Shown here in pieces: positions 1 through 64,000 of a DNA stretch of 64,000 bases. The stretch comes from Terriglobia bacterium (lineage in GTDB: Bacteria; Acidobacteriota; Terriglobia; Terriglobales; Acidobacteriaceae). The notes under the pieces are model-generated. The model did not search any database. It was not told where the DNA came from and worked only from the letters and a program-made list of their open reading frames with translations. The position numbers and the translations under genes were made by a program. Location of the stretch: contig JAIQGK010000020.1 in assembly GCA_020072645.1 (NCBI GenBank), positions 1 to 64,000 on the forward strand, given 5' to 3'. The number at the start of each line of letters is the position of its first letter. Position 1 is the first letter of the stretch.

Positions 1-58
1 TTCCCCGAACCCCAACCCCCTGCTGGAGAACAACGAGGGTGCATTGTGACTCTGTTGA

Positions 59-133
59 CTGTCTCAAATCAGGGGTTCACTATTCACAATCACATCTGTG
101 GGATAAATTTTCTGTCTCACCTCAGGGGTGCAC
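59..133. repeat. Pair of 22-base direct repeats
   Basis: Positions 59-80 and 112-133 match at 19 of 22 bases (ctgtctca, two variable bases, tcaggggt, one variable base, cac). The spacing is 53 bases. The role is unknown; they could be binding sites or a remnant of a duplication. Confidence 0.45.
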
Positions 134-280
134 CTCAAAACCTACGCCAAAGTGGGATGGCCGGGGATACATGGGGAGGGGGTAGGGGAGCCTGAGAGTG
201 TTAACTAGAAAGTAAATTTTGGGAAATTGCCAGAAGTGCCAAAATTGCCAAAGAATCGCCGGGATCGAAGAGCAAAACCT

Positions 281-320
281 ACCACGGAGACACCGAGACA
301 CGGAGTAAACACGGATGGTA
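281..320. repeat. Degenerate acacgga-type repeat
   Basis: The segment contains four related units (accacggaga, caccgagaca, cggagtaaac, acggat) in near 10-base register. The same ccacgga/acactga vocabulary forms both arms of the palindrome at 17881-17955, so this may be a half copy of a dispersed intergenic repeat family. Confidence 0.4.
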
Positions 321-340
321 CTGATCGGAAGATAAGATCG

Positions 341-1816
341 TTACGCTGCCCGAGCGGGCGGATCTTCCAAGCCAGTTGCTGAGAGCGGCGTGCTGATCGA
401 CTCCAGCGATCGCTGCTCAGCGCGGACGCCGATGAAAGCTTCAACCACGGCGGCAGCGATCATGAGAATCGCGCCGGCAAGGTATCCGCGGAAGAGCGCG
501 GTGCGCGAGCCGGTCTGGATGAGCAAGCCGAAGATGAAAGGCGCAGCGACACCGCCGGCGAGCGTTCCGGCAGCATAGAAGACGGCGATGGCAAGGCCTC
601 GGATCTCAAGCGGAAAGATTTCGCTCACAGTGAGGTATGCGGAGCTGGCGGCTGCCGACGCGACGAAGAAAATGATGGTCCAGCAGAGCGCCTGGGTTTG
701 TGCGGTGAGCAGGCCGTGCTGAAAGGCCCATCCGCTGAGAGCGAGCAGGACGCCGGAGAGCGCGTAGGTGATGGTGATCATCTGTCGGCGGCCAACGGTA
801 TCAAACAGGCGGCCGAGCACGAGTGGACCGATGAAGTTTCCCAGCGCGAAAGGGAAAAGATAGAGCCCAACTTTTTGCGCAGGCAGCCCGTAAAACGTGA
901 CCAGCACCAGCGAGTAAGTAAAGAAGATGGCGTTATAGAAAAAAGCCTGCGAGGTCATAAGTGCCATGGCAAGCCATGACCGAGAAGGATGCTGCACGGC
1001 AATGGCGCGCCAGATTTCACGAAATGGAGTATGGCTGCGCGGACGGATGTGGATGCGTGCATCGGGCGCGAGCGGAGGCAGCAGTTCAGGATGATGCGAG
1101 ATGCGGCGCTCGATATCGGTCATGATCTGTTCGGCTTCAGGTTCCCGGCCATGCGTCATGAGCCAGCGCGGGCTTTCAGGAATGGCGTGGCGCAGAAAAA
1201 TTACGATCAGCCCCAGCACCGCGCCGATGGCGAACGCCATCCGCCAGCCAAGGCTGATGGGAACGATGCCGGTATCAAGCAGCGCGATGACGGCAGCCGA
1301 GCCGATGGCAGCGCCGATCCAGAAGCTGGCGTTGATGATGAGATCAACGCGGCCGCGGACGCGCGCGGGGATCAGTTCGTCGATAGCGGAGTTGATGGCG
1401 GAATATTCACCGCCAATGCCCGCGCCGGTAAGCGCACGAAACAACGCGTAAGAAGCGAAGTTCCAGGAGAAAGCCGTGAGCGCAGTGGCGCTGAGATAGA
1501 GCAGCAGAGTGATGGTAAAAAGGCGCTTGCGGCCCAGACGGTCTGTGAGGTAGCCGAAAAAAAGCGCGCCAGTGACTGCGCCGATGAGATAAAAAGTTGC
1601 GCTGGCTCCGATCTGCGCGTCAGAAAGTGCGAGCGTATCCTGGCGCTTGAGTACAGCGCCAACAGCGCCGGCGAGCGTGACTTCAAGTCCGTCGAGCACC
1701 CAGGTGATGCCCAGCGCGATGACGACGAGCCAGTGCCAGCGGCTCCAGGGCAGACGGTCGAGCCGCGCAGGGACGTCACTTACGATGATGGAGCGACTGA
1801 TGGTTTCTGTGGCCAC
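341..1816 (-). CDS. MFS transporter, sugar/metabolite porter type
   Basis: This 491-residue inner-membrane protein has about twelve hydrophobic segments and moves a small solute, probably with protons. TM1 contains LDGLEVT (residues 41-47). The loop after TM2 carries the MFS signature GYLTDRLGRKR (88-98), with GRKR in the cytoplasmic loop. GIGGEYSAINS follows in TM4 and an RVRGR stretch comes after it. The second half repeats the pattern (RLFDTVGRRQ). The length fits the sugar-porter/metabolite:H+ symporter branch. The gene stands alone, divergent from the secreted protein at 1909. The substrate cannot be read from the sequence. Family confidence is high. Confidence 0.88.
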   Translation of the reverse strand: MATETISRSIIVSDVPARLDRLPWSRWHWLVVIALGITWVLDGLEVTLAGAVGAVLKRQDTLALSDAQIGASATFYLIGAVTGALFFGYLTDRLGRKRLFTITLLLYLSATALTAFSWNFASYALFRALTGAGIGGEYSAINSAIDELIPARVRGRVDLIINASFWIGAAIGSAAVIALLDTGIVPISLGWRMAFAIGAVLGLIVIFLRHAIPESPRWLMTHGREPEAEQIMTDIERRISHHPELLPPLAPDARIHIRPRSHTPFREIWRAIAVQHPSRSWLAMALMTSQAFFYNAIFFTYSLVLVTFYGLPAQKVGLYLFPFALGNFIGPLVLGRLFDTVGRRQMITITYALSGVLLALSGWAFQHGLLTAQTQALCWTIIFFVASAAASSAYLTVSEIFPLEIRGLAIAVFYAAGTLAGGVAAPFIFGLLIQTGSRTALFRGYLAGAILMIAAAVVEAFIGVRAEQRSLESISTPLSATGLEDPPARAA

Positions 1817-1908
1817 GCCGATAGGAATGCAGAACGCAAGCCGCAGGATGTCCGGAGAGAGCTGCTATGCTGGTGATCGCAGCCCAAAAAAGGACGGAGA
1901 CAATTTCC

Positions 1909-2424
1909 ATGAAGCATTGCATCTGTACGATTTTTGCCGGATGTGCACTGGCGCTGGCCGCAGGTTCCGCAGCAGCGCAGGCTGGCGCGCACAGCGTTGT
2001 GCCGTCCTCGGGCAAGGCCATGTGCTCCGCGCTGACGCCCGCGGACTTTACCAAAGCCGGAGTGCCGGTGCAGTCGCTAAGCCAGGCGAACCTTGACGGC
2101 AATGATGGCGCATACTGCGTTTACCAGAGCAAGGCCGGTAAGGTGGAGTTTGACATCTTTTTTCTTGCCGGGAAAACACCGCAGGAAATAAGCGGCACAG
2201 AAAAGACCGTGCTGGGCGAGGGCGGCGCCAAATATGAACACCTGAGAGTGCCCGGTGCGGACAATGCGCAGCTCAGTATGGCGCTGCCGGACCAGCCCGC
2301 GTCGGCGGTGATTGTGGTGCGCCGAGGCAAAGCGGTTTTTGACATTATGATTCCCCGCAGCGCAGGCGCGCGCCAGCAACTTCAAGAGCTGGCGCAGATT
2401 GTGCTTGGTCGGTTGAAGCAGTAA
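1909..2424 (+). CDS. Small secreted protein of unknown function
   Basis: The 171-residue product begins with a clear Sec signal peptide (MKHCICTIFAGCALALAAG, then an Ala-rich cleavage region near SAAAQA). The start at 1909 is chosen over an in-frame ATG at 1867 because a purine-rich ribosome site (aggacggaga, 1891-1900) sits about 8 bases upstream and the signal peptide begins exactly there. The mature part has two Cys (CSALTPADF and YCVYQS) that could form a disulfide. It resembles small periplasmic or lipid-binding proteins, but I do not recognise the family. It is divergent from the MFS gene and probably monocistronic. Confidence 0.7.
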   Translation: MKHCICTIFAGCALALAAGSAAAQAGAHSVVPSSGKAMCSALTPADFTKAGVPVQSLSQANLDGNDGAYCVYQSKAGKVEFDIFFLAGKTPQEISGTEKTVLGEGGAKYEHLRVPGADNAQLSMALPDQPASAVIVVRRGKAVFDIMIPRSAGARQQLQELAQIVLGRLKQ

Positions 2425-2475
2425 AGCGCTACGGCATCCGGAAATTAGCAAGCGCACGTTGTAAACAAAGCCCGA

Positions 2476-2664
2476 CTACTTTTTGTCTGCCAGCAAGACG
2501 CCTGCGCTTGCGTAGTCCTCGCGAGTGATCTCAATAAATGTGACGACCACTGCTTCTTTCGCGGCTTTGGCGTCTTCCACCATGGCATCGGTGATGCGAG
2601 CTGCAATCTTGCGCTTCTGTTCGATAGTGCGACCCTTCAACATGGTGACTTGTATCAATGGCAT
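2476..2664 (-). CDS. 4-oxalocrotonate tautomerase family protein
   Basis: This 62-residue protein has the tautomerase-superfamily layout. Starting at the second Met of the open frame gives M-PLIQVTMLKGRT, which places Pro immediately after Met; Pro1 is the catalytic base of this family once Met is removed. An Arg-containing helix follows (EQKRKIAARITDAM), then VVVTFIEI and a basic tail. The upstream in-frame start would bury Pro1, so it is rejected. These enzymes form hexamers or dimers and tautomerise 2-hydroxymuconate-like enols. The physiological substrate is not evident, since no aromatic degradation genes lie nearby. Confidence 0.85.
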   Translation of the reverse strand: MPLIQVTMLKGRTIEQKRKIAARITDAMVEDAKAAKEAVVVTFIEITREDYASAGVLLADKK

Positions 2665-2706
2665 GGCGTGGCTCCTTTGCAACAATCCGGCGGCAATTAT
2701 AAATGC

Positions 2707-2738
2707 AAAAAAGTAAGGGGCCGGAGCTGGCCCCTTAC
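2707..2738 (-). terminator. Intrinsic terminator of the subtilase gene
   Basis: Read on the minus strand, a perfect 10-bp stem (gtaaggggcc pairing with ggccccttac, 6-base loop) is followed directly by six T. It lies 26 bases after the subtilase stop codon and before the tautomerase gene, so it should separate the two transcripts. Confidence 0.85.
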
Positions 2739-2763
2739 AGAGAGAATGATTGGTGATGCTCGG

Positions 2764-5700
2764 TTATTTCACCTTCACTTTTATGCTGTTGGAAAGAGCT
2801 CCATTGAAGTTTGCATCTCCGGTATATTGCGCGCTGATCATGTGTGTTCCTGTTGCCAGAGTAGATGTGGTGAAAGTGGCAGTGCCGTTATTCAACGGAA
2901 TTGCGCCGGAGATCGGTGTGGTTCCATCAAAGAACACTACTGATCCGGTCGCAGTCGCTGGAGTCACAGTCGCCATGAACGTGCCTGGGGCTCCGAGTTT
3001 GAGGCCATCAATATCTTCAGCCTGAACGAGCGTAATTGCGGTATTGGCTTTGCTCACCGTTTGGATCCAGGCAGCAGAGGTGGATGGATTGACGGCGGCA
3101 TCGCCACTGTATTGGGCTGTGATGGAGTGAGTCCCAGCGCCCAGAGCAGGAATGGTAAGCGATACCGTTCCGCCAGTGAGAGTCAGGTTGCCGGAGATCG
3201 GTGTGGAGCCATCAAAGAACACAACCGTTCCCGTGGCCGAAACCGGAGTTACATTGGCGGCGAACGTGAGTGAGTTGCCAAAGACCGATGGATTGGTCCC
3301 GGCGCTCAAACTCAGCAAGGTAACAGAGTTCGCTTTCGGGTTGTTTACGGTCTGCGAGAACGCGGCGGATGTTGAGCCGTTGAAGCTCGCATCGCCGCTG
3401 TATTGTGCGGTGATGGAGTGTATTCCGAAAGACAATTGCGACGTAGTGATGCTGGCAGTTCCGCCAACCAGAGTCACGTCGCCGGAGATGGCATTGTTTC
3501 CGTCAAAGAAGACCACGGTGCCGGTAGCCGAAGTCGGCGTAACATTCGCGGTAAAAGTTAGGGCATCGCCGACCAGAGATGGATTTGCGCCCGTGGTCAA
3601 AGCAACGCTGACGCTGGTGTTGGGTCTGTTGACAGTTTGCGTCAGCGCAGGACTTACAGAAGAGTTCAGTTTGTTGTCGCCCGTGTAACGAGCGGTAATG
3701 GAATGCGTTCCCAGACCCAGATCAGCAATGCTGAATGAAGCGGTGCCGTTGCTTAGGGGAATGCTTCCTGAAATTGTCGCGCCGCCATCAAGGAACTGGA
3801 TAGAGCCATTCCCGGTCGTCGGCGTCAGCGTGGCGTTAAATACCAGGTTATCGCCCAAGGTTGAGGGATTGGAACCGGTGCTTAACGTAACGGCCAGGCT
3901 GCTGGCTGAAGTGCGCAGCAGCACAGGATTGTTTCGTGGATTCTGCAGGACCATGGGCCAATCATTGTTAGCAGCGACAAAAGGAGCGGGAGTCTGCAGC
4001 ATTGTCACAGCTCCCGGGAAGACAGTTGGCGCGGAAAGGCCGTAAGCCACTGCGATGTCGGTTGCGCCATCTTGGTTGAAATCACCAATGGTGGCTGCTG
4101 CGTCGAAATTCGGCTCAAAATTGTTCACCCCGGTGAGCGCCCAGGTTTTCAGGACGCTACCATCAATATGAAAAGCGCGCAATTGAAGGCCGCCAGAATT
4201 GAAATCGTTCAATGGAACTACAATTTCCGGCAAACCGTCACCATCGATATCAGCGATCAATGGCCGCAGGTAGGTGAGGCTGTTCGCCATTGGGAGCGGC
4301 CAGGCGCTGGAGAAAAGGGTGCCGTCGGGATTGAAGATATAAAGTCCGGACCCGTTGGAGACCACTATCTCTTCGTGCCCATCGCGCCTCAGGTCGCCGA
4401 CGGCGACACCAGGGTAGCTGTAAAAACTGCTGTTCGATGCTGAAATGTCCACCGGCCAGCCGGGCCGTTCTGAACCATCGGGCTGGAAAACGTGAATCGC
4501 TGCCTGGGTTCCAAGCGAATCGCTGTGGTTGACAAGAATCGTCTCAAGCTTACCGTTATGGTCGAGATCAGCGGCAGCCATTCCTGCTGGAACGCCTGTG
4601 AGTATTGGCGCATTGAACGGCTTTGCCGTGCCGTCATGATTGAAAAGGCGCAAGGCATAGGTTGTTGTAGTGAGCCCATCTAGCACCAGGATGTCTTTGA
4701 GCCCATCGCCATCAAAATCTCCGGCGATTACCCTTGTTAGGTTGAATGTACCGGACATGAAATTGTTGTCCTGTACCTGAATAGGAAAGCCGCTAGCCTG
4801 TTGTCCGTCTGGTTTCCAGGCAAAAACGTAGGCAAAACGGTTGCTGGGGCTAAAATCCCCGCCCACGGTTATGCTTTCCAGTTGAAAGTCATTATTTAAA
4901 TCTTCGAGCACGATAGGAAAGTTTGAAAGGAAAACGTTGAGACCAGGTGCGAATACATCGAACGTGTTATCCGGATGAAACACGTCGATGACATTGAAAT
5001 CCGCCATGACTGCCTCATCCCCGGGCAAACCATCAAGGTTTCCAGCGGATGGCTGGTGATCGCCGCCAAACTGGTTGAGAACAGCTTTTTGCGAGGAACC
5101 ATCAGGATTTATGATCCATGATGCTCCGGGCGCTGCGCTCTGGGCAGGGTTCTCCGTTACCAGGCGATAGCTTCCGTCAGGATTGAGCGCGGGCACCACG
5201 GGGCATTCAAGACATGGCGTGGTATCAAGGAATACAGGCCAGGCAAACGAGAGTAGATCTGGCTCAAGGTAGATTCGCGTAAAGGCTTGCCCGAATTGAT
5301 TCCCATTCACGGTAAGCAGAATTGAATAGAATCCCGCCTGCGTGATTGCAGAGGTATCCCATGTTGCAAGTTGTGTGTTGGCTAAAGGCAAAAAACCATC
5401 GCCGACGAGAGTGATGCCGCTGGTTTGCCACACGCCATCCGGGCCTGCCCACTGCACCGTAAAACTCTGGAAGTTCGGCACCGCCGCCGTTCCAATGATC
5501 GGAAGCAAAAAGCCTGGTTTATATGTTGACGCTATTGCCGGGGGGCTGGTTATCTGCACGAAAGTCAAAGTGAATTGCGTGCTATCTACAAAGGCGAGTC
5601 CATTGGTATTGAACGCGGTAAGGCGGATGGTATACGTGCCCTGGGACAAGTTGCTGGGATCCAACTGGCCAAGCACTCCGGAAGTAGGCGTGGTGCTGCT

Positions 5701-7404
5701 AAAGAACGGCGTAAAGAAAAATGGCTGTGTCCCGGCCCCATACTCCAGCAAGTAGCTGGCGAAACCTGTTCCTTGTGCCGAGCCTAGAATCGTAATTGGA
5801 TCAATCGGTGTGGCACCGAATTGTATCCCTGTAATCTTGGGCTCCAGGGGATTAACAATGGTGAGGGCCGCTGCCGCGTTGAGCTTACCAGCGCCAAATC
5901 TGGAATCGAAAGGAACGGTGGTATCGGAGATATGAAGGATTTGCCGAACCAGATCGGTGGTATAGGTTGGATTTCCAGACAAAATAAGCGCAACAGTGCC
6001 TGAAACATGGGGCGCAGCCATGCTGGTGCCTGTCATCCGGGTATATCCATCGATTACAGGCTGGCCCTGGAACGTCCCAGCCGCTTGCAGGGAAAGGATG
6101 TCCTCACCGGGAGCTGTCACGTCAATCCTGGGACCAAAGTTTGAAAAGAAGCTGAAATTTCCAAAAGGATCATGAGAAGCCACAGTGATGGCTTCAGGCG
6201 AATTTGCCGGGAAGAAATTCGTTGCATCCTGGCCCGAATTTCCTGCCGCGGCCACAAAAACCGTGCCAAGTCCGGTAGCAAACTGGATTGCTTCTTCAAT
6301 GGACTGTGAACTGCTGTCTGTTCCCCACGACGCATTGATCACGTCCGCGCCATTGCTGGCGGCATAGATGATGGCCGGAGCCAGAGTAAAGTCGAAGCCA
6401 AAGCCGTTGTCGTCCAGCGCTTTCAGCGGCATGATTTTCGAATGCCATGCGACGCCAATCACACCAATGCTGTTATTGCCAAGCGCAGCAATGGTTCCAG
6501 CGACGTGTGTCCCGTGGCCATTGCGGTCACTGGGGTCATTGTTGTTAAAAATGAAATTCCAGCCGCGGACATCGTCCACAAAGCCATTGCCATCGTCATC
6601 AATGAAATTTCCATCCACTTCATTGATGTTTGTCCATATATTGGCCGCAATATCAGGATGGTTATAATCCACACCGGTATCAACCACGGCGACCACTGTG
6701 CCGTCACCTTGTGTCGTGTCCCATGCCGCAGGAGCGTTAATGGCAAACAGACCCCATAGGTCCTGATAAGGTTGTCCCCAGGTGCCGCTAGTCGCAAGGA
6801 ATGGATCGTTAGGTAGCTGGTTGGTAGAAAAGGTGTGGGTTGGTTCGGCGAACTCAACATCTGGGTCTGCCTTTAACCGCTCCAGCGTGCGCGCCTTCTG
6901 TTGCGGAGTCAAGCTGCCCAAATCAAGGAGATATGTGCGCGAAACCTCAGGCAGGGCCTTAGCGTGCGCTACCCGGCGGGCACGAGCCGCGAAATGCTGC
7001 CGGATATTCTCTGCCAGTTGCGCATCCGACCATCCATGCTGCTTTTTTGCCCGAATCATCTGCGGGTAAAGAGGCGTGAGCTGCCGAGCGCCATATCGCC
7101 CCAGGAAGCTGATGATTCGCGGCGTTGCACCTTGGCCGGCGCGAATTTTCATTGGCTGGCCTGCCGCCACATTTGAGAGCTGCCTCTCTGCCTCTGAAGC
7201 CAGCGAAGGTTTGATTTTAACGATGATTTGCCCGCTGGTCGGTGCTGCCGCTCCCGCTACCGCCTGGGCCTGCATACGCCCGGACTGCCCCATCAACAAA
7301 AACAACAAGATTCCTGCGGCAAGGCTGGAACCTCTCAACTTCTTAGAAGTGGCAATAGTGAGGGATGGAAGTGACAAAGGTAGGTTGCAGCCAGAGAATG
7401 GCAT
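2764..7404 (-). CDS. Secreted S8 subtilase with FG-GAP and Ig-like repeats
   Basis: This 1546-residue exported protease starts with a long signal sequence (hydrophobic core about 28-40, AQA site near 46-48) and an inhibitor-like propeptide. The subtilisin triad is complete: Asp242 (VVDTGVD), His297 (NGHGTHVAGT) and Ser461 (GTSMAAPHV), with the oxyanion Asn in AAAGNSG (near 389). After a linker, several calcium-type FG-GAP/VCBS motifs (GDFDGDGLKD, ADIDGDGLPE, GDFNQDGATD) suggest a beta-propeller. Four tandem Big_3_5 Ig-like repeats of about 95 residues follow, each with a VVFFDG/IQFLDG strand and a GTHSITAQYSGD end. It probably acts outside the cell in protein degradation or adhesion. No sorting signal is visible at the C-terminus. 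Confidence 0.9.
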   Translation of the reverse strand: MPFSGCNLPLSLPSLTIATSKKLRGSSLAAGILLFLLMGQSGRMQAQAVAGAAAPTSGQIIVKIKPSLASEAERQLSNVAAGQPMKIRAGQGATPRIISFLGRYGARQLTPLYPQMIRAKKQHGWSDAQLAENIRQHFAARARRVAHAKALPEVSRTYLLDLGSLTPQQKARTLERLKADPDVEFAEPTHTFSTNQLPNDPFLATSGTWGQPYQDLWGLFAINAPAAWDTTQGDGTVVAVVDTGVDYNHPDIAANIWTNINEVDGNFIDDDGNGFVDDVRGWNFIFNNNDPSDRNGHGTHVAGTIAALGNNSIGVIGVAWHSKIMPLKALDDNGFGFDFTLAPAIIYAASNGADVINASWGTDSSSQSIEEAIQFATGLGTVFVAAAGNSGQDATNFFPANSPEAITVASHDPFGNFSFFSNFGPRIDVTAPGEDILSLQAAGTFQGQPVIDGYTRMTGTSMAAPHVSGTVALILSGNPTYTTDLVRQILHISDTTVPFDSRFGAGKLNAAAALTIVNPLEPKITGIQFGATPIDPITILGSAQGTGFASYLLEYGAGTQPFFFTPFFSSTTPTSGVLGQLDPSNLSQGTYTIRLTAFNTNGLAFVDSTQFTLTFVQITSPPAIASTYKPGFLLPIIGTAAVPNFQSFTVQWAGPDGVWQTSGITLVGDGFLPLANTQLATWDTSAITQAGFYSILLTVNGNQFGQAFTRIYLEPDLLSFAWPVFLDTTPCLECPVVPALNPDGSYRLVTENPAQSAAPGASWIINPDGSSQKAVLNQFGGDHQPSAGNLDGLPGDEAVMADFNVIDVFHPDNTFDVFAPGLNVFLSNFPIVLEDLNNDFQLESITVGGDFSPSNRFAYVFAWKPDGQQASGFPIQVQDNNFMSGTFNLTRVIAGDFDGDGLKDILVLDGLTTTTYALRLFNHDGTAKPFNAPILTGVPAGMAAADLDHNGKLETILVNHSDSLGTQAAIHVFQPDGSERPGWPVDISASNSSFYSYPGVAVGDLRRDGHEEIVVSNGSGLYIFNPDGTLFSSAWPLPMANSLTYLRPLIADIDGDGLPEIVVPLNDFNSGGLQLRAFHIDGSVLKTWALTGVNNFEPNFDAAATIGDFNQDGATDIAVAYGLSAPTVFPGAVTMLQTPAPFVAANNDWPMVLQNPRNNPVLLRTSASSLAVTLSTGSNPSTLGDNLVFNATLTPTTGNGSIQFLDGGATISGSIPLSNGTASFSIADLGLGTHSITARYTGDNKLNSSVSPALTQTVNRPNTSVSVALTTGANPSLVGDALTFTANVTPTSATGTVVFFDGNNAISGDVTLVGGTASITTSQLSFGIHSITAQYSGDASFNGSTSAAFSQTVNNPKANSVTLLSLSAGTNPSVFGNSLTFAANVTPVSATGTVVFFDGSTPISGNLTLTGGTVSLTIPALGAGTHSITAQYSGDAAVNPSTSAAWIQTVSKANTAITLVQAEDIDGLKLGAPGTFMATVTPATATGSVVFFDGTTPISGAIPLNNGTATFTTSTLATGTHMISAQYTGDANFNGALSNSIKVKVK

Positions 7405-7624
7405 GAATATACTCTTTTCTATACCGAAAGCAGACAGTATTGAATGGATTAGTGGATAGAGCGGAGCTGATTGTACTTTAAATGAAGATCGTTATGGTAG
7501 TAGATGGATGGAATCAGGCTGTGGAATTATCCATTACTTAAGTGCGGTGTACTAAATCTATAGCTGAAGCCATACTAAACTAGAAGAATGCGGCCAGCCA
7601 AACAATACTTCAGGCCAAAAGCTT

Positions 7625-7652
7625 AGGTGGCAATAAAAATCCATTGCCACCT
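7625..7652 (-). terminator. Putative terminator after ndk
   Basis: A perfect 10-bp inverted repeat (aggtggcaat / attgccacct, 8-base loop) lies 18 bases beyond the ndk stop. The T tract on the minus strand is weak (aagctttt), so termination may be partial or bidirectional. Confidence 0.6.
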
Positions 7653-7669
7653 TTGATGGTCCCTGGATG

Positions 7670-8095
7670 CTAGCGGTTCAATTCGTATCCGGCAAAGAAG
7701 TAGCTGAGCTCGAAACGTGCAGTGTCGTCGGCATCGGAGCCGTGGATAGCGTTATGCTCAATGCTTGATGCCCACTTCTTACGGATCGTGCCTTCTTCGG
7801 CGTTCGCGGGATTGGTGGCTCCCATCAGCTTGCGCAGGTCGGCGATGGCATTATCTTTTTCCAGTGCCAGCACAACAATCGGCCCGCTGGACATGAACGT
7901 GGTCAAGGAATCAAAAAATGGACGGCTGGCGTGCACTGCGTAAAACCCCTCTGCTTGTTGTTTGTTGATTTCCAACATCCGCATGCCAATGATTCGGAAA
8001 CCTTTTTCCTGAAGCATATGGATAATGTCACCCGTGGCGCCTTTGGCTACGGCGTCGGGTTTTACGATGGAAAATGTGCGCTGCAATGTATGCAT
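7670..8095 (-). CDS. ndk: Nucleoside diphosphate kinase
   Basis: This 141-residue enzyme transfers the gamma phosphate of ATP to nucleoside diphosphates through a phosphohistidine. The sequence opens with [12 protein letters not shown], and the active-site His lies in NAIHGSDAD (about residues 114-122). The length matches the family (about 140). It lies 76 bases downstream of sucD on the same strand and is probably co-transcribed. That makes sense, because succinyl-CoA synthetase generates GTP or ATP that Ndk can equilibrate. A hairpin follows the gene. Confidence 0.96.
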
Positions 8096-8171
8096 TCCTG
8101 GTCTTGTGCTCCTGTCAAAATGAATTGCTGATCTTTTCCTTTGCGACCTTCGCGCTCTTTGCGGTGAATCC

Positions 8172-9056
8172 CTAAACTTTTGCGGTGCCGATCCGGTCGA
8201 GCAGCGTCTGCGCCATCATGGCCGGAGACTTGGCCACGGCAATCCCCGCCGCTTCCAGCGCCTTGATCTTGTCTGCCGCGGTGCCTTGTCCGCCGGAAAT
8301 GATTGCGCCCGCGTGACCCATGCGGCGTCCCGGAGGCGCTGTCTGACCGGCGATAAACGAGACCACCGGCTTCTTTACATGTTGTTTCACGTAGGCAGCA
8401 GCGGTTTCTTCCGCGTTGCCGCCAATTTCTCCGATCATGATGATGGCGTGCGTTTCCGGGTCTTCGTTGAACAGCTTGAGCGCGTCCACAAAATTTGTGC
8501 CGATGATGGGATCGCCGCCAATGCCGATCGCCGTCGATTGGCCAATGCTGCGTTGCGTAAGCTGAAAAACGGCTTCGTATGTCAGCGTGCCGGAGCGCGA
8601 AACGATTCCCACGTTTCCTTCTTTATGGATGTGTCCGGGCATAATGCCGACTTTGGCCTTACCGGGAGAAATGATGCCGGGACAGTTTGGCCCAATCAGC
8701 CGCGACTTGCCTTTGATTTTCAGAAACTCATAAGCGCGGACCATGTCCAGAACCGGAATTCCTTCCGTGATAGAAATAATTAATGGGACTTCAGCGTCAA
8801 TCGCTTCCAGCAAAGCGTCGGCGGCAAACTGCGGCGGAACAAAAATAATCGTTGCATTAGCGCCGGTCTTTTCTTTGGCTTCCGCCACTGTATTAAAGAT
8901 AGGCCAGCCTTCATGCGTGGTGCCGCCCTTGCCCGGCGTAACTCCGCCAACAATGTTGGTGCCATAAGCAGCGCAGGTCTTGGCGTGGAACGTGCCTTCA
9001 CGTCCGGTAATTCCCTGGATCATCAGCCGCGTGGATTTATCGACAAGAATCGCCAT
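8172..9056 (-). CDS. sucD: Succinyl-CoA synthetase alpha subunit
   Basis: This 294-residue subunit carries the phosphohistidine of the TCA-cycle enzyme that converts succinyl-CoA plus NDP and phosphate to succinate plus NTP. Visible motifs are the CoA-binding Rossmann start ([13 protein letters not shown]), the SRSGTLTYE segment, [10 protein letters not shown], and the phosphorylated His in [10 protein letters not shown] near the C-terminus. The length equals the family norm. Its ATG overlaps the sucC stop by one base (TAATG), indicating translational coupling. Confidence 0.97.
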
Positions 9057-10231
9057 TACCGGCCTCCCGCGGCAGCCACAACTTTTTCCGCTGCGTCTTT
9101 CATCGTCTCCGCCACCTGGAAATTCAGCCCGGACTTTTTCAGAATCTCGCGGCCCTGCTCCACGTTTGTGCCTTCCAGCCGAAGCACCAGCGGCAGCTTC
9201 AGGTTCGTCGCTTTTGCGGCCTGCACAACGCCATCAGCCAGCGTATCCACACGCAGTATGCCGCCAAAAATATTGATCAGGATGGCCTTCACATTCTTGT
9301 CGCTCAGCAGGATTTCAAACGCGTGGCCAATCTGCTCTGCGTTGGCGCCGCCACCCACGTCCAGAAAGTTTGCCGGCGCCCCGCCCGCATACTTGATGAT
9401 GTCCATCGTCGCCATGGCCAGCCCCGCGCCGTTGACCAGGCACGCAATGTTGCCGTCCAGCTTGATGTAATTCAGGTTGTATTTTGAAGCTTCCACTTCC
9501 AGCGGATCTTCCTCGCTGATGTCGCGCAACTCTTTCAGGTCTTTATGGCGGAAGAGTGCATTGTCGTCAAAGCCAAACTTGGCGTCCAGCGCAAACACGC
9601 GCCCGTCTGTCGTCGTAATAAAAGGATTGATCTCGCACAGTGAAGCGTCCGTATCCACAAACGCGCGATATAGGCCGGTCATCAGCTTTACCGCTTCATT
9701 GACCTGCGTGCCTTTTAGCCCCAGGCCAAAGGCCAGCTTGCGCGCGTGAAATGCCTGAAAGCCGATCGTGGGATCAATCGCTTCTTTGATGATCGCCTTG
9801 GGATCTTTCGCCGCGACCTCTTCAATCTCCATGCCGCCCGCGGCCGACGCCATAAACACCGGCCTCGCCGTCGCGCGATCAACCACGATCCCGAGATACA
9901 GTTCGCGGTCAATCGGCAGCGTTTCTTCAATCAGCAGCCGCTGCACAATCTTGCCTTCCGGGCCAGTCTGGTGCGTCACCAGGCGCATGCCCAGGATCTT
10001 GTCCGCCCATTGCTTGGCTTCTTCCAGGTTCTTGGCCACCTTCACGCCGCCGCCTTTGCCGCGGCCTCCGGCATGGATCTGGGCTTTCACCACCACGCCT
10101 TTTGCACCTTCTTCAAACAGCCGGTGCGCGGCCTTTTCCGCCTCGGCGCGGGTCAGGGCCATCTCGCCGCGAGGCACGGCCACGCCATACTTCGCAAGGA
10201 TTGTCTTCGCCTGGTACTCGTGAATTTTCAT
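9056..10231 (-). CDS. sucC: Succinyl-CoA synthetase beta subunit
   Basis: This 391-residue ATP-grasp subunit binds the nucleotide and succinate and pairs with SucD. It begins [17 protein letters not shown], has the ATP-grasp lysine/glycine region ([18 protein letters not shown]), the CEINPF metal/nucleotide motif and the DVGGGAN loop near residue 290, and ends with a typical CoA-ligase domain. It is the first gene of the sucC-sucD-ndk operon. The 413-base upstream region must hold its promoter, but I cannot point to a convincing one. Confidence 0.97.
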
Positions 10232-10644
10232 GTCTGGGGTTCTGTTGGCGTTCTATTTGGTGTTCAATTTAACTGGAGCGTTCATACAGCAGACGTCAGT
10301 GCGCTGAAGGGAACCTGTGATTCTATAAGAGTGGTGAGGAGTTCCGCAAACTCGCGAAGCCAATTTTCTCGGCCTTTCAGAACATTTTTCATGATCAAGG
10401 GTCATTCCAAGACCGACACAGGAACCCGATCTAGGCTTCGATACAGATTGAGGCAGGTGAGGGAGCCTCGTTCGCTGGCGTTCTGTGTTACAGACCAAGT
10501 TCCTGAATAAGATTCGCAACTCCAGTTAGTCAAGCGGACAATTGCACCCGGAGCAAGTTTAGGGGATTCGGATGTTTCACGTAGATGTTTGCATGTGTCA
10601 TCCTCGCAGGGGCGAGCGAAGAATGTCCACGAGAAATTGGTGGG
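10232..10644. other. Intergenic region between sucC and the restriction gene
   Basis: This 413-base stretch lies upstream of sucC and downstream of the restriction endonuclease gene, both on the minus strand. It should contain the sucC promoter. No convincing gene, riboswitch or terminator was seen. A short frame through it has no domain match and no ribosome site. Confidence 0.4.
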
Positions 10645-11271
10645 TCAAATATCAGATTGAGCTTTAGGTTCTAGCTGGTATATCCAGTTCTTCCTGAGTT
10701 TCAAAATCCCTTGCCGATCCAGGGTCGCTGTTCTCGTACCTAAGGGGCCTCGTGCGTTTCTGCGAAAATCATGTTCTGTAACTTGGCCCAGATACACTTC
10801 AGTAAAGGTCATGGGGGCACGATCCACAGCTGGCTCCGTGCTCTTATCGATGCGGTACACGAAGACGCACATCCACTGGTTCCGAGCGCCATGTGTATCG
10901 ACAGCGCCTCCAGACTTGCGCGTGGTCTTTATTTCAACTCCGTCAGAGCCTGCCCTTACGCCGTCATTAGGGTATCGGCCCTGCACCAATAAATCTGGAT
11001 GGCCGTTGAAATGTTGGTTTTGCACTAATGTTCTGGAGTGCCTAGCTAGACTCGCACTTATCATGTCGGAAAGCAAGCCGGACATAATCGCTGGTCGCAG
11101 CATATCATCGAGGCGTTGCAAGCCCTTGCTCGACAACAAAACATTTACATCATAAAAAAAGTCGTAAACGTCCTGCAGTGCCAATTCGAAATCTTTAAGG
11201 CGGAGTTCGAAAGGGAGCGTTGCATTCTGATTGAATTTCCTGACATCAGGCTCGTTGCGAACGATCGGCAT
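10645..11271 (-). CDS. Putative type II restriction endonuclease (PD-(D/E)XK)
   Basis: This 208-residue protein follows the DNA methyltransferase by 6 bases on the same strand. It contains a PD-(D/E)XK-type nuclease core: HPDLL (Asp93), then 19 residues, then GVEIKTTRK (Glu113, Lys115), followed by a helix/strand with HGARNQWMCVFVY. These acidic and Lys residues coordinate Mg2+ in restriction enzymes. The N-terminal 80 residues look helical and may serve recognition or dimerisation. I do not recognise a named restriction family, and the specificity is unknown. Base composition looks more A+T rich than the flanking suc and trp genes, consistent with acquisition. The role is inferred from the motif plus the methyltransferase partner. 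Confidence 0.72.
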   Translation of the reverse strand: MPIVRNEPDVRKFNQNATLPFELRLKDFELALQDVYDFFYDVNVLLSSKGLQRLDDMLRPAIMSGLLSDMISASLARHSRTLVQNQHFNGHPDLLVQGRYPNDGVRAGSDGVEIKTTRKSGGAVDTHGARNQWMCVFVYRIDKSTEPAVDRAPMTFTEVYLGQVTEHDFRRNARGPLGTRTATLDRQGILKLRKNWIYQLEPKAQSDI

Positions 11272-11277
11272 AATGTC

Positions 11278-12345
11278 TCAGCCCTTTTCAACGGGCATGA
11301 CAGATAGGGATCGGAAAGCTTGTTTGGCCATCGCAAAATACTCCTCATCTGAGTCGGTGCCAATGGCTCGGGATCCAATGGCCTCCGCCGCAGCCAAGGT
11401 TGCTCCGGAACCAGCGAATGGGTCGAAGATGATTCCAATTCCTAGTGGGAGGGCCGCTCGCACCAGTTTCCGCATAAATCGTTGCGGCTTCAGTGAAGGA
11501 TGAGGCGCGATGTCTTTTTCCGGTGATCGCGTAGGCGAACATTGGATTACATCTTTGAATGGTTCGACGTCTGAAATCCGCCGTAAAGCGCCGGTGCCCC
11601 ACATACGGAGATTCTCTGCGACTGTACATTCAAAAGGTTTCCTGAAAACGCCCCAAGGTTCCCAGCATGATCGTGGCATTACGCTAAGGTGGGGAAATTC
11701 TCCTTCAGCGTTTTTAGGGCGGTCTCCTCCTCGTAAAGTCTGCACCAGGCGAATCACCTCGCCCCTTTTCTCAAACCCTGATTCAATGAAAGCGTGAAAT
11801 GTCATTGTCGAAACCAAAGGGTTCGATGCGACGAAAACATGCCCCCCTGGAACTAGCGCCTTTAAGAGCCCATAAGCTACTGAGCTAAAGAAACCATGCA
11901 AGTTGATAATCTCTTCTTTAGATAACACAGTGAATCTGGGCACAGGACGGCGTTTAGCGCCGTCGAAACTCGGTGGTATTCGCCACACTCCGCCCCGACC
12001 CTTTCGCAGCTTGCTATGGTTTTTGTCGTCATATTCGACAATTCCATATGGCGGGTCGGTAACTACTGCGTGAATTGAGTTGTCCGGGAGGTCGGCCAGC
12101 CACTTCAGTACATCACTCAATACATACGTGGCACGTGCAGAAAGGTGATGGCGTTTCTGTGCCCCCAAATTCCTCAAAGTCGCCCACGAGCTTTCCTCGC
12201 CTTGTCTGAGATCGCTTAACCATGCGGGTTCATCTTCTCGAATCGAAGATATATCCCGAAATGGTGTTTCGAAGAGACCCATCAACTTTCTTCCTTCACA
12301 GCATCCTGTCCCCATCCGAGAATAGATGAACTCAATTGTAGGCAT
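11278..12345 (-). CDS. DNA methyltransferase, beta class (N6-adenine or N4-cytosine)
   Basis: This 355-residue amino-methyltransferase protects the host DNA from the neighbouring nuclease. The catalytic motif IV is TDPPYGIVEYDD (DPPY at 97-100), and the SAM-binding motif I, FDPFAGSGAT, comes late (about 307-316). Motif IV before motif I defines the beta arrangement. DPPY is more usual for N6-adenine, but N4-cytosine cannot be excluded. The start is uncertain: Met1, Met11 and Met22 are all possible. The conserved part begins with a TYVLSDVLKWLADLPDNS segment (about 73-90). It is the first gene of the pair and divergent from trpD. Confidence 0.88.
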   Translation of the reverse strand: MPTIEFIYSRMGTGCCEGRKLMGLFETPFRDISSIREDEPAWLSDLRQGEESSWATLRNLGAQKRHHLSARATYVLSDVLKWLADLPDNSIHAVVTDPPYGIVEYDDKNHSKLRKGRGGVWRIPPSFDGAKRRPVPRFTVLSKEEIINLHGFFSSVAYGLLKALVPGGHVFVASNPLVSTMTFHAFIESGFEKRGEVIRLVQTLRGGDRPKNAEGEFPHLSVMPRSCWEPWGVFRKPFECTVAENLRMWGTGALRRISDVEPFKDVIQCSPTRSPEKDIAPHPSLKPQRFMRKLVRAALPLGIGIIFDPFAGSGATLAAAEAIGSRAIGTDSDEEYFAMAKQAFRSLSVMPVEKG

Positions 12346-12501
12346 GGACTCAAAAGCTTAGCAACAGTTTTCCCGCGAAATTTCTAAACTTGGGGACACT
12401 AGCATTTCCAACCAAGCGAACGAAAACATAATTGCTCTCTTTCGAACGACATTTCCATTCCTTAATTCCCCACCCAACCTGCTAATATTCAACCTAATCC
12501 C

Positions 12502-13554
12502 ATGATCATCGACGCGCTCTGCAAAATCGCGAACCACCGCACCTCCCTCAGCCGGGAAGAGTCCCGCGCCGTGATGGGCGAGCTGCTGGCCGGCAAGGCC
12601 ACAGACGCGCAGGTGGCCGCGCTGCTGGTGGCGCTGCACATGAAGGGTGAGACGGTGGAAGAGATCGTCGGCTTTGCTGAAGCCATCCGCGCCGCTGCGC
12701 AACCTCTATCTAACGCCGATGGCACCGCGCTCGACGTCAGCGGCACAGAGCGTGAAGCTCTGGTCGATACGTGCGGTACCGGCGGCGATGCCAGCGACAC
12801 ATTCAACATTTCCACCGCCACGGCGCTTACGATCGCTGGAGCTGGCGTTCGCGTCGCTAAGCACGGCAATCGCGGTATCACCTCCAGATGCGGATCGGCT
12901 GACGTGATGGAAGCCCTGGGCGTGAACATCACTATTCCGCCGCCGCGCATTGCCGATTGCCTTCGCGAAATCGGCATCGCTTTTATGTTTGCCCCGGCCA
13001 TGCATGCGGCCACCAAGCACGTTCAGCCGGCGCGCAAAGAACTGCGGCCTCTGCGGTCGGTCTTCAATCTTCTCGGACCGCTCACCAACCCGGCGCGCGC
13101 ATCGGCGCAGGTCGTTGGAGTGTATTCCGTTGATCTGGTGGAAAAGCTGGCGCAGGCGCTTAAGCTGTTGGGACTGCGGCGCGCCCTTGTCGTGCACGGC
13201 GCGGATGGGCTGGATGAAATTTCCATCAGCGGCCCGACGAAGATCGGCGAAGTGCGTGGCGAATGGGTGCGCGTTTATGAAGTCACGCCGGAACAATTTG
13301 GACTGGAGCGCGCGCCCATGAGCGCAATTCTGGGCGGCGATCTCAAGACCAATGCCGACATCATTTGGAAACTGCTTGAGGGAGAAAAATCTCCGCGTCG
13401 CGATATCGTGCTGATGAATGCCGCCGCTGCGCTGGTCGCCGCCGGCCGCGCTGACTCACTGGCCGATGCCATGCCGATGGCTGTCCAATCAATCGATACC
13501 GGAGCTGCCCGCGCCAAGCTGGGCGCGCTGGTAGAGTTCACCAACCGAGTGTAA
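12502..13554 (+). CDS. trpD: Anthranilate phosphoribosyltransferase
   Basis: This 350-residue enzyme joins anthranilate and PRPP in the second step of tryptophan synthesis. The PRPP-binding signature GTGGD is at 92-96, followed by [18 protein letters not shown] (120-124) and [13 protein letters not shown]. The central [13 protein letters not shown] segment is also typical. The length is normal. No other trp gene is adjacent; a TrpG/PabA-like glutaminase lies about 27 kb away. It is followed by a 189-base gap and then murE. Confidence 0.96.
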
Positions 13555-13729
13555 TCGTAGTTTCTCCGTTCAAACCTTTAGCACGGACAACTTCTTACAT
13601 CCGAGCGAAGCGGGGGCCCTACCGGTAAGGAATCCCTTGGCGTTCTGAAAGAACAAAGTGGCTGATTACGACAGATTCTTGTGGCCAAAGTGATCCCTCA
13701 CTGCGCTCGGGACTTCGGGAAAAAATGCT

Positions 13730-13735
13730 TATAAT
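13730..13735 (+). promoter_or_regulatory. Possible -10 box just before murE
   Basis: A consensus TATAAT occurs only 8 bases before the murE ATG, and there is no Shine-Dalgarno sequence. If used, the transcript would start at or almost at the initiation codon (leaderless). No good -35 hexamer is visible, so this is tentative. Confidence 0.35.
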
Positions 13736-13743
13736 CTAGCTCA

Positions 13744-15270
13744 ATGAACTTCTCTCAACTGTTGTGGGGGCTGGGCGTCTCGCACAGCGGTGGCGATCCG
13801 GAAATTTCAGGTCTGGACTACAACTCCCGGCGTGTGAAACCGGGATTTGTCTTCGTCGCCATGCGCGGCGAGAGCAGTGACGGCAATCGCCACATTGATA
13901 GCGCCTTGACGAACGGCGCGGTGGCGGTCGTGACAGACTCAAAGTCGGAACAGCCACGCCAGCAGGTTCCATGGGCAGTGATTCCCAACGGACGCCGCGC
14001 GCTCTCCCACATGAGCGCTAACTTTTACGGTCATCCGGCGGAGAAGCTCAAGGTCATTGGCATTACCGGCACCAACGGCAAGACCACAACAAGTTTTCTG
14101 TGCGAGTCGATCCTCAGACATTGCGCGCGTCCGTCGGCGCTGATTGGAACAATTGAATATCACGTGCCAGCCAAGGCAGGCGCCGACCTTCCATACCGGG
14201 TTCTGCCTTCGCCGCACACCACGCCGGAAGCGCTGGAGCTGAACCAGGTCTTTGCTGAAGCGCTGGCCGCAGGTGCGACTCACGCGGTGATGGAAGTTTC
14301 GTCGCATGCGCTGGCGCAGGAGCGTGTATGGGGTGTTCCGTATGAAGTGGCGGTGTTCACCAACCTCACACGCGACCATCTGGATTACCACAAGAGCATG
14401 GACAGCTACTTTGAGGCCAAAAGCATTCTGTTTTTGGGTTGCGGAACGTGGCCGCCTCGGGCATCAGTGATCAACGCCGACGACGAATACGGTCAGAGCC
14501 TGGGTCAAAGCCGCAAAACTTTAAGCCAGCAGGTGATTCTCTATGGAATCCAGAATGGCGATTTCAAGGCAACCAACATCGATTTGCAGCAGGACGGCAC
14601 GAAGTTTGAGCTCATCACGCCTTCCGGCGGCGTAACTATTAAGACGGCGCTGATCGGCGGCATTAACATTTACAACATCCTGGCGGCAGCGGCTGCCACG
14701 TTTGCTTGTGGCTGCTCGCTCCAGCAGATTGCTGAAGCTATTGCGCAATTCAAGCAGGTGCCAGGACGGTTTGAGAAAGTGGATTGCGGCCAGCCTTTCA
14801 CTGTGGTGGTGGACTATGCCCATACCGACGATGCGCTGCGCAACCTCACGGCGATTGCCCGCGACTTTGCCCGTCGGGGATCAGGGCTGGGCCGGGTGAT
14901 TACTGTTTTTGGCTGTGGCGGTGATCGTGATCGGACCAAGCGCCCGCTCATGGGGGAGGCCGCCGGGAAGGGAAGCGATTTCGTCGTCCTGACCTCTGAC
15001 AATCCGCGCACTGAAGATCCGCTGCAGATTATTGGCGATGCGCTGCCCGGCCTTCTCCAGACCGGCACACGGCATGAAGTGGAGCCGGACCGCAAAAAAG
15101 CCATCCGCCTGGCGCTGGTTGAAGCCAAGCCGGGCGACGTGGTGTTGATTGCCGGCAAGGGGCATGAGAAAACTCAAGTCACGCGCGAAGGTACATTCCC
15201 TTTTGATGATGTGCAGGTCGCGCGGGAAGCGTTACAACAGATCAGCTACGCAGGTGGAGGAGAGAAATGA
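13744..15270 (+). CDS. murE: UDP-MurNAc-tripeptide synthetase (meso-DAP adding)
   Basis: This 508-residue cytoplasmic ligase adds the third amino acid to UDP-MurNAc-L-Ala-D-Glu in peptidoglycan synthesis. It has the Mur-ligase P-loop GITGTNGKTTT (106-116), HAVMEVSSHAL, NLTRDHLDYH and the C-terminal VFGCGGDRDRTKRP. The DNPR motif at 419-422 (SDNPRTEDP) is the known specificity loop for meso-diaminopimelate, so the wall should be of the DAP type. The stop overlaps the murF start by four bases. It is the first gene of a reduced mur cluster here; mraZ, rsmH, ftsL and ftsI are not upstream. Confidence 0.97.
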   Translation: MNFSQLLWGLGVSHSGGDPEISGLDYNSRRVKPGFVFVAMRGESSDGNRHIDSALTNGAVAVVTDSKSEQPRQQVPWAVIPNGRRALSHMSANFYGHPAEKLKVIGITGTNGKTTTSFLCESILRHCARPSALIGTIEYHVPAKAGADLPYRVLPSPHTTPEALELNQVFAEALAAGATHAVMEVSSHALAQERVWGVPYEVAVFTNLTRDHLDYHKSMDSYFEAKSILFLGCGTWPPRASVINADDEYGQSLGQSRKTLSQQVILYGIQNGDFKATNIDLQQDGTKFELITPSGGVTIKTALIGGINIYNILAAAAATFACGCSLQQIAEAIAQFKQVPGRFEKVDCGQPFTVVVDYAHTDDALRNLTAIARDFARRGSGLGRVITVFGCGGDRDRTKRPLMGEAAGKGSDFVVLTSDNPRTEDPLQIIGDALPGLLQTGTRHEVEPDRKKAIRLALVEAKPGDVVLIAGKGHEKTQVTREGTFPFDDVQVAREALQQISYAGGGEK

Positions 15271-16640
15271 AGTTGCCGTTGTGGCGAATCGCTGAGTTTG
15301 TGGGATCCAAGGGCGAATGCGATCAGGAAGCAGTCGCCATGGGGTATTCCATTGATTCGCGCACGCTCAATCCGGGCGACCTGTTCATTGCGATCGCGGG
15401 CGAGCGCTTTGACGGACATAACTACGTGCAAACCGCGCTGGAAAAAGGCGCTGTGGGCGCGATTGTTGAAGCAGGGAAGAAGGTTGAGGGCGATCCGCTG
15501 CGGCTGTTGCAAGTAGAAGACTCGCTGAAAGCGCTGCAACTGTTGGGCGCCGCCGCGCGCCGTCTTTGGGGCAAGCCGCTGCTGGCAGTGACGGGATCGG
15601 CGGGGAAGACCACAACCAAAGAAATTCTGGCGCACATCCTGGCTACGCGCTTCCGCGTGATGAAGAGTTCCGGCAACCTGAATAACCATATCGGTCTGCC
15701 ATTGCAGTTGCTGAAGCTGGAAGCCGAACACGACTTGGGCGTCGTCGAGATGGGCATGAACCATGCCGGTGAAATTCGTGCGCTGGGAGCGCTGGCCCAT
15801 CATGATCTGGCCGTAGTTACCACGGTTGCGCCGGTGCATTTGGAGTTTTTTGCATCGCTCGCGGAGATTGCCCGCGCGAAATACGAGATTATTGAGACGC
15901 TGCCTTCCGGCGGCGTGGCCGTGCTAAACGCCGACGATGATTACGTCTGCCAGTTTGGCCGCGATTTCAAAGGCAAAGTCGTCACGTTTGGCATCAAGCG
16001 CTCAGCGGACGTGAGCGCGCAGAAGGTCAAACTCAACGGCGCGGAAGGCTCGACGTTTGAGCTGGTCGTGGACAGCGTGGGCGAGCCGGTAACGTTTCCG
16101 CTCGTAGGCGAACACAACATTTATAACGCGCTGGGGGCAGCCGCGGCCGCCATGGATCGCGGGATATCGCCATCGCAGGCGGCAGCGGCGCTTTCCAGCA
16201 TCGCTCCGCCTGACAAGCGCGGCCAGGTGCTGCACCTGAACGGCGCCACCATTATTAATGATTGCTACAACTCCAATCCGCGCGCGTTGGAAGCGATGAT
16301 TGACACCCTGGCCAGCATGAAAGCCGAGCGCAGGATTCTGGTAGTCGGCGAGATGCTAGAGCTTGGCCCAACGGCTGAAGCGCTGCATCGCGAATGCGGC
16401 AAGCACGCGGCAGAAAAGAAAATTGACATGGTGATTGGCGTTCGTGGAATGGCCCGCGCCGTGGCGGAAGCTGCTTGTGGTTCCGGCACGCAAGCCCAGT
16501 TTGTGGAAACACCGGAGCAGGCGGGAGAGTGGCTGGCGCGCAATCTTCGTCCTGGAGATGCGGTGCTGCTGAAAGCATCACGCGGGGTAAAGCTGGAACG
16601 CGCGCTGGAGGGGTTGCAGGATAAGGTTCCAGCGAAATAG
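15267..16640 (+). CDS. murF: UDP-MurNAc-tripeptide:D-Ala-D-Ala ligase
   Basis: This 457-residue Mur ligase adds D-Ala-D-Ala to the UDP-MurNAc tripeptide. Motifs are the N-terminal DSRTLNPGDLFIAIAGERFDG, the P-loop VTGSAGKTTTKEIL (around 108-121), LNNHIGLPLQLL, VVEMGMNHAGEI and the C-terminal INDCYNSNPRALEAM. Its ATG overlaps the murE stop (ATGA), with a strong site (ggtggaggaga) inside the murE end, so translation is coupled. A 95-base gap separates it from mraY. Confidence 0.97.
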   Translation: MKLPLWRIAEFVGSKGECDQEAVAMGYSIDSRTLNPGDLFIAIAGERFDGHNYVQTALEKGAVGAIVEAGKKVEGDPLRLLQVEDSLKALQLLGAAARRLWGKPLLAVTGSAGKTTTKEILAHILATRFRVMKSSGNLNNHIGLPLQLLKLEAEHDLGVVEMGMNHAGEIRALGALAHHDLAVVTTVAPVHLEFFASLAEIARAKYEIIETLPSGGVAVLNADDDYVCQFGRDFKGKVVTFGIKRSADVSAQKVKLNGAEGSTFELVVDSVGEPVTFPLVGEHNIYNALGAAAAAMDRGISPSQAAAALSSIAPPDKRGQVLHLNGATIINDCYNSNPRALEAMIDTLASMKAERRILVVGEMLELGPTAEALHRECGKHAAEKKIDMVIGVRGMARAVAEAACGSGTQAQFVETPEQAGEWLARNLRPGDAVLLKASRGVKLERALEGLQDKVPAK

Positions 16641-16735
16641 TTTTTTCCACAGCCCAGCGGCCAACGCTGATTATTGTAAGTTGGAGATATCGTCGCGCTG
16701 CTCCCTGTAAACTGGATACTGTTTCCGGAGGACTA

Positions 16736-17869
16736 TTGCTTTACTGGCTTCTTTATCAACGGCTATTCGCGCACTTTCCTCCTTTCCGTATTTTTCGTTA
16801 CGTCACGTTCCGGACGGCGTTTGCCAGCCTCACGGCGCTCTTTATGGGCATGATTATTGGCCCGGCCATCATCAAGCAGCTGCGCGATTTCCAGATTGGC
16901 CAGTACATCCGTGAAGAAGGCCCCAAGGGGCACCAGAAAAAAGCCGGCACTCCGACCATGGGCGGAGTGCTGATCACGATCGCCATCATTGTCCCGACGC
17001 TGCTTTGGGCTGACCTTTCCAACACATATATATGGTTGGCCATCTTTTCCACCATCGCGTTTGGGGCCATTGGCTTTGCCGATGACTATATAAAGGTGGT
17101 GCGCAAGCGCAACCTGGGCCTGACCGGCAGGACTAAACTGGTGCTGCAGTTTCTGGCCGCAGGATTCGTAGGGGTTGCGCTGGTCACTTTGACCGCCACA
17201 CGGCAGTATTCCACGCACCTGATGGTGCCGTTTTTCAAGCAGTTCCGTCCCGATCTGGTGATTGAGACCTTCCGCCATTATCCACACATGTGGTGGCTGG
17301 CGTTTATTCCGTTTGTGTTTTTTGTGATGCTGGTGCTGGTGGGAGCCAGCAATGCCGTGAATCTCACTGACGGGCTCGACGGGCTGGCCATTGGCTGCAC
17401 GGTAATCGCCGCCGGAGCATTGACCGTCCTTACATATCTGAGCGGGCACGTCGTATTTTCTGAATACCTTGAGCTGCAGAAGATGCCGCAGGTTGCCGAG
17501 GTAACGGTCTTCTGCGGTGCCATGGTCGGCTCGAGCATCGGCTTCCTCTGGTATAACGCGCACCCGGCGGAAATTTTTATGGGCGATGTTGGCTCGCTGG
17601 CGCTGGGGGGCGCCATCGGCACTGTGGCCGTAATCATCAAGCAGGAACTGCTGCTGCCGTTCATTGGCGGGATCTTTGTGCTGGAAGCGCTTTCGGTCAT
17701 CATTCAGGTGGCTTCCTACAAGCTGCGCAAGAAGCGCGTGTTCAAGATGGCGCCGCTGCACCACCACTTTGAGCTGGCGGGATGGTCGGAGTCCAAGATC
17801 ATTATCCGGTTCTGGATTCTGGCTCTGATCTTTGCGCTCTTCGCGCTTACGACTCTGAAGTTGCGATAG
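16736..17869 (+). CDS. mraY: Phospho-MurNAc-pentapeptide translocase
   Basis: This 377-residue integral membrane enzyme makes lipid I from UDP-MurNAc-pentapeptide and undecaprenyl phosphate. Typical segments are PTMGGVLI, the FADDYIKV aspartates, NAVNLTDGLDGLAIG, FMGDVGSLALGG and the LHHHFEL motif near the C-terminus. The start is a TTG preceded by cggagg (16726-16731) at short spacing; it gives the expected N-terminus LLYWLLYQ, whereas the next in-frame ATG would cut into TM1. A long palindromic repeat begins 11 bases after the stop. Confidence 0.96.
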   Translation: MLYWLLYQRLFAHFPPFRIFRYVTFRTAFASLTALFMGMIIGPAIIKQLRDFQIGQYIREEGPKGHQKKAGTPTMGGVLITIAIIVPTLLWADLSNTYIWLAIFSTIAFGAIGFADDYIKVVRKRNLGLTGRTKLVLQFLAAGFVGVALVTLTATRQYSTHLMVPFFKQFRPDLVIETFRHYPHMWWLAFIPFVFFVMLVLVGASNAVNLTDGLDGLAIGCTVIAAGALTVLTYLSGHVVFSEYLELQKMPQVAEVTVFCGAMVGSSIGFLWYNAHPAEIFMGDVGSLALGGAIGTVAVIIKQELLLPFIGGIFVLEALSVIIQVASYKLRKKRVFKMAPLHHHFELAGWSESKIIIRFWILALIFALFALTTLKLR

Positions 17870-17880
17870 GGGCAAAGGCT

Positions 17881-17955
17881 TACCACGGATCAACACTGAT
17901 AACACTGATCAAAAACTTTTGTTTCCATCAGTGTCATTAGTGTTTATCAGTGGTA
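17881..17955. repeat. Imperfect palindromic intergenic repeat
   Basis: Two 29-base arms (17881-17909 and 17927-17955) are complementary at 25 positions around a 17-base loop. Each arm itself consists of about 10-base units (accacggat, aacactgat, aacactgat). It sits 11 bases beyond mraY and could fold into a hairpin that reduces read-through, but there is no T tract. Related units occur at 281-320 and more distantly at 40221-40250. Confidence 0.7.
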
Positions 17956-18008
17956 AAGTTTGCTTTGACGTGTGAGCAGGCGGCTATGGCTGAGATGCAT
18001 CTTCTCTC

Positions 18009-18500
18009 TTGAAATGCTGGCTAACGTTGCTGGCCTCGCTCATTGTCGGCGCATGCTTCTTTGCTTTACGCTTCCTAGCTTTTGCTGCGACCTCTCGGCT
18101 TCCACGCCGACACGCCGGACGCCGCCCATGGCGATGGCAGGCGACCATTCCCTATGTGCTGGGATTTTCCGTGGCCCTGCGCTGCATCTCGACGTCGGCT
18201 GGATCGGGCGCGGTACGCGACGTTCCCGTGGCCCTGCCGCAGCGGCTAATGAGCGTGGGCTTCTATCGCAACGTTCGCAACCCGATATACATAGGCTTGC
18301 GCGGGCGGATCGGGCTGTGGACCGTCTTCGGAAGCGCCACGACCCGGGCCGTCATCGGAGTGTTTCTCTAGCTCTCGGCCTGCATCTCTTTGTGCGCTTC
18401 TATGAGGAGCCGAGCCTGCGGGAAAAATTCGGAGCGACTTTGAAGAGTATTGCCGCAGCGTGCCTCGCTGCTGCCGCGTTGGAGCCCCGCGAAAACTGCA
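18009..18500 (+). pseudogene. Frameshifted isoprenylcysteine methyltransferase-like gene
   Basis: The first frame (18009-18371) encodes hydrophobic segments and the signature GFYRNVRNPIYIG, typical of the ICMT/phospholipid methyltransferase membrane family (usually Y-R-Y-V-R-N-P-M-Y). The frame ends early. The matching continuation LGLHLFVRFYEEPSLREKFG lies in another frame (about 18355-18440). The final block DFEEYCRSVPR is in the third frame (about 18440-18475). Two frameshifts are therefore needed to restore the family C-terminus (YEEPxLRxKFGxxYxxYCxxVPRW). The gene is read as inactivated; sequencing error is possible but two indels make it less likely. Confidence 0.72.
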
Positions 18501-18592
18501 ATAATCCCAGTACATCAAACGTGGACTAGGGCATACCCTCGTTAAAAACGTAGAATGTAAAAAGTCTGATTTCGTGTGCCCGAGAGGTCGTT

Positions 18593-19669
18593 ATGGAGAA
18601 AACCGTGTTCGTGATCATGCCATTTTCGGATACGCCTTCATGTATCCAAGCCCAATGGACAGAAATATTTGAAGATATTTTTCGCCCTGCGTTTTCGGAT
18701 TTAGGATATGCTTGCGAGCGTGCCAAGCCTGCTATTGGCAACCTCACGGGAAGCATTGTCGATCAACTCCGGACCAGTCGCATAGTCCTGGCAGATCTAA
18801 CGGACCGAAATCCAAATGTGTTTTATGAACTCGGGGTGCGCCATGCGTTGCGGCGAGGGACAATCATCGTTTCTCAAAACGAGAAATATGTCCCGTCTGA
18901 TTTGCGCGGATATTGGTTCCTGACCTATGGGATTCGTCCAGCGGAAGTTCGTGAGTTTAAGGCCAGTATTGCCCGTCTGGTCAAAGAGTTCGAAGCAGCC
19001 CCCCAAAAAAGCGACAATCCGGTTGCCGAATATTTACAAAAAGAAAATTTGGTGGTTTCAGACTACGTCCAGCGGGAAAACCTGGGTAAGTTAAGCGCGC
19101 TAGCTACGGAAATTACTGGGAACATTTCCGACCTCAGGCGTGGAGGCGAATATATTTCCTTCGGCTGTCTCGAACTTCTGCTTCAAACTAGATATGTTGA
19201 TCCGGGCGCGGAATTTTTGAAAGAAGGTTATGAGCTGTGGCACCTTTTAAAAACCCTCAACGCCGGAATCAAAAACCAAGAATTGGTCAAGAATGCGATC
19301 CAACATTTGGATCAATTCTATAAAGCAGTGGCAGCCGTCATCGAAAGCATACGGAAGGGGGACTTCGTAGAATCCCCCTCTGTTTCTTACATGATTTGGA
19401 AACCTGCTGCCCCCGATATCCCCGTAAACTTTGGTTCGATGCTCGACGCGACATGCGTGGATTTGGAGTTCTATGCTCCTGGCTCTGGGAAAAGTCTATT
19501 AGCGCTGGATTTCTTGAAAGAGGTTATTAAAGGTGGGCAACCTGGTGCCGAGATGCCCGCCAGCCGTATGCAGTGTTCCTATTCTCCTCGTCCATTAAAA
19601 AACCCGATGGGCAAGAGTGGGAGGATGAATAAGACAAGTTACACCAAAAATCGTGAACGAAAGAAGTAG
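18593..19669 (+). CDS. TIR/nucleoside-deoxyribosyltransferase-like domain protein
   Basis: The first 130 of 358 residues look like a DRHyd-superfamily domain, the fold shared by nucleoside 2-deoxyribosyltransferases and TIR NAD hydrolases. They show VFVIMPF (5-11), then SRIVLADLTDRNPNVFYELGVRHALRRG (62-89, shown here in parts: VLADLTDRNP and NVFYELGVRHAL). Glu79 in FYELG aligns with the catalytic Glu of that superfamily. The remaining 220 residues are largely helical with no recognised domain. The gene interrupts the mraY-murD junction, and its base composition is visibly more A+T rich than the mur genes. Such proteins often take part in antiphage defence or nucleotide signalling, but here the function is not demonstrated. 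Confidence 0.7.
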   Translation: MEKTVFVIMPFSDTPSCIQAQWTEIFEDIFRPAFSDLGYACERAKPAIGNLTGSIVDQLRTSRIVLADLTDRNPNVFYELGVRHALRRGTIIVSQNEKYVPSDLRGYWFLTYGIRPAEVREFKASIARLVKEFEAAPQKSDNPVAEYLQKENLVVSDYVQRENLGKLSALATEITGNISDLRRGGEYISFGCLELLLQTRYVDPGAEFLKEGYELWHLLKTLNAGIKNQELVKNAIQHLDQFYKAVAAVIESIRKGDFVESPSVSYMIWKPAAPDIPVNFGSMLDATCVDLEFYAPGSGKSLLALDFLKEVIKGGQPGAEMPASRMQCSYSPRPLKNPMGKSGRMNKTSYTKNRERKK

Positions 19670-19700
19670 TAACTCTCAATCAACATAATTTCATGGCACA

Positions 19701-21086
19701 ATGGAATTTCAGATGGAGTTAAAGAACAAAAGGGTTCTGGTGGTGGGACTGGGGCGCTCCGGCGTGTCGTCGGCCATTTTTTTGCAGGAGCACGGCGCTA
19801 AGGTAATTGTTTCCGACTCCAAGGCCGAAGCCCAGTTGCAGAAAGAGGTCCCGGCGCTGCTGGATCGTGGCATATCGATAGAGACCGGCCGCCACGGCGA
19901 GCGCACCTTTCGTGACCAGGACCTGATCGTGGTAAGCCCGGGCGTTCCTTCTGACCAGCCGCAGTTGCAGCACGCGCGCTCCCTGGGAATCCCGGTGATC
20001 GGCGAAGTTGAGCTGGCGTTTCGCTTTCTGAAGGGCAAAGTCCTGGCGATCACCGGCTCCAATGGCAAGACCACCACCACGACGCTTGTCGGGGAGATTC
20101 TGGCCAAGAGCGGAAAGAAGACGCTGGTGGGCGGAAACATTGGAACACCCGTGATCTCGCTAGCCGGCCAGTCAACGCAGGACACAATGGTTGTCTTGGA
20201 AGTTTCGAGTTTTCAACTGGAAAGCATTGAACAGTTCTGCCCATGGATTGCCGCGATTCTGAACATCACGCCGGATCATCTGGATCGCCATCACACATTC
20301 GAAGCTTATGTCGCTGCGAAAGCGCGGATATTTGAAAATCAGCAATCGACCGATTTTGCAGTGCTGAATGCCGACGATCCTACCTGTGTGGGGCTTAAAG
20401 ACAAGGTTAAAGGCACGCTGCTGTGGTTTAGCCGCAAGCAGCGAGTCGAGAACGGCGCATTTGTGATCGGCGATCAGATTATTTTTTGCCAGAATGGGCA
20501 GGAGCAGCAGGTGCTGGGCCGCTCTGATATTCAGCTAAAGGGTGAACACAATCTGGAGAATGTGCTGGCCGCTGTCGCCATGAGCATGGTTGCCGGATGC
20601 GCGCCGCAGCAGGTGCGGCAGGCGGTAAAGGAATTTCGTGCCGTCGAGCATCGGCTTGAGCTCGTATCGACTATCAATGGCGTTACCTTCTATAACGATT
20701 CCAAGGCCACTAACGTTGATGCCACGGTGAAAGCGCTGGAATCTTTTCCGGCGAACATCCACATTATTCTTGGCGGCAAAGACAAAGGCAGTGACTACAC
20801 AGTGCTGAATCCGCTGCTGCGTGAGCGGGTGAAGCGCGCCTACCTGATTGGCGCAGCCTCAGACAAGATTGCTTCTCACCTGCAAAACTCAACGGCCATA
20901 GTGCGCTCCGGCACGCTGGAACGCGCGGTGCACCAGGCCTTTGATGCTGCCAAGCCCGGCGATGTGGTGCTGCTCGCGCCGGCATGCGCCAGCTTTGATC
21001 AGTTTGAAAATTACGAGCACCGCGGGCGCGTCTTTAAAGAACTTGTCCAGTCACTCACTCCGGTCACCACGGGAGAAAGGTCTTAG
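19701..21086 (+). CDS. murD: UDP-MurNAc-L-alanine:D-glutamate ligase
   Basis: This 461-residue Mur ligase adds D-Glu to UDP-MurNAc-L-Ala. It has the N-terminal Rossmann motif VLVVGLGRSGVS, the P-loop ITGSNGKTTTTTLVGE (about 116-131), GGNIGTPV, LEVSSFQLE, NITPDHLDRH, FYNDSKATN and the C-terminal LLAPACASFDQFENYEHRG. An alternative ATG at 19713 (MELKNKRV) is equally plausible, since neither has a good ribosome site. The stop overlaps the ftsW GTG by one base. Normally it follows mraY directly; here about 1.8 kb of extra DNA intervenes. Confidence 0.96.
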   Translation: MEFQMELKNKRVLVVGLGRSGVSSAIFLQEHGAKVIVSDSKAEAQLQKEVPALLDRGISIETGRHGERTFRDQDLIVVSPGVPSDQPQLQHARSLGIPVIGEVELAFRFLKGKVLAITGSNGKTTTTTLVGEILAKSGKKTLVGGNIGTPVISLAGQSTQDTMVVLEVSSFQLESIEQFCPWIAAILNITPDHLDRHHTFEAYVAAKARIFENQQSTDFAVLNADDPTCVGLKDKVKGTLLWFSRKQRVENGAFVIGDQIIFCQNGQEQQVLGRSDIQLKGEHNLENVLAAVAMSMVAGCAPQQVRQAVKEFRAVEHRLELVSTINGVTFYNDSKATNVDATVKALESFPANIHIILGGKDKGSDYTVLNPLLRERVKRAYLIGAASDKIASHLQNSTAIVRSGTLERAVHQAFDAAKPGDVVLLAPACASFDQFENYEHRGRVFKELVQSLTPVTTGERS

Positions 21087-22180
21087 TGGCCAAAAGAGTC
21101 GGCGTAGATAAATGGATGTTCGGCTCAACTTTGCTTCTGGTTGTGATGGGCGTGCTGATGGTCTTCAGCGCGTCGGCGGTCATGGCCGGTGAAAAGTTTG
21201 GATCGCCCTACCACTTTTTATTTCGACAGCTAGGCTGGGCCCTGGCGGGGCTTGCGGCCATGTCCGTGGCCATGACGGTGGATTATCGCCGCTGGAAAAA
21301 ACCAGCCATCGTGTTTTCATTGCTAGGAATCACGGCGGTGTTGTTGGTGGCGGTCTTCTTTCTTGATCGCTCGCACAACACCCACCGCTGGATCAAGCTG
21401 GGCGGCTTCATGTCATTCCAGCCGTCTGAACTGGCCAAGCCCGCGCTCATTCTCTTTCTGGCGTTCTTTCTGGAATCGCGCACCAAGTCCATGGACGACT
21501 GGCGGCACACGCTGCTGCCGGCGGTGATTCCGGCATTTCTTTTTGCCGCGCTCATCATGAAGCAGCCTGACCTGGGCACGGCGCTGGTGTGCCTAGGCGT
21601 GACCGCTGCGATTCTCTACGCGGCCGGCATGCGCCTCAGATATTTTGCCGCCGGCCTGGTGCCGATTGTCCCGGTGCTGGCTTATATGCTGATCTTCGTT
21701 CCGTGGCGGCTGGCACGCATGGTGGTTTTTTTTCATCCTGAGCGCGACCCGCAGGGAATCGGTTTTCACATCAACCAGTCATTGATCGCCGTGGGCACGG
21801 GCGGCTTGACCGGCCTAGGCCTGATGGAGGGCAAGCAGAAACTCTTCTACCTGCCCGAGCCGCATACAGATTTCATCTTTGCCGTGATTTCAGAAGAATG
21901 GGGACTGATTGGCGCGGCGCTCGTCGCCACGCTGTTTTTCATCTTTGCCTGGCGCGGATTGCGAACGTCACTCCGGGCGCGCGATCCCTTTGGCCGCTTC
22001 CTGGCCGTGGGCGTAACCACCATGATCGTGGTGCAGGCCTTCTTCAATATCAGCGTGGTGCTGGCCCTGCTGCCGACGAAAGGCATTCCTCTGCCCTTTA
22101 TTTCTTATGGCGGATCAAGCTTGTTTGTGATGCTGGCGAGCGTGGGCGTCCTGCTGAACGTGAGCCAGCAGACGGAGTAG
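21086..22180 (+). CDS. ftsW: Lipid II polymerase FtsW (SEDS family)
   Basis: This 364-residue SEDS membrane glycosyltransferase polymerises septal peptidoglycan from lipid II with a partner class B PBP. It has about ten membrane segments. Family motifs include NTHRWIKLGGFMSFQPSELAK (written here as THRWI and FQPSELAK), KQPDLGTALV, PEPHTDFIFAVISEEWG and the C-terminal GIPLPFISYGGSSL. Initiation is at a GTG overlapping the murD stop (TAGTG), preceded by gggagaaagg (21071-21080). No murG or murC follows; the next gene is on the opposite strand, so the cluster stops here. Confidence 0.95.
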   Translation: MAKRVGVDKWMFGSTLLLVVMGVLMVFSASAVMAGEKFGSPYHFLFRQLGWALAGLAAMSVAMTVDYRRWKKPAIVFSLLGITAVLLVAVFFLDRSHNTHRWIKLGGFMSFQPSELAKPALILFLAFFLESRTKSMDDWRHTLLPAVIPAFLFAALIMKQPDLGTALVCLGVTAAILYAAGMRLRYFAAGLVPIVPVLAYMLIFVPWRLARMVVFFHPERDPQGIGFHINQSLIAVGTGGLTGLGLMEGKQKLFYLPEPHTDFIFAVISEEWGLIGAALVATLFFIFAWRGLRTSLRARDPFGRFLAVGVTTMIVVQAFFNISVVLALLPTKGIPLPFISYGGSSLFVMLASVGVLLNVSQQTE

Positions 22181-22201
22181 GCAGTTCATTCCTAAGCAGA
22201 G

Positions 22202-24049
22202 TTACTGCGGACCATGGGTGCAGTCTTCTGGGCCGCCGGCGCGCACGATTCCATAATTCATTGCCACGGCCTGAGCATGCCCACGCGAATCATACAGGCG
22301 GGCGCGCACCAAGTGTGAGCATTGTTGTTTACCCTGGCCACCCAGATAAACCTTCTGGGAGAAGGTTCCGTCGGCGGCAATGGGGACATACTCGCCCTGG
22401 CGATACCAGCGGTCGGTAAAAACTTCAACCAATGCAAACGATCCTGGTTGTGCCTGTGTCGCTATGCCACGCAGCGTGGTGGTTCCTCCGTCAATAATTG
22501 AATTGCTTGCGGGCTCTGAGATGTGGAAAGCGGAATTGTCTGCCGCAGGCTGTGAGTCTGCTTTGCCGTAAATCTCAATCCGCTGGCCCAGCGTCGGCTC
22601 GAACCCGCCCATAAGCAAGGTATAACGGCCAAGCGCAGGACGGATTGCATTATTCAGCCTTCGCGCCTCCTCGCCTATGCCGCCATCCAGAACCACATAT
22701 GTGAAAGCGCCTTCCGCCACAGCGGTTTTGTAGGCTTCTTCGCCAAACAGATCGCGGCCTGAGCTATCGTGATAATAGAAGTACATGGGATCAACCATCT
22801 GGTGCTGGTTGAGAGGCGGATGAAAGTAGTAGCGGAATACCGTGTCATCTACAAGCACGCGGTCCTGCGGAGTGAGCCGGTTCTCAAAGTAGGCGAGAAT
22901 GGGATCCACGTTGGGCCAGAACACAAAGCGTTCAATGCTTTGAGCCCGCCCCAGCCATCCCGCGCCCAGGGCCAGGGCCAGCGCTGCCGCAGTGCCCCAG
23001 AGCAGTTGTGCGCTGTATTTTTCCGCAAGAAGTTTTCTTACAAGAAACACTAGGCCGGCAGCCGCGAGTGGAACCAGAAAGAGCAGAGCATAGTTCACAT
23101 GCTTCCAGTAGTCGTAATCGGCCCGCGACTTCCACTGAAAAACCAGAATCGCCAGCGCTCCAACCCACATCCAGATGGCGCGGATACGCCATTGCAGGCT
23201 GGCAAAAGCGGCTAGTCCGACGATGGTTATCAGCCAGAAGTCCCAGCGGCGCCAAACGTAGATATCCACTGCGTCCGGCGCTCGCAGCGAACCATAAGCG
23301 CCGCCATAAGTGAGCAGGTGAATCAGGTCCGCGCGATGCAGGACCGCGTAAGCCGCGCAGCCCGCGAATAACGGGGTCGCAAAGCAGAGCAGGGCTTTCC
23401 AGCGTTTCCATAGAGCCAGTACAACCAGCACAGGGAAGTAAATGGCCACAAGATATTTGCAGAGAAATGCCGCGAAGAATAAGGCGGCGGCGATTGCCCA
23501 ATGGCGCTTCTTGTTTCCTTCCCATGCCACGGCGAACGCCCATAATCCCAGCGCGAAAAAGCAGACAGAGCCCGAATCGCGGGTTGCGATGCGCGATACC
23601 AGAACTGCCGGAGCCAGCAGGGACATTGCCAGAGCTGCAACTATGCCTACAGGCTTGGAAAACACGCGGCTGGCAAAACCATAGGTGGCTGCAACCGTGA
23701 TGACGCCCAGTCCGGCGGCTAATTCACGCACAGCCAGCAGGCCGCCAATGCGGTCGGCCAGGGCCGCCATTGCCGGCCACAGATACCAGCCAAAGCTCCA
23801 TTGCAGAGGCGTATCCAGCGGCGCTTCAAAATGGCGCGCAAGAAACATGCGCCCATAAACTACATAGACTGACTCGTCCATGTAAGCCGTGCTGTACAGC
23901 GGGTTCCAGAAGCGCAGGTAAATTGCGGCCACGGCTATTAGCATCAACGCCAGCCGCCGTTCCAGCCGAAAAGAATCGGCGCTGCCCGGCAAACGCTGAG
24001 CTCGCCCCGTACTTGCGAGTGCTGGTTTGTTTAGAAGTAGTGTCGCCAT
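22202..24049 (-). CDS. GT39-like membrane glycosyltransferase
   Basis: This 615-residue protein has 10-12 hydrophobic segments and a periplasmic C-terminal domain. The first loop contains an acidic pair (AYMDESVY), the position of the catalytic Asp/Glu in GT-C enzymes of the PMT/ArnT type, which use polyprenyl-phosphate sugars. A later segment (RIATRDSGSV) is also typical. The C-terminal 130 residues are soluble and beta-rich. It overlaps the end of the TPR/beta-barrel gene by 19 bases and is the third gene of the cellulose-synthase-like operon, so it may glycosylate or build the same exopolymer. The acceptor is unknown. Confidence 0.75.
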   Translation of the reverse strand: MATLLLNKPALASTGRAQRLPGSADSFRLERRLALMLIAVAAIYLRFWNPLYSTAYMDESVYVVYGRMFLARHFEAPLDTPLQWSFGWYLWPAMAALADRIGGLLAVRELAAGLGVITVAATYGFASRVFSKPVGIVAALAMSLLAPAVLVSRIATRDSGSVCFFALGLWAFAVAWEGNKKRHWAIAAALFFAAFLCKYLVAIYFPVLVVLALWKRWKALLCFATPLFAGCAAYAVLHRADLIHLLTYGGAYGSLRAPDAVDIYVWRRWDFWLITIVGLAAFASLQWRIRAIWMWVGALAILVFQWKSRADYDYWKHVNYALLFLVPLAAAGLVFLVRKLLAEKYSAQLLWGTAAALALALGAGWLGRAQSIERFVFWPNVDPILAYFENRLTPQDRVLVDDTVFRYYFHPPLNQHQMVDPMYFYYHDSSGRDLFGEEAYKTAVAEGAFTYVVLDGGIGEEARRLNNAIRPALGRYTLLMGGFEPTLGQRIEIYGKADSQPAADNSAFHISEPASNSIIDGGTTTLRGIATQAQPGSFALVEVFTDRWYRQGEYVPIAADGTFSQKVYLGGQGKQQCSHLVRARLYDSRGHAQAVAMNYGIVRAGGPEDCTHGPQ

Positions 24050-25980
24050 GCGATCCTGTAAAGGTTCCTTTGGAATGCGTTAAACACATTCAGATAGTCG
24101 TACCCTACGGTCAGTTCGTTGTTCGGGGAAATTCTCCAGAACACGTGCGTCTCAAAGCTCGAAGCAAATTGCGCATTTGAGAATGAAGATCCGGTGTCTC
24201 CAACGTTCTGCACACCTGCTGTGGTCGTGCTTTCCCAACGGAATCTGGTAGAGAAACGATGCGAAATGTTGAGGATGCCCTGATTCAGCAGGAACTGTTG
24301 CGGGCTGAAGTAACCGCCGGTAGTGCGTGAAAACGGCTGCCCCGGCTGGATATCAGCGTCGTAAGCAAAACTTGTATAGTTCACGCCATAGGCCAGACGC
24401 AGGTACGGCTGGTCATCATGGAAAGCCTTGCCTATCTGGCCCTCCACGGTATAGCGCCGGTTACTGTCAAGGTTGCGGCCGGTATTTGCGCCATCCGTGT
24501 AGTCCACTGAAAAATCCAGGTGATGAGGGGTGCTGTAGTATCCGATTCCCAGATGGGCCAGGTTTGCAAATACCTGTCCGCGAAAGACATCCGTATTGAT
24601 GCCGCGGGTCGAAAGAAGCGACTCTTCCACCGGCGCTCGATCGAAGCCAAATTTCAAGACGGTGGAAGAGACTGGCCGGTAGCGCAGATCAAATCCGCCA
24701 TCCACGTTCGCGGGAACGTTGTTATACGTGGTTGCTCCAACTTCAACGGCGCTGATGAACTTATCACTTGGTTCCGACTCAAGCCGGGCCCGGAAATGGT
24801 TGGTATTGAATCCAACGCCACTGGCGTCATACAGGGTGGGCTGGTAAGAGAAGATGATCCGGTTTTCCAGTCCGAGCTTGGTTGAGATCGCAACTTCCGG
24901 TCGGTAATAGCCCAGATCATTCTCCCGGCGGACGCTGAGACCTGACTCTATAAACGTTCCCAGGCCACGATGCACTTCCTGCCGTGCCTCTCTAAAGTCC
25001 GGTGTGGGACTGCCGTCAACGCCAGAGAGAGCGGAGCGGGCTTCGCCGAACATCCGCAGACCGATGTCCGCACGCGCCAGTTCGAGATTTGATTGTGGGT
25101 CTTTACCGTCGACCGCGCATGCGCGCCGCGCCAGAGTGCGCGCCGCAACATATTGACCTCGCCAGTTCAGCACCTCAGCCTGGCCTCGCAACGCCGTTAC
25201 ATTATTTTTATCCAAGGCCAGCACGCGCCGATAGAGATCCATCGCTTCAGAGGTGTGGCCCTGCCATGCCATCAATTGGGCCTTGCCATCCATCGCCCGT
25301 ACCTGGGTGGAATCCACACTCAAAGCCCGCTCATAGCGCCCCACAGCTTCAGGCCAGGTGTCTTTGTTCCAGGAAAGAACTTGAGCCGAGTCAACCAGTA
25401 ACTCCACATTGTTGGGATCAACGCGAAGCCCTTCCTCGTAAACAGCAAGTGACTCGGGCCTTGTGGTCATATTCCAGCTCAGGATTTGCGCGAGCTTGAG
25501 CCGCGAAGCAATGTCATCAGGATGGGCTTTTACGTTTTCACGCAGGCGCGCAAGCGCTGCTGGCCGATCGTTCTGGGTCCAGCTCAACACCTCGGCGTAT
25601 GCCGTGCAATAATCCGGCTGGCGGCTATCGAGTTCACAGGCACGATGCAGAAGGTCAAGAGCTTCTTCGCGTCCTCCGGGCTGCCAGCTCTTCATCGACC
25701 CAAGCCGGTACAGCGCGTCCGCATTCTGCGGTTGCAGCTTAATAATTTGTTCCAGCACGGGAACGGCTTCACGCCACTTGCCGCTGCTTTCCAGCAAGGC
25801 GGCAAGAGATTGCAGCGCAGCAAGATTTTGCGGGTCCTTTTGTAGCTGGGCCCGAATCGAGGCTTCAGTGCTACCCGCAGCCCCTGCGGCGGACTGTTGG
25901 GGCTGAGCGCCAAAGGCCAACGCAGCGCAGCATACCAGCGGGAGAACAAGAGAAATGAAGTATGGCCGAGAGGTTTTCAT
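24031..25980 (-). CDS. TPR protein with C-terminal outer-membrane beta-barrel (BcsC-like)
   Basis: The 649-residue product has a signal peptide (MKTSRPYFISLVLPLVCCAALAFG, with FGAQ as the probable cut). It then has about eight TPR units (residues 40-320), several ending in a repeated LSW motif, and a roughly 300-residue beta-strand-rich domain ending in Phe (WRHYF), the usual outer-membrane insertion signal. This matches the BcsC/PgaA/AlgK-AlgE plan: a periplasmic TPR scaffold guiding a polysaccharide to an outer-membrane pore. It is shorter than E. coli BcsC (about 1150). Its ATG overlaps the stop of the synthase gene by four bases. Confidence 0.83.
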   Translation of the reverse strand: MKTSRPYFISLVLPLVCCAALAFGAQPQQSAAGAAGSTEASIRAQLQKDPQNLAALQSLAALLESSGKWREAVPVLEQIIKLQPQNADALYRLGSMKSWQPGGREEALDLLHRACELDSRQPDYCTAYAEVLSWTQNDRPAALARLRENVKAHPDDIASRLKLAQILSWNMTTRPESLAVYEEGLRVDPNNVELLVDSAQVLSWNKDTWPEAVGRYERALSVDSTQVRAMDGKAQLMAWQGHTSEAMDLYRRVLALDKNNVTALRGQAEVLNWRGQYVAARTLARRACAVDGKDPQSNLELARADIGLRMFGEARSALSGVDGSPTPDFREARQEVHRGLGTFIESGLSVRRENDLGYYRPEVAISTKLGLENRIIFSYQPTLYDASGVGFNTNHFRARLESEPSDKFISAVEVGATTYNNVPANVDGGFDLRYRPVSSTVLKFGFDRAPVEESLLSTRGINTDVFRGQVFANLAHLGIGYYSTPHHLDFSVDYTDGANTGRNLDSNRRYTVEGQIGKAFHDDQPYLRLAYGVNYTSFAYDADIQPGQPFSRTTGGYFSPQQFLLNQGILNISHRFSTRFRWESTTTAGVQNVGDTGSSFSNAQFASSFETHVFWRISPNNELTVGYDYLNVFNAFQRNLYRIAWRHYF

Positions 25981-27950
25981 GCGCTTTCCTCCGTCTGGCT
26001 GTCATGCGTCAGGCTCAAGACAGCGTCCTCCTTCGGGGCGACCTCCCAGAAGAGGTGTTTGGAGATTTCATCCTGATCGGCGACGGAGATTTTGTCGAAC
26101 CGTATGCCGTTGGATAACTTGAGACGGCCGTTCGCCTTGTACGCCTTGTTGCGCACCACTCTTCCTGAGGTATGTACAGTGCGCTGCGGCAGCCAGAGCT
26201 CCACATCAACAGCCGTGCCTGGAACAATCGCGGTTTCAAGATTTACGGAAACACCGTTCCGGTTGAGGTCGCGCGCAAACTGTTCGCAGCGCACGATCTT
26301 CCCGGTCGGGTCAGTGAAGGAAACCTTGATGGGAGCGTCAAGATGCGAGCGGAAGCGATAGCCGGAGCGCAACTCCGTACGCCGGAGTGAGCGCCAGACC
26401 ACCAAGTTCAGCATTACCAGGAACACTGCGGACCAGAAAAGATTGATGGCCAGCGCCCAGAATACGTATCCATACAAAGGAACGTGAAGGACGCGCACGG
26501 TTCCCACCACGAGTACCGCCACCAGCGCAACAATCAGTAACACCGGCAGCAGAAGCTGGCTAATGCGTGCGGAAGAAGCACGGGCTTTGGGCGTAACAGT
26601 AAATTTGCTGTCACTTTGGAACAGGCCGCCCAGGCTTCCCATAAGCACCTGCATCTTGAGCAGGTTGAAGTTTTCACTGGCGATAAAGTTGCGCACACTG
26701 CCCTGTATCAGCACGGAGCATGCAAGGTTCAGGAAGAAGTACGGCAAAAAGAAACTGGCATACGACACGGGGTCAGTAAACAACGGAAACGCCAGGAACA
26801 GGAGCGAGATGATCGGCGTTAGAACAAAAGCCAGCTTCACAAAGCTGGTCCAGTAAAAATAAAACGAGCTGAAGTAAGCCAGCTTTTGCCCGAAATTCAG
26901 CTTCGAGCTGAAAAGAGGCTTTTCCGCCCGCAATACCTGCATTGATCCTCTGCCCCAGCGGCTCCACTGCGTGGCAAAGCCTTCATAGGTCTGCGGGGCC
27001 AGTCCGCGCGCAAGGGTGCGATTGAAATACAGCACGCGCCATCCCTGCTTCTGCATTCTCAGGCCGGTGTGCATGTCTTCAGTGATGGTGTTGGTGGGGA
27101 AGCCGCCGATTTCTTCCAGGGCCTTGCGGCGGATGATCCCCGGGCTTCCACAATAAAACGCGGCGTTATGCCGGTCCTTGCCGGGTTGAATAATGCTGAA
27201 GAAGAGTTCCTGCTGCTGCCAACCGGCGCGGGTTTCCCAGTTCACCAGATGCTGGAAGGAATCCAGATTGTAAAAATTCTGGGTCGATTGCACGATGGCT
27301 ACTTCTGGGTCGGCAAAGAAGCCCAGCATCTCATCAATTAAATTGGGCATGGCGACGTGATCGGCATCCAGCGTGACAATGAATTCCCCAGTCGTCTGTT
27401 TCAACGCATTGTTCAGGTTTCCGGCCTTGGCGTGCTTGTGGTCGTCGCGCGTGAGGTAGCCGCACTTGAGTTCCTGGGCCAGCAGGCGGACATCTTCGCG
27501 TCGGCCATCATCAAGAATGAAAGTTTTGTGCGGATACGTCATACCGATGGCGCAGATAACTGTTTCCCTCAACAATTCAACCGGCTCGTTGTAGGTTGGG
27601 ATGAACACATCCACTTCTCGCCCAGCGAGCGGCTTGGGCGCGTGGTAATGCGTCGGGTTCCACCCAATGAAATAGAACAGGCCGCTCTCAAGAAAGCTCA
27701 GAATTTCAGCCGCCAGAAACGTGTAGAAGAAAATTTTGGCGGCCGGGTTCATGGTATGAAGGACGCGCCAGTAAAAATAGCGAAGAGTAAAAAGAGTCGC
27801 CAGCACCATGGCCAGGCGCATGATTGCCAGCTTGAGCTGCCCGTGAGGTGAAAGCTTCTTAATGGGCACTGCTGCCACAGGGGCCTGAAGGCTCCGGGGG
27901 CTGGAAATATCTGCGCGGTCATGAACGTCAGGGAGTTGTTCGCGAATCAT
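25977..27950 (-). CDS. Cellulose-synthase-like GT2 with PilZ domain
   Basis: This 657-residue inner-membrane processive glycosyltransferase resembles BcsA. The GT2 core carries DDG (147-149), DAD (195-197), TED (290-292) and QWSRW (328-332, the QxxRW box). Membrane segments flank it, and a C-terminal PilZ domain (about 535-640) follows. The PilZ arm has RSGYR (RxxxR), but the second motif reads DLNRNG rather than DxSxxG, with Asn in place of Ser, so c-di-GMP binding may be altered. No BcsB, BcsZ or BcsQ is adjacent. The product may be cellulose or another beta-glucan. It is the first gene of a three-gene coupled operon. Confidence 0.88.
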   Translation of the reverse strand: MIREQLPDVHDRADISSPRSLQAPVAAVPIKKLSPHGQLKLAIMRLAMVLATLFTLRYFYWRVLHTMNPAAKIFFYTFLAAEILSFLESGLFYFIGWNPTHYHAPKPLAGREVDVFIPTYNEPVELLRETVICAIGMTYPHKTFILDDGRREDVRLLAQELKCGYLTRDDHKHAKAGNLNNALKQTTGEFIVTLDADHVAMPNLIDEMLGFFADPEVAIVQSTQNFYNLDSFQHLVNWETRAGWQQQELFFSIIQPGKDRHNAAFYCGSPGIIRRKALEEIGGFPTNTITEDMHTGLRMQKQGWRVLYFNRTLARGLAPQTYEGFATQWSRWGRGSMQVLRAEKPLFSSKLNFGQKLAYFSSFYFYWTSFVKLAFVLTPIISLLFLAFPLFTDPVSYASFFLPYFFLNLACSVLIQGSVRNFIASENFNLLKMQVLMGSLGGLFQSDSKFTVTPKARASSARISQLLLPVLLIVALVAVLVVGTVRVLHVPLYGYVFWALAINLFWSAVFLVMLNLVVWRSLRRTELRSGYRFRSHLDAPIKVSFTDPTGKIVRCEQFARDLNRNGVSVNLETAIVPGTAVDVELWLPQRTVHTSGRVVRNKAYKANGRLKLSNGIRFDKISVADQDEISKHLFWEVAPKEDAVLSLTHDSQTEESA

Positions 27951-28625
27951 TTGGCCTCACTAGCCGGAAAATCTGGGCCTATGGCCACCGATCGTCCGAG
28001 GCATCAAGCGTGACTTTGAGCACGCTCTTTGCAGCTTGTGCAAATTTATGCATTGAGACTACCGAACGGCGGAAAGAAAGGATGTGATTGCGGTCACCAA
28101 CCGGTTTCAAAATCGTAAAAGCGACGTGAATCGCACAAATGGCGAAGCGGGCATGGAGTGGAAATATAATTACTCGCGGCTTCATCAACCAAAATCCAAC
28201 GGTCACAAGCAGGGGATAAGAGACGCGGCAGTTTTTTAGAAATGACTGTAACTCTTTAAGCCTTTTCCCATGCCGTCACAAAAGCGGAACTGCGAGTAAA
28301 AACAGGATACCTAGACTATGGTGCGAATCGATGAAACAAGGCGGCAGCCGTAGATCTCATGCCAAGGCGTGACAGCAGACGGAAGGAACCAGGCAGACTC
28401 GTTATTCATTCGGGTGATCATAGTCAAAAAAGGAGTTCTCCTATTCAGAAACGCTACCGGGGCGCACCTGATAAGCTTTTCCTGGTTTCATGCAGCCCGA
28501 AGGAATAAATCAAAGTCGATGCAACGATCGGTTTTCTGGTATCACTACATGAAATCCCGGGAAAGCCCGAAAAGGGGCTTGGCAATGAAATGCGTTATTT
28601 ACAAAGAACGGAAAGGGAGTGAGAC
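27951..28625. other. Long divergent intergenic region upstream of the synthase operon
   Basis: This 675-base region separates the minus-strand polysaccharide operon from plus-strand secreted genes, so it should hold promoters for both. Several small hairpins are visible (for example 28562-28580, aagccc/gggctt type). I looked for a c-di-GMP riboswitch on both strands and did not find its conserved core. A short plus-strand frame here lacks coding features. Confidence 0.4.
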
Positions 28626-28955
28626 ATGGCTTGTAACCTCAAAGTGGATCAGAGTGGGAGTGTGGATTTTCTTGGGTCTTCTGGGGCCACTGTAACGCTT
28701 AAATTGACGGCTCCTGACGGTGTAGATGCTGAAATTGTTCATCTTCGGTATGCAGGCACCGGTGTTTCGCAGTCTCCGTTTAGTTTCACCCAGAAAAGCG
28801 GGACCAATCTTCTGGTTGTTGTAGTGGAAGCGAGCAAAGCTGGAGCTTTGATTCAACTTAGGGAAGATTGCGGGGACGGCAGCGACAACGTGCTCTCAAG
28901 CTTTCACTACGATCCACAAAATCCGGCTCCGGGATTTTTTGTTAAGAGCACATAA
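28626..28955 (+). CDS. Small protein of unknown function
   Basis: This 109-residue protein has no signal peptide and no recognised domain. It is rich in beta-forming residues (FLGSSGATVTLKLTAPDG, TNLLVVVVEASKAG) and has Cys at positions 3 and about 82. A good ribosome site (aagggagtgag) precedes the ATG. It lies 26 bases before the larger secreted protein and is probably co-transcribed with it. The pairing suggests a common function that cannot be named from sequence. Confidence 0.6.
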   Translation: MACNLKVDQSGSVDFLGSSGATVTLKLTAPDGVDAEIVHLRYAGTGVSQSPFSFTQKSGTNLLVVVVEASKAGALIQLREDCGDGSDNVLSSFHYDPQNPAPGFFVKST

Positions 28956-28981
28956 AAAATCGCGAGGAAAGGAACTGATCT

Positions 28982-30508
28982 ATGGCAAAACGTGCGTTTT
29001 TTCTTTTGACCCTAATGCTTGGAGCTCTCCCGTGCTTCGCGCAGAAACACCCGATTGATAGTTACACGAGCAATGCGGACTTTAATGATGCTGCCGCCGG
29101 TGCGCCGGGAAGCCGTGACAATGCCAAGATCTTGGCCATCTTGCCCGTGAGGAAATCCACTAGTTTTGCCAATTACGTAGCGGCCAAGACCGCGAAGGTG
29201 GATTACGCTACCCTGCTGCAGGATGTGGACAAGCTGCGCTTGAACAAGCAGGTCGGCAGCGCCGCCGGGGCATCTGGTATTACCAGCCTGGTATCGAGCG
29301 TGGCGGTTCCAGCGCTGATAGGAGTAGGAGTCGAGTACGGCAGCATCCTCCAGAGCACAAATGGAAACACGACGACCTTGCGCGCCAACCTGTTGGGCGT
29401 TTCCAGAATGTTGCTTGGCGCCGAGCAGTTTCCGTACTGCCCCGTCATAGATCAAGCGGGTTGCACCTTGGCCTCGCGGTGGGCGCGCAGGTTCTCAGGC
29501 AGCGCCTCCTTCGAGAATGTGAACAATACCACCGCGACCGGCACTGCTGTGCCCGTGACCACCAATAATCCCACCGTGGTTGATTTATTTGGTGATGGAT
29601 TTCGAATGGCTTCCTGGGGCGCGCGGTTTGATATTACTGCCAACGATCCCTCCGATCCTGGATACATCAGCAGGTTTAAACAAACCATTGATACGTTGCG
29701 CGGCAGCCATACACCCGCCGATCTGGCGGCAAGCGTCGAAGCTCTGTTTGGAGATACCAACATTCAACCGGTCTATCTGGCATGGCAGACTGAGACCCTT
29801 GCCATTCTGCAGGCGGCCCCGCAAGCCGAGTTCAAACAGAAGCTGGGGCAGCAGCTCGACATCCTGATTGATAAGTTGGCCACCCTGAGCCCGGACTTTT
29901 ACACGAAAGTAGCGACGTTGCGCCGCGCTTCGCAGAACTATTTGTCCGAGCGGGATGATCTATTGCAGGCGATCCAGAGCCATAAATTCAGCGTTGAGTA
30001 CACTAACCTGCATTCGCTGAACCAGCCCTCAACGTCGAATGTCCGCCTTATATTCTCGCACCAGCCATCCGCGGCCCCTATTCTTCTCACCGCCAACGCT
30101 GCGGTCACGTGGTACAACTCGCTCCCGGCAACAACTTCCGCCAGCCGATTGCGTGACGTTCAAGCCGCCGGGCAGCTTGACCGCAGGCTTGGCGTGATCC
30201 CGAACCTGGGAAATGCCGTAATGACATTGGCCGGGTACTACCAATGGATGAAGGAAGACGCGCTGATCACGATTGGTCCCGGCAACGTGGCTCCAGGTAG
30301 CGGAATTTTACTTCCCGGCACGGCGGCTACCCTGCTCGGCACGAAAGGTAATATCGGGGTAGTTCAGGGCCGCCTGACATTGCCAATCAATAACACCATT
30401 AAGATTCCGATTTCCGTCACCTGGTCAAATCGGAAAGAACTTATCAATGAAAGTGAAACCCGGGGACAGGTCGGCATTACGCTTGATCTCGATAGTCTGT
30501 TCAGGTAG
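28982..30508 (+). CDS. Secreted, possibly outer-membrane protein of unknown function
   Basis: This 508-residue product starts with a clear signal peptide (MAKRAFFLLTLMLGALPCFA, cut before QKHP) after a strong ribosome site (gaggaaagga). Two Cys lie close together (FPYCPVIDQAGCTL). The final 120 residues alternate hydrophobic and polar residues (GRLTLPINNTIKIPISVTWS, VGITLDLDSLF), like a beta-barrel, with the last strand ending LFR. The middle is helical. I do not recognise the family. It seems to form a two-gene unit with the 109-residue protein upstream. Confidence 0.65.
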   Translation: MAKRAFFLLTLMLGALPCFAQKHPIDSYTSNADFNDAAAGAPGSRDNAKILAILPVRKSTSFANYVAAKTAKVDYATLLQDVDKLRLNKQVGSAAGASGITSLVSSVAVPALIGVGVEYGSILQSTNGNTTTLRANLLGVSRMLLGAEQFPYCPVIDQAGCTLASRWARRFSGSASFENVNNTTATGTAVPVTTNNPTVVDLFGDGFRMASWGARFDITANDPSDPGYISRFKQTIDTLRGSHTPADLAASVEALFGDTNIQPVYLAWQTETLAILQAAPQAEFKQKLGQQLDILIDKLATLSPDFYTKVATLRRASQNYLSERDDLLQAIQSHKFSVEYTNLHSLNQPSTSNVRLIFSHQPSAAPILLTANAAVTWYNSLPATTSASRLRDVQAAGQLDRRLGVIPNLGNAVMTLAGYYQWMKEDALITIGPGNVAPGSGILLPGTAATLLGTKGNIGVVQGRLTLPINNTIKIPISVTWSNRKELINESETRGQVGITLDLDSLFR

Positions 30509-30555
30509 GACGAGGGCGTGGAGTTCGCGCGTCAGAAGTCGGCCTGAGTCACGGA

Positions 30556-31854
30556 CTATCCCCAATTTTCCGCTGTCTCCAGTCGAACCATATTGGGGCC
30601 AACGCCATTGGATTTTTTGCGGCTGGCGGCAAAGCGGTAAGCTTCGTCGTATTTCTGGCCGATAGCTGATGAGTTGCGTGTTTCATACATGAACATGCGA
30701 CCGGCCGCGCCCAGAGCGGCGCGAAATTCAGGGTTGCGTCCGACGAAGGCCATGCGATAGCCAAGATCGCGCGCGTTACCGGCCTCAAACCACAGGCAGC
30801 CGCGGCCTTCAGGGCTGGCGTCGCGATTGCGCGGAACGTCGGCGGCGAGAAGAGTTTTGCCCTGCCACAGGCTTTTCATACAGGTTTCATTGGGCTGGCG
30901 GGCGGCAACGGGATTGGCGGGAACTTCTCCCATAGCCACAACAACGTGCGCGCTCTGCATGGTTGCAGGAACGTCAAACTGGTGGACCAGCGCTACATGC
31001 TGCGAAATTCCCAGGCGCGAAGCATGCTCATTGATGGCCCGGCGCGCGCTTTCGGGCGCTTCCAGCAGCAGGTTGAACTGCGGCAGTTCATTACACGCCA
31101 GAGCAAAACCTTCCAGCACGGAAACTGCGGCGGGCGAAAGCTGCTCTTCTGCGTCGTGAGCGAACAGCGGAACGAAGAATGAAACTGAGTCAGGCGCGAA
31201 GCCGAAGCGTCGAGTTAGAAAGTCAAAATCCTGTGAAAGCGCTGGTGGCTCGTTGTCTTCACTGATAGGTTCGGGAACAAGGAAGACTGCGTCGGGCGGA
31301 GCGCCCCGTTCCAGCGCGGCTTCTTTCAGCCCGAGTGAATGCACGATTACGGCGGCGGCGCGGGAGAGAATAAATTGTTCAGCCACGCGGAAAGAGCGTC
31401 CCATCCAGCTGCCAGCTTCAACTAGGCCGGCGGAGATGGCTAGCTCTTCAATGCATGCGCCCAGGTCATAGACCACACAGCTGCAGCTCCTCACGGCAGC
31501 CATGCCTGCGGCAAAGCAATGCGCGTGGACAAGGTCAGAGGTAGTTTCAGGAGCGCAGTCGAGCAGCGACTTGCGCCAGTTGCGGACATCCTGCCAGGAA
31601 CGTAGGAGTGAAAGTGAACGCGGCTGGTCCTGGTTGCCGCCGGATAGATACAGCTCCGCGGTGCCCGCTCCCTGCGGCGTTACGATAAACGGCCGCATGC
31701 CAACGGCGACTTGTCCTTCAACCACGGGCAGAACGTCGCGAGCATATTCGCAGGCATGGATAACGCGCCAGACTTTGGTCTTGGTGAAGCGGGGCAGGGT
31801 GCCAGTGGCGTCGGATTGTCCGCGCTGTTGCGCGGTAGAAAAACTTGAACTCAT
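30556..31854 (-). CDS. Glycosyltransferase, GT4-like
   Basis: This 432-residue protein has the two-domain look of a GT-B glycosyltransferase. The N-terminal half begins with VWRVIHACEYARDVLPVVEGQVAVGM, abbreviated here as VIHACEYARD and VVEGQVAVGM. It continues with DLVHAHCFAAGMAA, and the central hinge has VFLVPEPI. The C-terminal half carries the donor-binding region (PANPVAARQPNETCMKSLW) and ends in a helical cap. It sits one base overlapped behind a GGDEF protein, so it may be made together with a c-di-GMP signal for an extracellular polysaccharide. The sugar donor is unknown. Confidence 0.7.
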   Translation of the reverse strand: MSSSFSTAQQRGQSDATGTLPRFTKTKVWRVIHACEYARDVLPVVEGQVAVGMRPFIVTPQGAGTAELYLSGGNQDQPRSLSLLRSWQDVRNWRKSLLDCAPETTSDLVHAHCFAAGMAAVRSCSCVVYDLGACIEELAISAGLVEAGSWMGRSFRVAEQFILSRAAAVIVHSLGLKEAALERGAPPDAVFLVPEPISEDNEPPALSQDFDFLTRRFGFAPDSVSFFVPLFAHDAEEQLSPAAVSVLEGFALACNELPQFNLLLEAPESARRAINEHASRLGISQHVALVHQFDVPATMQSAHVVVAMGEVPANPVAARQPNETCMKSLWQGKTLLAADVPRNRDASPEGRGCLWFEAGNARDLGYRMAFVGRNPEFRAALGAAGRMFMYETRNSSAIGQKYDEAYRFAASRKKSNGVGPNMVRLETAENWG

Positions 31855-33041
31855 TATGAAACTTCGCGTCCTTGCTTGCTCAGCTCGGAATAACGCATCA
31901 CGCGATTGCGGCCCGCATGCTTGGCGGCATAAAGGGCGGCGTCGGCAAATTCAATCAGGTCGCGCTTGAACTGCGCGTCAGTATCATAAACGGCCACGCC
32001 AATGCTGATTGTAAGATGCTGGACGGAGTGCGGCGAGCCGGCAAAAAATTTGGCCTGGTCCACGGCGCGCCGCAGGCGCTGGGCCACAAAGACGGCGCCG
32101 GTTTCCGTGGTTTCCGGCAGGATGATCACAAACTCTTCACCGCCATAACGGGCCACCGTATCCACTTCACGCATGTCTTTCATCAGGATTGAGGTTACGT
32201 CGCGCAAGAGCTGGTCGCCTACGTGATGGCCAAAGGTATCATTCAGCACCTTGAAGTGGTCAATATCGATCATTAGCAGTGCAAACTTTTGCTGCTTGCG
32301 TTCAGCGCGCTTGAACTCCAGTTCCAGTTGTTGCTCAAAATATCCGCGCGTGCGCAGGCCGGTAAGGTAGTCAGTAAAAGCAAAGCGCAGCAGGCCTTCA
32401 TTGGCGTATTCGCGGGTAAGCAGATTTTCCGCGACAAGAGCCAGAATCCACAAAAGCTGTGCGTCTTCTTTAGTAAAAGGTTTATTAGCTCCGGCACGGA
32501 AGATCTGTATCGACCCCATCACGCGATTGCTGACAAACAGCGGCACTACCAGCGCGCAGGTCGCGCCCACTATCTGCATCAGCGCATCGGACTGGGCATT
32601 GTGGCCTTGCTCAACCAACAAAGGACGCCCATATTTAATGGCCCAGAAATTCAGGATGTTCCCGGTAGCGATTTCCTGGCCGATCTGTTTTTCCACGTTG
32701 CGCGCGATCCGCAACTCCATCAGTTCGCGGCCTTCGTCCCAGAAATAGACCATGGCCTTGTCAAACGCGCACATGTCGGCAGTCATGTCGCAGAGCAGAT
32801 TAAGGGTGGCCTCTAGTTGCATTTGCAGGCCCGTAAGCATACTCATGCGTAGGATGACGTTCACATCCTCCCATCTCTTCTGGATGGTTTCCGGACGCAG
32901 CTCTGAGAACACCTCGACCACAAATCGCTCTGGCGGAGACGAGCCAAGGTCAACGGGTTCGGGGGACGGCATCGGGAACATTTTTCTAGGGGAGCTCATG
33001 GCGTGGCCCAGGGCTCTTTTCAGCCTCTTGTGAGATGCCAC
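31854..33041 (-). CDS. GAF-GGDEF diguanylate cyclase
   Basis: This 395-residue cytoplasmic enzyme should make c-di-GMP from GTP. A GAF-like sensor spans about 70-215. The GGDEF domain (about 222-385) has the active GGEEF at 300-304, the metal-binding DIDHFKVLND (259-268), and an intact inhibitory I-site RxxD (REVD, 291-294), so product feedback is expected. Nominal start is a GTG at 33041; Met15 is an alternative. Its stop overlaps the glycosyltransferase ATG by one base. Together with the PilZ proteins in the window it points to local c-di-GMP control. Confidence 0.92.
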   Translation of the reverse strand: MASHKRLKRALGHAMSSPRKMFPMPSPEPVDLGSSPPERFVVEVFSELRPETIQKRWEDVNVILRMSMLTGLQMQLEATLNLLCDMTADMCAFDKAMVYFWDEGRELMELRIARNVEKQIGQEIATGNILNFWAIKYGRPLLVEQGHNAQSDALMQIVGATCALVVPLFVSNRVMGSIQIFRAGANKPFTKEDAQLLWILALVAENLLTREYANEGLLRFAFTDYLTGLRTRGYFEQQLELEFKRAERKQQKFALLMIDIDHFKVLNDTFGHHVGDQLLRDVTSILMKDMREVDTVARYGGEEFVIILPETTETGAVFVAQRLRRAVDQAKFFAGSPHSVQHLTISIGVAVYDTDAQFKRDLIEFADAALYAAKHAGRNRVMRYSELSKQGREVS

Positions 33042-33297
33042 GCGGCGCTATAGGGAAACTTACCGAAGTGCTCTGTTTTTTTTACCCGGCAGTGGCCAAA
33101 TGTACAGGGTAGGCCAAGGATGTGGGCGAGTATTAACCATTCCGACAGTGGAACTAATGGATCCAGCTATGGTATGCCAGTACATCTTTATTGTGGCCGA
33201 TTGCTCAAAATCGCCCGATTTAGTTCATGCCTGGTTCCGGCTCTCACCTTGGCCGTCTGCTTGCATTATCAATCGTTTGATCCGGGAGGGTTCGAAC

Positions 33298-33546
33298 ATG
33301 GCACTCACTAAGAAAGGCCTAATCCAGGAATTGAAGCATGAAATTCATAGTCCGCTGGCCGCCATCCGCAATGCCCTGTACCTTGCGGCTGTTCGAAGTG
33401 ATGATCCGGAAACGCTGCGTTACCTGACGCTGGCGGAAGTTGAGGTGTCCCGCATTGCCGCTGTCTTAAAAAATGCTAATCAAATCAAAGAAAACAAACA
33501 GGTTCGTGTGCTGATTCCGCTTATGGGCGCCGCTTCCGCCGCGTAA
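33298..33546 (+). CDS. Stand-alone histidine kinase dimerisation/phosphoacceptor domain
   Basis: This 82-residue protein consists almost only of a HisKA-like domain. The H-box reads LKHEIHSPLAAIRNAL (about 13-28), which fits the kinase consensus HELxxPLAAI, and the second helix follows (YLTLAEVEVSRIAAVLKNA). No ATPase domain follows: the frame ends 35 residues later, and the next gene begins 208 bases on. Start at 33298 is chosen because a strong ribosome site (gggaggg, 33284-33290) precedes this ATG. It may be a phosphotransfer or dimerisation partner, or the remnant of a kinase. Confidence 0.7.
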   Translation: MALTKKGLIQELKHEIHSPLAAIRNALYLAAVRSDDPETLRYLTLAEVEVSRIAAVLKNANQIKENKQVRVLIPLMGAASAA

Positions 33547-33754
33547 GGTTTACCAATCGGGAGACACAATTCACGATTTCCTCAGTTTTCATGCACAGTC
33601 TCTGTTGCATTTATTCCAGACTCAGCTTAGGATGAATCTAGTCGCCGGAAAACCCGCTGGCGCAGAATAGAAGCTCTTCGCAGTAAACTTCGCCCGATTT
33701 TTAAACAATTCACGCCGGCCCACTAAACGTTTTTCCGACAGGAGAAGCTCCCTC

Positions 33755-34483
33755 ATGGCATGGTACGCGTACTGCATCGTTGAGCAACAAGCTGTGCAAG
33801 GTGGTATTCGCGCTCGTCGTCCCGTTCCCGTAGAAGGTCTAAAAGGTATAGCAGACGCCCAGATATTCGCGTATCCCAGCGGCGACTTTTCCGTCCTGGT
33901 AAGCGAGTACATTCCTACCGGCGATCTTGGCCAAAAGGCCCTTCTCCAACATGCGCATGTGGTCAGCGAATGCTTCAAGCGCACAACAGTTCTGCCGTTC
34001 CGTTTCGGCACGGTTTTTGATACTGACGAGGCATTGCGGCGCGCGGTCCGCCTCAATCGCAAAGCTTTCCTGGAAAGCGTTACCAAGCTGAAGGGCAAGG
34101 CTGAAATGCATCTGAAACTGTTGATTAAAGACGGTTCACTGCGTGAAGCCATGGAAGAGATCGAATTGCCCGCCACTGTGGGCAGTGAATATTTGAGCCG
34201 CCTGCGGGAAAAAGCCGTGCGGCAACGCGAACGGCAAACCAAAGCCCGTGCTCTTTCCGTCCAGGTACACAAGATTTTTTCCCCCATTGACCAGGACGTC
34301 TGCTGCCGCAAAGTTGATTCCGGTGGAATGCTTATCGATATTGCCCACCTTATTGATCACAAAAAAGTTGAGAAATACCAGAATCGCTACCAGATGGCTA
34401 CCAGGCATCTGCCCGGGATCGAAGTTGTGATGAGCGGACCCTGGCCGCCTTACCACTTCATCACCGGCAAGCGCTCTTCCTGA
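33755..34483 (+). CDS. GvpL/GvpF family protein
   Basis: This 242-residue protein matches the gas vesicle GvpL/GvpF family. It starts MAWYAYCIVE, has the conserved TVLPFRFGTVFDTDEALRRAV (split here as TVLPFRFGTV and FDTDEALRRAV), and ends with the typical GPWPPYHFITG. The family normally helps assemble gas vesicles. No GvpA or other gvp gene is visible in the window, so this copy may have another role, perhaps as a small adaptor. A ribosome site (caggagaag) is present before the ATG. Confidence 0.82.
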   Translation: MAWYAYCIVEQQAVQGGIRARRPVPVEGLKGIADAQIFAYPSGDFSVLVSEYIPTGDLGQKALLQHAHVVSECFKRTTVLPFRFGTVFDTDEALRRAVRLNRKAFLESVTKLKGKAEMHLKLLIKDGSLREAMEEIELPATVGSEYLSRLREKAVRQRERQTKARALSVQVHKIFSPIDQDVCCRKVDSGGMLIDIAHLIDHKKVEKYQNRYQMATRHLPGIEVVMSGPWPPYHFITGKRSS

Positions 34484-34661
34484 TCGACTCAGCAAACATC
34501 CAGAGACGCATTCCAAGGGTTGAAAGATCCGGCTTTCGCCCTTTTCTGTCCATGAGTCACACATGCCCAAAGCGGCGCACGTGATGACGGGCGAAACCGA
34601 TCTTGCCGCAGCGCTCAAGGATTCCATTGCTGCGGCGCGCAAGCGCAAGTGAGCGCTTGCG

Positions 34662-35093
34662 CTACTTGCACGTCAAGGTGGCACTGCCGCTGATCAAAAC
34701 CCCCGTGCCCGCTCCATTTGTTCCGGTTGCAGTCACCGTGACCGGCGACGGAGTTGCATTGATGCAGGTCGCCACCCCGTAGTCCACATTGAGCGTATTG
34801 CCGATCTTGGTATTCACCATGTCGGAGACGGACCATTTGAGGTCGGTTCGTATCGGTCCCGGCGTGGGCGGGCAACCGGGGCGCAGACCATTGAAGGCGA
34901 TAAAGGAAGCCTGGTTGCCGGGCGCCGCCGCTGCGTGGTCGGCTGTCGCCGTTTGGGGAGAGATACCCAAATCCAGAGGAGTGCAGTCCACTACCTGCGA
35001 CTTACCACCGCAACCGATGCCGAAGACTACCAGCAATAGAAAAAACAATGGAAAATGGCTGAGACTATAGTTCTTTGCGGCCTGATCGTTCAT
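34662..35093 (-). CDS. Lipoprotein with Ig-like domain
   Basis: This 143-residue protein has a hydrophobic leader ending in a lipobox (VVFGIGC), so it should be lipid-anchored. The start at 35093 is chosen because aaggagcg precedes it; an in-frame start ten residues upstream lacks a ribosome site. The rest is Ala/Thr/Gly rich with four Cys, beta-rich, and ends SGSATLTC plus one residue. A related lipoprotein lies at 61345-61710, with shared features: an SxxATADH/SAISDH element, CPxTPxxI, WSxS, and TLTC at the end. The function is unknown. Confidence 0.72.
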   Translation of the reverse strand: MNDQAAKNYSLSHFPLFFLLLVVFGIGCGGKSQVVDCTPLDLGISPQTATADHAAAAPGNQASFIAFNGLRPGCPPTPGPIRTDLKWSVSDMVNTKIGNTLNVDYGVATCINATPSPVTVTATGTNGAGTGVLISGSATLTCK

Positions 35094-35398
35094 TCGGCGC
35101 TCCTTGCGACCTGCGGAGAGCATAGCGACGCTTTCATTTATACATGGTTTGATCTAGCATCAGCTACTCTGGTTGCCATCCTCTGTCGTCAGCGGCTCCG
35201 ACTCAAACCGCAGCACATTACCATCAGGGGATCAGCCAAAGCCTCATAAAAGCCCCTAGTTAGGCATCCCAATGCCTGAAAATGGAATCGGAGTACAATA
35301 TCTGAGGGCCAATCGCCCCCGGTGGGTATTTCCGTTCCGATTCTTAGCCGGTTTAGACTTTCCATAGAAGGCGGGCTGTTTTGCCGCTGGGAGTATGA

Positions 35399-36862
35399 AT
35401 GAACCCCAAGACCCGTGTGCTGATCGTGGACGATGACGTAGCTATGGCAAAGTACCTGGCGGCACACTTGTCCCGCCGGAACTTTGAGGTTACGGTCGCT
35501 TCCAGCGAGCAGGAAGCCCTGCGGGTCTTCCGTTCTTTCGATCCAGTCCTGGTTTTAGTTGAAACATCAATGGACGGTGAGGCCGGCAATGAAACGTTAC
35601 AGCGCCTGAAGCAGATCAAGCCCACTGTCTCCATCATGGTTCTTTCTTCCATCAAAGATCCGGAGCTGATTTTCAAGGCGTCAAAGCTTGGCGCGGACGA
35701 CTACATCACCAAACCCGTCGATCCCAAAGAACTCGACGTCCGAATCGGCAAAGTTCTGGATAATCAGCGTCTTTTTACTGAAGTCACACAGTTGCGCGAG
35801 CAGGTGCGTCGCCAGAGCGATTTCACCATGCTCTTTGGCACCAGCCCAAAAATGATGGAAGTAAAAATGACGATTGAGCAGGTGGCGGACACCACGGCCA
35901 CGGTGCTCATCCGCGGTGAAAGCGGTACCGGCAAAGAAGTGGTGGCGCGCATGGTGTATTCGGAATCCTCGCGCTGCGAAAAGCCGTTTGTGAAAGTGAA
36001 CTGCGCCGCCATTCCGCATGAGCTGCTGGAAAGCGAGCTCTTTGGTTATGAAGCCGGAGCATTCACCGGCGCCAATCGGCAAAAGCTGGGCAAATTCGAG
36101 CAGGCCAATGGCGGCACTATTTTTCTGGACGAAATCAGCGAAATGCATCCTGCGCTACAGGCCAAGCTGCTGCACGTGTTGCAGGACCATGAATTTTCCC
36201 GCCTCGGCGGCAAGCGTGATGTGCAGGTGGACGTGCGAGTCCTGGCTGCAACCAACAAACCCCTGGAGCGCGCCGTTGAAGAAGGCGTGTTCCGCGAAGA
36301 CCTGTTCTATCGCCTGAATGTAGTGACGATCCATATTCCACCGCTGCGCGAACGGCGTGAAGAGATCCCGGTATTCCTGAAATATTTTCTGGAAAAATAC
36401 AGTGAGCATTACGGCAAGAAGCCATCCATGTTCAGCGAGTTTGCCGTGAATCGAATGATGGAATATCCATGGCCGGGAAACATCCGCGAACTGGAAAACA
36501 TGGTGAAGCGATACGTAATTGTGGGGAACGAGGCGCAGATCATCCGTGAGCTGGCTACGCACAAGCCCATTGTCACTTCCTTTGGCGGGATGGCAGCGCA
36601 GTCTGTTGCCGTGGCTGAGACCACAACGCCGGCGATGCAATCAAGCAATGGCGTAGAAATCGAAATGCCATCATTACTGGAAATTGGCCGGCGTGCAGCA
36701 ATGCAAGCTGAGCGGGAAGCTATTGAGCGGGTACTGGCTCAAACCCGCTGGAACCGCCGTCAGGCTGCCAAAATCCTCAAGATCAGCTACAAAGCTCTTC
36801 TGAACAAGTTGAAAGCGATGGAGGAGCAAACCAAAACCCAGCTTAAGCACGAAGAGGTCTAA
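35399..36862 (+). CDS. NtrC-type sigma-54 activator with Glu in the phosphorylation site
   Basis: The 487 residues comprise a receiver (1-122), an AAA+ domain (145-385) and a Fis-type HTH (about 440-480). The AAA+ part is complete: Walker A GESGTGKE (173-180), GAFTGA (220-225) for sigma-54 contact, and Walker B IFLDE (241-245). In the receiver the acidic pocket (DDD, 11-13) and Lys105 (TKP) are present, but the phosphoacceptor position reads LVLVETSMDG, giving Glu55 instead of Asp. In NtrC the equivalent Asp-to-Glu change gives partial constitutive activity, so this protein may be active without phosphorylation. No kinase gene is adjacent. Confidence 0.92.
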   Translation: MNPKTRVLIVDDDVAMAKYLAAHLSRRNFEVTVASSEQEALRVFRSFDPVLVLVETSMDGEAGNETLQRLKQIKPTVSIMVLSSIKDPELIFKASKLGADDYITKPVDPKELDVRIGKVLDNQRLFTEVTQLREQVRRQSDFTMLFGTSPKMMEVKMTIEQVADTTATVLIRGESGTGKEVVARMVYSESSRCEKPFVKVNCAAIPHELLESELFGYEAGAFTGANRQKLGKFEQANGGTIFLDEISEMHPALQAKLLHVLQDHEFSRLGGKRDVQVDVRVLAATNKPLERAVEEGVFREDLFYRLNVVTIHIPPLRERREEIPVFLKYFLEKYSEHYGKKPSMFSEFAVNRMMEYPWPGNIRELENMVKRYVIVGNEAQIIRELATHKPIVTSFGGMAAQSVAVAETTTPAMQSSNGVEIEMPSLLEIGRRAAMQAEREAIERVLAQTRWNRRQAAKILKISYKALLNKLKAMEEQTKTQLKHEEV

Positions 36863-37315
36863 TGTTGGTACTCTGATGCCATGTTAAGCAACTCGAATGC
36901 TGGCGGCCACAGAACGCCTAAGCCTGTCAATTCTCTCTAAAATGCTATGCATGTCACACAAAATAAAATGGTTAATGAGAGTCCAATATTCCACAAGGCA
37001 GGAGAAGAATCTTTGGTTTCCGAGTTGCTTATATAAGAAGCAAATAAAGAGGCACGTAAACTAAACATGATTTCAACCCTCTTCCAAGAATTGAGACTTC
37101 TTCAATCCGTGTGTCTTGGCGCAAGCTGGGACTGCATCGTGCATCGCCTTTCCTGAGAGATTTCCCTTCCTCCTTCGCCTCTTTGCAAAAGGCGGCCTGT
37201 GATCAGGCCGCTTTTTTATTTTTCTTTTTTACAGATTCATTACACGGCGCGGTGACAACCGGGCTCTCGGCTGCATCTAATCGTCGTTCCCACAACATAT
37301 TTGACGGTAATTATT
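36863..37315. other. Intergenic region before dksA, ends of transcripts
   Basis: This 453-base region is A+T rich near 36950-37060 and contains a short palindrome (ttgctt/aagcaa, 37025-37043). A strong plus-strand terminator closes at 37217. The terminator ends either a long 3' untranslated part of the sigma-54 activator or a separate small RNA. No recognised RNA family was seen. Confidence 0.4.
37192..37217 (+). terminator. Intrinsic terminator upstream of dksA
   Basis: An 8-bp perfect stem (gcggcctg / caggccgc) with a 4-base loop is followed by six T, and flanking A and T runs can lengthen the stem. It ends whatever is transcribed from the left, 100 bases before the DksA-like gene. Confidence 0.88.
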
Positions 37316-37717
37316 ATGGCGACTAAGATAAATCACTTATCAAAAGACATGGACAAGAAGAAGCTGGAAGGCTTTAAAAAACGACTGGAAGAGCGCCAGC
37401 AGGTCCTGCGCAAAGCCGTGAGCCGTACGGAAGAAGACGGCCGCATTGCTGACCAGGACACAGCTCAGGACATTGCTGATCGCGCGGCAAGCTCTTACAC
37501 CAAGGAATTTCTTTTTGCCCAGAGCAATAACGATCGCCAGCTTTTAGCGATGGTTGAGACTGCTTTGCAGCGGATTCGTGAAGGCGAATTTGGCGAATGC
37601 GTGAACTGCGGCAATGAGATCAATGCCAAGCGCCTGGAAGCCGTGCCCTGGACACGCTACTGCATCGCCTGCCAGGAGAAGTTGGAAAACGGCCAACTGG
37701 AAGAAGTCGTGGAATAA
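37316..37717 (+). CDS. TraR/DksA family zinc-finger transcription factor
   Basis: This 133-residue protein resembles DksA, which binds the RNA polymerase secondary channel and acts with ppGpp. The coiled-coil tip has the DxxDxA acidic motif (D52-I-A-D55-R-A57). The zinc finger has four Cys (C95, C98, C116, C119; CVNCGN and CIACQ). It is slightly shorter than E. coli DksA (151). ATG at 37316 is used; a TTG at 37301 and an ATG at 37349 are alternatives. A TTGACG-N17-TAAGAT pair over 37301-37329 could be a promoter, which would favour the later start. Confidence 0.88.
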   Translation: MATKINHLSKDMDKKKLEGFKKRLEERQQVLRKAVSRTEEDGRIADQDTAQDIADRAASSYTKEFLFAQSNNDRQLLAMVETALQRIREGEFGECVNCGNEINAKRLEAVPWTRYCIACQEKLENGQLEEVVE

Positions 37718-37733
37718 TTTCTTCCGCAAATTC

Positions 37734-37763
37734 AAAAGGAGATGCATCGCGCATCTCCTTTTT
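37734..37763 (+). terminator. Terminator between dksA-like and tonB-like genes
   Basis: A 12-bp stem (aaaaggagatgc / gcatctcctttt) with a 5-base loop is followed by T-rich sequence. It lies 17 bases after the dksA-like stop and 16 bases before the convergent tonB end, and can work in both directions. Confidence 0.9.
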
Positions 37764-37778
37764 GTCTTCAGTTTTGTT

Positions 37779-38681
37779 TTAGTAGAGGTTGAAGGCCACT
37801 TCAATATTCATTTCCACTGCCACGGCGCGGCCATCTTTCTTTGAAGGATCAAACTTCCAGGTCTTCACGCCTTCAATGGCTTTTTCATCCAGGCCCATGC
37901 CCAGTGAACGAATCACGCTCGGGCTATGCACGCGGCCATCCGTGCCCACAATAATCTTCAGCACCACAACACCCTGATATTTGGCCTTGCGCGCCTCTTC
38001 TGAAAATTCAGGTTCAGGAGTAAAGATCGGGCGGGGTGCGCTTACGCCGTCACCCACGTGGAAGATTCCGGGGCCAACTCCAGGTCCTCCGTGTCCTGAT
38101 CCAACGCCACCGCCACTGCCGCTGCCAATACCGCCGCCAACGCCGACGCCGTTCGAGGGAGTCATCAATTTGGAGAGCGGATCGCCCAACTGCGTGTTTG
38201 GAGGAGTCTTTATATCGGCAATCACCGTAGGCTCCATCATCAACTTACTCTTCTGCTGAACCATTACAGTTGGCGGAGTGAATTGCTGCTTCGCCGCTTT
38301 CGGGGGCGTACCGGCGGACGCTTTCAATTTGCTGGCATCGCCGCCACCCCCACCGCTGGGACCGCCTTTGCCGACTTTCATCGGTATATATGGCGCAAGT
38401 TCCACGGAGTTGGCGGTCGTGGGCGGAATGATCTTTGCCGGAACCGTCAAATGCAGCAGCCATAACATCAAGCCCAGGGCCGCCGTATGGGTCACAAAGG
38501 AAAGTAGAAAGTTTTCCGGGCGCTGCTGGTACGTGCCATACCCGACACCGAGCATCGTGGGCATCACCGAGGTGTTCAGGGGCGGCTCTTTAGCGAATTT
38601 GACTACTTCCTGTTGCTGCGCTTCAGAGTCACCGGAGGCTGGGCTTTTGGGCTTCGGGTTTTGTGGATCAGGCAAAGGCAT
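37779..38681 (-). CDS. TonB-like energy transducer
   Basis: This 300-residue protein has a cytoplasmic lead, one membrane helix (about 59-77, FVTHTAALGLMLWLLHLTV), a Gly/Ser-rich spacer instead of the usual Pro-rich one (GVGGGIGSGSGGGVGSGHGG), and a C-terminal TonB domain. The latter has the pattern FSEEARKAKYQGVVVLKIIV, GTDGRVH and AIEGVKTWKFDPSKKDG. It probably couples the proton motive force to an outer-membrane receptor. No ExbB/ExbD or receptor is adjacent. Upstream lie a FecR-like secreted protein and a PilZ protein on the same strand. Confidence 0.85.
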   Translation of the reverse strand: MPLPDPQNPKPKSPASGDSEAQQQEVVKFAKEPPLNTSVMPTMLGVGYGTYQQRPENFLLSFVTHTAALGLMLWLLHLTVPAKIIPPTTANSVELAPYIPMKVGKGGPSGGGGGDASKLKASAGTPPKAAKQQFTPPTVMVQQKSKLMMEPTVIADIKTPPNTQLGDPLSKLMTPSNGVGVGGGIGSGSGGGVGSGHGGPGVGPGIFHVGDGVSAPRPIFTPEPEFSEEARKAKYQGVVVLKIIVGTDGRVHSPSVIRSLGMGLDEKAIEGVKTWKFDPSKKDGRAVAVEMNIEVAFNLY

Positions 38682-38781
38682 AATAAAAGTTTATCTAGTT
38701 TAGACTCCACACGGCGAATAAAAGTTTCACTTTGGTATTTGCACTAAAGCCACCATTTGTAATCCGTGCCGAACCAACAAC

Positions 38782-39774
38782 TTAACGGTGAAACAGTGAG
38801 CCGAAAAAGCCCTTTACCCGCCCCATAAAGCCCTTCTTCTCTTTCCGGGGCTTCTCTTCTGGTTTAGATGTCTCGGCGACTGGCGTTGGAGACACTTCTG
38901 GCCGCTTTTCTACCAGAACGATGGGATCGACTCTTTCTTGCACGAAATAAACGTTCGGAAGCGTGGAAAATCGCACCTTTGCCACTGCATAGGAGCGGCC
39001 TGAGGCTGGCCGGGCGCTGAACACAAAAGGCGTATCCACTTGCACATGGACCTGACCGGGCTTATCGGGCGGCAACGGTGACGTAGTCTCAGCACTGATG
39101 ACCGCAACGCGCTCCGCCGGTTTGGGCGTTTCGTCCGCCGGCTTGGGGCTCGGCTGCGCTTCTGTGCGCATCACAGGCGCTGCCGCAGGACAGCCGCAGT
39201 CGGCGGTGAGTTCCGCTTTACCATTCAGCTTGCCGCCGCGGAAAACCATTGTCTGATTAGGGCCAGATTTATAAACTCCCGTTCCGAGCAGCTCTGAAAA
39301 CGTAATTTCGCCCGCATTCCCAGCCAGCGGCTTCACGCACGTGTCGCCTTTTTTGTTGATTCCCAGGGCGAAATGAAATGTGCCAGGTCCCACCAGCGCG
39401 ACGTTGAAATCTGGAGTGATCACAACATCAGCAGCTTGCTGCTTAAGTTCGTAGTCGATTTCCAATGTGCCTGTGCCTGTTGCCAACATCAGACCCTGGC
39501 CGCTCGCCGTCACGTTCAGGCCGCTGTTTGGGCAGATACGCACTTGCCCGCCGCGCGCCAGTTTGAGCGTTGCCGGAGCGATTCCCGCTGACAATTCTGA
39601 ACCGGAATAGACCGCCATTCCCGATCCAGCCAGTTGCATGGCGCTGGAGCTGTTCGCATCGGAAGCAAATAGCTCGCCCACCGGCGGCACGTTTTGTGTG
39701 GATGCATTTTGCGCGACAATCGGCGCCGTGAGGAGCAGGGAAGCGGCCCATCCGTGACGAAAAACGCGTTTCAG
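38782..39774 (-). CDS. Secreted FecR-like protein with probable non-ATG start
   Basis: The obvious reading frame from a GTG at 39690 lacks any export signal, but the frame stays open upstream. Starting at a CTG at 39774 (or ATT/ATC just before) gives M-KRVFRHGWAASLLLTAPIVAQ, a textbook signal peptide that leads into NASTQN and the rest (330 residues). The body has a FecR-like beta domain (LKLARGGQVRICPNSGLNV; TPDFNVALVGPGTF) with Cys residues, and a Pro-rich charged tail ending GFFGSLFHR. No good ribosome site is visible. The start is inferred from the signal peptide. It begins 31 bases after the PilZ gene. Confidence 0.65.
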   Translation of the reverse strand: MKRVFRHGWAASLLLTAPIVAQNASTQNVPPVGELFASDANSSSAMQLAGSGMAVYSGSELSAGIAPATLKLARGGQVRICPNSGLNVTASGQGLMLATGTGTLEIDYELKQQAADVVITPDFNVALVGPGTFHFALGINKKGDTCVKPLAGNAGEITFSELLGTGVYKSGPNQTMVFRGGKLNGKAELTADCGCPAAAPVMRTEAQPSPKPADETPKPAERVAVISAETTSPLPPDKPGQVHVQVDTPFVFSARPASGRSYAVAKVRFSTLPNVYFVQERVDPIVLVEKRPEVSPTPVAETSKPEEKPRKEKKGFMGRVKGFFGSLFHR

Positions 39775-39804
39775 AATGATGTACCGGTGGACTGACAGAA
39801 CGCG

Positions 39805-40128
39805 TTACTCCTCACCTACAAAATCGTATTTCTCAATTGTGACGGCAACGCCCTGGCCCTGCGCCGCTTTGTCCACACGGAGAATTTTTCCCTTGCAGCG
39901 CACCCGGATAGGATCTGCGAGCGTAACTTCAGGAGGCAGCGTCATTACGAATTCAATCGGCGCGCCGGCGGTAATCTCGGTATCCAGATACATGAAGACA
40001 CCGCGTGAGCTCACGTCGCGCGTGTGCCCGGCCAATTCCCGTTTGCCATTATCCAGAAACTTCACTGAAATGGGCAGATCGAGCGAAAACCGCCGGGTGG
40101 TTCGCTTCTCCGGCTGCGGCTGCGCCAT
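39805..40128 (-). CDS. PilZ domain protein
   Basis: This 107-residue protein is essentially one PilZ domain. It has RTTRRFSLDLPISVKF with the RxxxR arm and DVSSRGVFMYLD with the DxSxxG motif, both intact, so it should bind c-di-GMP. The start at 40128 (MAQPQPEKR) is preferred to an in-frame start at 40272, because the longer leader covers a tandem repeat (40221-40250) and looks non-coding. It may regulate the FecR-like and TonB genes or act as a general c-di-GMP receptor. Confidence 0.85.
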   Translation of the reverse strand: MAQPQPEKRTTRRFSLDLPISVKFLDNGKRELAGHTRDVSSRGVFMYLDTEITAGAPIEFVMTLPPEVTLADPIRVRCKGKILRVDKAAQGQGVAVTIEKYDFVGEE

Positions 40129-40220
40129 GCTGGGCCTCCAAAATACTCTGGATCGTTGGCACGATTTTAGCCTATGTGAGTGCAATTTTGCTGGATATTC
40201 TGACGGCCAAAGTCCGCCCT

Positions 40221-40250
40221 TATCGCGGATGATCGCGGATTGACGCGGAT
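40221..40250. repeat. Three tandem 10-base cgcggat units
   Basis: Three successive 10-base units each end in cgcggat (tatcgcggat, gatcgcggat, tgacgcggat). They lie upstream of the PilZ gene and share the 10-base spacing and ggat core of the palindrome at 17881-17955. They may be a member of the same dispersed repeat class. Confidence 0.5.
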
Positions 40251-40475
40251 CACGAATGCGCTGAAAGTCCAACTTCTCGCCTAGCCCGAGCGGAACGGAT
40301 GAAGGAAAATGAATCAGATTGTCGAAGGACTTGTAAACGATCTGGAGTGAAAGCGGTAAGCCTCGTTGAGAATGACCATCTGCGAGGCCGGCTTGCGCGC
40401 CGAGCGGATTGCCTCAGGAGCGAGTAAAAGTTTATCAAGGCGAGGATTTCGAGCGGTGTGGAGCGAAGCGACAGC

Positions 40476-41051
40476 TCAAAGCTCCAGGAAATTCTGCAGC
40501 AGCAACCGGCCCGATTCCGTTAGAACGCTTTCCGGATGGAACTGCACGCCTTCAACAGGGAAGCGACGATGGCGCAGACCCATGATTACCCGCGTGCCGT
40601 CGGCTTCACGCGTTTCCGCGCTGATTTCCAATTCGCGGGGCAGGCCCTCTTCGGCCACGATGAGCGAGTGATAGCGGGTTGCGGTCATCGGCTGGGGCAG
40701 GTTCCGGAAGAGCGTCTTGTCATCATGCTTGATCTGGCTGGTCTTGCCGTGCATCAGCTGGTGGGCTCGAACCACGTTGCCCCCAAATGCAGCCCCAATC
40801 GCTTGATGTCCCAAACACACACCCAGCACCGGCAGCTTGCCGGCAAAGTGTTTGATCAGATCAATACTGATGCCCGCCTGCTGCGGCGTGCAGGGGCCGG
40901 GAGAAATCAGGATGTGGCTGGGCCGCATCTGCTCGACTTCTGCAGGCGTGACCTGGTCATTGCGGCGCACTTCCACTTTTTGTCCCAGTTCTCCAAGGTA
41001 TTGCACCAGGTTGTAGGTAAAGGAATCGTAGTTGTCGAGAACGAATACCAT
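40476..41051 (-). CDS. Anthranilate/aminodeoxychorismate synthase glutaminase
   Basis: This 191-residue class I glutamine amidotransferase supplies ammonia to TrpE or PabB. Motifs are [16 protein letters not shown], the catalytic Cys in [16 protein letters not shown], and the His/Glu pair in VQFHPES. The length fits TrpG/PabA. No synthase partner is adjacent and trpD is about 27 kb away, so trpG and pabA cannot be told apart; one gene often serves both. A 12-bp inverted repeat lies upstream. Confidence 0.92.
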
Positions 41052-41167
41052 GGCGGAAAGTCCTGTGAGAACAGTTTAGCGGAGGTGGCAAGAGCATACC
41101 ACCCGAAGGGCCGCATCCCGTGATTCTGGAAGAGGCCCGGGATGCCGCAATACGGGGAGCCAAGGAT

Positions 41168-41204
41168 TTCCTCCCGCCCGCCTCGATCTGAAGGGCGGGA
41201 GGAA
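41168..41204. terminator. G+C-rich hairpin between trpG/pabA and carbonic anhydrase
   Basis: A perfect 12-bp stem (ttcctcccgccc / gggcgggaggaa) with a 13-base loop lies 25 bases beyond the carbonic anhydrase stop. On the minus strand it lacks a T tract (atcc follows), while on the plus strand it is followed by T-rich DNA. It probably attenuates or protects transcript ends rather than being a classical terminator. Confidence 0.6.
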
Positions 41205-41229
41205 CTTTCTTTTGTGTCTCGCGTGCCGG

Positions 41230-41772
41230 TTACGCGCTCCTGCGCGCCGCGGTAGGCAGTTTCGCCGCCGCGGGTTCCGATATCTCTTTCAGCCGCCCAG
41301 TCGTTACGTCATAAACAAAGCCGCGCACGGGAATGTGACTGGGGATAAATGGATGGCTGCGCACGCGCTGGATTTGCCGCCGCACATTTTCCTCCACGTC
41401 AGAAAACGCATGGAAGTGCACCGGAGCCACAAATGCCGTGCCGCTTTGTTTCTCCAGTCTGCCCAGCAGTTCGTGGTCCTTGAAGGTGAGCATGCCGCAA
41501 TCTGTGTGATTGATGATGATGAACTCTTGGGTTCCCAGCAGATGGTGGGAGATGATCAGCGAGCGCAAAGCGTCCTCGCTGGCGATGCCGCCGGCATTGC
41601 GGATAATGTGGGCGTCTCCGGTCTTTAATCCCAGAAACTGCTCTACCGTAAGGCGCGCGTCCATGCATGCCAGCACCGCCAGCTTGCGCGCTGGAGGCAT
41701 GGGCAGATGTCCCAGGGTAAATTGGTCCGCATACTTCAGATTGTTTTGTAAAACCTCATCGATAACGCTCAT
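41230..41772 (-). CDS. Beta-class carbonic anhydrase
   Basis: The 180-residue enzyme interconverts CO2 and bicarbonate. Zinc ligands are visible in LACMDARL (Cys, with the Asp-Arg dyad) and NHTDCGM (His and Cys). IIRNAGG and the conserved SEDALRSL are also present. ATG at 41772 (MSVIDEVLQ) has a good site (ggaaaggaaa) directly upstream; an in-frame ATG at 41814 has none and encodes a Lys-rich leader. It is preceded by a six-Cys leader peptide (41899-41976) on the same strand, so its expression may depend on cysteine supply. Confidence 0.92.
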   Translation of the reverse strand: MSVIDEVLQNNLKYADQFTLGHLPMPPARKLAVLACMDARLTVEQFLGLKTGDAHIIRNAGGIASEDALRSLIISHHLLGTQEFIIINHTDCGMLTFKDHELLGRLEKQSGTAFVAPVHFHAFSDVEENVRRQIQRVRSHPFIPSHIPVRGFVYDVTTGRLKEISEPAAAKLPTAARRSA

Positions 41773-41898
41773 GGATTTTTCCTTTCCTTTTTTATCTTCA
41801 GGCTTTTTATCCATAGCCAGCGCCGATTGGGAAGGATGCAGAAAGGAAAGCCCACCGCCCCGCTTAGTGCTGGCGATGGAAACTCTTGGTTTAAAGGC

Positions 41899-41976
41899 TT
41901 AAAACTGCAAAGAGCCGCCGTCGCCGCTGGTGACGCAGCAACAACAACAGCAGAGGAGCTGTGAACGACGGTGCAT
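41899..41976 (-). CDS. Poly-cysteine leader peptide
   Basis: This 25-codon frame begins ATG CAC CGT CGT and contains six consecutive Cys codons (residues 9-14, TGC TGT TGT TGT TGC TGC), followed by VTSGDGG and a stop at 41899. There is no ribosome site, but a promoter-like -10 (TATACT) lies 8 bases before the ATG, so the message would begin essentially at the start codon. It lies about 126 bases before the carbonic anhydrase start. Leaderless poly-Cys mini-ORFs act as cysteine-responsive attenuators in mycobacteria; a similar role here is inferred. The downstream 126 bases contain no strong terminator hairpin. Confidence 0.6.
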   Translation of the reverse strand: MHRRSQLLCCCCCCVTSGDGGSLQF

Positions 41977-41984
41977 GGAATCAG

Positions 41985-42013
41985 AGTATAGAAGCTGCGG
42001 TGGCTTTGTGCAA
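41985..42013 (-). promoter_or_regulatory. Predicted promoter of the poly-Cys leader and carbonic anhydrase
   Basis: On the minus strand, TTGCAC (42013-42008) is separated by 17 bases from TATACT (41990-41985). The -10 matches the sigma-70 consensus at five of six positions; the -35 is weak. The expected start point, 6-8 bases on, falls at about 41977-41979, one to three bases from the leader ATG. Confidence 0.5.
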
Positions 42014-42063
42014 ACCTTCACTGCCATTGCCACTCGATCCCGCATTTGTGCTAGCCTTCCTTT

Positions 42064-43014
42064 GTGTTGCATATCACCAATGGCGAATCGGTGACGGGCA
42101 CCTTCCGGCAAGTCAGGTTTCCGGGAACGTATCTTGCGTGGAACGACGTGCTACATGACGGTCCCGTGCCTCAGACTGCGACGCTGAATGAACTGTCTGA
42201 TGTTCGCGCGCAAGCGCTGGCCGGCTTCGGCTGGGGCGATCCCGAGAAAATGCGCGCCGATTTTGCCAACCGCGACCGGACACTCCAGGATTTCCGCAAG
42301 CATCAGGACGTGGTGCTTTGGTTTGAGCATGATCTTTACGATCAGTTGCAGCTTCTCCAGTTGCTGGATTGGTTTGAGCAGCAGGACCTTGAAGGCATCA
42401 ACCTCGATCTGGTGCAGATCGATTCTTACCCCGGTGTGCGGCCGTTTTACGGGCTGGGACAGCTGAGCGGGCCACAATTGGCGCGGCTATTTCCCATGCG
42501 CAAACGTGTAACGCATGCGCAACGCAGTATTGCCACGGAAGCATGGCACGCCTTCCGCGCTGAAGATCCCACTGACATGGCGGCAATCGCACAACAAAAG
42601 TTCGAAGAGATGCCGTTTCTGGCAGCGGCCCTCACACGCTTTCTGGAAGAGTATCCATGGACCAACGACGGGCTTTCCCGCACCGAACGGCAGATCCTGC
42701 AAGCTGTTGCCACGGGCAAACGCAAGAAAGCGGATATCTATGTCGAGTCGCGCAAGCAGGAGGATGTGCCCTGGGGCGATTTGTCAGTCTATTTGCGGCT
42801 CTCATGGCTCACTGCCGGACCTAATCCCGCGCTTATTGAGTCGCCCAAGAATGAATTCACGATCACCGACGCCGGCCGCCAGTTGCTGGAAGGCAAAGCT
42901 GACTGGATCAAGCTGCAAGGCGGTATTGATCGCTGGCTCGGCGGCGTGCACCTAACAGGCGAACAGCCTAAATGGTGCTGGGATAATCAGAAGAAGACAC
43001 TCATCGGCAATTGA
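42064..43014 (+). CDS. DUF1835 domain protein
   Basis: This 316-residue cytoplasmic protein has the DUF1835 N-terminus: LHITNGESVTGTFRQ, then the WNDVLHDGPVP box at residues 26-36. A helical second part (about 150-310) ends with winged-helix-like patterns (LSRTERQILQAVATGKRKKADI in pieces). The start is GTG at 42064 or TTG at 42067, without a clear ribosome site. It is divergent from the carbonic anhydrase leader. The biochemical function of the family is not established. Confidence 0.75.
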   Translation: MLHITNGESVTGTFRQVRFPGTYLAWNDVLHDGPVPQTATLNELSDVRAQALAGFGWGDPEKMRADFANRDRTLQDFRKHQDVVLWFEHDLYDQLQLLQLLDWFEQQDLEGINLDLVQIDSYPGVRPFYGLGQLSGPQLARLFPMRKRVTHAQRSIATEAWHAFRAEDPTDMAAIAQQKFEEMPFLAAALTRFLEEYPWTNDGLSRTERQILQAVATGKRKKADIYVESRKQEDVPWGDLSVYLRLSWLTAGPNPALIESPKNEFTITDAGRQLLEGKADWIKLQGGIDRWLGGVHLTGEQPKWCWDNQKKTLIGN

Positions 43015-43135
43015 GCGATGAGAGGTCACCACATCCCGAGAGCCGGTAAATGAAATATCGGAATTTGGTGAATATGGAATCGCGATCATTGCGAGCCGCC
43101 AAGAGCCTTCACTAGCAGCTAGTCGCCAGTGCTCG

Positions 43136-44455
43136 TTATCTCAAATGTCCCGGCAGAGTCTTGGCCACGTCATTAAAGATCACGACCGCGGCAAACAGCA
43201 CCAGGAACACAAAGGCCGCCTGATACACGCGCTCCTTCACTTCCTGTTTAATGTCGCGACGCATGACTGCTTCCACCAGCAGCATGAGCATCAGGCCGCC
43301 ATCCAGAATTGGAATTGGCAGCAAATTGAAGATGGCAAGATTCAGGCTGATCAGCGCCATGAACTTCAGCAGTGAAGGCATGCCCATTCTGGCTGCCTGG
43401 CCGGAATAACGCATGATCCCGATGGGGCCGCTCATCTGCTGGATCGAATTTTTGTGCTGGATGAGCTTGCCCAGCAATTCAAAGATCAGCAGGGAATTGC
43501 TCTTGCACTCTTCATAAGAGGTTTGCACCGCTGTGCGGAAAGGTAGGTTCTCCACCTGCTCCATGCTCACACCAATCCGATACTTTTTCTGCGTGGAGTC
43601 AGGTGAGCCTACGAGCTGACCGGGAATAGCCAGCGTCAGGTTCTTGCGGTCGCGCAGGATGGTCAACTGCACCGGATTTCCCTTGGCTTCCTGCAGCGCT
43701 CCCAGCAGGTCATCCACGGAACGGATGGGCTTGCCATTCACTGAGACCAACACGTCGCCGCTCTGGATGTGGGCTTTGTCGGCGGGCAGTCCCGGCTCGA
43801 TCATCCCCACTACGCCCGGCGGATCCAGCCCGACATCTCCTTCATGGTCTTTGCCGGTAGTTTCCGGCACCAGAGTCATGTCCACAGTTTTATCGCCGCG
43901 TAATACCTTGACTGGAACCTGCTGCCCGGGGTTGATGCTGACGCGAATCAGGAACTGCTCCCAGGTGGGATTATCAATGCCCTGCACGTTGACGATCCTG
44001 TCGCCTACCTGCAAACCGGCTTTTTCCGCCGGAGAATTGGGCGTAACGAAAACCACGTCCACGGGGGCCTTGCTGAAAGCGAAATACTCATGATGGAACG
44101 TGTAAAGGACTGCGAGGACCACAAAAGCCAGGATAATGTTCATCGCCGGGCCGGCAATCGCCACCAGAAAGCGCTGCCAGCGGGGATGGCTCATGAACTC
44201 GCCGGGATCGCCCGTCCGTGCTTCCATGGGATTTTCGCCGGCCATCTTCACGTAGCCGCCCAGAGGAAGAAGGCTGATGCGATAGTCGGTATCACCGCGC
44301 TTGAACCCGAACAGCCGCTTGCCAAAGCCGAGGCTGAAGACTTCCACCCGGACCTTGAACAGCTTGGCTACGGCATAATGGCCGAACTCATGGACAAATA
44401 CCAAAATGCCTAAAACGAATATGAACGCGACGACGCTAAGTGATAATAACTGCAT
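43136..44455 (-). CDS. rseP: Site-2 zinc metalloprotease RseP
   Basis: This 439-residue membrane protease cleaves substrates such as anti-sigma factors within the membrane. The zinc site is VHEFGH (21-26, catalytic Glu23). Two periplasmic PDZ domains follow (around 130-200 and 205-290, GDRIVNVQGID and GDVLVSVNGKPI), then the second metal motif NLLPIPILDGG near residue 385. It closes the uppS-cdsA-dxr-rseP cluster, the classic neighbourhood for this gene. Confidence 0.95.
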   Translation of the reverse strand: MQLLSLSVVAFIFVLGILVFVHEFGHYAVAKLFKVRVEVFSLGFGKRLFGFKRGDTDYRISLLPLGGYVKMAGENPMEARTGDPGEFMSHPRWQRFLVAIAGPAMNIILAFVVLAVLYTFHHEYFAFSKAPVDVVFVTPNSPAEKAGLQVGDRIVNVQGIDNPTWEQFLIRVSINPGQQVPVKVLRGDKTVDMTLVPETTGKDHEGDVGLDPPGVVGMIEPGLPADKAHIQSGDVLVSVNGKPIRSVDDLLGALQEAKGNPVQLTILRDRKNLTLAIPGQLVGSPDSTQKKYRIGVSMEQVENLPFRTAVQTSYEECKSNSLLIFELLGKLIQHKNSIQQMSGPIGIMRYSGQAARMGMPSLLKFMALISLNLAIFNLLPIPILDGGLMLMLLVEAVMRRDIKQEVKERVYQAAFVFLVLFAAVVIFNDVAKTLPGHLR

Positions 44456-44499
44456 AATGAAGGTGATTCGATATTGTAACTTTAAAGCGCCGCAGCCCG

Positions 44500-45669
44500 C
44501 TACCGGGCCACATGACGCGGCAATTGCTCCTGCGCCAGGCTCCGCGCCTGGGCGTCAATGGCAAGTACCTCTTCTATAGATTCAGGACGGCAGGCCGTAG
44601 TTTCATTCATTGTGCGCTCAACCACCTTAGAAATATCGGTAAAACCGATTTCCCGTTTTAGGAAAGCAGCTACGGCGACCTCATCTGCCGCATTGAGGGC
44701 AATGGTTTTCGATGCCCCGGCAGCCGCCGCTTCATAGGCCAGGCGCAGGCAGGGGAATTTGTCAGGATCGGGCGGCGCAAAGTCGAGCCGTTTCAGGTCA
44801 AGAACGTTGAATCGCAGGTCAGACTCGATGCGCTCCGGGTAAGTCAGCGCGTAAAGAATCGGCAGGCGCATGTCCGTGACCGAAAGCTGCGCCAGAATGC
44901 TGCCGTCATTGAATTCGACGAGAGAGTGAATCGTCGATTGTGGATGAACGATCACCTTCACGCGCTCTGGCGGCATATCAAACAGCCGGCAGGCTTCTAT
45001 GACTTCAAATCCCTTGTTCATCAGGGTGGCGGAATCGATGGTGATGCGCTGGCCCATCTTCCACGTGGGATGATTCAGCGCCTGCTCCACCGTGATTTTT
45101 TCGAAGTCAGATTTTGGTGTATTCAGAAATGGCCCGCCGCTGGCGGTAAGCCATACCCGTTCGACCTCATTCATTCTTCCGCCACGCATGCATTGGTGGA
45201 CGGCGTTGTGTTCGCTATCGATCGGGAGCAGAGGCTTGCCCTGCCTGCGCGCTTCAGCCGTGATCAACTCACCTGCCGCGACCAGGCATTCCTTGTTTGC
45301 TAACCCTATTGCTTTGCCTGCCCGAACGGCTTCATATGTCGCTTTCAATCCCGCAACGCCCACAATGGCGCTCACCACAAAATCAACTTCAGGATGCGTG
45401 GCCACCCGCACGGTTCCGGGCTGTCCATGGACAACTTCAATGTGGCCAAGACCCTCAGCCTTGAGCTGCTTGTGAACTTTTTCGGCATCCTGCTCTGAGG
45501 CAAGTGAAAGAATTTTCGGTTTCCAGCGGCGCGCGTCGTTCAAGGCGGATTCAATGTTCGAACCTGCGGCCATTGTCCACAACTGAAATCGCTCAGGATT
45601 GTTTTCAATCACGTTGAGCGTGCTGCGGCCAATAGAGCCGGTGGAACCGAGGATGGCAATGCGTTTCAT
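44500..45669 (-). CDS. dxr: 1-deoxy-D-xylulose 5-phosphate reductoisomerase
   Basis: The 389-residue enzyme makes MEP, the committed step of non-mevalonate isoprenoid synthesis, feeding undecaprenyl phosphate. It begins MKRIAILGSTGSIGRSTL with the NADPH loop GSTGSIG (8-14). NKECLVAAGE, LPIDSEHNAVHQ, LTASGGPF and TIDSATLMNKGFEVIEA are present in turn. Start at 45669 is preferred to an in-frame Met 15 codons upstream, because it opens directly with the NADPH-binding strand. This ATG overlaps the cdsA stop by four bases. Confidence 0.96.
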   Translation of the reverse strand: MKRIAILGSTGSIGRSTLNVIENNPERFQLWTMAAGSNIESALNDARRWKPKILSLASEQDAEKVHKQLKAEGLGHIEVVHGQPGTVRVATHPEVDFVVSAIVGVAGLKATYEAVRAGKAIGLANKECLVAAGELITAEARRQGKPLLPIDSEHNAVHQCMRGGRMNEVERVWLTASGGPFLNTPKSDFEKITVEQALNHPTWKMGQRITIDSATLMNKGFEVIEACRLFDMPPERVKVIVHPQSTIHSLVEFNDGSILAQLSVTDMRLPILYALTYPERIESDLRFNVLDLKRLDFAPPDPDKFPCLRLAYEAAAAGASKTIALNAADEVAVAAFLKREIGFTDISKVVERTMNETTACRPESIEEVLAIDAQARSLAQEQLPRHVAR

Positions 45670-46592
45670 GGTTGATGCCTGAGCGCCATATATAAAGCGG
45701 GATAGAAAAACCATAATACCGGAGCCGCGAACAGCATCGCGTCAATCCGGTCCAGCAAACCGCCATGGCCGGGTAGCAATGTCCCGGAATCCTTAACGTC
45801 CGCTCCGCGTTTGAAGGCCGATTCTGCCAAATCACCAAGCTGAGCAGCAATGTTGACCACGAAACCAAACACGGCGGCAAGCTGCCAGCCAGGCGCGTAC
45901 AGCCGGATATCGGTAAAGAGAAGGCTCTCTGACGGCAGCGCGTGAAGCTTTACCAATACCGTTCCAAGAGAGTGTATGTAGTGAAAGAGCACAATTGAGA
46001 CCAGCACCGCTCCTGCCGTGGAAGCGATAGCTCCTTCCCAGGTTTTTTTCGGGCTGATGGTTTCTGCCAGCTTATGTTTTCCGAAAGCGCGTCCAATGTA
46101 ATAGGCAAAAATGTCGCCGGACCATACCACCAAGAGAAAGACGAATACGGTAACGCGGCCATTCTCAAAATGCCCGATGGTTGAGATTTCGCCCAACGTT
46201 AAGGCCACATAAATGAACCCGAAATAAGAAAATGCCGCCGCCGGCAAAACATCCTTCATCGGCCAGAGAAACATGCCAAGAGCCACCAGGACAAGGGGCA
46301 GCACGCGTGCACCGGTTGCGTCGGTGGCCCATCGGTCAAACGCTCTACCAAGATTTTCTATACCAAACGCATTGATTCCAAAAAGACTCTGGCCCAGAAA
46401 ATACAGGCCAATCGCCACCTCGACCACGTAGGCATGCAGCTTTTGCTGGTAATGGAACGCGATGCCGAAATATTCATGGACGGCAAGCACGGCGATCAGC
46501 CCAATAAACGCGCTGTAAAGCCAGTTTGGCGCCTTGAACAAAATCAGCAGCACCACCGGCACCAGCACCGCTGCGGTAAGGACTCTTTTCAT
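45666..46592 (-). CDS. cdsA: Phosphatidate cytidylyltransferase
   Basis: This 308-residue membrane enzyme makes CDP-diacylglycerol for phospholipid synthesis. It has eight or so hydrophobic segments, SPKKTWEGAIAS, and the family signature GDLAESAFKRGADVKDSG with GHGGLLDRIDAM near the C-terminus. Its start abuts the uppS stop, and its stop overlaps the dxr start, so the three genes are co-translated. Confidence 0.95.
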   Translation of the reverse strand: MKRVLTAAVLVPVVLLILFKAPNWLYSAFIGLIAVLAVHEYFGIAFHYQQKLHAYVVEVAIGLYFLGQSLFGINAFGIENLGRAFDRWATDATGARVLPLVLVALGMFLWPMKDVLPAAAFSYFGFIYVALTLGEISTIGHFENGRVTVFVFLLVVWSGDIFAYYIGRAFGKHKLAETISPKKTWEGAIASTAGAVLVSIVLFHYIHSLGTVLVKLHALPSESLLFTDIRLYAPGWQLAAVFGFVVNIAAQLGDLAESAFKRGADVKDSGTLLPGHGGLLDRIDAMLFAAPVLWFFYPALYMALRHQP

Positions 46593-47399
46593 CTAGTTTG
46601 AGCTGCCTGGGCTGGGTTCGTTCAAGCCGCCATAGCGCCGTTCGCGCGACTGATATTCCTTGATGGCTTCCAGCAGATGCACGCCGTTGAAGTCAGGCCA
46701 GAGCGTCTTGGTCACATAGATTTCCGCGTACGCCGCCTGCCACAGCAGGAAATTGCTCAGGCGCATTTCACCGCTGGTGCGGATAATCAGGTCCAGCTCC
46801 GGCAGGTTGCTGGTGTACATGTGGCGGTTCAGGCTCTCTTCGTCGATCTTGAAATGGTCCAGGCCGCCATTGTTGGCCGCGGCGTTCACCATGGATTTGC
46901 AGGCGTCCACGATCTCTGAGCGCGATCCATAATTCAGCGCCAGCGTCATGACCATGCCGGTGTGGTGCGCCGTTTGCTCTTTGGCCCAGGCCATGCGCTC
47001 CTGTACTTCCTGCGGCAGCATGTGGCTGCGACCGATAAATGACAGCCGGATATTGTTGCGATGCATCAGCGGCAGCTCATTCTTCAGATATCGGTGCAGG
47101 AGCTTCATTAGAAAGTGGATTTCCGTCGGAGGACGGCGGGTGAAGTTCTCCGCTGAAAAAGCATAGAGCGTCAGTGCAGACAATCCGATATTGGAAGCCG
47201 TGGTCACGACTTTGCGGACGGAGTCCACACCCCGGCGATGGCCGGCAATACGCGGCAGGTGGCGGCGTTTGGCCCAGCGGCCGTTGCCGTCCATGATGAT
47301 CGCGACATGTTTTGGGAACTGGTGAGGATCAAGCTGGCTGTAGAGTTCAGCTTCCTTTCGGTCCAGCCCCGAAGGAATGGTTCGCAAAATGCCTCTCAA
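46593..47399 (-). CDS. uppS: Undecaprenyl diphosphate synthase
   Basis: This 268-residue cis-prenyltransferase makes the C55 carrier lipid of wall synthesis. The first conserved region is HVAIIMDGNGRWAKRR with the catalytic Asp37. LTLYAFSAENFTRRP, SEIVDACKS, and the PELDLIIRTSGEMRLSNF segment (in parts) follow. It is the first gene of the cluster. The upstream 270 bases hold the promoter, which I could not pinpoint. Confidence 0.95.
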   Translation of the reverse strand: MRGILRTIPSGLDRKEAELYSQLDPHQFPKHVAIIMDGNGRWAKRRHLPRIAGHRRGVDSVRKVVTTASNIGLSALTLYAFSAENFTRRPPTEIHFLMKLLHRYLKNELPLMHRNNIRLSFIGRSHMLPQEVQERMAWAKEQTAHHTGMVMTLALNYGSRSEIVDACKSMVNAAANNGGLDHFKIDEESLNRHMYTSNLPELDLIIRTSGEMRLSNFLLWQAAYAEIYVTKTLWPDFNGVHLLEAIKEYQSRERRYGGLNEPSPGSSN

Positions 47400-47669
47400 T
47401 ACACTTCAACGCTAGCACAGCAGCTCTGGTCGTGCAATTTCCGGGCCCTAAGGTTTGTAAAGCTGGTCCGTAGATGCGGTTTCTCGAGGCGGGATACCCT
47501 CAGGGCCGAACACTTTCGTGAGTGCCTAAGACGGAACACCCTGCATCAATACAATGAGGATACGTTGGCAGGCTGTGGAAATTACTGTAAGCTGAATTCT
47601 GCATTCGGTGGCACTCCACCGCAATCGCCCATGCAAGCCGGAACCAGTCAATTCGAGAGCCGTAAGCTC

Positions 47670-47936
47670 ATGCGCCTGATCGCAATGGTCTGCATTGTGC
47701 TTGCCTTGTTTGTGGCCGGACTGGAAGCAACGCATAGCCATTCCGATGCCGCAGTCGCGCAGAACTCTTCTACTTGTGTTATCTGCCTTTCCGTTCATGC
47801 GAATGCGCCCACGGTCACGGTTTACCTGCTGCTGGTCTTCCATTCCGTGGAAGCTTTTACCGTCCCGTATAAAACACAGGGCAAGAGCGCCATTTCTGAG
47901 CTGAGCCTCTTCATCCGCCCGCCTCCCGCTGCCTGA
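47670..47936 (+). CDS. Small membrane protein with HSH and CxxC motifs
   Basis: This 88-residue frame (an ATG at 47631 would add 13 residues) has an N-terminal hydrophobic stretch (LIAMVCIVLALFVAGL), then THSHSD, CVICLSVHAN, and a second hydrophobic segment. Cys and His placed together outside the membrane could bind metal. It lies 57 bases before the CzcCBA-like genes and on the same strand. It resembles the DUF2946-type small proteins found near metal transporters. Translation is likely but not proved. Confidence 0.6.
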   Translation: MRLIAMVCIVLALFVAGLEATHSHSDAAVAQNSSTCVICLSVHANAPTVTVYLLLVFHSVEAFTVPYKTQGKSAISELSLFIRPPPAA

Positions 47937-47993
47937 TCCAGGCCATTCATCCAGATTAGCTCCATAAAATCCAGAATTTTTTGGAGGGGAACG

Positions 47994-49352
47994 ATGTTTC
48001 GGGTGTCCCTCTTGCTTTCATGCTTTATGCTGCCTCCGCTTTTGCCGGGGCAGACGACAATTCCGCTTAGCTCTTCCGCCGCCGGCCAAAGCCAATCGGC
48101 GCCGTCCGCAGGCCAATCTACGCCTCCTGTGGCCACGCCCACGCCGACCCGCGATCGCCCCGCGGCCACGCAAATCACTTTGGAGCAGGCGATCACAATG
48201 GCGCTGGCGAACAGTCCCAGCATCAAAGCCGCGCGTACGCAGATCCAGCAAAACCAGGCGCAGGAAATTACCGCCAATCTTCGGCCGAACCCGACACTTG
48301 CCTGGGACTCGCAATTTATACCGGTGTTTAGCGGAGACTTCTCTACCGATACGCTGAACAACCTGCAGCAATTTGATATCGGCCTGGGCTATCTTTTTGA
48401 GCGCGGGCACAAACGCCAGAACCGATTGCAGGCTGCTCGCGATGCAACGGCCGTGACAGCAGCGCAGATCGCCGATACGGAACGCACGCTGGTCTTCAAT
48501 GTTGCGCAGCAGTTCATTGATGTGCTGCTGGCAAATTCCACATTACAGTTTGCGCTGGAAAACCTGAACAGCTTTCAGGACACAGTCAGGATCAGCGAAC
48601 AGCGTTACAAAGCCGGAGATATCAGTGAAGGCGACTACCTGAAGATCAAGCTGCAACTCCTGCAATTCCAGACTGATGTAAGTTCCGCCCGAGTAGCCAA
48701 AGTCCAGGCCCTGGGTAGCCTGCGCCAACTCGTTGGATACGCCTCACTCCCGCACGATTTTGACGTGGTCGGCGACTTGGACTACCAGCCGCTCACGGCA
48801 GCCCTGCCGGACTTGCAGGTAAAGGCTCTGGCCACGCGGCCTGATCTGCTGGCAGCGCAAAAGGGAATAAAAGCCGCCAACAGCCAGATTTCGCTGGCCA
48901 AGGCAAATTCGAAAGTGGATTTCAATGCTTCCGCCAGTTACTCGCACGTATCCGGCGCAAGCTCTACCTCGCTCTTCTTTAGCGTTCCACTTCCCATCTT
49001 TGACCGCAATCAAGGTGAAATTGCGCGAACCAAATTCGCGCTGACCGGCGCTGAGCTAACCGCCAAAGCCGCTGAGGACACGGTAATGACCGACGTGACG
49101 AACGCGTATGAATCGGCAAGTTCCAACCAGGACGTGGTGAAGCTTTATGTTTCCGGCTACCTCAAGCAGGCGCAGGATTCGCGCGACATCAGCCAATATG
49201 CATATAAGGCGGGCGCAGCCACCTTGCTTGATTTTCTCGATGCCGAGCGGAGTTATCGCTCAACACAACTCGCTTACCGGCAGGCGCTGGCCGCCTACAT
49301 GCTCAGCCTGGAGCAGTTGCGGCAGGCCATCGGGACAAGGAGTTTGCCATGA
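47994..49352 (+). CDS. TolC-family outer-membrane factor of a metal efflux system
   Basis: The 452-residue protein is exported (MFRVSLLLSCFMLPPLLPG) and has the two long coiled repeats of OEP proteins (ITLEQAITMALANSPSIKAA; the second around 280-440, LEQLRQAIGT at the end). It forms the outer-membrane channel of a tripartite RND pump (CzcC/CusC role). A strong site (ggaggggaa) precedes the ATG. The stop overlaps the next gene by four bases (ATGA). Confidence 0.92.
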   Translation: MFRVSLLLSCFMLPPLLPGQTTIPLSSSAAGQSQSAPSAGQSTPPVATPTPTRDRPAATQITLEQAITMALANSPSIKAARTQIQQNQAQEITANLRPNPTLAWDSQFIPVFSGDFSTDTLNNLQQFDIGLGYLFERGHKRQNRLQAARDATAVTAAQIADTERTLVFNVAQQFIDVLLANSTLQFALENLNSFQDTVRISEQRYKAGDISEGDYLKIKLQLLQFQTDVSSARVAKVQALGSLRQLVGYASLPHDFDVVGDLDYQPLTAALPDLQVKALATRPDLLAAQKGIKAANSQISLAKANSKVDFNASASYSHVSGASSTSLFFSVPLPIFDRNQGEIARTKFALTGAELTAKAAEDTVMTDVTNAYESASSNQDVVKLYVSGYLKQAQDSRDISQYAYKAGAATLLDFLDAERSYRSTQLAYRQALAAYMLSLEQLRQAIGTRSLP

Positions 49353-50521
49353 GATATCTTCACCAACTGCTCCGCCCAATTTCGCTTAATGCCAAGGCTT
49401 CGATCATGGCGGCTCTGGCTCTTGGGATGATTCTGTCCGGATGTTCGAGTGGCGATCCGAAGGCCAAAGAAAAAAGCGCAACGGATGCCAATAAGACCCA
49501 GCTGTTTACCGTGCCTAAAGAGCAGGTTTCGCACATCCAGGTGGTCACGGTCCAACCCACATCATGGCCGCGCGTTCTGCGGTTGAACGGAACAGTTGCG
49601 TACAACAGCTTTCTCACTACGCCTGTCATCTCGCAGGTGAGCGGACCGGTAAGCAGGATTCTGGTTTCGCCGGGCCAGCAGGTGAAAAAGGGCCAGCCGA
49701 TGTTGTACGTCAGCAGCCCGGATTACTCCCAGCTTCGCGCGAATTACCTGAAGGCGCGTGACGCGCATTCACTGGCGCACAAGAATTACCTGCGCTCGCA
49801 GGACCTCTACGCTCACCATGCGATCGCCGAACGTGATTTGCAGGCGGCGGAGTCGGCGGAAATACAAGCGCAAGCCGATCAGCAGGCGGCAGAGCAATCG
49901 CTAAAGATTCTCGGCATTCCGCGTCCGGACACGCTGATTGAGAATCCTACTTCGCCGGAAGTTCCGGTGCTTGCGCCCATTCCGGGCGAGGCCGTTGAAC
50001 GCCTGGTGGCGCCAGGACAAGTGCTTCAAGCGGGACAAACGCAGTGTTTCACCATCTCCAACATGAGTACGGTCTGGGTGCTCGCCAACGTTTATGAGAA
50101 CCAACTCGCTTACGTCCACGTGGGCGATCCTGTCACGATCAAGACGGATGCGTATCCCGACGTGTTTCATGGACGAATTTCTTTCATGGGCGCGGCGCTG
50201 GACGCCACATCAAGGACATTGCAAGCGCGAATCGACACCAAGAACCCTGAAGGCCGCTTGAAAAAAGACATGTACGTAACAGCTACGGTTGTGGCAGGCA
50301 AGATCGATAACGCGCTGCTGGTGCCGGATGCGGCAGTGTTGCGCGACGCAGAGAATGAGCCGTTTGTTTATGTGGCAGTGGCGCAAGACCAGTTCGCGCG
50401 ACGACCGGTAAAACTGGGCCAAAGCAGTGACGGCAAAACGCAGATCATCGCCGGTCTGCAACCTGGAGAACGCGTCGCCGGCAACGGCAGCTTGTTCCTG
50501 CAGTTTGCGAGTTCGCAATAA
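49349..50521 (+). CDS. Membrane fusion lipoprotein of a metal RND pump
   Basis: This 390-residue adaptor (CzcB/CusB role) has a signal sequence with lipobox LSGC (Cys32). It then has barrel-sandwich (ILVSPGQQVKKGQPMLYVSSPDYS, in parts), hairpin (about 115-180) and beta-barrel domains (VWVLANVYENQLAYVHVG). It bridges the inner-membrane pump and the outer-membrane channel. Its stop overlaps the pump ATG by one base. Confidence 0.92.
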   Translation: MRYLHQLLRPISLNAKASIMAALALGMILSGCSSGDPKAKEKSATDANKTQLFTVPKEQVSHIQVVTVQPTSWPRVLRLNGTVAYNSFLTTPVISQVSGPVSRILVSPGQQVKKGQPMLYVSSPDYSQLRANYLKARDAHSLAHKNYLRSQDLYAHHAIAERDLQAAESAEIQAQADQQAAEQSLKILGIPRPDTLIENPTSPEVPVLAPIPGEAVERLVAPGQVLQAGQTQCFTISNMSTVWVLANVYENQLAYVHVGDPVTIKTDAYPDVFHGRISFMGAALDATSRTLQARIDTKNPEGRLKKDMYVTATVVAGKIDNALLVPDAAVLRDAENEPFVYVAVAQDQFARRPVKLGQSSDGKTQIIAGLQPGERVAGNGSLFLQFASSQ

Positions 50522-53500
50522 TGATCCACAGACTTGTACAAATGGCTTTGCGGCAGCGCTTTCTGGTGCTGATGCTCACCGTGCTGCTGATCATCGCCGG
50601 CATAGTGTCATTTCAGCGCATGCCGGTGGACGCATACCCAGACCTTGCTCCGCCCACGGTCGAACTCATCACGCAGTGGCCAGGCCACGCCGCGGAAGAA
50701 GTTGAGCGGCTCATCACTCTCCCGCTGGAAGTGGAAATGTCTGGCGCGCCCAAAATGGTGGTGATGCGCTCCATCTCGCTCTACGGGCTCTCCGATATCA
50801 AGCTTACGTTTGAAGAGGGAACCGACAATTATTTTTCTCGGCAGGTAATTTTCCAGAGAATCGGCGACGCGGAGCTTCCCACGGGCGTGACGCCCAGCAT
50901 GGCGCCGCTATTCAGTCCCAGCGGACTTGTCTATCGCTACGTGCTGGAAAGTCCTGACCGCACACCGCAGGAGTTGAAGACCATTGAAGACTGGGTGGTT
51001 GAGCGGGCATACAAATCCGTTCCCGGCGTGGCCGACGATTCCGGCCTTGGCGGCACGGTCATGCAGTATCAGGTGCTGCTGGATCCTTCGCGGCTGTACG
51101 GATATCACCTGACAGTCCCGCAGGTGCTCCAGGCGCTTTCAGTCAACAACGCGAATGCCGGCGGCGGATTTTATTCCCAGGGCGGCCAATTCTATTACGT
51201 CCGCGGGCTTGGTCTGGTGCAAAACACCAGCGACATCGGCAACATCGTGATTGCCAGCAACAAGGGAACGCCGATTCGTATCCGGGACGTTGGCGACGTG
51301 ACGATTGGCAATGCTCCGCGCCTTGGTAGCTTTGGTTTCCAGACGCACAACGAAAATCACGACGATGCCGTGGAAGGCGTGATCCTGATGCGCCGCGATG
51401 AGCAGACGCAGACCGTTCTGAAGGCCGTACAAAAGAAGACGGAGGAGTTAAACAGCTCCATTCTGCCGCGTGACGTGAAGGTGCGGCCTTTTTATGACCG
51501 TAGCGATCTGGTCGAGGTTACTACGCGGACAGTGGAAGGCAATCTTATCCGCGGGATGATCCTGGTTCTGCTGGTGCTGCTTTTCTTCCTGGTGAGCGTT
51601 CGTGCTGCCGTTATTGTCGCGCTCACCATCCCGCTGGGACTGTTGTTTGCTTTCATCGTGCTGCATGCGCATGATGTTTCCGCCAACCTGCTGTCGATAG
51701 GCGCCATTGACTTTGGCATCATCATTGACGGCACAGTGGTCATGGTGGAAAACATCTACCGCGAGCTGGCGCTGCGAGAAGGCCAGCCCTACAAACTGAA
51801 CGAAGTGATTCTGGCGGCGGCCAAGGACGTTGATCGCCCTATTTTTTATTCCGTCGCTGTCATCATCGCGGGTTATCTTCCTATCTATGCGCTGAGTGGG
51901 CCTTCCGGGAAGCTTTTCCATCCCATGGCGGAAACCATGTCGTTCGCCCTGATCGGCGCGCTGATACTTACGCTCACGCTGGTTCCGGTGCTGGCTTCCT
52001 ACATGTTCACCAAGGGCGTTAAGGAACCAAAGAACCGCGCGTTTGAGTGGATCAAAGACATTTATACGTGGCAGCTCGACTGGTGCCTTGACCATCGCAG
52101 GCTGACGCTGCTGATTGCGGTTTTGATTTTTGCCGCGACGCTCTGCCTCGTTCCTTTTATCGGCGGCGAATTCATGCCTCATCTCGATGAAGGCGCGCTG
52201 TGGGTCCGCGCCACCATGCCTTATACGATTTCCTTTGAAGAGTCGAGCAAGATTGTGCCGCAGGTCCGCAACATTCTGATTTCTTATCCTCAAGTTACGG
52301 TGGTTGGCTCCGAGCATGGCCGTCCCGACGATGGCACCGATCCTACCGGATTTTTTAACGCCGAATTTTATGTCGGACTGAAGCCGTACGACGATTCGTC
52401 CTGGAAGGGCAAGCTCGATACCAAGGAAAAGCTGATTGCTGACATCGACAAAAGACTGGAAGCTTTTCCCGGAATCATTTTTAACTACACGCAACCGGCC
52501 GAAGACGCAGTGGACGAAGCACTTACCGGTCTGAAGAGTTCATTGGCCGTAAAGATTTACGGTTCCGATCTTGATGTGCTGGAAAAGAAGGCCGTGGAAA
52601 TCAAGAAGACGCTGGAGAATGTGCGCGGCTTTTCTGACCTTACGGTGGTGCATGAGCTGGGCCAGCCGAGCCTGAACATCAATGTTGATCGAGAGAAGAT
52701 CGCGCGCTATGGCATCAACGTGGCTGACGTGGAAGCAGTGATACAAGCCGCGGTGGGCGGACAGGCCGCTACACAGGTAGTGCAGGGAGAAAAGCTTTTT
52801 GATCTTGTGGTGCGCATGCAGCCGCAGTTCCGCAGCAGCGCACAGGAAATCGGCAACCTGCTGGTGGGCACTCCGGACGGCCAGCAGATTCCCATCAGCC
52901 AGATGGCGGAAATCAAGCAGGGAAACGGCGCATCATTTATCTATCGTGAAAACAACTCACGCTATATCGGCGTGCAGTACAGCATTGAAAACCGCGACCT
53001 GCAACGGGCGGTAGAAGATGGGCAGGCCGCGGTGCAGAAAAATGTATCAATACCCGGCGGATACCAGATCGCGTGGGGTGGCGAGTATGACCAGTTCATC
53101 GCCGCCAAGCAGCAGCTCAGCATCATAGGTCCGTTGGCGGTTCTGCTGATCTTCTTTATCCTGTTTGCTCTGTATGGCAACTTCAAATTTCCCATGGCAA
53201 TTGCCCTGGACGTGATCATGACCGAGCCGGTGGGCGCGCTGATTGCGCTCAAGCTCACGCATACGCCGTTCAGCGTTTCATCTGTGCTCGGCCTGCTGGC
53301 GTTGATGGGAGTGTCAGTGGAGACAGGCGTGATCCTGATCTCTTACATCAACAAGCTCCGGCTGGAAGGCATGGACATACGCTCGGCGACGCGTGAGGCG
53401 GCTCTGCTGCGGTTGCGCCCGATCATGATGACCGCTCTTGTGGCGTGCCTTGGCCTGCTGCCTGCGGCGCTATCGACGGGGATCGGCTCAGACACGCAGA

Positions 53501-53616
53501 AGCCTTTTGCCATTGTGATTGTGGCCGGACTTATTTCCCGGCTGTTCTTAGGCTTCTTTATCAATCCGGTGCTGTATCGGACCATCGCCCGCGAAGGCGA
53601 CGTATTGCAGGTTTGA
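50521..53616 (+). CDS. CzcA-type heavy-metal RND efflux pump
   Basis: This 1031-residue inner-membrane pump has twelve membrane helices in two repeats. TM4 carries AIDFGIIIDGTVVMVEN, giving Asp397, Asp403 and Glu410. This D-D-E arrangement is the one known for the divalent cation (Zn/Co/Cd/Ni) HME branch; Cu/Ag pumps have a different motif. The periplasmic loops, the ends of TM10-12 (SVSSVLGLLALMGVSVETG) and the length all fit. With the lipoprotein and channel it makes a CzcCBA-type system. The actual metal is unknown. Confidence 0.93.
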   Translation: MIHRLVQMALRQRFLVLMLTVLLIIAGIVSFQRMPVDAYPDLAPPTVELITQWPGHAAEEVERLITLPLEVEMSGAPKMVVMRSISLYGLSDIKLTFEEGTDNYFSRQVIFQRIGDAELPTGVTPSMAPLFSPSGLVYRYVLESPDRTPQELKTIEDWVVERAYKSVPGVADDSGLGGTVMQYQVLLDPSRLYGYHLTVPQVLQALSVNNANAGGGFYSQGGQFYYVRGLGLVQNTSDIGNIVIASNKGTPIRIRDVGDVTIGNAPRLGSFGFQTHNENHDDAVEGVILMRRDEQTQTVLKAVQKKTEELNSSILPRDVKVRPFYDRSDLVEVTTRTVEGNLIRGMILVLLVLLFFLVSVRAAVIVALTIPLGLLFAFIVLHAHDVSANLLSIGAIDFGIIIDGTVVMVENIYRELALREGQPYKLNEVILAAAKDVDRPIFYSVAVIIAGYLPIYALSGPSGKLFHPMAETMSFALIGALILTLTLVPVLASYMFTKGVKEPKNRAFEWIKDIYTWQLDWCLDHRRLTLLIAVLIFAATLCLVPFIGGEFMPHLDEGALWVRATMPYTISFEESSKIVPQVRNILISYPQVTVVGSEHGRPDDGTDPTGFFNAEFYVGLKPYDDSSWKGKLDTKEKLIADIDKRLEAFPGIIFNYTQPAEDAVDEALTGLKSSLAVKIYGSDLDVLEKKAVEIKKTLENVRGFSDLTVVHELGQPSLNINVDREKIARYGINVADVEAVIQAAVGGQAATQVVQGEKLFDLVVRMQPQFRSSAQEIGNLLVGTPDGQQIPISQMAEIKQGNGASFIYRENNSRYIGVQYSIENRDLQRAVEDGQAAVQKNVSIPGGYQIAWGGEYDQFIAAKQQLSIIGPLAVLLIFFILFALYGNFKFPMAIALDVIMTEPVGALIALKLTHTPFSVSSVLGLLALMGVSVETGVILISYINKLRLEGMDIRSATREAALLRLRPIMMTALVACLGLLPAALSTGIGSDTQKPFAIVIVAGLISRLFLGFFINPVLYRTIAREGDVLQV

Positions 53617-53709
53617 TCCGCGACCAAAGAAAGCTCGCTTTAGGCCAAGGCCATACGCTGGCCTTCCGGGCAGCAGATTTTCAGCCTCCGTTTGAACTAG
53701 AATTTATAG

Positions 53710-54564
53710 GTGATCACCGGAGCCAGTTCAGACATCATCCAGGCATTTGCCGCGCTGGTGGGTTCGGAAATCGAAGACGAGCGGGTCGATCTTCTGCGCT
53801 CCGCGCTGACTTTTTCCCGAATTGAAGATCCGCAACTCGATATCGAGCATTACGTGCGGCGCGTGGACGAACTGGCCGCGCGCGTGGCAGAAAAAATCGA
53901 CGACCCGGACGATCCCGTGCAGATCATTGCCGCGTTGAACGACGTGCTTTTCCAGGAAGAGATGTTTCGCGGAAACACCGTGGATTATTACAGTCCACGA
54001 AATTCTTTTCTTCATGATGTGCTCGACCGCCGCCTGGGTATTCCCATTACTCTGGCGCTGGTCTATATGGAAGTGGCGCGGCGCGTGAGTTTTCAGTTAT
54101 TCGGCGTCGGAATGCCGGGACATTTTCTGCTCAAGCACTATGACGTGGATGGCCATTCCATTTTAATTGACGCTTTTGAGCGCGGGTCAATCGTGACTGA
54201 GGACGATTGCCGCCAGAAGCTCGACAGCATTTATGCTGGCCAGGTGGCGCTGCAACCCGAATTTCTTCTGGCCGTAACGCGCCGCCAGATGCTGACACGC
54301 ATGCTGAACAACCTGCGCACGGTTTACCTTTCCCAGCGCGATTTCCGCCGAGCTGTGCAGGTGGTGGACCTGATCCTGGTGATCTATCCGCGCTCGCCTG
54401 AAGACATGAAGCAGCGCGCGGTGCTGCGGTATAACCTCAACGATTATCGCGGCGCGCTGAGCGATTTTGATGAGTACGTAAAGATGTCTCCTGACGCTTC
54501 CGACGCTGAAGAGATCCGGCAGACCGCGCTGTCACTGCGGCGGTCAATGGCGATGATGAACTAA
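53710..54564 (+). CDS. SirB1-like transglutaminase-fold/TPR protein
   Basis: This 284-residue protein matches SirB1-type proteins: a transglutaminase-like fold (LNDVLFQEEMFRGN; YYSPRNSFLHDVLDRRLGIPITLALVYMEVARR in parts; GMPGHFLLKH) and C-terminal TPR-like helices (about 215-280). It starts at a GTG. SirB1 homologues are often near release-factor methyltransferase genes, but not here. The biochemical activity is not established. Confidence 0.85.
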   Translation: MITGASSDIIQAFAALVGSEIEDERVDLLRSALTFSRIEDPQLDIEHYVRRVDELAARVAEKIDDPDDPVQIIAALNDVLFQEEMFRGNTVDYYSPRNSFLHDVLDRRLGIPITLALVYMEVARRVSFQLFGVGMPGHFLLKHYDVDGHSILIDAFERGSIVTEDDCRQKLDSIYAGQVALQPEFLLAVTRRQMLTRMLNNLRTVYLSQRDFRRAVQVVDLILVIYPRSPEDMKQRAVLRYNLNDYRGALSDFDEYVKMSPDASDAEEIRQTALSLRRSMAMMN

Positions 54565-54627
54565 TCTGCAATCCCGAGTGCGACTTGGGCGATCTCTGGG
54601 TTTCAGCTCGTTGCAATCGCTATTCCA

Positions 54628-57102
54628 CTACTCTCCGCGCAATGCTTCCACAGGATCAATTGTGGCTGCGCGGCGCGAAGGCAGATAGCTTGCCAGCAGC
54701 GCCGTGGCCACAAGCCCAATGGAAACCGCGCTGTAGGTCAATAGATCGACAGGCTTCACGCCAAAGAGCAAAGTGGAAAGAAAGCGCATGCAGATCAATG
54801 CAGCCACCAGTCCAAAGGCGACGCCAATCGCGCTGAGCGCCAGCCCATGGCGGACAAACATTCCGGTGAGCTCGCTCCGCTGCGCACCCATCGCCATGCG
54901 AATGCCGATCTCGCGTGTGCGCTGCGAAACCGAGTAAGCGATCACGCCGTAGATGCCCACGGTCCCAAGCAGGAGCGCCATTACGCCCGCAACACCGAGC
55001 ATCAGCAGAGTGAATGAAGTGCGCGCCATGGAACTGCGATAGAAATAATCCACGGTATGCACTTTAGCCAGCGGCAAGTTGGGATCCACCGACCAGACAG
55101 CCTGCCGCACTTCTTTCATCAGGCTTTCTGTGCCCGCGCGCGGAGTGCGCAGAGTGAATGAAACCTCGCGGCGCGTGCTTACTCCATTGCCTTCAAAGTT
55201 GCGCATCAGCAACGGCCAATAGACCACGGTGGAGGGCTTCTGGTTCAGGCCGTCGTCGTACACGTTACTCACCACGCCAACCACTTCGCGCCAGTCGTCA
55301 GTTGAGCCCACGCGAATGCGTTTGCCCAGTGCGGCGGCAGGATCGTGCCACAGGTCGCGCGCCACATTTTCTGAAACAAGCGCCACTGGATTCATGTTGT
55401 AGATATCGGTCCAGGTCAGGTCGCGTCCCGCCAGCAGAGGAGTTCCCATGGTTTTGAGGAAGCCGGGTGAAATCCATTTAAAGCGCCGCAGTGCCGCCAG
55501 TTCACCCGGCCGATAGGTGTGGTCTTCAGCAAATACCGGATCGAAGCTTCCGTTTCCATCGAGCGGAATGCTGGTAGAGAGCCCGATGGACGTGACGCCC
55601 GGCACCGCCTCCACTTTGTGCATGATTTCTTCAAACTTGCGTGGGACATTCTGATCTTCGGCCACCACGCTCTTGGGCAGGGCGATGGTGAACGTCTGAA
55701 TTTCTTCAGGCGCGCTAAAGCCGGGTTGCACACGCGTGAGGGCGATGAAGGTGCGCGTCATCAAACCGGAACAGATCAGCGCCAGCAGCGCCAGCGCCAC
55801 CTGTATCACCACCAGCACGCTGCGCGCGCGATGCTGCTCGCGGCTCTGGCTCATGCCGCGAGCGCCTTCACGCAGACCGGTAGCCAGCCGCGCGCCCGCG
55901 TATTTGAAAATGGGAATCGAGCCGAACAAGATGCTGGCCAGCAGTGCCACGCCGAGGGTGAACAGCAAGACCCAGCCATCCATGCCAATCTCATGCACGC
56001 GCGGCAAGCTGCGTGGCGCCGCAGATACCAGCAGACGCAACGCGCCATAAGCGATGCCCAATCCAAGCAGGCTGCCCAAGAATCCCAGCACCAGGCTTTC
56101 AAACAGCAGCTCAGAAGCAATGCGTCCCCAGCCCGCGCCCAGCGCTGAGCGGATCGCCAATTCCTGGCGGCGTCCGTCCACGCGCACCAGCACCAGGTTG
56201 GCGACATTGGCGCAGGCAATCAACAGCACCAGCCCAATCGCCCCCATCAGCACCCAGAGCGTCTTGCCGATGTCGCCAACCACGCGGTCCTTCAACGGTG
56301 AAATTTTGGGTTCAAGGCGCGCGTCCTGAAACATCTTCAGGCTGAAGCCCGGGGGCGCAGGGAAGCTCGAGAGCACGACGGGCAGCATACGGGCCACGTC
56401 AGAGCTGGCTTGCTCAACTGTGACGCCCGGCTTAAGCCGCGCCACCGTGAAGTAACTGAAATTTCCCAGAAAGATCTTGGGCCGGTCGAATTGAAAAGGC
56501 ACCAGCACTGCCGGATCATCCTGATCAAGTATGTGAAAGTCCCTGGGCATGACGCCGATGACCTGCGTCTGCTTGCCATCCACCTTGATGTTCTGTCCCA
56601 CAATGCCGCGATCGCCACCAAACTTCTGTTGCCAGTAGCCATACATCAGGATGGCGGTGAGCGGACTGCTGGGCAGATCATCCTGGCGGGAAAAGCCGCG
56701 GCCCAGCACGGGATTGACGCCCAGAATCGAGGTCATCCCGTCCGTCATACGCTGCGCCCGTACCTGTTCCGGCTCGCCAATTCCGGTGATGCTGACCGAA
56801 TCGCCGGTCATCATGGCAATGTCCTGAAAGCTGTGGTTCTGGTCGCGATAGATAAAGTAGTTGGAAGGCGCGCCCGGGAATGTTCCGGCCGAATTGATCC
56901 CCGGAGCCGCATGGGCAATGGTTACCAGTTGTTCCGGCTTGGGATACGGCAGCGGCCTCAGCAGAATCCCCTCAAGCACGCTGAAGACAACCGTATTGGC
57001 GCCCACGCCGGCAGCCAGGGTGATTAGCGTGACCGCGGTAAACATGGGAGTGCGGACCAGCCGACGAAGGACTTGCCTGAGTTGTGAGTTGAAATTCCCC
57101 AT
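54628..57102 (-). CDS. Duplicated MacB/FtsX-type permease
   Basis: This 824-residue membrane protein has the acidobacterial duplicated-permease plan: an N-terminal helix (about 20-45), a periplasmic MacB_PCD domain, three helices of an FtsX domain (about 285-410), then a second PCD and FtsX unit. Typical segments are PMFTAVTLITLAAGVGANT, GLREGARGMS near the centre and YGVIAYSVSQRTREIGIRMAMGA (in parts) near the end. It lacks an ATPase, which would be encoded elsewhere. A role in efflux or lipoprotein handling is possible. Such permeases usually occur in several copies per genome. Confidence 0.88.
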   Translation of the reverse strand: MGNFNSQLRQVLRRLVRTPMFTAVTLITLAAGVGANTVVFSVLEGILLRPLPYPKPEQLVTIAHAAPGINSAGTFPGAPSNYFIYRDQNHSFQDIAMMTGDSVSITGIGEPEQVRAQRMTDGMTSILGVNPVLGRGFSRQDDLPSSPLTAILMYGYWQQKFGGDRGIVGQNIKVDGKQTQVIGVMPRDFHILDQDDPAVLVPFQFDRPKIFLGNFSYFTVARLKPGVTVEQASSDVARMLPVVLSSFPAPPGFSLKMFQDARLEPKISPLKDRVVGDIGKTLWVLMGAIGLVLLIACANVANLVLVRVDGRRQELAIRSALGAGWGRIASELLFESLVLGFLGSLLGLGIAYGALRLLVSAAPRSLPRVHEIGMDGWVLLFTLGVALLASILFGSIPIFKYAGARLATGLREGARGMSQSREQHRARSVLVVIQVALALLALICSGLMTRTFIALTRVQPGFSAPEEIQTFTIALPKSVVAEDQNVPRKFEEIMHKVEAVPGVTSIGLSTSIPLDGNGSFDPVFAEDHTYRPGELAALRRFKWISPGFLKTMGTPLLAGRDLTWTDIYNMNPVALVSENVARDLWHDPAAALGKRIRVGSTDDWREVVGVVSNVYDDGLNQKPSTVVYWPLLMRNFEGNGVSTRREVSFTLRTPRAGTESLMKEVRQAVWSVDPNLPLAKVHTVDYFYRSSMARTSFTLLMLGVAGVMALLLGTVGIYGVIAYSVSQRTREIGIRMAMGAQRSELTGMFVRHGLALSAIGVAFGLVAALICMRFLSTLLFGVKPVDLLTYSAVSIGLVATALLASYLPSRRAATIDPVEALRGE

Positions 57103-57243
57103 TTGAAGACCGCTCCCTTCGCCGGACGCGCTGGCACACGTATATAGACGGACTAAGACTGCCTTTTATGAATACGTAAGCTGAAGAAAAAAGTTTGCAG
57201 AAAATTCAAAGGTGATCTGAAAAAGATTATAGGCGGCGCGGGA

Positions 57244-57507
57244 TTAGCGGGCTTTGCGTGGAGCCGGTGCACCGCGCAGGAGACCTTCGGTGCTGAGGTC
57301 TTCGTCGAGGTCGGGCCAGTGGATGCCGTATCCGCCGCCGGCGATTTTCCAGTTCATTCTTTGTTTAGGTGTGGCATTCAGCAGCGTGGGATACCAAGTG
57401 AGAGGCACGGTAATCGTTCGGCCATCTTTCAGGGCCACACTCAGGGCGGAGTCAGTGAACGAAACTTCGGCTACTCTCTCATCCGCGCCGAGTGCCAAAA
57501 TGCCCAT
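57244..57507 (-). CDS. DUF2442 domain protein
   Basis: This 87-residue protein has the DUF2442 pattern: an early beta strand (VAEVSFTDSALSVALKDGRTITVPL, in parts), WYPTL near 40, and GYGIHWPDLDEDLSTEGLL at the end. It overlaps the DUF4160 gene upstream by 29 bases. DUF2442 proteins commonly pair with DUF4160, and the pair has been suspected to be toxin-antitoxin-like. Confidence 0.82.
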   Translation of the reverse strand: MGILALGADERVAEVSFTDSALSVALKDGRTITVPLTWYPTLLNATPKQRMNWKIAGGGYGIHWPDLDEDLSTEGLLRGAPAPRKAR

Positions 57508-57724
57508 GCCAAGCCTCCAGGAGCTGTTGCTGATGCTCCACTATGATGCCATACAACACACCCAATTCACGCGCATTAAAGCCAAAATTTTGGGCCAACG
57601 CAACTGGATCGAGCCAGAACTTTACCGACAGATCATCTCGATCTACGTGCACATGTGGTGGTTCGTTTGGCTCGTGACTATAGAAATAGAGTCGGTACGG
57701 TCCGGAACGAAGCACGGTTGGCAT
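57479..57724 (-). CDS. DUF4160 domain protein
   Basis: The 81-residue protein starts MPTVLRSGPYRLYFYS and has the DUF4160 core HEPNEPPHVHVDRDD, with three closely spaced His/Asp residues, then KFWLDP. Start at 57724 is preferred to an upstream in-frame ATG at 57742. It is the first gene of the pair, with its stop inside DUF2442. It may be the toxin partner; evidence for activity is lacking. Confidence 0.82.
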   Translation of the reverse strand: MPTVLRSGPYRLYFYSHEPNEPPHVHVDRDDLSVKFWLDPVALAQNFGFNARELGVLYGIIVEHQQQLLEAWHGHFGTRRG

Positions 57725-57742
57725 GCGATGGGATTGTAACAA

Positions 57743-58078
57743 GTAAGCAAAAAAAACACTCGTTGCTCATCTTTCACCTCTTTTGCAAGGGATGGAATTG
57801 CGCCGTTCACCGCACCATACCCGATTTCTTTTGTTGCAAACTCTGCGTTGTAGTTGAGTAGGAATCCAAATCGAATCCATGCCAGCTGAGCGCCCTGTCC
57901 CTAAAAACCGTCAATTTTTTCTTTCCAAAATTTGTAACGCTTTTGCATGGCCGTGCACATAACAGTACGTATGACGTGTCGCGGCCGCATGAGAGCGGCC
58001 CCCCGTCGATCTTAACTCCGGGCTCTTTAACAACCCTGGCTCCCAAAGTATCCAACTTGCACGAGGAGGACGACTCAA
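57743..58078. other. Intergenic region before the radical SAM locus
   Basis: This 336-base stretch lies between the DUF4160 start and the small plus-strand gene at 58079 and should hold promoters for both. I see no convincing gene or RNA. A minus-strand frame crossing it (57807-58088) has no ribosome site and no domain. Confidence 0.4.
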
Positions 58079-58303
58079 ATGGCACCAATCGATTCGAAGG
58101 TTCAAACTGAGCTTCAAGACATATTCAAATTCATCCACTGGCGGATTCCAGATCCGGGCCCGCCATGGCTGTTTCAACTACATGACAAAGAGGCGCTTGT
58201 GAAAGTGGCGCTGGCGCAACTGCAGATGGAAAAAGAAGTCCTGCAAGCGCAGAGCAAGGCGATTGATGCGCACATCTCGGCGCTCAATCAAAGGAAGGGC
58301 TGA
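58079..58303 (+). CDS. Small protein before a radical SAM gene
   Basis: This 74-residue protein has a strong ribosome site (cgaggagga, 58061-58069). The N-terminal half is aromatic/Pro-rich (FKFIHWRIPDPGPPW), and the C-terminal half is a predicted helix (ALVKVALAQLQMEKEVLQAQ). There is no signal peptide and no known domain. It precedes a radical SAM enzyme by about 100 bases, with a hairpin between. It might be a substrate or partner of that enzyme, but this is only suggested by position. Confidence 0.55.
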   Translation: MAPIDSKVQTELQDIFKFIHWRIPDPGPPWLFQLHDKEALVKVALAQLQMEKEVLQAQSKAIDAHISALNQRKG

Positions 58304-58318
58304 TCCTGTTACCGTTCG

Positions 58319-58343
58319 GCGGTCCCGCAAAAAACGGGGCCGC
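58319..58343 (+). terminator. Hairpin between the small gene and the radical SAM gene
   Basis: A 9-bp stem (gcggtcccg / cggggccgc, one T-G pair) with an A-rich 7-base loop is followed a few bases later by a short T run. It may reduce read-through from the small gene into the radical SAM gene. Confidence 0.55.
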
Positions 58344-58403
58344 TGGGCTGTTTTCTCACTGCCCGCTTTTATCTTCCCCATCTTACGGCAAGGAGAGCAC
58401 GCC

Positions 58404-60074
58404 ATGAATCGAGAGATTTCCCACGAAGTTGCTGCAAGCAGCGGAACGCTGTTTTCTCATCAAAGCCGTGACACGTCGCGGCCAGTGATGCTGATCGGAT
58501 TTCAGGAACAGACCAATCTTGGTCTGGGGTACCTGGCTTCCACGCTGCGAAGTCATGGCTACCGCGCCGAGATACTTGACTTCGAGCAGCCGCGGGAAGA
58601 AATCCTGCGGGCTGCGCAAGAGATGAATCCGGTGGTGATCGGCTTTTCCCTGATATTCCAGTTCTACATTGAACAGTTTGAAGAGCTGGCAGGCTATCTG
58701 CGCCAGAACGGTATTTCATGCCATTTCACCATGGGCGGTCATTACCCCAGTCTGAGCTATCAACAGGCGCTCGAACTTGCTCCCGCCGTAGACAGCGCCG
58801 TGCTTTTTGAGGGTGAGTTGACGATGTTGGAATTGGTGGATCGCGTTAGCCTGGGGCAGGAATGGCGGGGAATCGATGGAATCGCATACCGGCAGGAGAG
58901 CCAGATAGTCGACAACCCGCTACGCGCGCTGGTACGTGACCTGGATGACTTGCCATATCCCGACCGCGACCAGAGGCCTATGAGTCTCCTGGGCCGGCGG
59001 GTAGCGCCCATGCTGGCAAGCAGGGGCTGTATTCGCACGTGTTCCTTCTGTTCTATCTACGTTTTCTACCGCACGGCGCCGGGCAAGGTTGTGCGCACGC
59101 GCAACCCGGTGCGCGTGGTGGAAGAAATGCGGATGCTGCATGAGCGCGACGGAATCACCATCTTTCTTTTTCAGGATGACGATTTTCCGCTCTACGGGCC
59201 GGTATGGCGGCGCTGGGCGAATGACTTTGTGGATGCGCTGCATGCCGCTGGGCTCGCCCGCCGCATTATCTGGAAGATCAATTGCCGCGCCGATGCGGTT
59301 GAACCAGAGTTGATGACGCGAATGCGGGACGCGGGACTGTATCTGGTTTATATGGGATTGGAATCCGGTAGCGCGCAAGGACTTACCACACTGCACAAAG
59401 GAATCAACGTAGAACAGAATCTGCGGGCAGTGAAAATCCTGAAGGATTTAGACATCATGTTCGAGTATGGGTTCATGCTGTTTGATCCCTCTTCAACGTT
59501 CGAATCCGTGCGCGAAAACCTGGAGTTTCTCCGCACTATCGTCGGCGACGGCAGCTCCGCCGCTTCATTCTGCCGTATGGTCCCCTATGATGGAACACCC
59601 ATCAAAGAGGAACTTGCCAAAACTGGACGACTCAAAGGCGACGTTCTGCACCCTGACTATGATTTCCTTGATCCCCGGCTGGATGCGCTTTTCTATGACC
59701 TGAACCAGATGGTGCATGTATCCGGCTGGATCCACGGTATTGGCGCGCTGACGCCGCAACTGCAATATGCCAAAGCCGAAGTAGCCGCCATGCGAGGCCT
59801 CTTTCCGCCGCTGGAAGGGCTGGCGCAATATCATGAAAAGCTGCAGGAAATTACCCAGGCTGCCAATGAATTCCTGTTTGACGTGGTACAGCAGGTTTGG
59901 GATTCCTACTCCGTGGGCGTGGAGGCCAGATGCACGCCGGAGACGATCAGAGCGGCTTGCCTGGCTTTCCAGAGAGATTTGCTGGAGGAACGGAATGCAT
60001 TCGTCGCCGGCCAGCAGTCTGTTCTGTTGCAGGCATTGAGACAGGAGACGGCGCTCGAACCTTCTCTGGCGTGA
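58404..60074 (+). CDS. B12-binding radical SAM enzyme
   Basis: This 556-residue enzyme has an N-terminal cobalamin-binding-like domain (VMLIGFQEQTNLGLGYLAST, in parts; about 20-150) and a radical SAM core with the cluster motif RGCIRTCSFC (CxxxCxxC). These enzymes cleave SAM to a 5'-deoxyadenosyl radical and often methylate unreactive carbons or modify peptides. Start at 58404 is chosen because caaggagag lies 5-7 bases upstream; an in-frame start at 58263 overlaps the small gene. A GLESGS segment supports the core. The substrate is unknown. Confidence 0.82.
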   Translation: MNREISHEVAASSGTLFSHQSRDTSRPVMLIGFQEQTNLGLGYLASTLRSHGYRAEILDFEQPREEILRAAQEMNPVVIGFSLIFQFYIEQFEELAGYLRQNGISCHFTMGGHYPSLSYQQALELAPAVDSAVLFEGELTMLELVDRVSLGQEWRGIDGIAYRQESQIVDNPLRALVRDLDDLPYPDRDQRPMSLLGRRVAPMLASRGCIRTCSFCSIYVFYRTAPGKVVRTRNPVRVVEEMRMLHERDGITIFLFQDDDFPLYGPVWRRWANDFVDALHAAGLARRIIWKINCRADAVEPELMTRMRDAGLYLVYMGLESGSAQGLTTLHKGINVEQNLRAVKILKDLDIMFEYGFMLFDPSSTFESVRENLEFLRTIVGDGSSAASFCRMVPYDGTPIKEELAKTGRLKGDVLHPDYDFLDPRLDALFYDLNQMVHVSGWIHGIGALTPQLQYAKAEVAAMRGLFPPLEGLAQYHEKLQEITQAANEFLFDVVQQVWDSYSVGVEARCTPETIRAACLAFQRDLLEERNAFVAGQQSVLLQALRQETALEPSLA

Positions 60075-60329
60075 GTTGGAAAAGGCACCGGGTTGCAGCG
60101 CCCTGATTTCAATTTCTAGTTTGGGTCTGAAAGCCCGCGATTCTAAGACACACACCGCGGCGGTGCAGTTTTTGTGCCTACCCTTACCCCAAATACAGAA
60201 CGCGATTTCCAATGATGGCTATCAAGTCGCGTGAAACGTTTTGGCCTGTTGCGTCACCTTCCGTCAGGGCCTTAGTCCCAGACCCATCTGTTGGCAGGTT
60301 TTCCTGGACTGGAACGTCGGAGGCGCAAA

Positions 60330-61340
60330 ATGAGCGATATGAATATAAGCCAGGCAGCGTTCTGGAGTGTTGTCGTTATGGCCGTGGTGGCCGTTATTGC
60401 TCTTTTCCTCTACGAAAAAATCGCGATAACCCTGAAGGGGCTGGGCGGCGCTTTGCTTAAACTGACGGGATCCAAGAAACCGCCGGTCAGTGACAAAGAT
60501 CCATCGTCTGCCCATCTCGGGGAAAGCGCCTCTGCTGATGGCCTTGCTATCGCATCGCCTGCCGCACTGCGAGAATCATCTCGTTTCCCGGCTTGGCTCT
60601 CTCGGCATTGGCTGAAGATTTCGGTCACGTTGACATTTGCATTTGTGGTCATGCCATTCTGGTGGTGGAATTGCCACCCGGAAGCATGGAAGCTTGAGCT
60701 ATCAACCCATATTTCCGAGGCGTGGGGATTGTGGAAGCTAGGTCCCAAGGCGCCGATGCATGAGGCCCAGAGCGGCCATACGCTTCAGGGACTCACACGA
60801 CTGCTGGATGGTTATGCGGACATACTTGGCCGCGATCCGCATCGCGCGATTGAAGTCTGGGTGGTGGACCACTACTGGCAATACTGGAACACTGACACCT
60901 TCAATGACTATATGCGCGCGAATCGACGGTTCGTTGACAGCGGCGGCAAGATTCATCGCATGTTTATTCTGGCCGACGATGATCTAAAAAATCCGCAGGT
61001 GACGGCGGTGCTGCGCAACCAGTGCGAAAAGATTGGCGCTGACGTGTGGCGCGGCGATGCGGCGGCCATCGCGAACAAAGCGGAGTACCAGATCACAGCC
61101 AACTCATTTAAGCAGATGCCATACACTGAGACCGGATTCCAGTCTTTTGACGTGCTCCAACTGGAAGACCTGACGTATTACTCCTCTGACTTTTCTCCGG
61201 ATTATCGGGTGGTCGGCGCTTCAACGTGGTTCTATGGGCAAACGCTCGACCTGAAGCCGTTGTTTAATAAATCCATTGCGCAGAAAATCGATTGCTCATC
61301 GTGGCGGAATCAAGTCGCCCAAAGTCTACAAAGCCAATGA
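60330..61340 (+). CDS. Membrane protein of unknown function
   Basis: This 336-residue protein has two hydrophobic segments (about 8-28 and 100-120, the second ending FWWWN) and a soluble C-terminal domain of about 200 residues. The latter has VWVVDHYWQYWNTDTFNDYM, RMFILADDDLKNP and ADVWRGDAAAI, which look like an enzyme fold, but the family is not recognised. A ribosome site (cggaggcg) fits the ATG at 60330; a start 13 codons upstream lacks one. It follows the radical SAM gene on the same strand. Confidence 0.6.
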   Translation: MSDMNISQAAFWSVVVMAVVAVIALFLYEKIAITLKGLGGALLKLTGSKKPPVSDKDPSSAHLGESASADGLAIASPAALRESSRFPAWLSRHWLKISVTLTFAFVVMPFWWWNCHPEAWKLELSTHISEAWGLWKLGPKAPMHEAQSGHTLQGLTRLLDGYADILGRDPHRAIEVWVVDHYWQYWNTDTFNDYMRANRRFVDSGGKIHRMFILADDDLKNPQVTAVLRNQCEKIGADVWRGDAAAIANKAEYQITANSFKQMPYTETGFQSFDVLQLEDLTYYSSDFSPDYRVVGASTWFYGQTLDLKPLFNKSIAQKIDCSSWRNQVAQSLQSQ

Positions 61341-61344
61341 GTGC

Positions 61345-61710
61345 CTAGCGGCAGGTGAGCGTGGCGGACGCAAATTTTATGCCACGAACGGTTCCGCTGT
61401 TTCTGATGGTTGCCGGCGTGGTGGTTGCGCTCAGACACTTGGCCAAACCCATGGAGTCGATGCTGGTATTGCCCGGGGCAGAAGTTGACCATGTGCCTAT
61501 TGTGTCCGGAGTGAGCGGACAATTGCCGCTGACGCTGGAGACCGTGGCAAACTGTACCTCGTCGTCTGGCGGAGCCGCAAGATGGTCAGAGATGGCGCTT
61601 ATAGGCGCTACGATGGCGGTGATGTTGCAATTATTCTGCGGAACGCCGCCGCAGCCGACGCATGAGACGCCAAGCAAAATCGCAGCCAGAAATAACAATG
61701 AAGTCTTCAT
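61345..61710 (-). CDS. Lipoprotein with Ig-like domain, paralogue of 34662-35093
   Basis: This 121-residue protein has a hydrophobic leader and a lipobox (LLGVSC or VSCVGC). The mature part shares with the 34.7-kb lipoprotein an SAISDH/TADH element, CPLTPDTI/CPPTPGPI, a Trp-Ser pair, an AxC-AT/TP segment, and a terminal SATLTC. The order of elements and the Cys positions are the same, so they are read as paralogues. The function is unknown; it is convergent with the membrane protein. Confidence 0.72.
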   Translation of the reverse strand: MKTSLLFLAAILLGVSCVGCGGVPQNNCNITAIVAPISAISDHLAAPPDDEVQFATVSSVSGNCPLTPDTIGTWSTSAPGNTSIDSMGLAKCLSATTTPATIRNSGTVRGIKFASATLTCR

Positions 61711-61734
61711 GCGGCACCGCTTGCTGCGCTGATT

Positions 61735-63171
61735 CTATACCTGTTGCACGGTTGCAGCCCTTGCTTTGTTTCTTGCGCCGCGCCAGTAAAGAATCAAGCC
61801 GGTGCCTATGAATGCCACGGTGCAGCCAACAAGTTTGGCTTCAAACAGAGCTTTGTTCTCTCCGCCGGGAGGGATCGCCGCCAGCACCATTGAACCCAGC
61901 GTAATCAGAAACGCGAGTGAGCCGGCAATCCAGATTCCTGGCATGCCGCCCGGAACCAGCACGGCTTGTCCGTCGGCGCGGTCAGACCGATGAGCAAGCT
62001 TAATGGCCGCCGCGTACATATAAAGGAAGGGAATGAAGTAGAGAATCACTGACATGGAAACCAGAAATTGATACGCACCGATGACCGTGGCGTTGATCTG
62101 TGAAAGCACAAGGATCGCCGCCGAGATCACGGCTTGAATCAGGATGGAAATATATGGAGTCTTCCATTTGGGGTGGATCTTGCCGAAATACGCAGGCAAG
62201 TAATGATCGATTCCGGCGACAAACGGCACGCGCGCAACGCCGGCCACCGTCGCGCCTACGCCTCCAGCGTTGCCGACCGTCACCAGCAAAGCCGCGAGCA
62301 TTCCAAACCAGGCGATCCCCAGCGCGGCGGAGCCAAAGCTGATGCCGCCAAACACTCCGTTGCGGGGATCAATCTGATCCGCCGGCAAAAGCCAGAGTAG
62401 CGCCATGGTGCCCAGAACGTAAATCACGGCAATCAGTCCGGTGGAGGCATAGATGGCGCGAGGAAAAGTCTTGTGGGGCTCGCGGATCTCTTCACTCATG
62501 GCGCAGACCAGTTCCATGCCGGTAAAAGCAAACGCAATGCTCGACCAGAAATTCAGCTTGTCGATATCAGGCGGCCATTCCGGCCAGAGCCGCGGCCAGG
62601 AAAAATGCGTCGCGCTGCCGCGATGCATGGCCAGGTAAGTTCCAATGCCCACCAGCATCACCAGCGGTACGTACGTGGAAATGCCGCCGGCATTCTGCAG
62701 CCATTTGCCGATATCGAGCCCAACGATGTTGAACAGCACCGCAATCGCCAGCAATCCCAGGGACGCCCAGAGTAAATATTTTGGGCTGCCCGCCAGCCAC
62801 GCATACTTTGGTCCGCCAATGTACACAGACATGGCCACGCTGGCGGTGAGCAGTCCGGGGAAATAAAAGAACGTATAAATCCAGTACGCCCAGCCAGCCA
62901 CAAAGCCGTGGAAGTCGCCAAACGCCTCTTTGCTCCACACGTAAAGGCCGCCTTCCGCCGGATAGCGTGTGGAAAGCTCAATAATGATCAGCGCCGTGGG
63001 CAGAAAGAAGAACACGGCGGCCAGCACCCACAGGCTGATGGACGAAGTACCGTTGTGCGCGGCGGCGGCAATCCAGCGCGGGCCCAGCACGGCGGCGATG
63101 TTGAACAACAGCACGTCCCAGAAGCCCATGGCGCGGCGCAACTGTGATTTTGGAGCGGTTTCCTCGGCCAT
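61735..63171 (-). CDS. APC family amino acid permease
   Basis: This 478-residue inner-membrane transporter has about twelve helices. The N-terminus (MGFWDVLLFNIAAVLGPRWIAAAA, in parts) is the typical TM1 region. The conserved FSSIAFAFTGMEL-like element here reads WSSIAFAFTGMELVCAMSEEIREP in pieces, placing the usual Glu/Ser positions. It probably exchanges or imports amino acids or polyamines; the exact substrate is not readable. A good site (gggaaggaa) precedes the start. Confidence 0.87.
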   Translation of the reverse strand: MAEETAPKSQLRRAMGFWDVLLFNIAAVLGPRWIAAAAHNGTSSISLWVLAAVFFFLPTALIIIELSTRYPAEGGLYVWSKEAFGDFHGFVAGWAYWIYTFFYFPGLLTASVAMSVYIGGPKYAWLAGSPKYLLWASLGLLAIAVLFNIVGLDIGKWLQNAGGISTYVPLVMLVGIGTYLAMHRGSATHFSWPRLWPEWPPDIDKLNFWSSIAFAFTGMELVCAMSEEIREPHKTFPRAIYASTGLIAVIYVLGTMALLWLLPADQIDPRNGVFGGISFGSAALGIAWFGMLAALLVTVGNAGGVGATVAGVARVPFVAGIDHYLPAYFGKIHPKWKTPYISILIQAVISAAILVLSQINATVIGAYQFLVSMSVILYFIPFLYMYAAAIKLAHRSDRADGQAVLVPGGMPGIWIAGSLAFLITLGSMVLAAIPPGGENKALFEAKLVGCTVAFIGTGLILYWRGARNKARAATVQQV

Positions 63172-63418
63172 TCATTCCTTCCCAGTTTCCGTGGCGTGGA
63201 TTCGAGCGAGCGACAACATTCTATACGGTGCGCCTGTAAGCCGTTCATCCCCCGCAAAGAACTCCAGCCGTTTCGGTCGGCAGCTTTTGCAAAAGTCGGC
63301 GTGAAGCGACGAATACAATAATCTGGTGAAGGGAAGCGGCATCTTTTTACGTCATTAAGAAGTATCACACGCAAATTTTTTAGCGCCGCGCAATAGTTCC
63401 CGGCGCACGGGGGCAAGC

Positions 63419-64000
63419 ATGCTGAAAACTCTCGACATTTTGATTGGCGTAGCCACGGTAATGCTGTTGTTCAGCATGGCTGTCACCATCGTTACGCAGT
63501 TTGTGTCCAACCTGATGCAAAGCCGGGGCAAAAACCTGCTGGAAGGCCTGTCCGGCCTGCTGAAGCAGATTGATCCCAATATCGGCAAGGAAGCCGCCGA
63601 CAAGATTGCGGAAACATTGCTCAAGCATCCGCTGGTGGCTGAGGCCAACGGAAAGCTGGGCGAAGTCATCCATCGTGAAGAATTCACCACTCTTCTTATG
63701 GGGCTCTCCGCGGGAGAAAGCGCGGCCACGCTTGAGCCGGTCGCCAAGAAAGCGCTGGATGATCTGCTGGCGAAAAATGGCATTACCGATCCTGCGGGAA
63801 CACTGAAAAATATTCGGGCTACGGCGCTCCAACTGGAAGCGCTCCGTCCTGATCTGGCGAATGATGTCCGTCATGGAATGGCCATCCTGCAGGAAGCCAA
63901 AAGCCAGTTTGTCGCCAAGGTCCACGGCTGGTTTGACCAGACGATTGACCGAGTCAGCTCACGCTTTACCGTCACGGCGCGCGTTGTCACTTTTATTGCC
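63419..64000 (+). CDS. Membrane protein, N-terminal part cut by the window edge
   Basis: A continuous frame of 194 codons runs off the end without a stop. It begins MLKTLDILIGVATVMLLFSM, with one hydrophobic segment, then a helical cytoplasmic part (NLLEGLSGLLKQIDPNIG) and near the end WFDQTIDRVSSRF followed by a second hydrophobic segment. The WFDxxxDRVS pattern is found in a family of uncharacterised bacterial membrane proteins. The C-terminus is outside the window. Confidence 0.7.
   Translation, partial: MLKTLDILIGVATVMLLFSMAVTIVTQFVSNLMQSRGKNLLEGLSGLLKQIDPNIGKEAADKIAETLLKHPLVAEANGKLGEVIHREEFTTLLMGLSAGESAATLEPVAKKALDDLLAKNGITDPAGTLKNIRATALQLEALRPDLANDVRHGMAILQEAKSQFVAKVHGWFDQTIDRVSSRFTVTARVVTFIA

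Follow-up and report, generated by a model that had tools for sequence, protein, structure and literature searches.

A putative cysteine-reading attenuator upstream of a beta-carbonic-anhydrase-family gene in an Acidobacteriota genome

Two genes of the window (the whole stretch of 64,000 nucleotides that was analysed) diverge from the locus described here: a DUF1835 gene, which runs from 42064 on the plus strand, and a gene for a beta-carbonic-anhydrase-family enzyme on the minus strand. Reading of the sequence between them showed a minus-strand ORF at 41976-41899, with an ATG at 41976-41974, 25 sense codons and a TAA stop at 41901-41899. The enzyme ATG at 41772, which has a ribosome site, lies 126 bases past the leader stop. 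The features of the locus are as follows.

41985..42013, minus strand: promoter-like element, TTGCAC (42013-42008), 17-base spacer, TATACT (41990-41985)
41899..41976, minus strand: leader ORF MHRRSQLLCCCCCCVTSGDGGSLQF followed by the stop, probably leaderless, with counterparts in other genera and families
41935..41952, minus strand: six consecutive Cys codons at which the ribosome is proposed to stall (region 1), five of the six kept in the sister genome
41918..41925, minus strand: region 2, GGCGACGG, proposed antiterminator arm, 7/8 pairing with CCATCGCC, unchanged in the sister locus L003
41851..41880, minus strand: terminator-like hairpin TCCATCGCC / loop AGCACTAAGCGG / GGCGGTGGG (regions 3 and 4), from a dedicated terminator search
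41840..41850, minus strand: pyrimidine tail CTTTCCTTTCT, imperfect U-tract of a terminator and/or anti-ribosome-site element
41781..41787, minus strand: ribosome site GGAAAGG of the enzyme gene, conserved in L003
41230..41772, minus strand: beta-carbonic-anhydrase-family enzyme, 180 aa, of the Rv1284 / COS hydrolase / CS2 hydrolase group

An earlier reading made without database searches (the sequence-only reading) had claimed a 25-codon minus-strand frame with six consecutive Cys codons, no ribosome site before it and a beta-carbonic anhydrase gene about 126 bases on. All of these held: no ribosome site was seen in the sequence before the leader ATG at 41976, and the identity of the enzyme was refined to the group named above. 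The claimed promoter, TATACT with a 17-base spacer to TTGCAC, also held as read, with a weak -35 candidate that matches TTGACA at just 3/6 positions; a promoter scan paired TATACT with TTTGCA or TGCACA, not with TTGCAC, and gave two overlapping matches versus 0.6 expected. As to the claimed leaderless start, the TATACT spacing was confirmed, with 8 bases between the box and the leader ATG and a predicted transcription start at or adjoining 41976. This spacing was found in the window and its sister and was not evident, by eye, in the other leaders. Leaderless initiation of the window ORF has no basis other than this spacing in the two sisters and is inferred from sequence alone.

Six consecutive TGY codons occur at two places in the whole 6.4 Mb genome; at the second (locus L001) the run is antisense to poly-Gln codons in a 707-aa ORF that we take to be secretin-like. 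Four consecutive TGY gave 71 matches in the same genome, and among the 30 of these that were examined no short ATG ORF of the same layout was found before an evident sulfur gene, the neighbours being unannotated. No known RNA family was detected in 41600-42300 at E values up to 5.

The closest relative is L003 in genome G006 (L084 denotes this locus too). Its enzyme is 99% identical to that of the window, and the locus keeps the leader ATG, an unchanged TATACT box, the leader stop and the ribosome site of the enzyme gene. Its leader, MHRRPQRLGCCCCCVTSGDGGSLQF, differs from that of the window by three amino-acid changes and one silent change, with no sign of selection on the leader peptide as a whole. 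The first Cys is replaced by Gly and five Cys codons are retained; thus, the count of six is not invariant. From the second Cys codon to beyond the stop a single base differs between the two genomes. Neither the in-frame ATGs upstream of 41976 nor a possible earlier enzyme ATG at 41814 is kept in L003, and for this reason the starts at 41976 and 41772 were preferred.

Close relatives of the enzyme were collected, each search having its own threshold, from 40/300 genomes of the family, 14/399 of the class, 33/89 of family f7 and 6/39 of family f5; a search of the phylum, for which the query was the enzyme of a relative, gave 5/396 genomes. A contig scan for enzyme relatives kept the best 80 of 107. 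The search sets overlap and no more than 30 loci were fetched per search. After duplicates and runs of N had been dropped, 125 distinct loci remained with an identity of at least 42% and at least 150 upstream bases. At the same position before the enzyme gene, other genera and two other families (f5 and f7) carry very different short ORFs with Cys runs, such as MPRYLAMCAAAVCCCCC.., MCCCCPS.. and MRHRSPSCCCCC.., most of the distant ones being followed by an intrinsic terminator. These leaders share the same plan and almost no common sequence. The leaders read were the following.

G142: MPRYLAMCAAAVCCCCCRVRGVGEACVP
G011: MSAYRPSAAPVAIGSACHCCCCRLPSGVGWVSVS
G175: ..APCCRRSCCRGHSGKG..
G131: ..ALCCCSRGCCCGHSGKG..
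G078 (L141): ..VPCCRRGLSG..
G338 (family f5): MCCCCPSASGASPFEITSL
G493 (family f7): MRHRSPSCCCCCRSGNQAMA
G318 and G486 (family f7): ..CCCARTAVCLTG

Weaker leaders were seen in G081 and in a Gemmatimonadetes record (L006); L006 and L155 are both classed as weak. Short ORFs with at least three Cys in seven residues were present at 16/125 loci versus 2.65 expected from dinucleotide shuffles, those with at least four at 9/125 versus 0.15, and those with at least five at 5/125 versus none in 2500 shuffles. Most enzyme loci have no leader. L141 and L006, with only two adjacent Cys, fall below the cut of three and were marked as leaders by hand; two adjacent Cys also occur in some loci that were counted as leader-free. 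The 13 marked leaders require eight changes on a 93-row enzyme tree, the bootstrap of which was not quite settled; four of these changes are forced by well-supported branches, so the trait comes and goes. The mini-ORF is real and has conserved counterparts, its translation and its response to cysteine being inferred. Lack of the Cys run in relatives had been named beforehand as a finding that would refute the proposal; other genera and families do have such a run, with its sequence rewritten. A search for known RNA families in six of the relatives' loci (L138, L085, L162, L166, L179, L140) gave only two tRNAs at the gathering score.

In five related leaders (L138, L085, L139, L140 and L141) the distance between the ATG and the segment proposed to pair as antiterminator is 21, 27, 24, 25 and 21 codons, respectively; despite these length differences the segment stands in the identical frame, with the same TGA seven codons later. 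In-frame TGY outside the longest run was not enriched (14 versus 26 and 16 in the other frames). The same five loci have in common, by eye, a motif TTTGTRACC located 17-18 bases before CATCT and upstream of the leader ATG, which could conceivably be their promoter.

The hairpin of the window was missed by a standard terminator scan, which has a loop limit of 8. Its core stem, CCATCGCC/GGCGGTGG, recurs in L003, where the loop differs, and in L166 of family f7, in the latter by eye only, as the terminator search found none there. Another group (g63/g83/g4) has the stem GCCGCTC..GAGCGGC; strong stems of different sequence are present in G338 and G318. Clear terminators, with a stem and then a T-rich tail, follow the leaders in L138, L085, L140, L162, L179 and L180, and the T tails are interrupted in L139 and L141. 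Leader and terminator were both found at 11 of the 125 loci, a leader only at 5, a terminator only at 12 and neither at 97 (Fisher p 1.9e-6). Without L201, a doubtful member of the 11 in which the flagged hairpin shares bases with the Cys codons of the leader itself, p is 1.6e-5; both values are generous since related leaders share ancestry. The distance from stop to hairpin is 19-26 bases in the 11 leaders that were folded (19 in the window) and is longer in L155 (29 bases) and L006 (41 bases).

Pairing of the segment behind the Cys codons with the 5' arm of the terminator was evaluated against shuffles in 13 leaders and is possible in most of them. The window segment GGCGACGG (41925-41918) pairs with CCATCGCC (41879-41872) with p 0.019, and in L166 the segment GGCGATGG pairs at 8/8 positions (p 0.006). 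The values were 0.008 for L003, 0.004 for L162 and 0.041 for L085, between 0.05 and 0.1 for L179 (0.057), L180 (0.065) and L140 (0.073), and weaker for L139 (0.16), L138 (0.21) and L141 (0.29); no signal was obtained in L006 (p 0.73) or L155 (p 0.67). Combined over nine groups, with L140 and L179 representing theirs, p is 4.4e-5, and with the worst member of each group it is 1.6e-4.

Folding was carried out on 11 of the 13 leaders, L006 and L155 being left out. When the ribosome was positioned at the stop, terminator probability was 0.88-1.0 in all 11. With the ribosome at the Cys codons it fell below 0.5 in five, namely the window (0.32), L166 (0.41), L139 (0.47), L085 (0.01) and L140 (0.00); in the other six (L003, L162, L138, L141, L179 and L180) it was still 0.84-1.0 at equilibrium, with 0.96 in the sister L003. 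Prior to synthesis of the 3' arm, 5-10 bases of the 5' arm were already paired upstream in the folding.

The enzyme matches Pfam family PF00484 (1.3e-15). Its best solved relative in the PDB is Rv1284 (5e-47), named as a carbonic anhydrase, followed by two chains also named carbonic anhydrase and then by the COS hydrolase 3vqj (1.1e-41); the value for the CS2 hydrolase 3ten is 1.3e-29. It has the motif CMDAR ... HTDCG in common with Rv1284, the corresponding residues of 3vqj being CMDAR and HTRCG. The motif provides the zinc ligands (PMC8209446). COS and CS2 hydrolases belong to clade D of the beta-carbonic anhydrases, in which sequences from Acidobacteria are found too (PMC8209446), and by relatedness, with no A-D reference tree behind it, the window enzyme is probably a clade D member. 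The gene for Rv1284 adjoins cysD. Placement in the Rv1284/COS/CS2 hydrolase group makes a link to sulfur less odd than it would be for a plain CO2 hydratase, and a carbonic-anhydrase-type enzyme tied to cysteine shortage is in turn likely to be used for sulfur. A role of the enzyme in sulfur supply is the most probable one, with less assurance than for the switch itself and as an inference without activity data. That it hydrolyses carbonyl sulfide to sulfide is a more specific guess, possible and likewise inferred.

The sulfur genes of the genomes concerned were surveyed with PF01507 (CysH, CysD) in 53 chosen genomes (12 + 34 + 7). The family is absent from the genome of the window (G000, 99% complete), with 14/14 control genomes positive. 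Above the cut-off it was present in 1/12 leader-bearing genomes (G081, with a weak leader), in 19/34 genomes with the enzyme and no leader, and in 5/7 congeners of G000 that have no close enzyme. The comparison of 12 with 34 genomes gave a Fisher p of 0.006 when kinship was ignored and was not significant after tree correction: the tree-aware test of leader against CysH/CysD absence had on average 2.3 concordant and 0.1 opposite pairs, too few for a decision (p 0.5). The upstream regions of all 34 leader-free genomes were read, and G048, G053, G077 and G083 had no ORF with at least three Cys. Two of the 34, G400 (L201) and G484 (L178), carry Cys-rich ORFs that no clear terminator follows and are devoid of CysH/CysD, so that counting both as leaders would strengthen the contrast. 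In the three genera with both states tested, the leader-bearing genomes lack PF01507 and the leader-free one has it (G338 versus G406; G493 versus G502; G318 and G486 versus G563), some of the contrasted genomes being incomplete (G493 79%, G563 82%).

Among 35 same-strand neighbours scanned, few were sulfur genes and most of the others were unrelated. In G338 the leader and the enzyme gene follow a gene for a PLP enzyme of Cys/Met metabolism.

In G318, genes for PALP, Prok-JAB, ThiS and ThiF-rhodanese are followed on one strand by the Cys leader and the beta-carbonic anhydrase gene (L210:5293-9243). We take this set to have the make-up of the CysM/Mec/CysO cysteine pathway, and from its gene content the cluster may be one for cysteine synthesis with an attenuator inside it. 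The leader-free enzyme gene of G406 lies between TauE and PAPS reductase genes on one strand (L165:677-2709).

The ORF, its Cys run, the hairpin, the complementarity and their recurrence in relatives are facts of the sequence. The best reading of them is that the locus is a ribosome-mediated attenuator sensing charged cysteine tRNA, with a probability of roughly 0.8; the start, translation, stalling, termination and cysteine response are all inferred. It would probably work by trp-type attenuation in which the amino acid read is cysteine, a proposal made by analogy, without transcript, translation or cysteine-response data. RNA polymerase would start at or near 41976, with a ribosome following on the leader ORF. 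When cysteine is ample, the ribosome would reach the stop, 19 bases before the hairpin, and cover the segment behind the Cys codons; the hairpin at 41880-41851 would then form and the message would be cut short. When cysteine is scarce, the ribosome would stall in the Cys run, GGCGACGG would pair with CCATCGCC, the hairpin would be blocked and the enzyme would be made.

A serious alternative concerns the output stage. A translational Cys attenuator of mycobacterial style, in which the pyrimidine tail masks the ribosome site until a stall at the Cys codons frees it, is possible, and in the window it must be taken seriously because there is a 10-base pairing between CTTTCCTTTCTG in the tail and AGGAAAGGAAAA in the region of the ribosome site (p 0.042; 0.074 in the sister L003). 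The ribosome site of the enzyme is 75% paired in the folded window leader, the U-tract of the window is imperfect, and for the Cys leaders of mycobacteria attenuation of translation is the mechanism described (PMC13236596). Against this, the pairing is absent in 7/9 other leaders (L138, L139, L140, L141, L162, L166 and L179, p 0.22-0.83; L085 gave p 0.03 and L180 p 0.05), and L138, L085, L140, L162, L179 and L180 have T-rich, terminator-like tails. Termination was placed before masking on account of the leader family as a whole. The last step in the window could be translational, either output being feasible there as far as can be judged from sequence alone, and the two might also act together. 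The claim in the sequence-only reading of a cysteine-responsive attenuator of a carbonic-anhydrase-family gene outside the Actinobacteria is supported as the best reading, its response being inferred, and the parallel drawn there with mycobacteria held only in part: the leaders overall look like transcription termination with an antiterminator, and the window is compatible with either.

That the Cys run is a mere TGY repeat or RNA element in an untranslated ORF, the hairpin being an ordinary terminator or a protein site, is unlikely. The lack of a Shine-Dalgarno sequence in the window and the lack of in-frame enrichment of Cys codons beyond the longest run speak for it; the frame and stop kept in five leaders of different length speak against it, as does the number of Cys-run ORFs, which greatly exceeds that in shuffles, and their association with terminators, although 5/16 leaders with at least three Cys had none in our terminator search. 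A chance ORF confined to a two-genome lineage can all but be dismissed: a leader with at least three Cys was found at just 16/125 loci, but this number, and the nine with at least four, far exceed the 2.65 and 0.15 expected, several genera and families are involved, and the same hairpin stem occurs in family f7. More weight attaches to the view that the switch is real and the enzyme an ordinary CO2 hydratase, for example for bicarbonate supply, and no sulfur enzyme, although we hold it to be rather the less probable side. The name given to Rv1284, the closest solved relative, agrees with it, as do the scarcity of sulfur genes among the 35 neighbours and a soil survey in which clade D dominated expression and no carbonic anhydrase with the characteristic COSase residues was found (PMC6330096). 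Arguments against it are the control by cysteine, the rarity of CysH/CysD among genomes with a leader, and the single clusters with cysteine-synthesis genes.

Mycobacterial polycysteine leaderless short ORFs are reported to be cysteine-responsive attenuators (Canestrari et al. 2020, Mol Microbiol; PMC8764745), and uORFs of mycobacteria have been described (PMC4633059). The window resembles them in having a short, probably leaderless Cys-run ORF before a sulfur-related gene; unlike these translation attenuators (PMC13236596), it has a terminator-like hairpin with an antiterminator pairing, and it belongs to another phylum and has a target of the COS-hydrolase group. The cysteine attenuators of Actinobacteria also have Cys-codon runs in a short ORF but no conserved terminator hairpins (PMC1262725), whereas hairpins lie behind most leaders here. 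With attenuators of the trp/ilv type (Mtb ilvB1 model, PMC13236596) the locus shares regulatory codons, antiterminator, terminator and a stop near the hairpin, but cysteine is read and the target is no named amino-acid biosynthesis enzyme. If correct, what is new is a cysteine attenuator of the terminator/antiterminator type beyond the Actinobacteria; in the phylum of the window, a 2010 survey had found almost no predicted attenuator with an associated function (PMC2965389).

The window enzyme is a sequence relative of clade D beta-carbonic anhydrases such as the COS hydrolases of Thiobacillus and Trichoderma (PMC8209446, PMC10880591), although, unlike these, the Acidobacteriota enzyme has to our knowledge no known activity. 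Trichoderma, with a clade D enzyme, uses COS as sole sulfur source (PMC10880591), and COSase in transformed E. coli is involved in COS assimilation (PMC8209446, PMC10880591). In seven soil metatranscriptomes, expression among the beta-carbonic anhydrase clades was highest for clade D, which also correlated with the uptake of COS (PMC6330096). In the open-access literature searched, no Cys-controlled COS hydrolase was found, nor anything linking carbonic anhydrase with polycysteine or the Rv1284 carbonic anhydrase with cysD, nor anything joining carbonyl sulfide, Acidobacteria, carbonic anhydrase and sulfur assimilation. The switch makes it testable whether bacterial clade D enzymes serve sulfur nutrition, and the locus raises the question of whether bacteria use COS as Trichoderma does, under cysteine control. 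A bolder reading, towards which the balance of evidence does not quite tip, is that Acidobacteriota without CysH/CysD feed on COS via a clade D beta-carbonic anhydrase under a cysteine-reading transcription attenuator. If this were true, bacteria would possess a pathway for COS assimilation and a dedicated genetic switch to control it, and part of the soil COS sink would be regulated sulfur feeding and not a side reaction.

Short upstream ORFs were also observed before same-family enzymes of Dormiibacterota, with no terminator found after them in L060 or L062-L064. They end in ..CRWLDDGCCGSAICSR or ..RCSTCLCS (..CLWLDHGSCGSAICSH in L063), with a gap to the enzyme gene of 52 bases in L060 and about 91 bases in L062-L064, and may represent another type of Cys leader.
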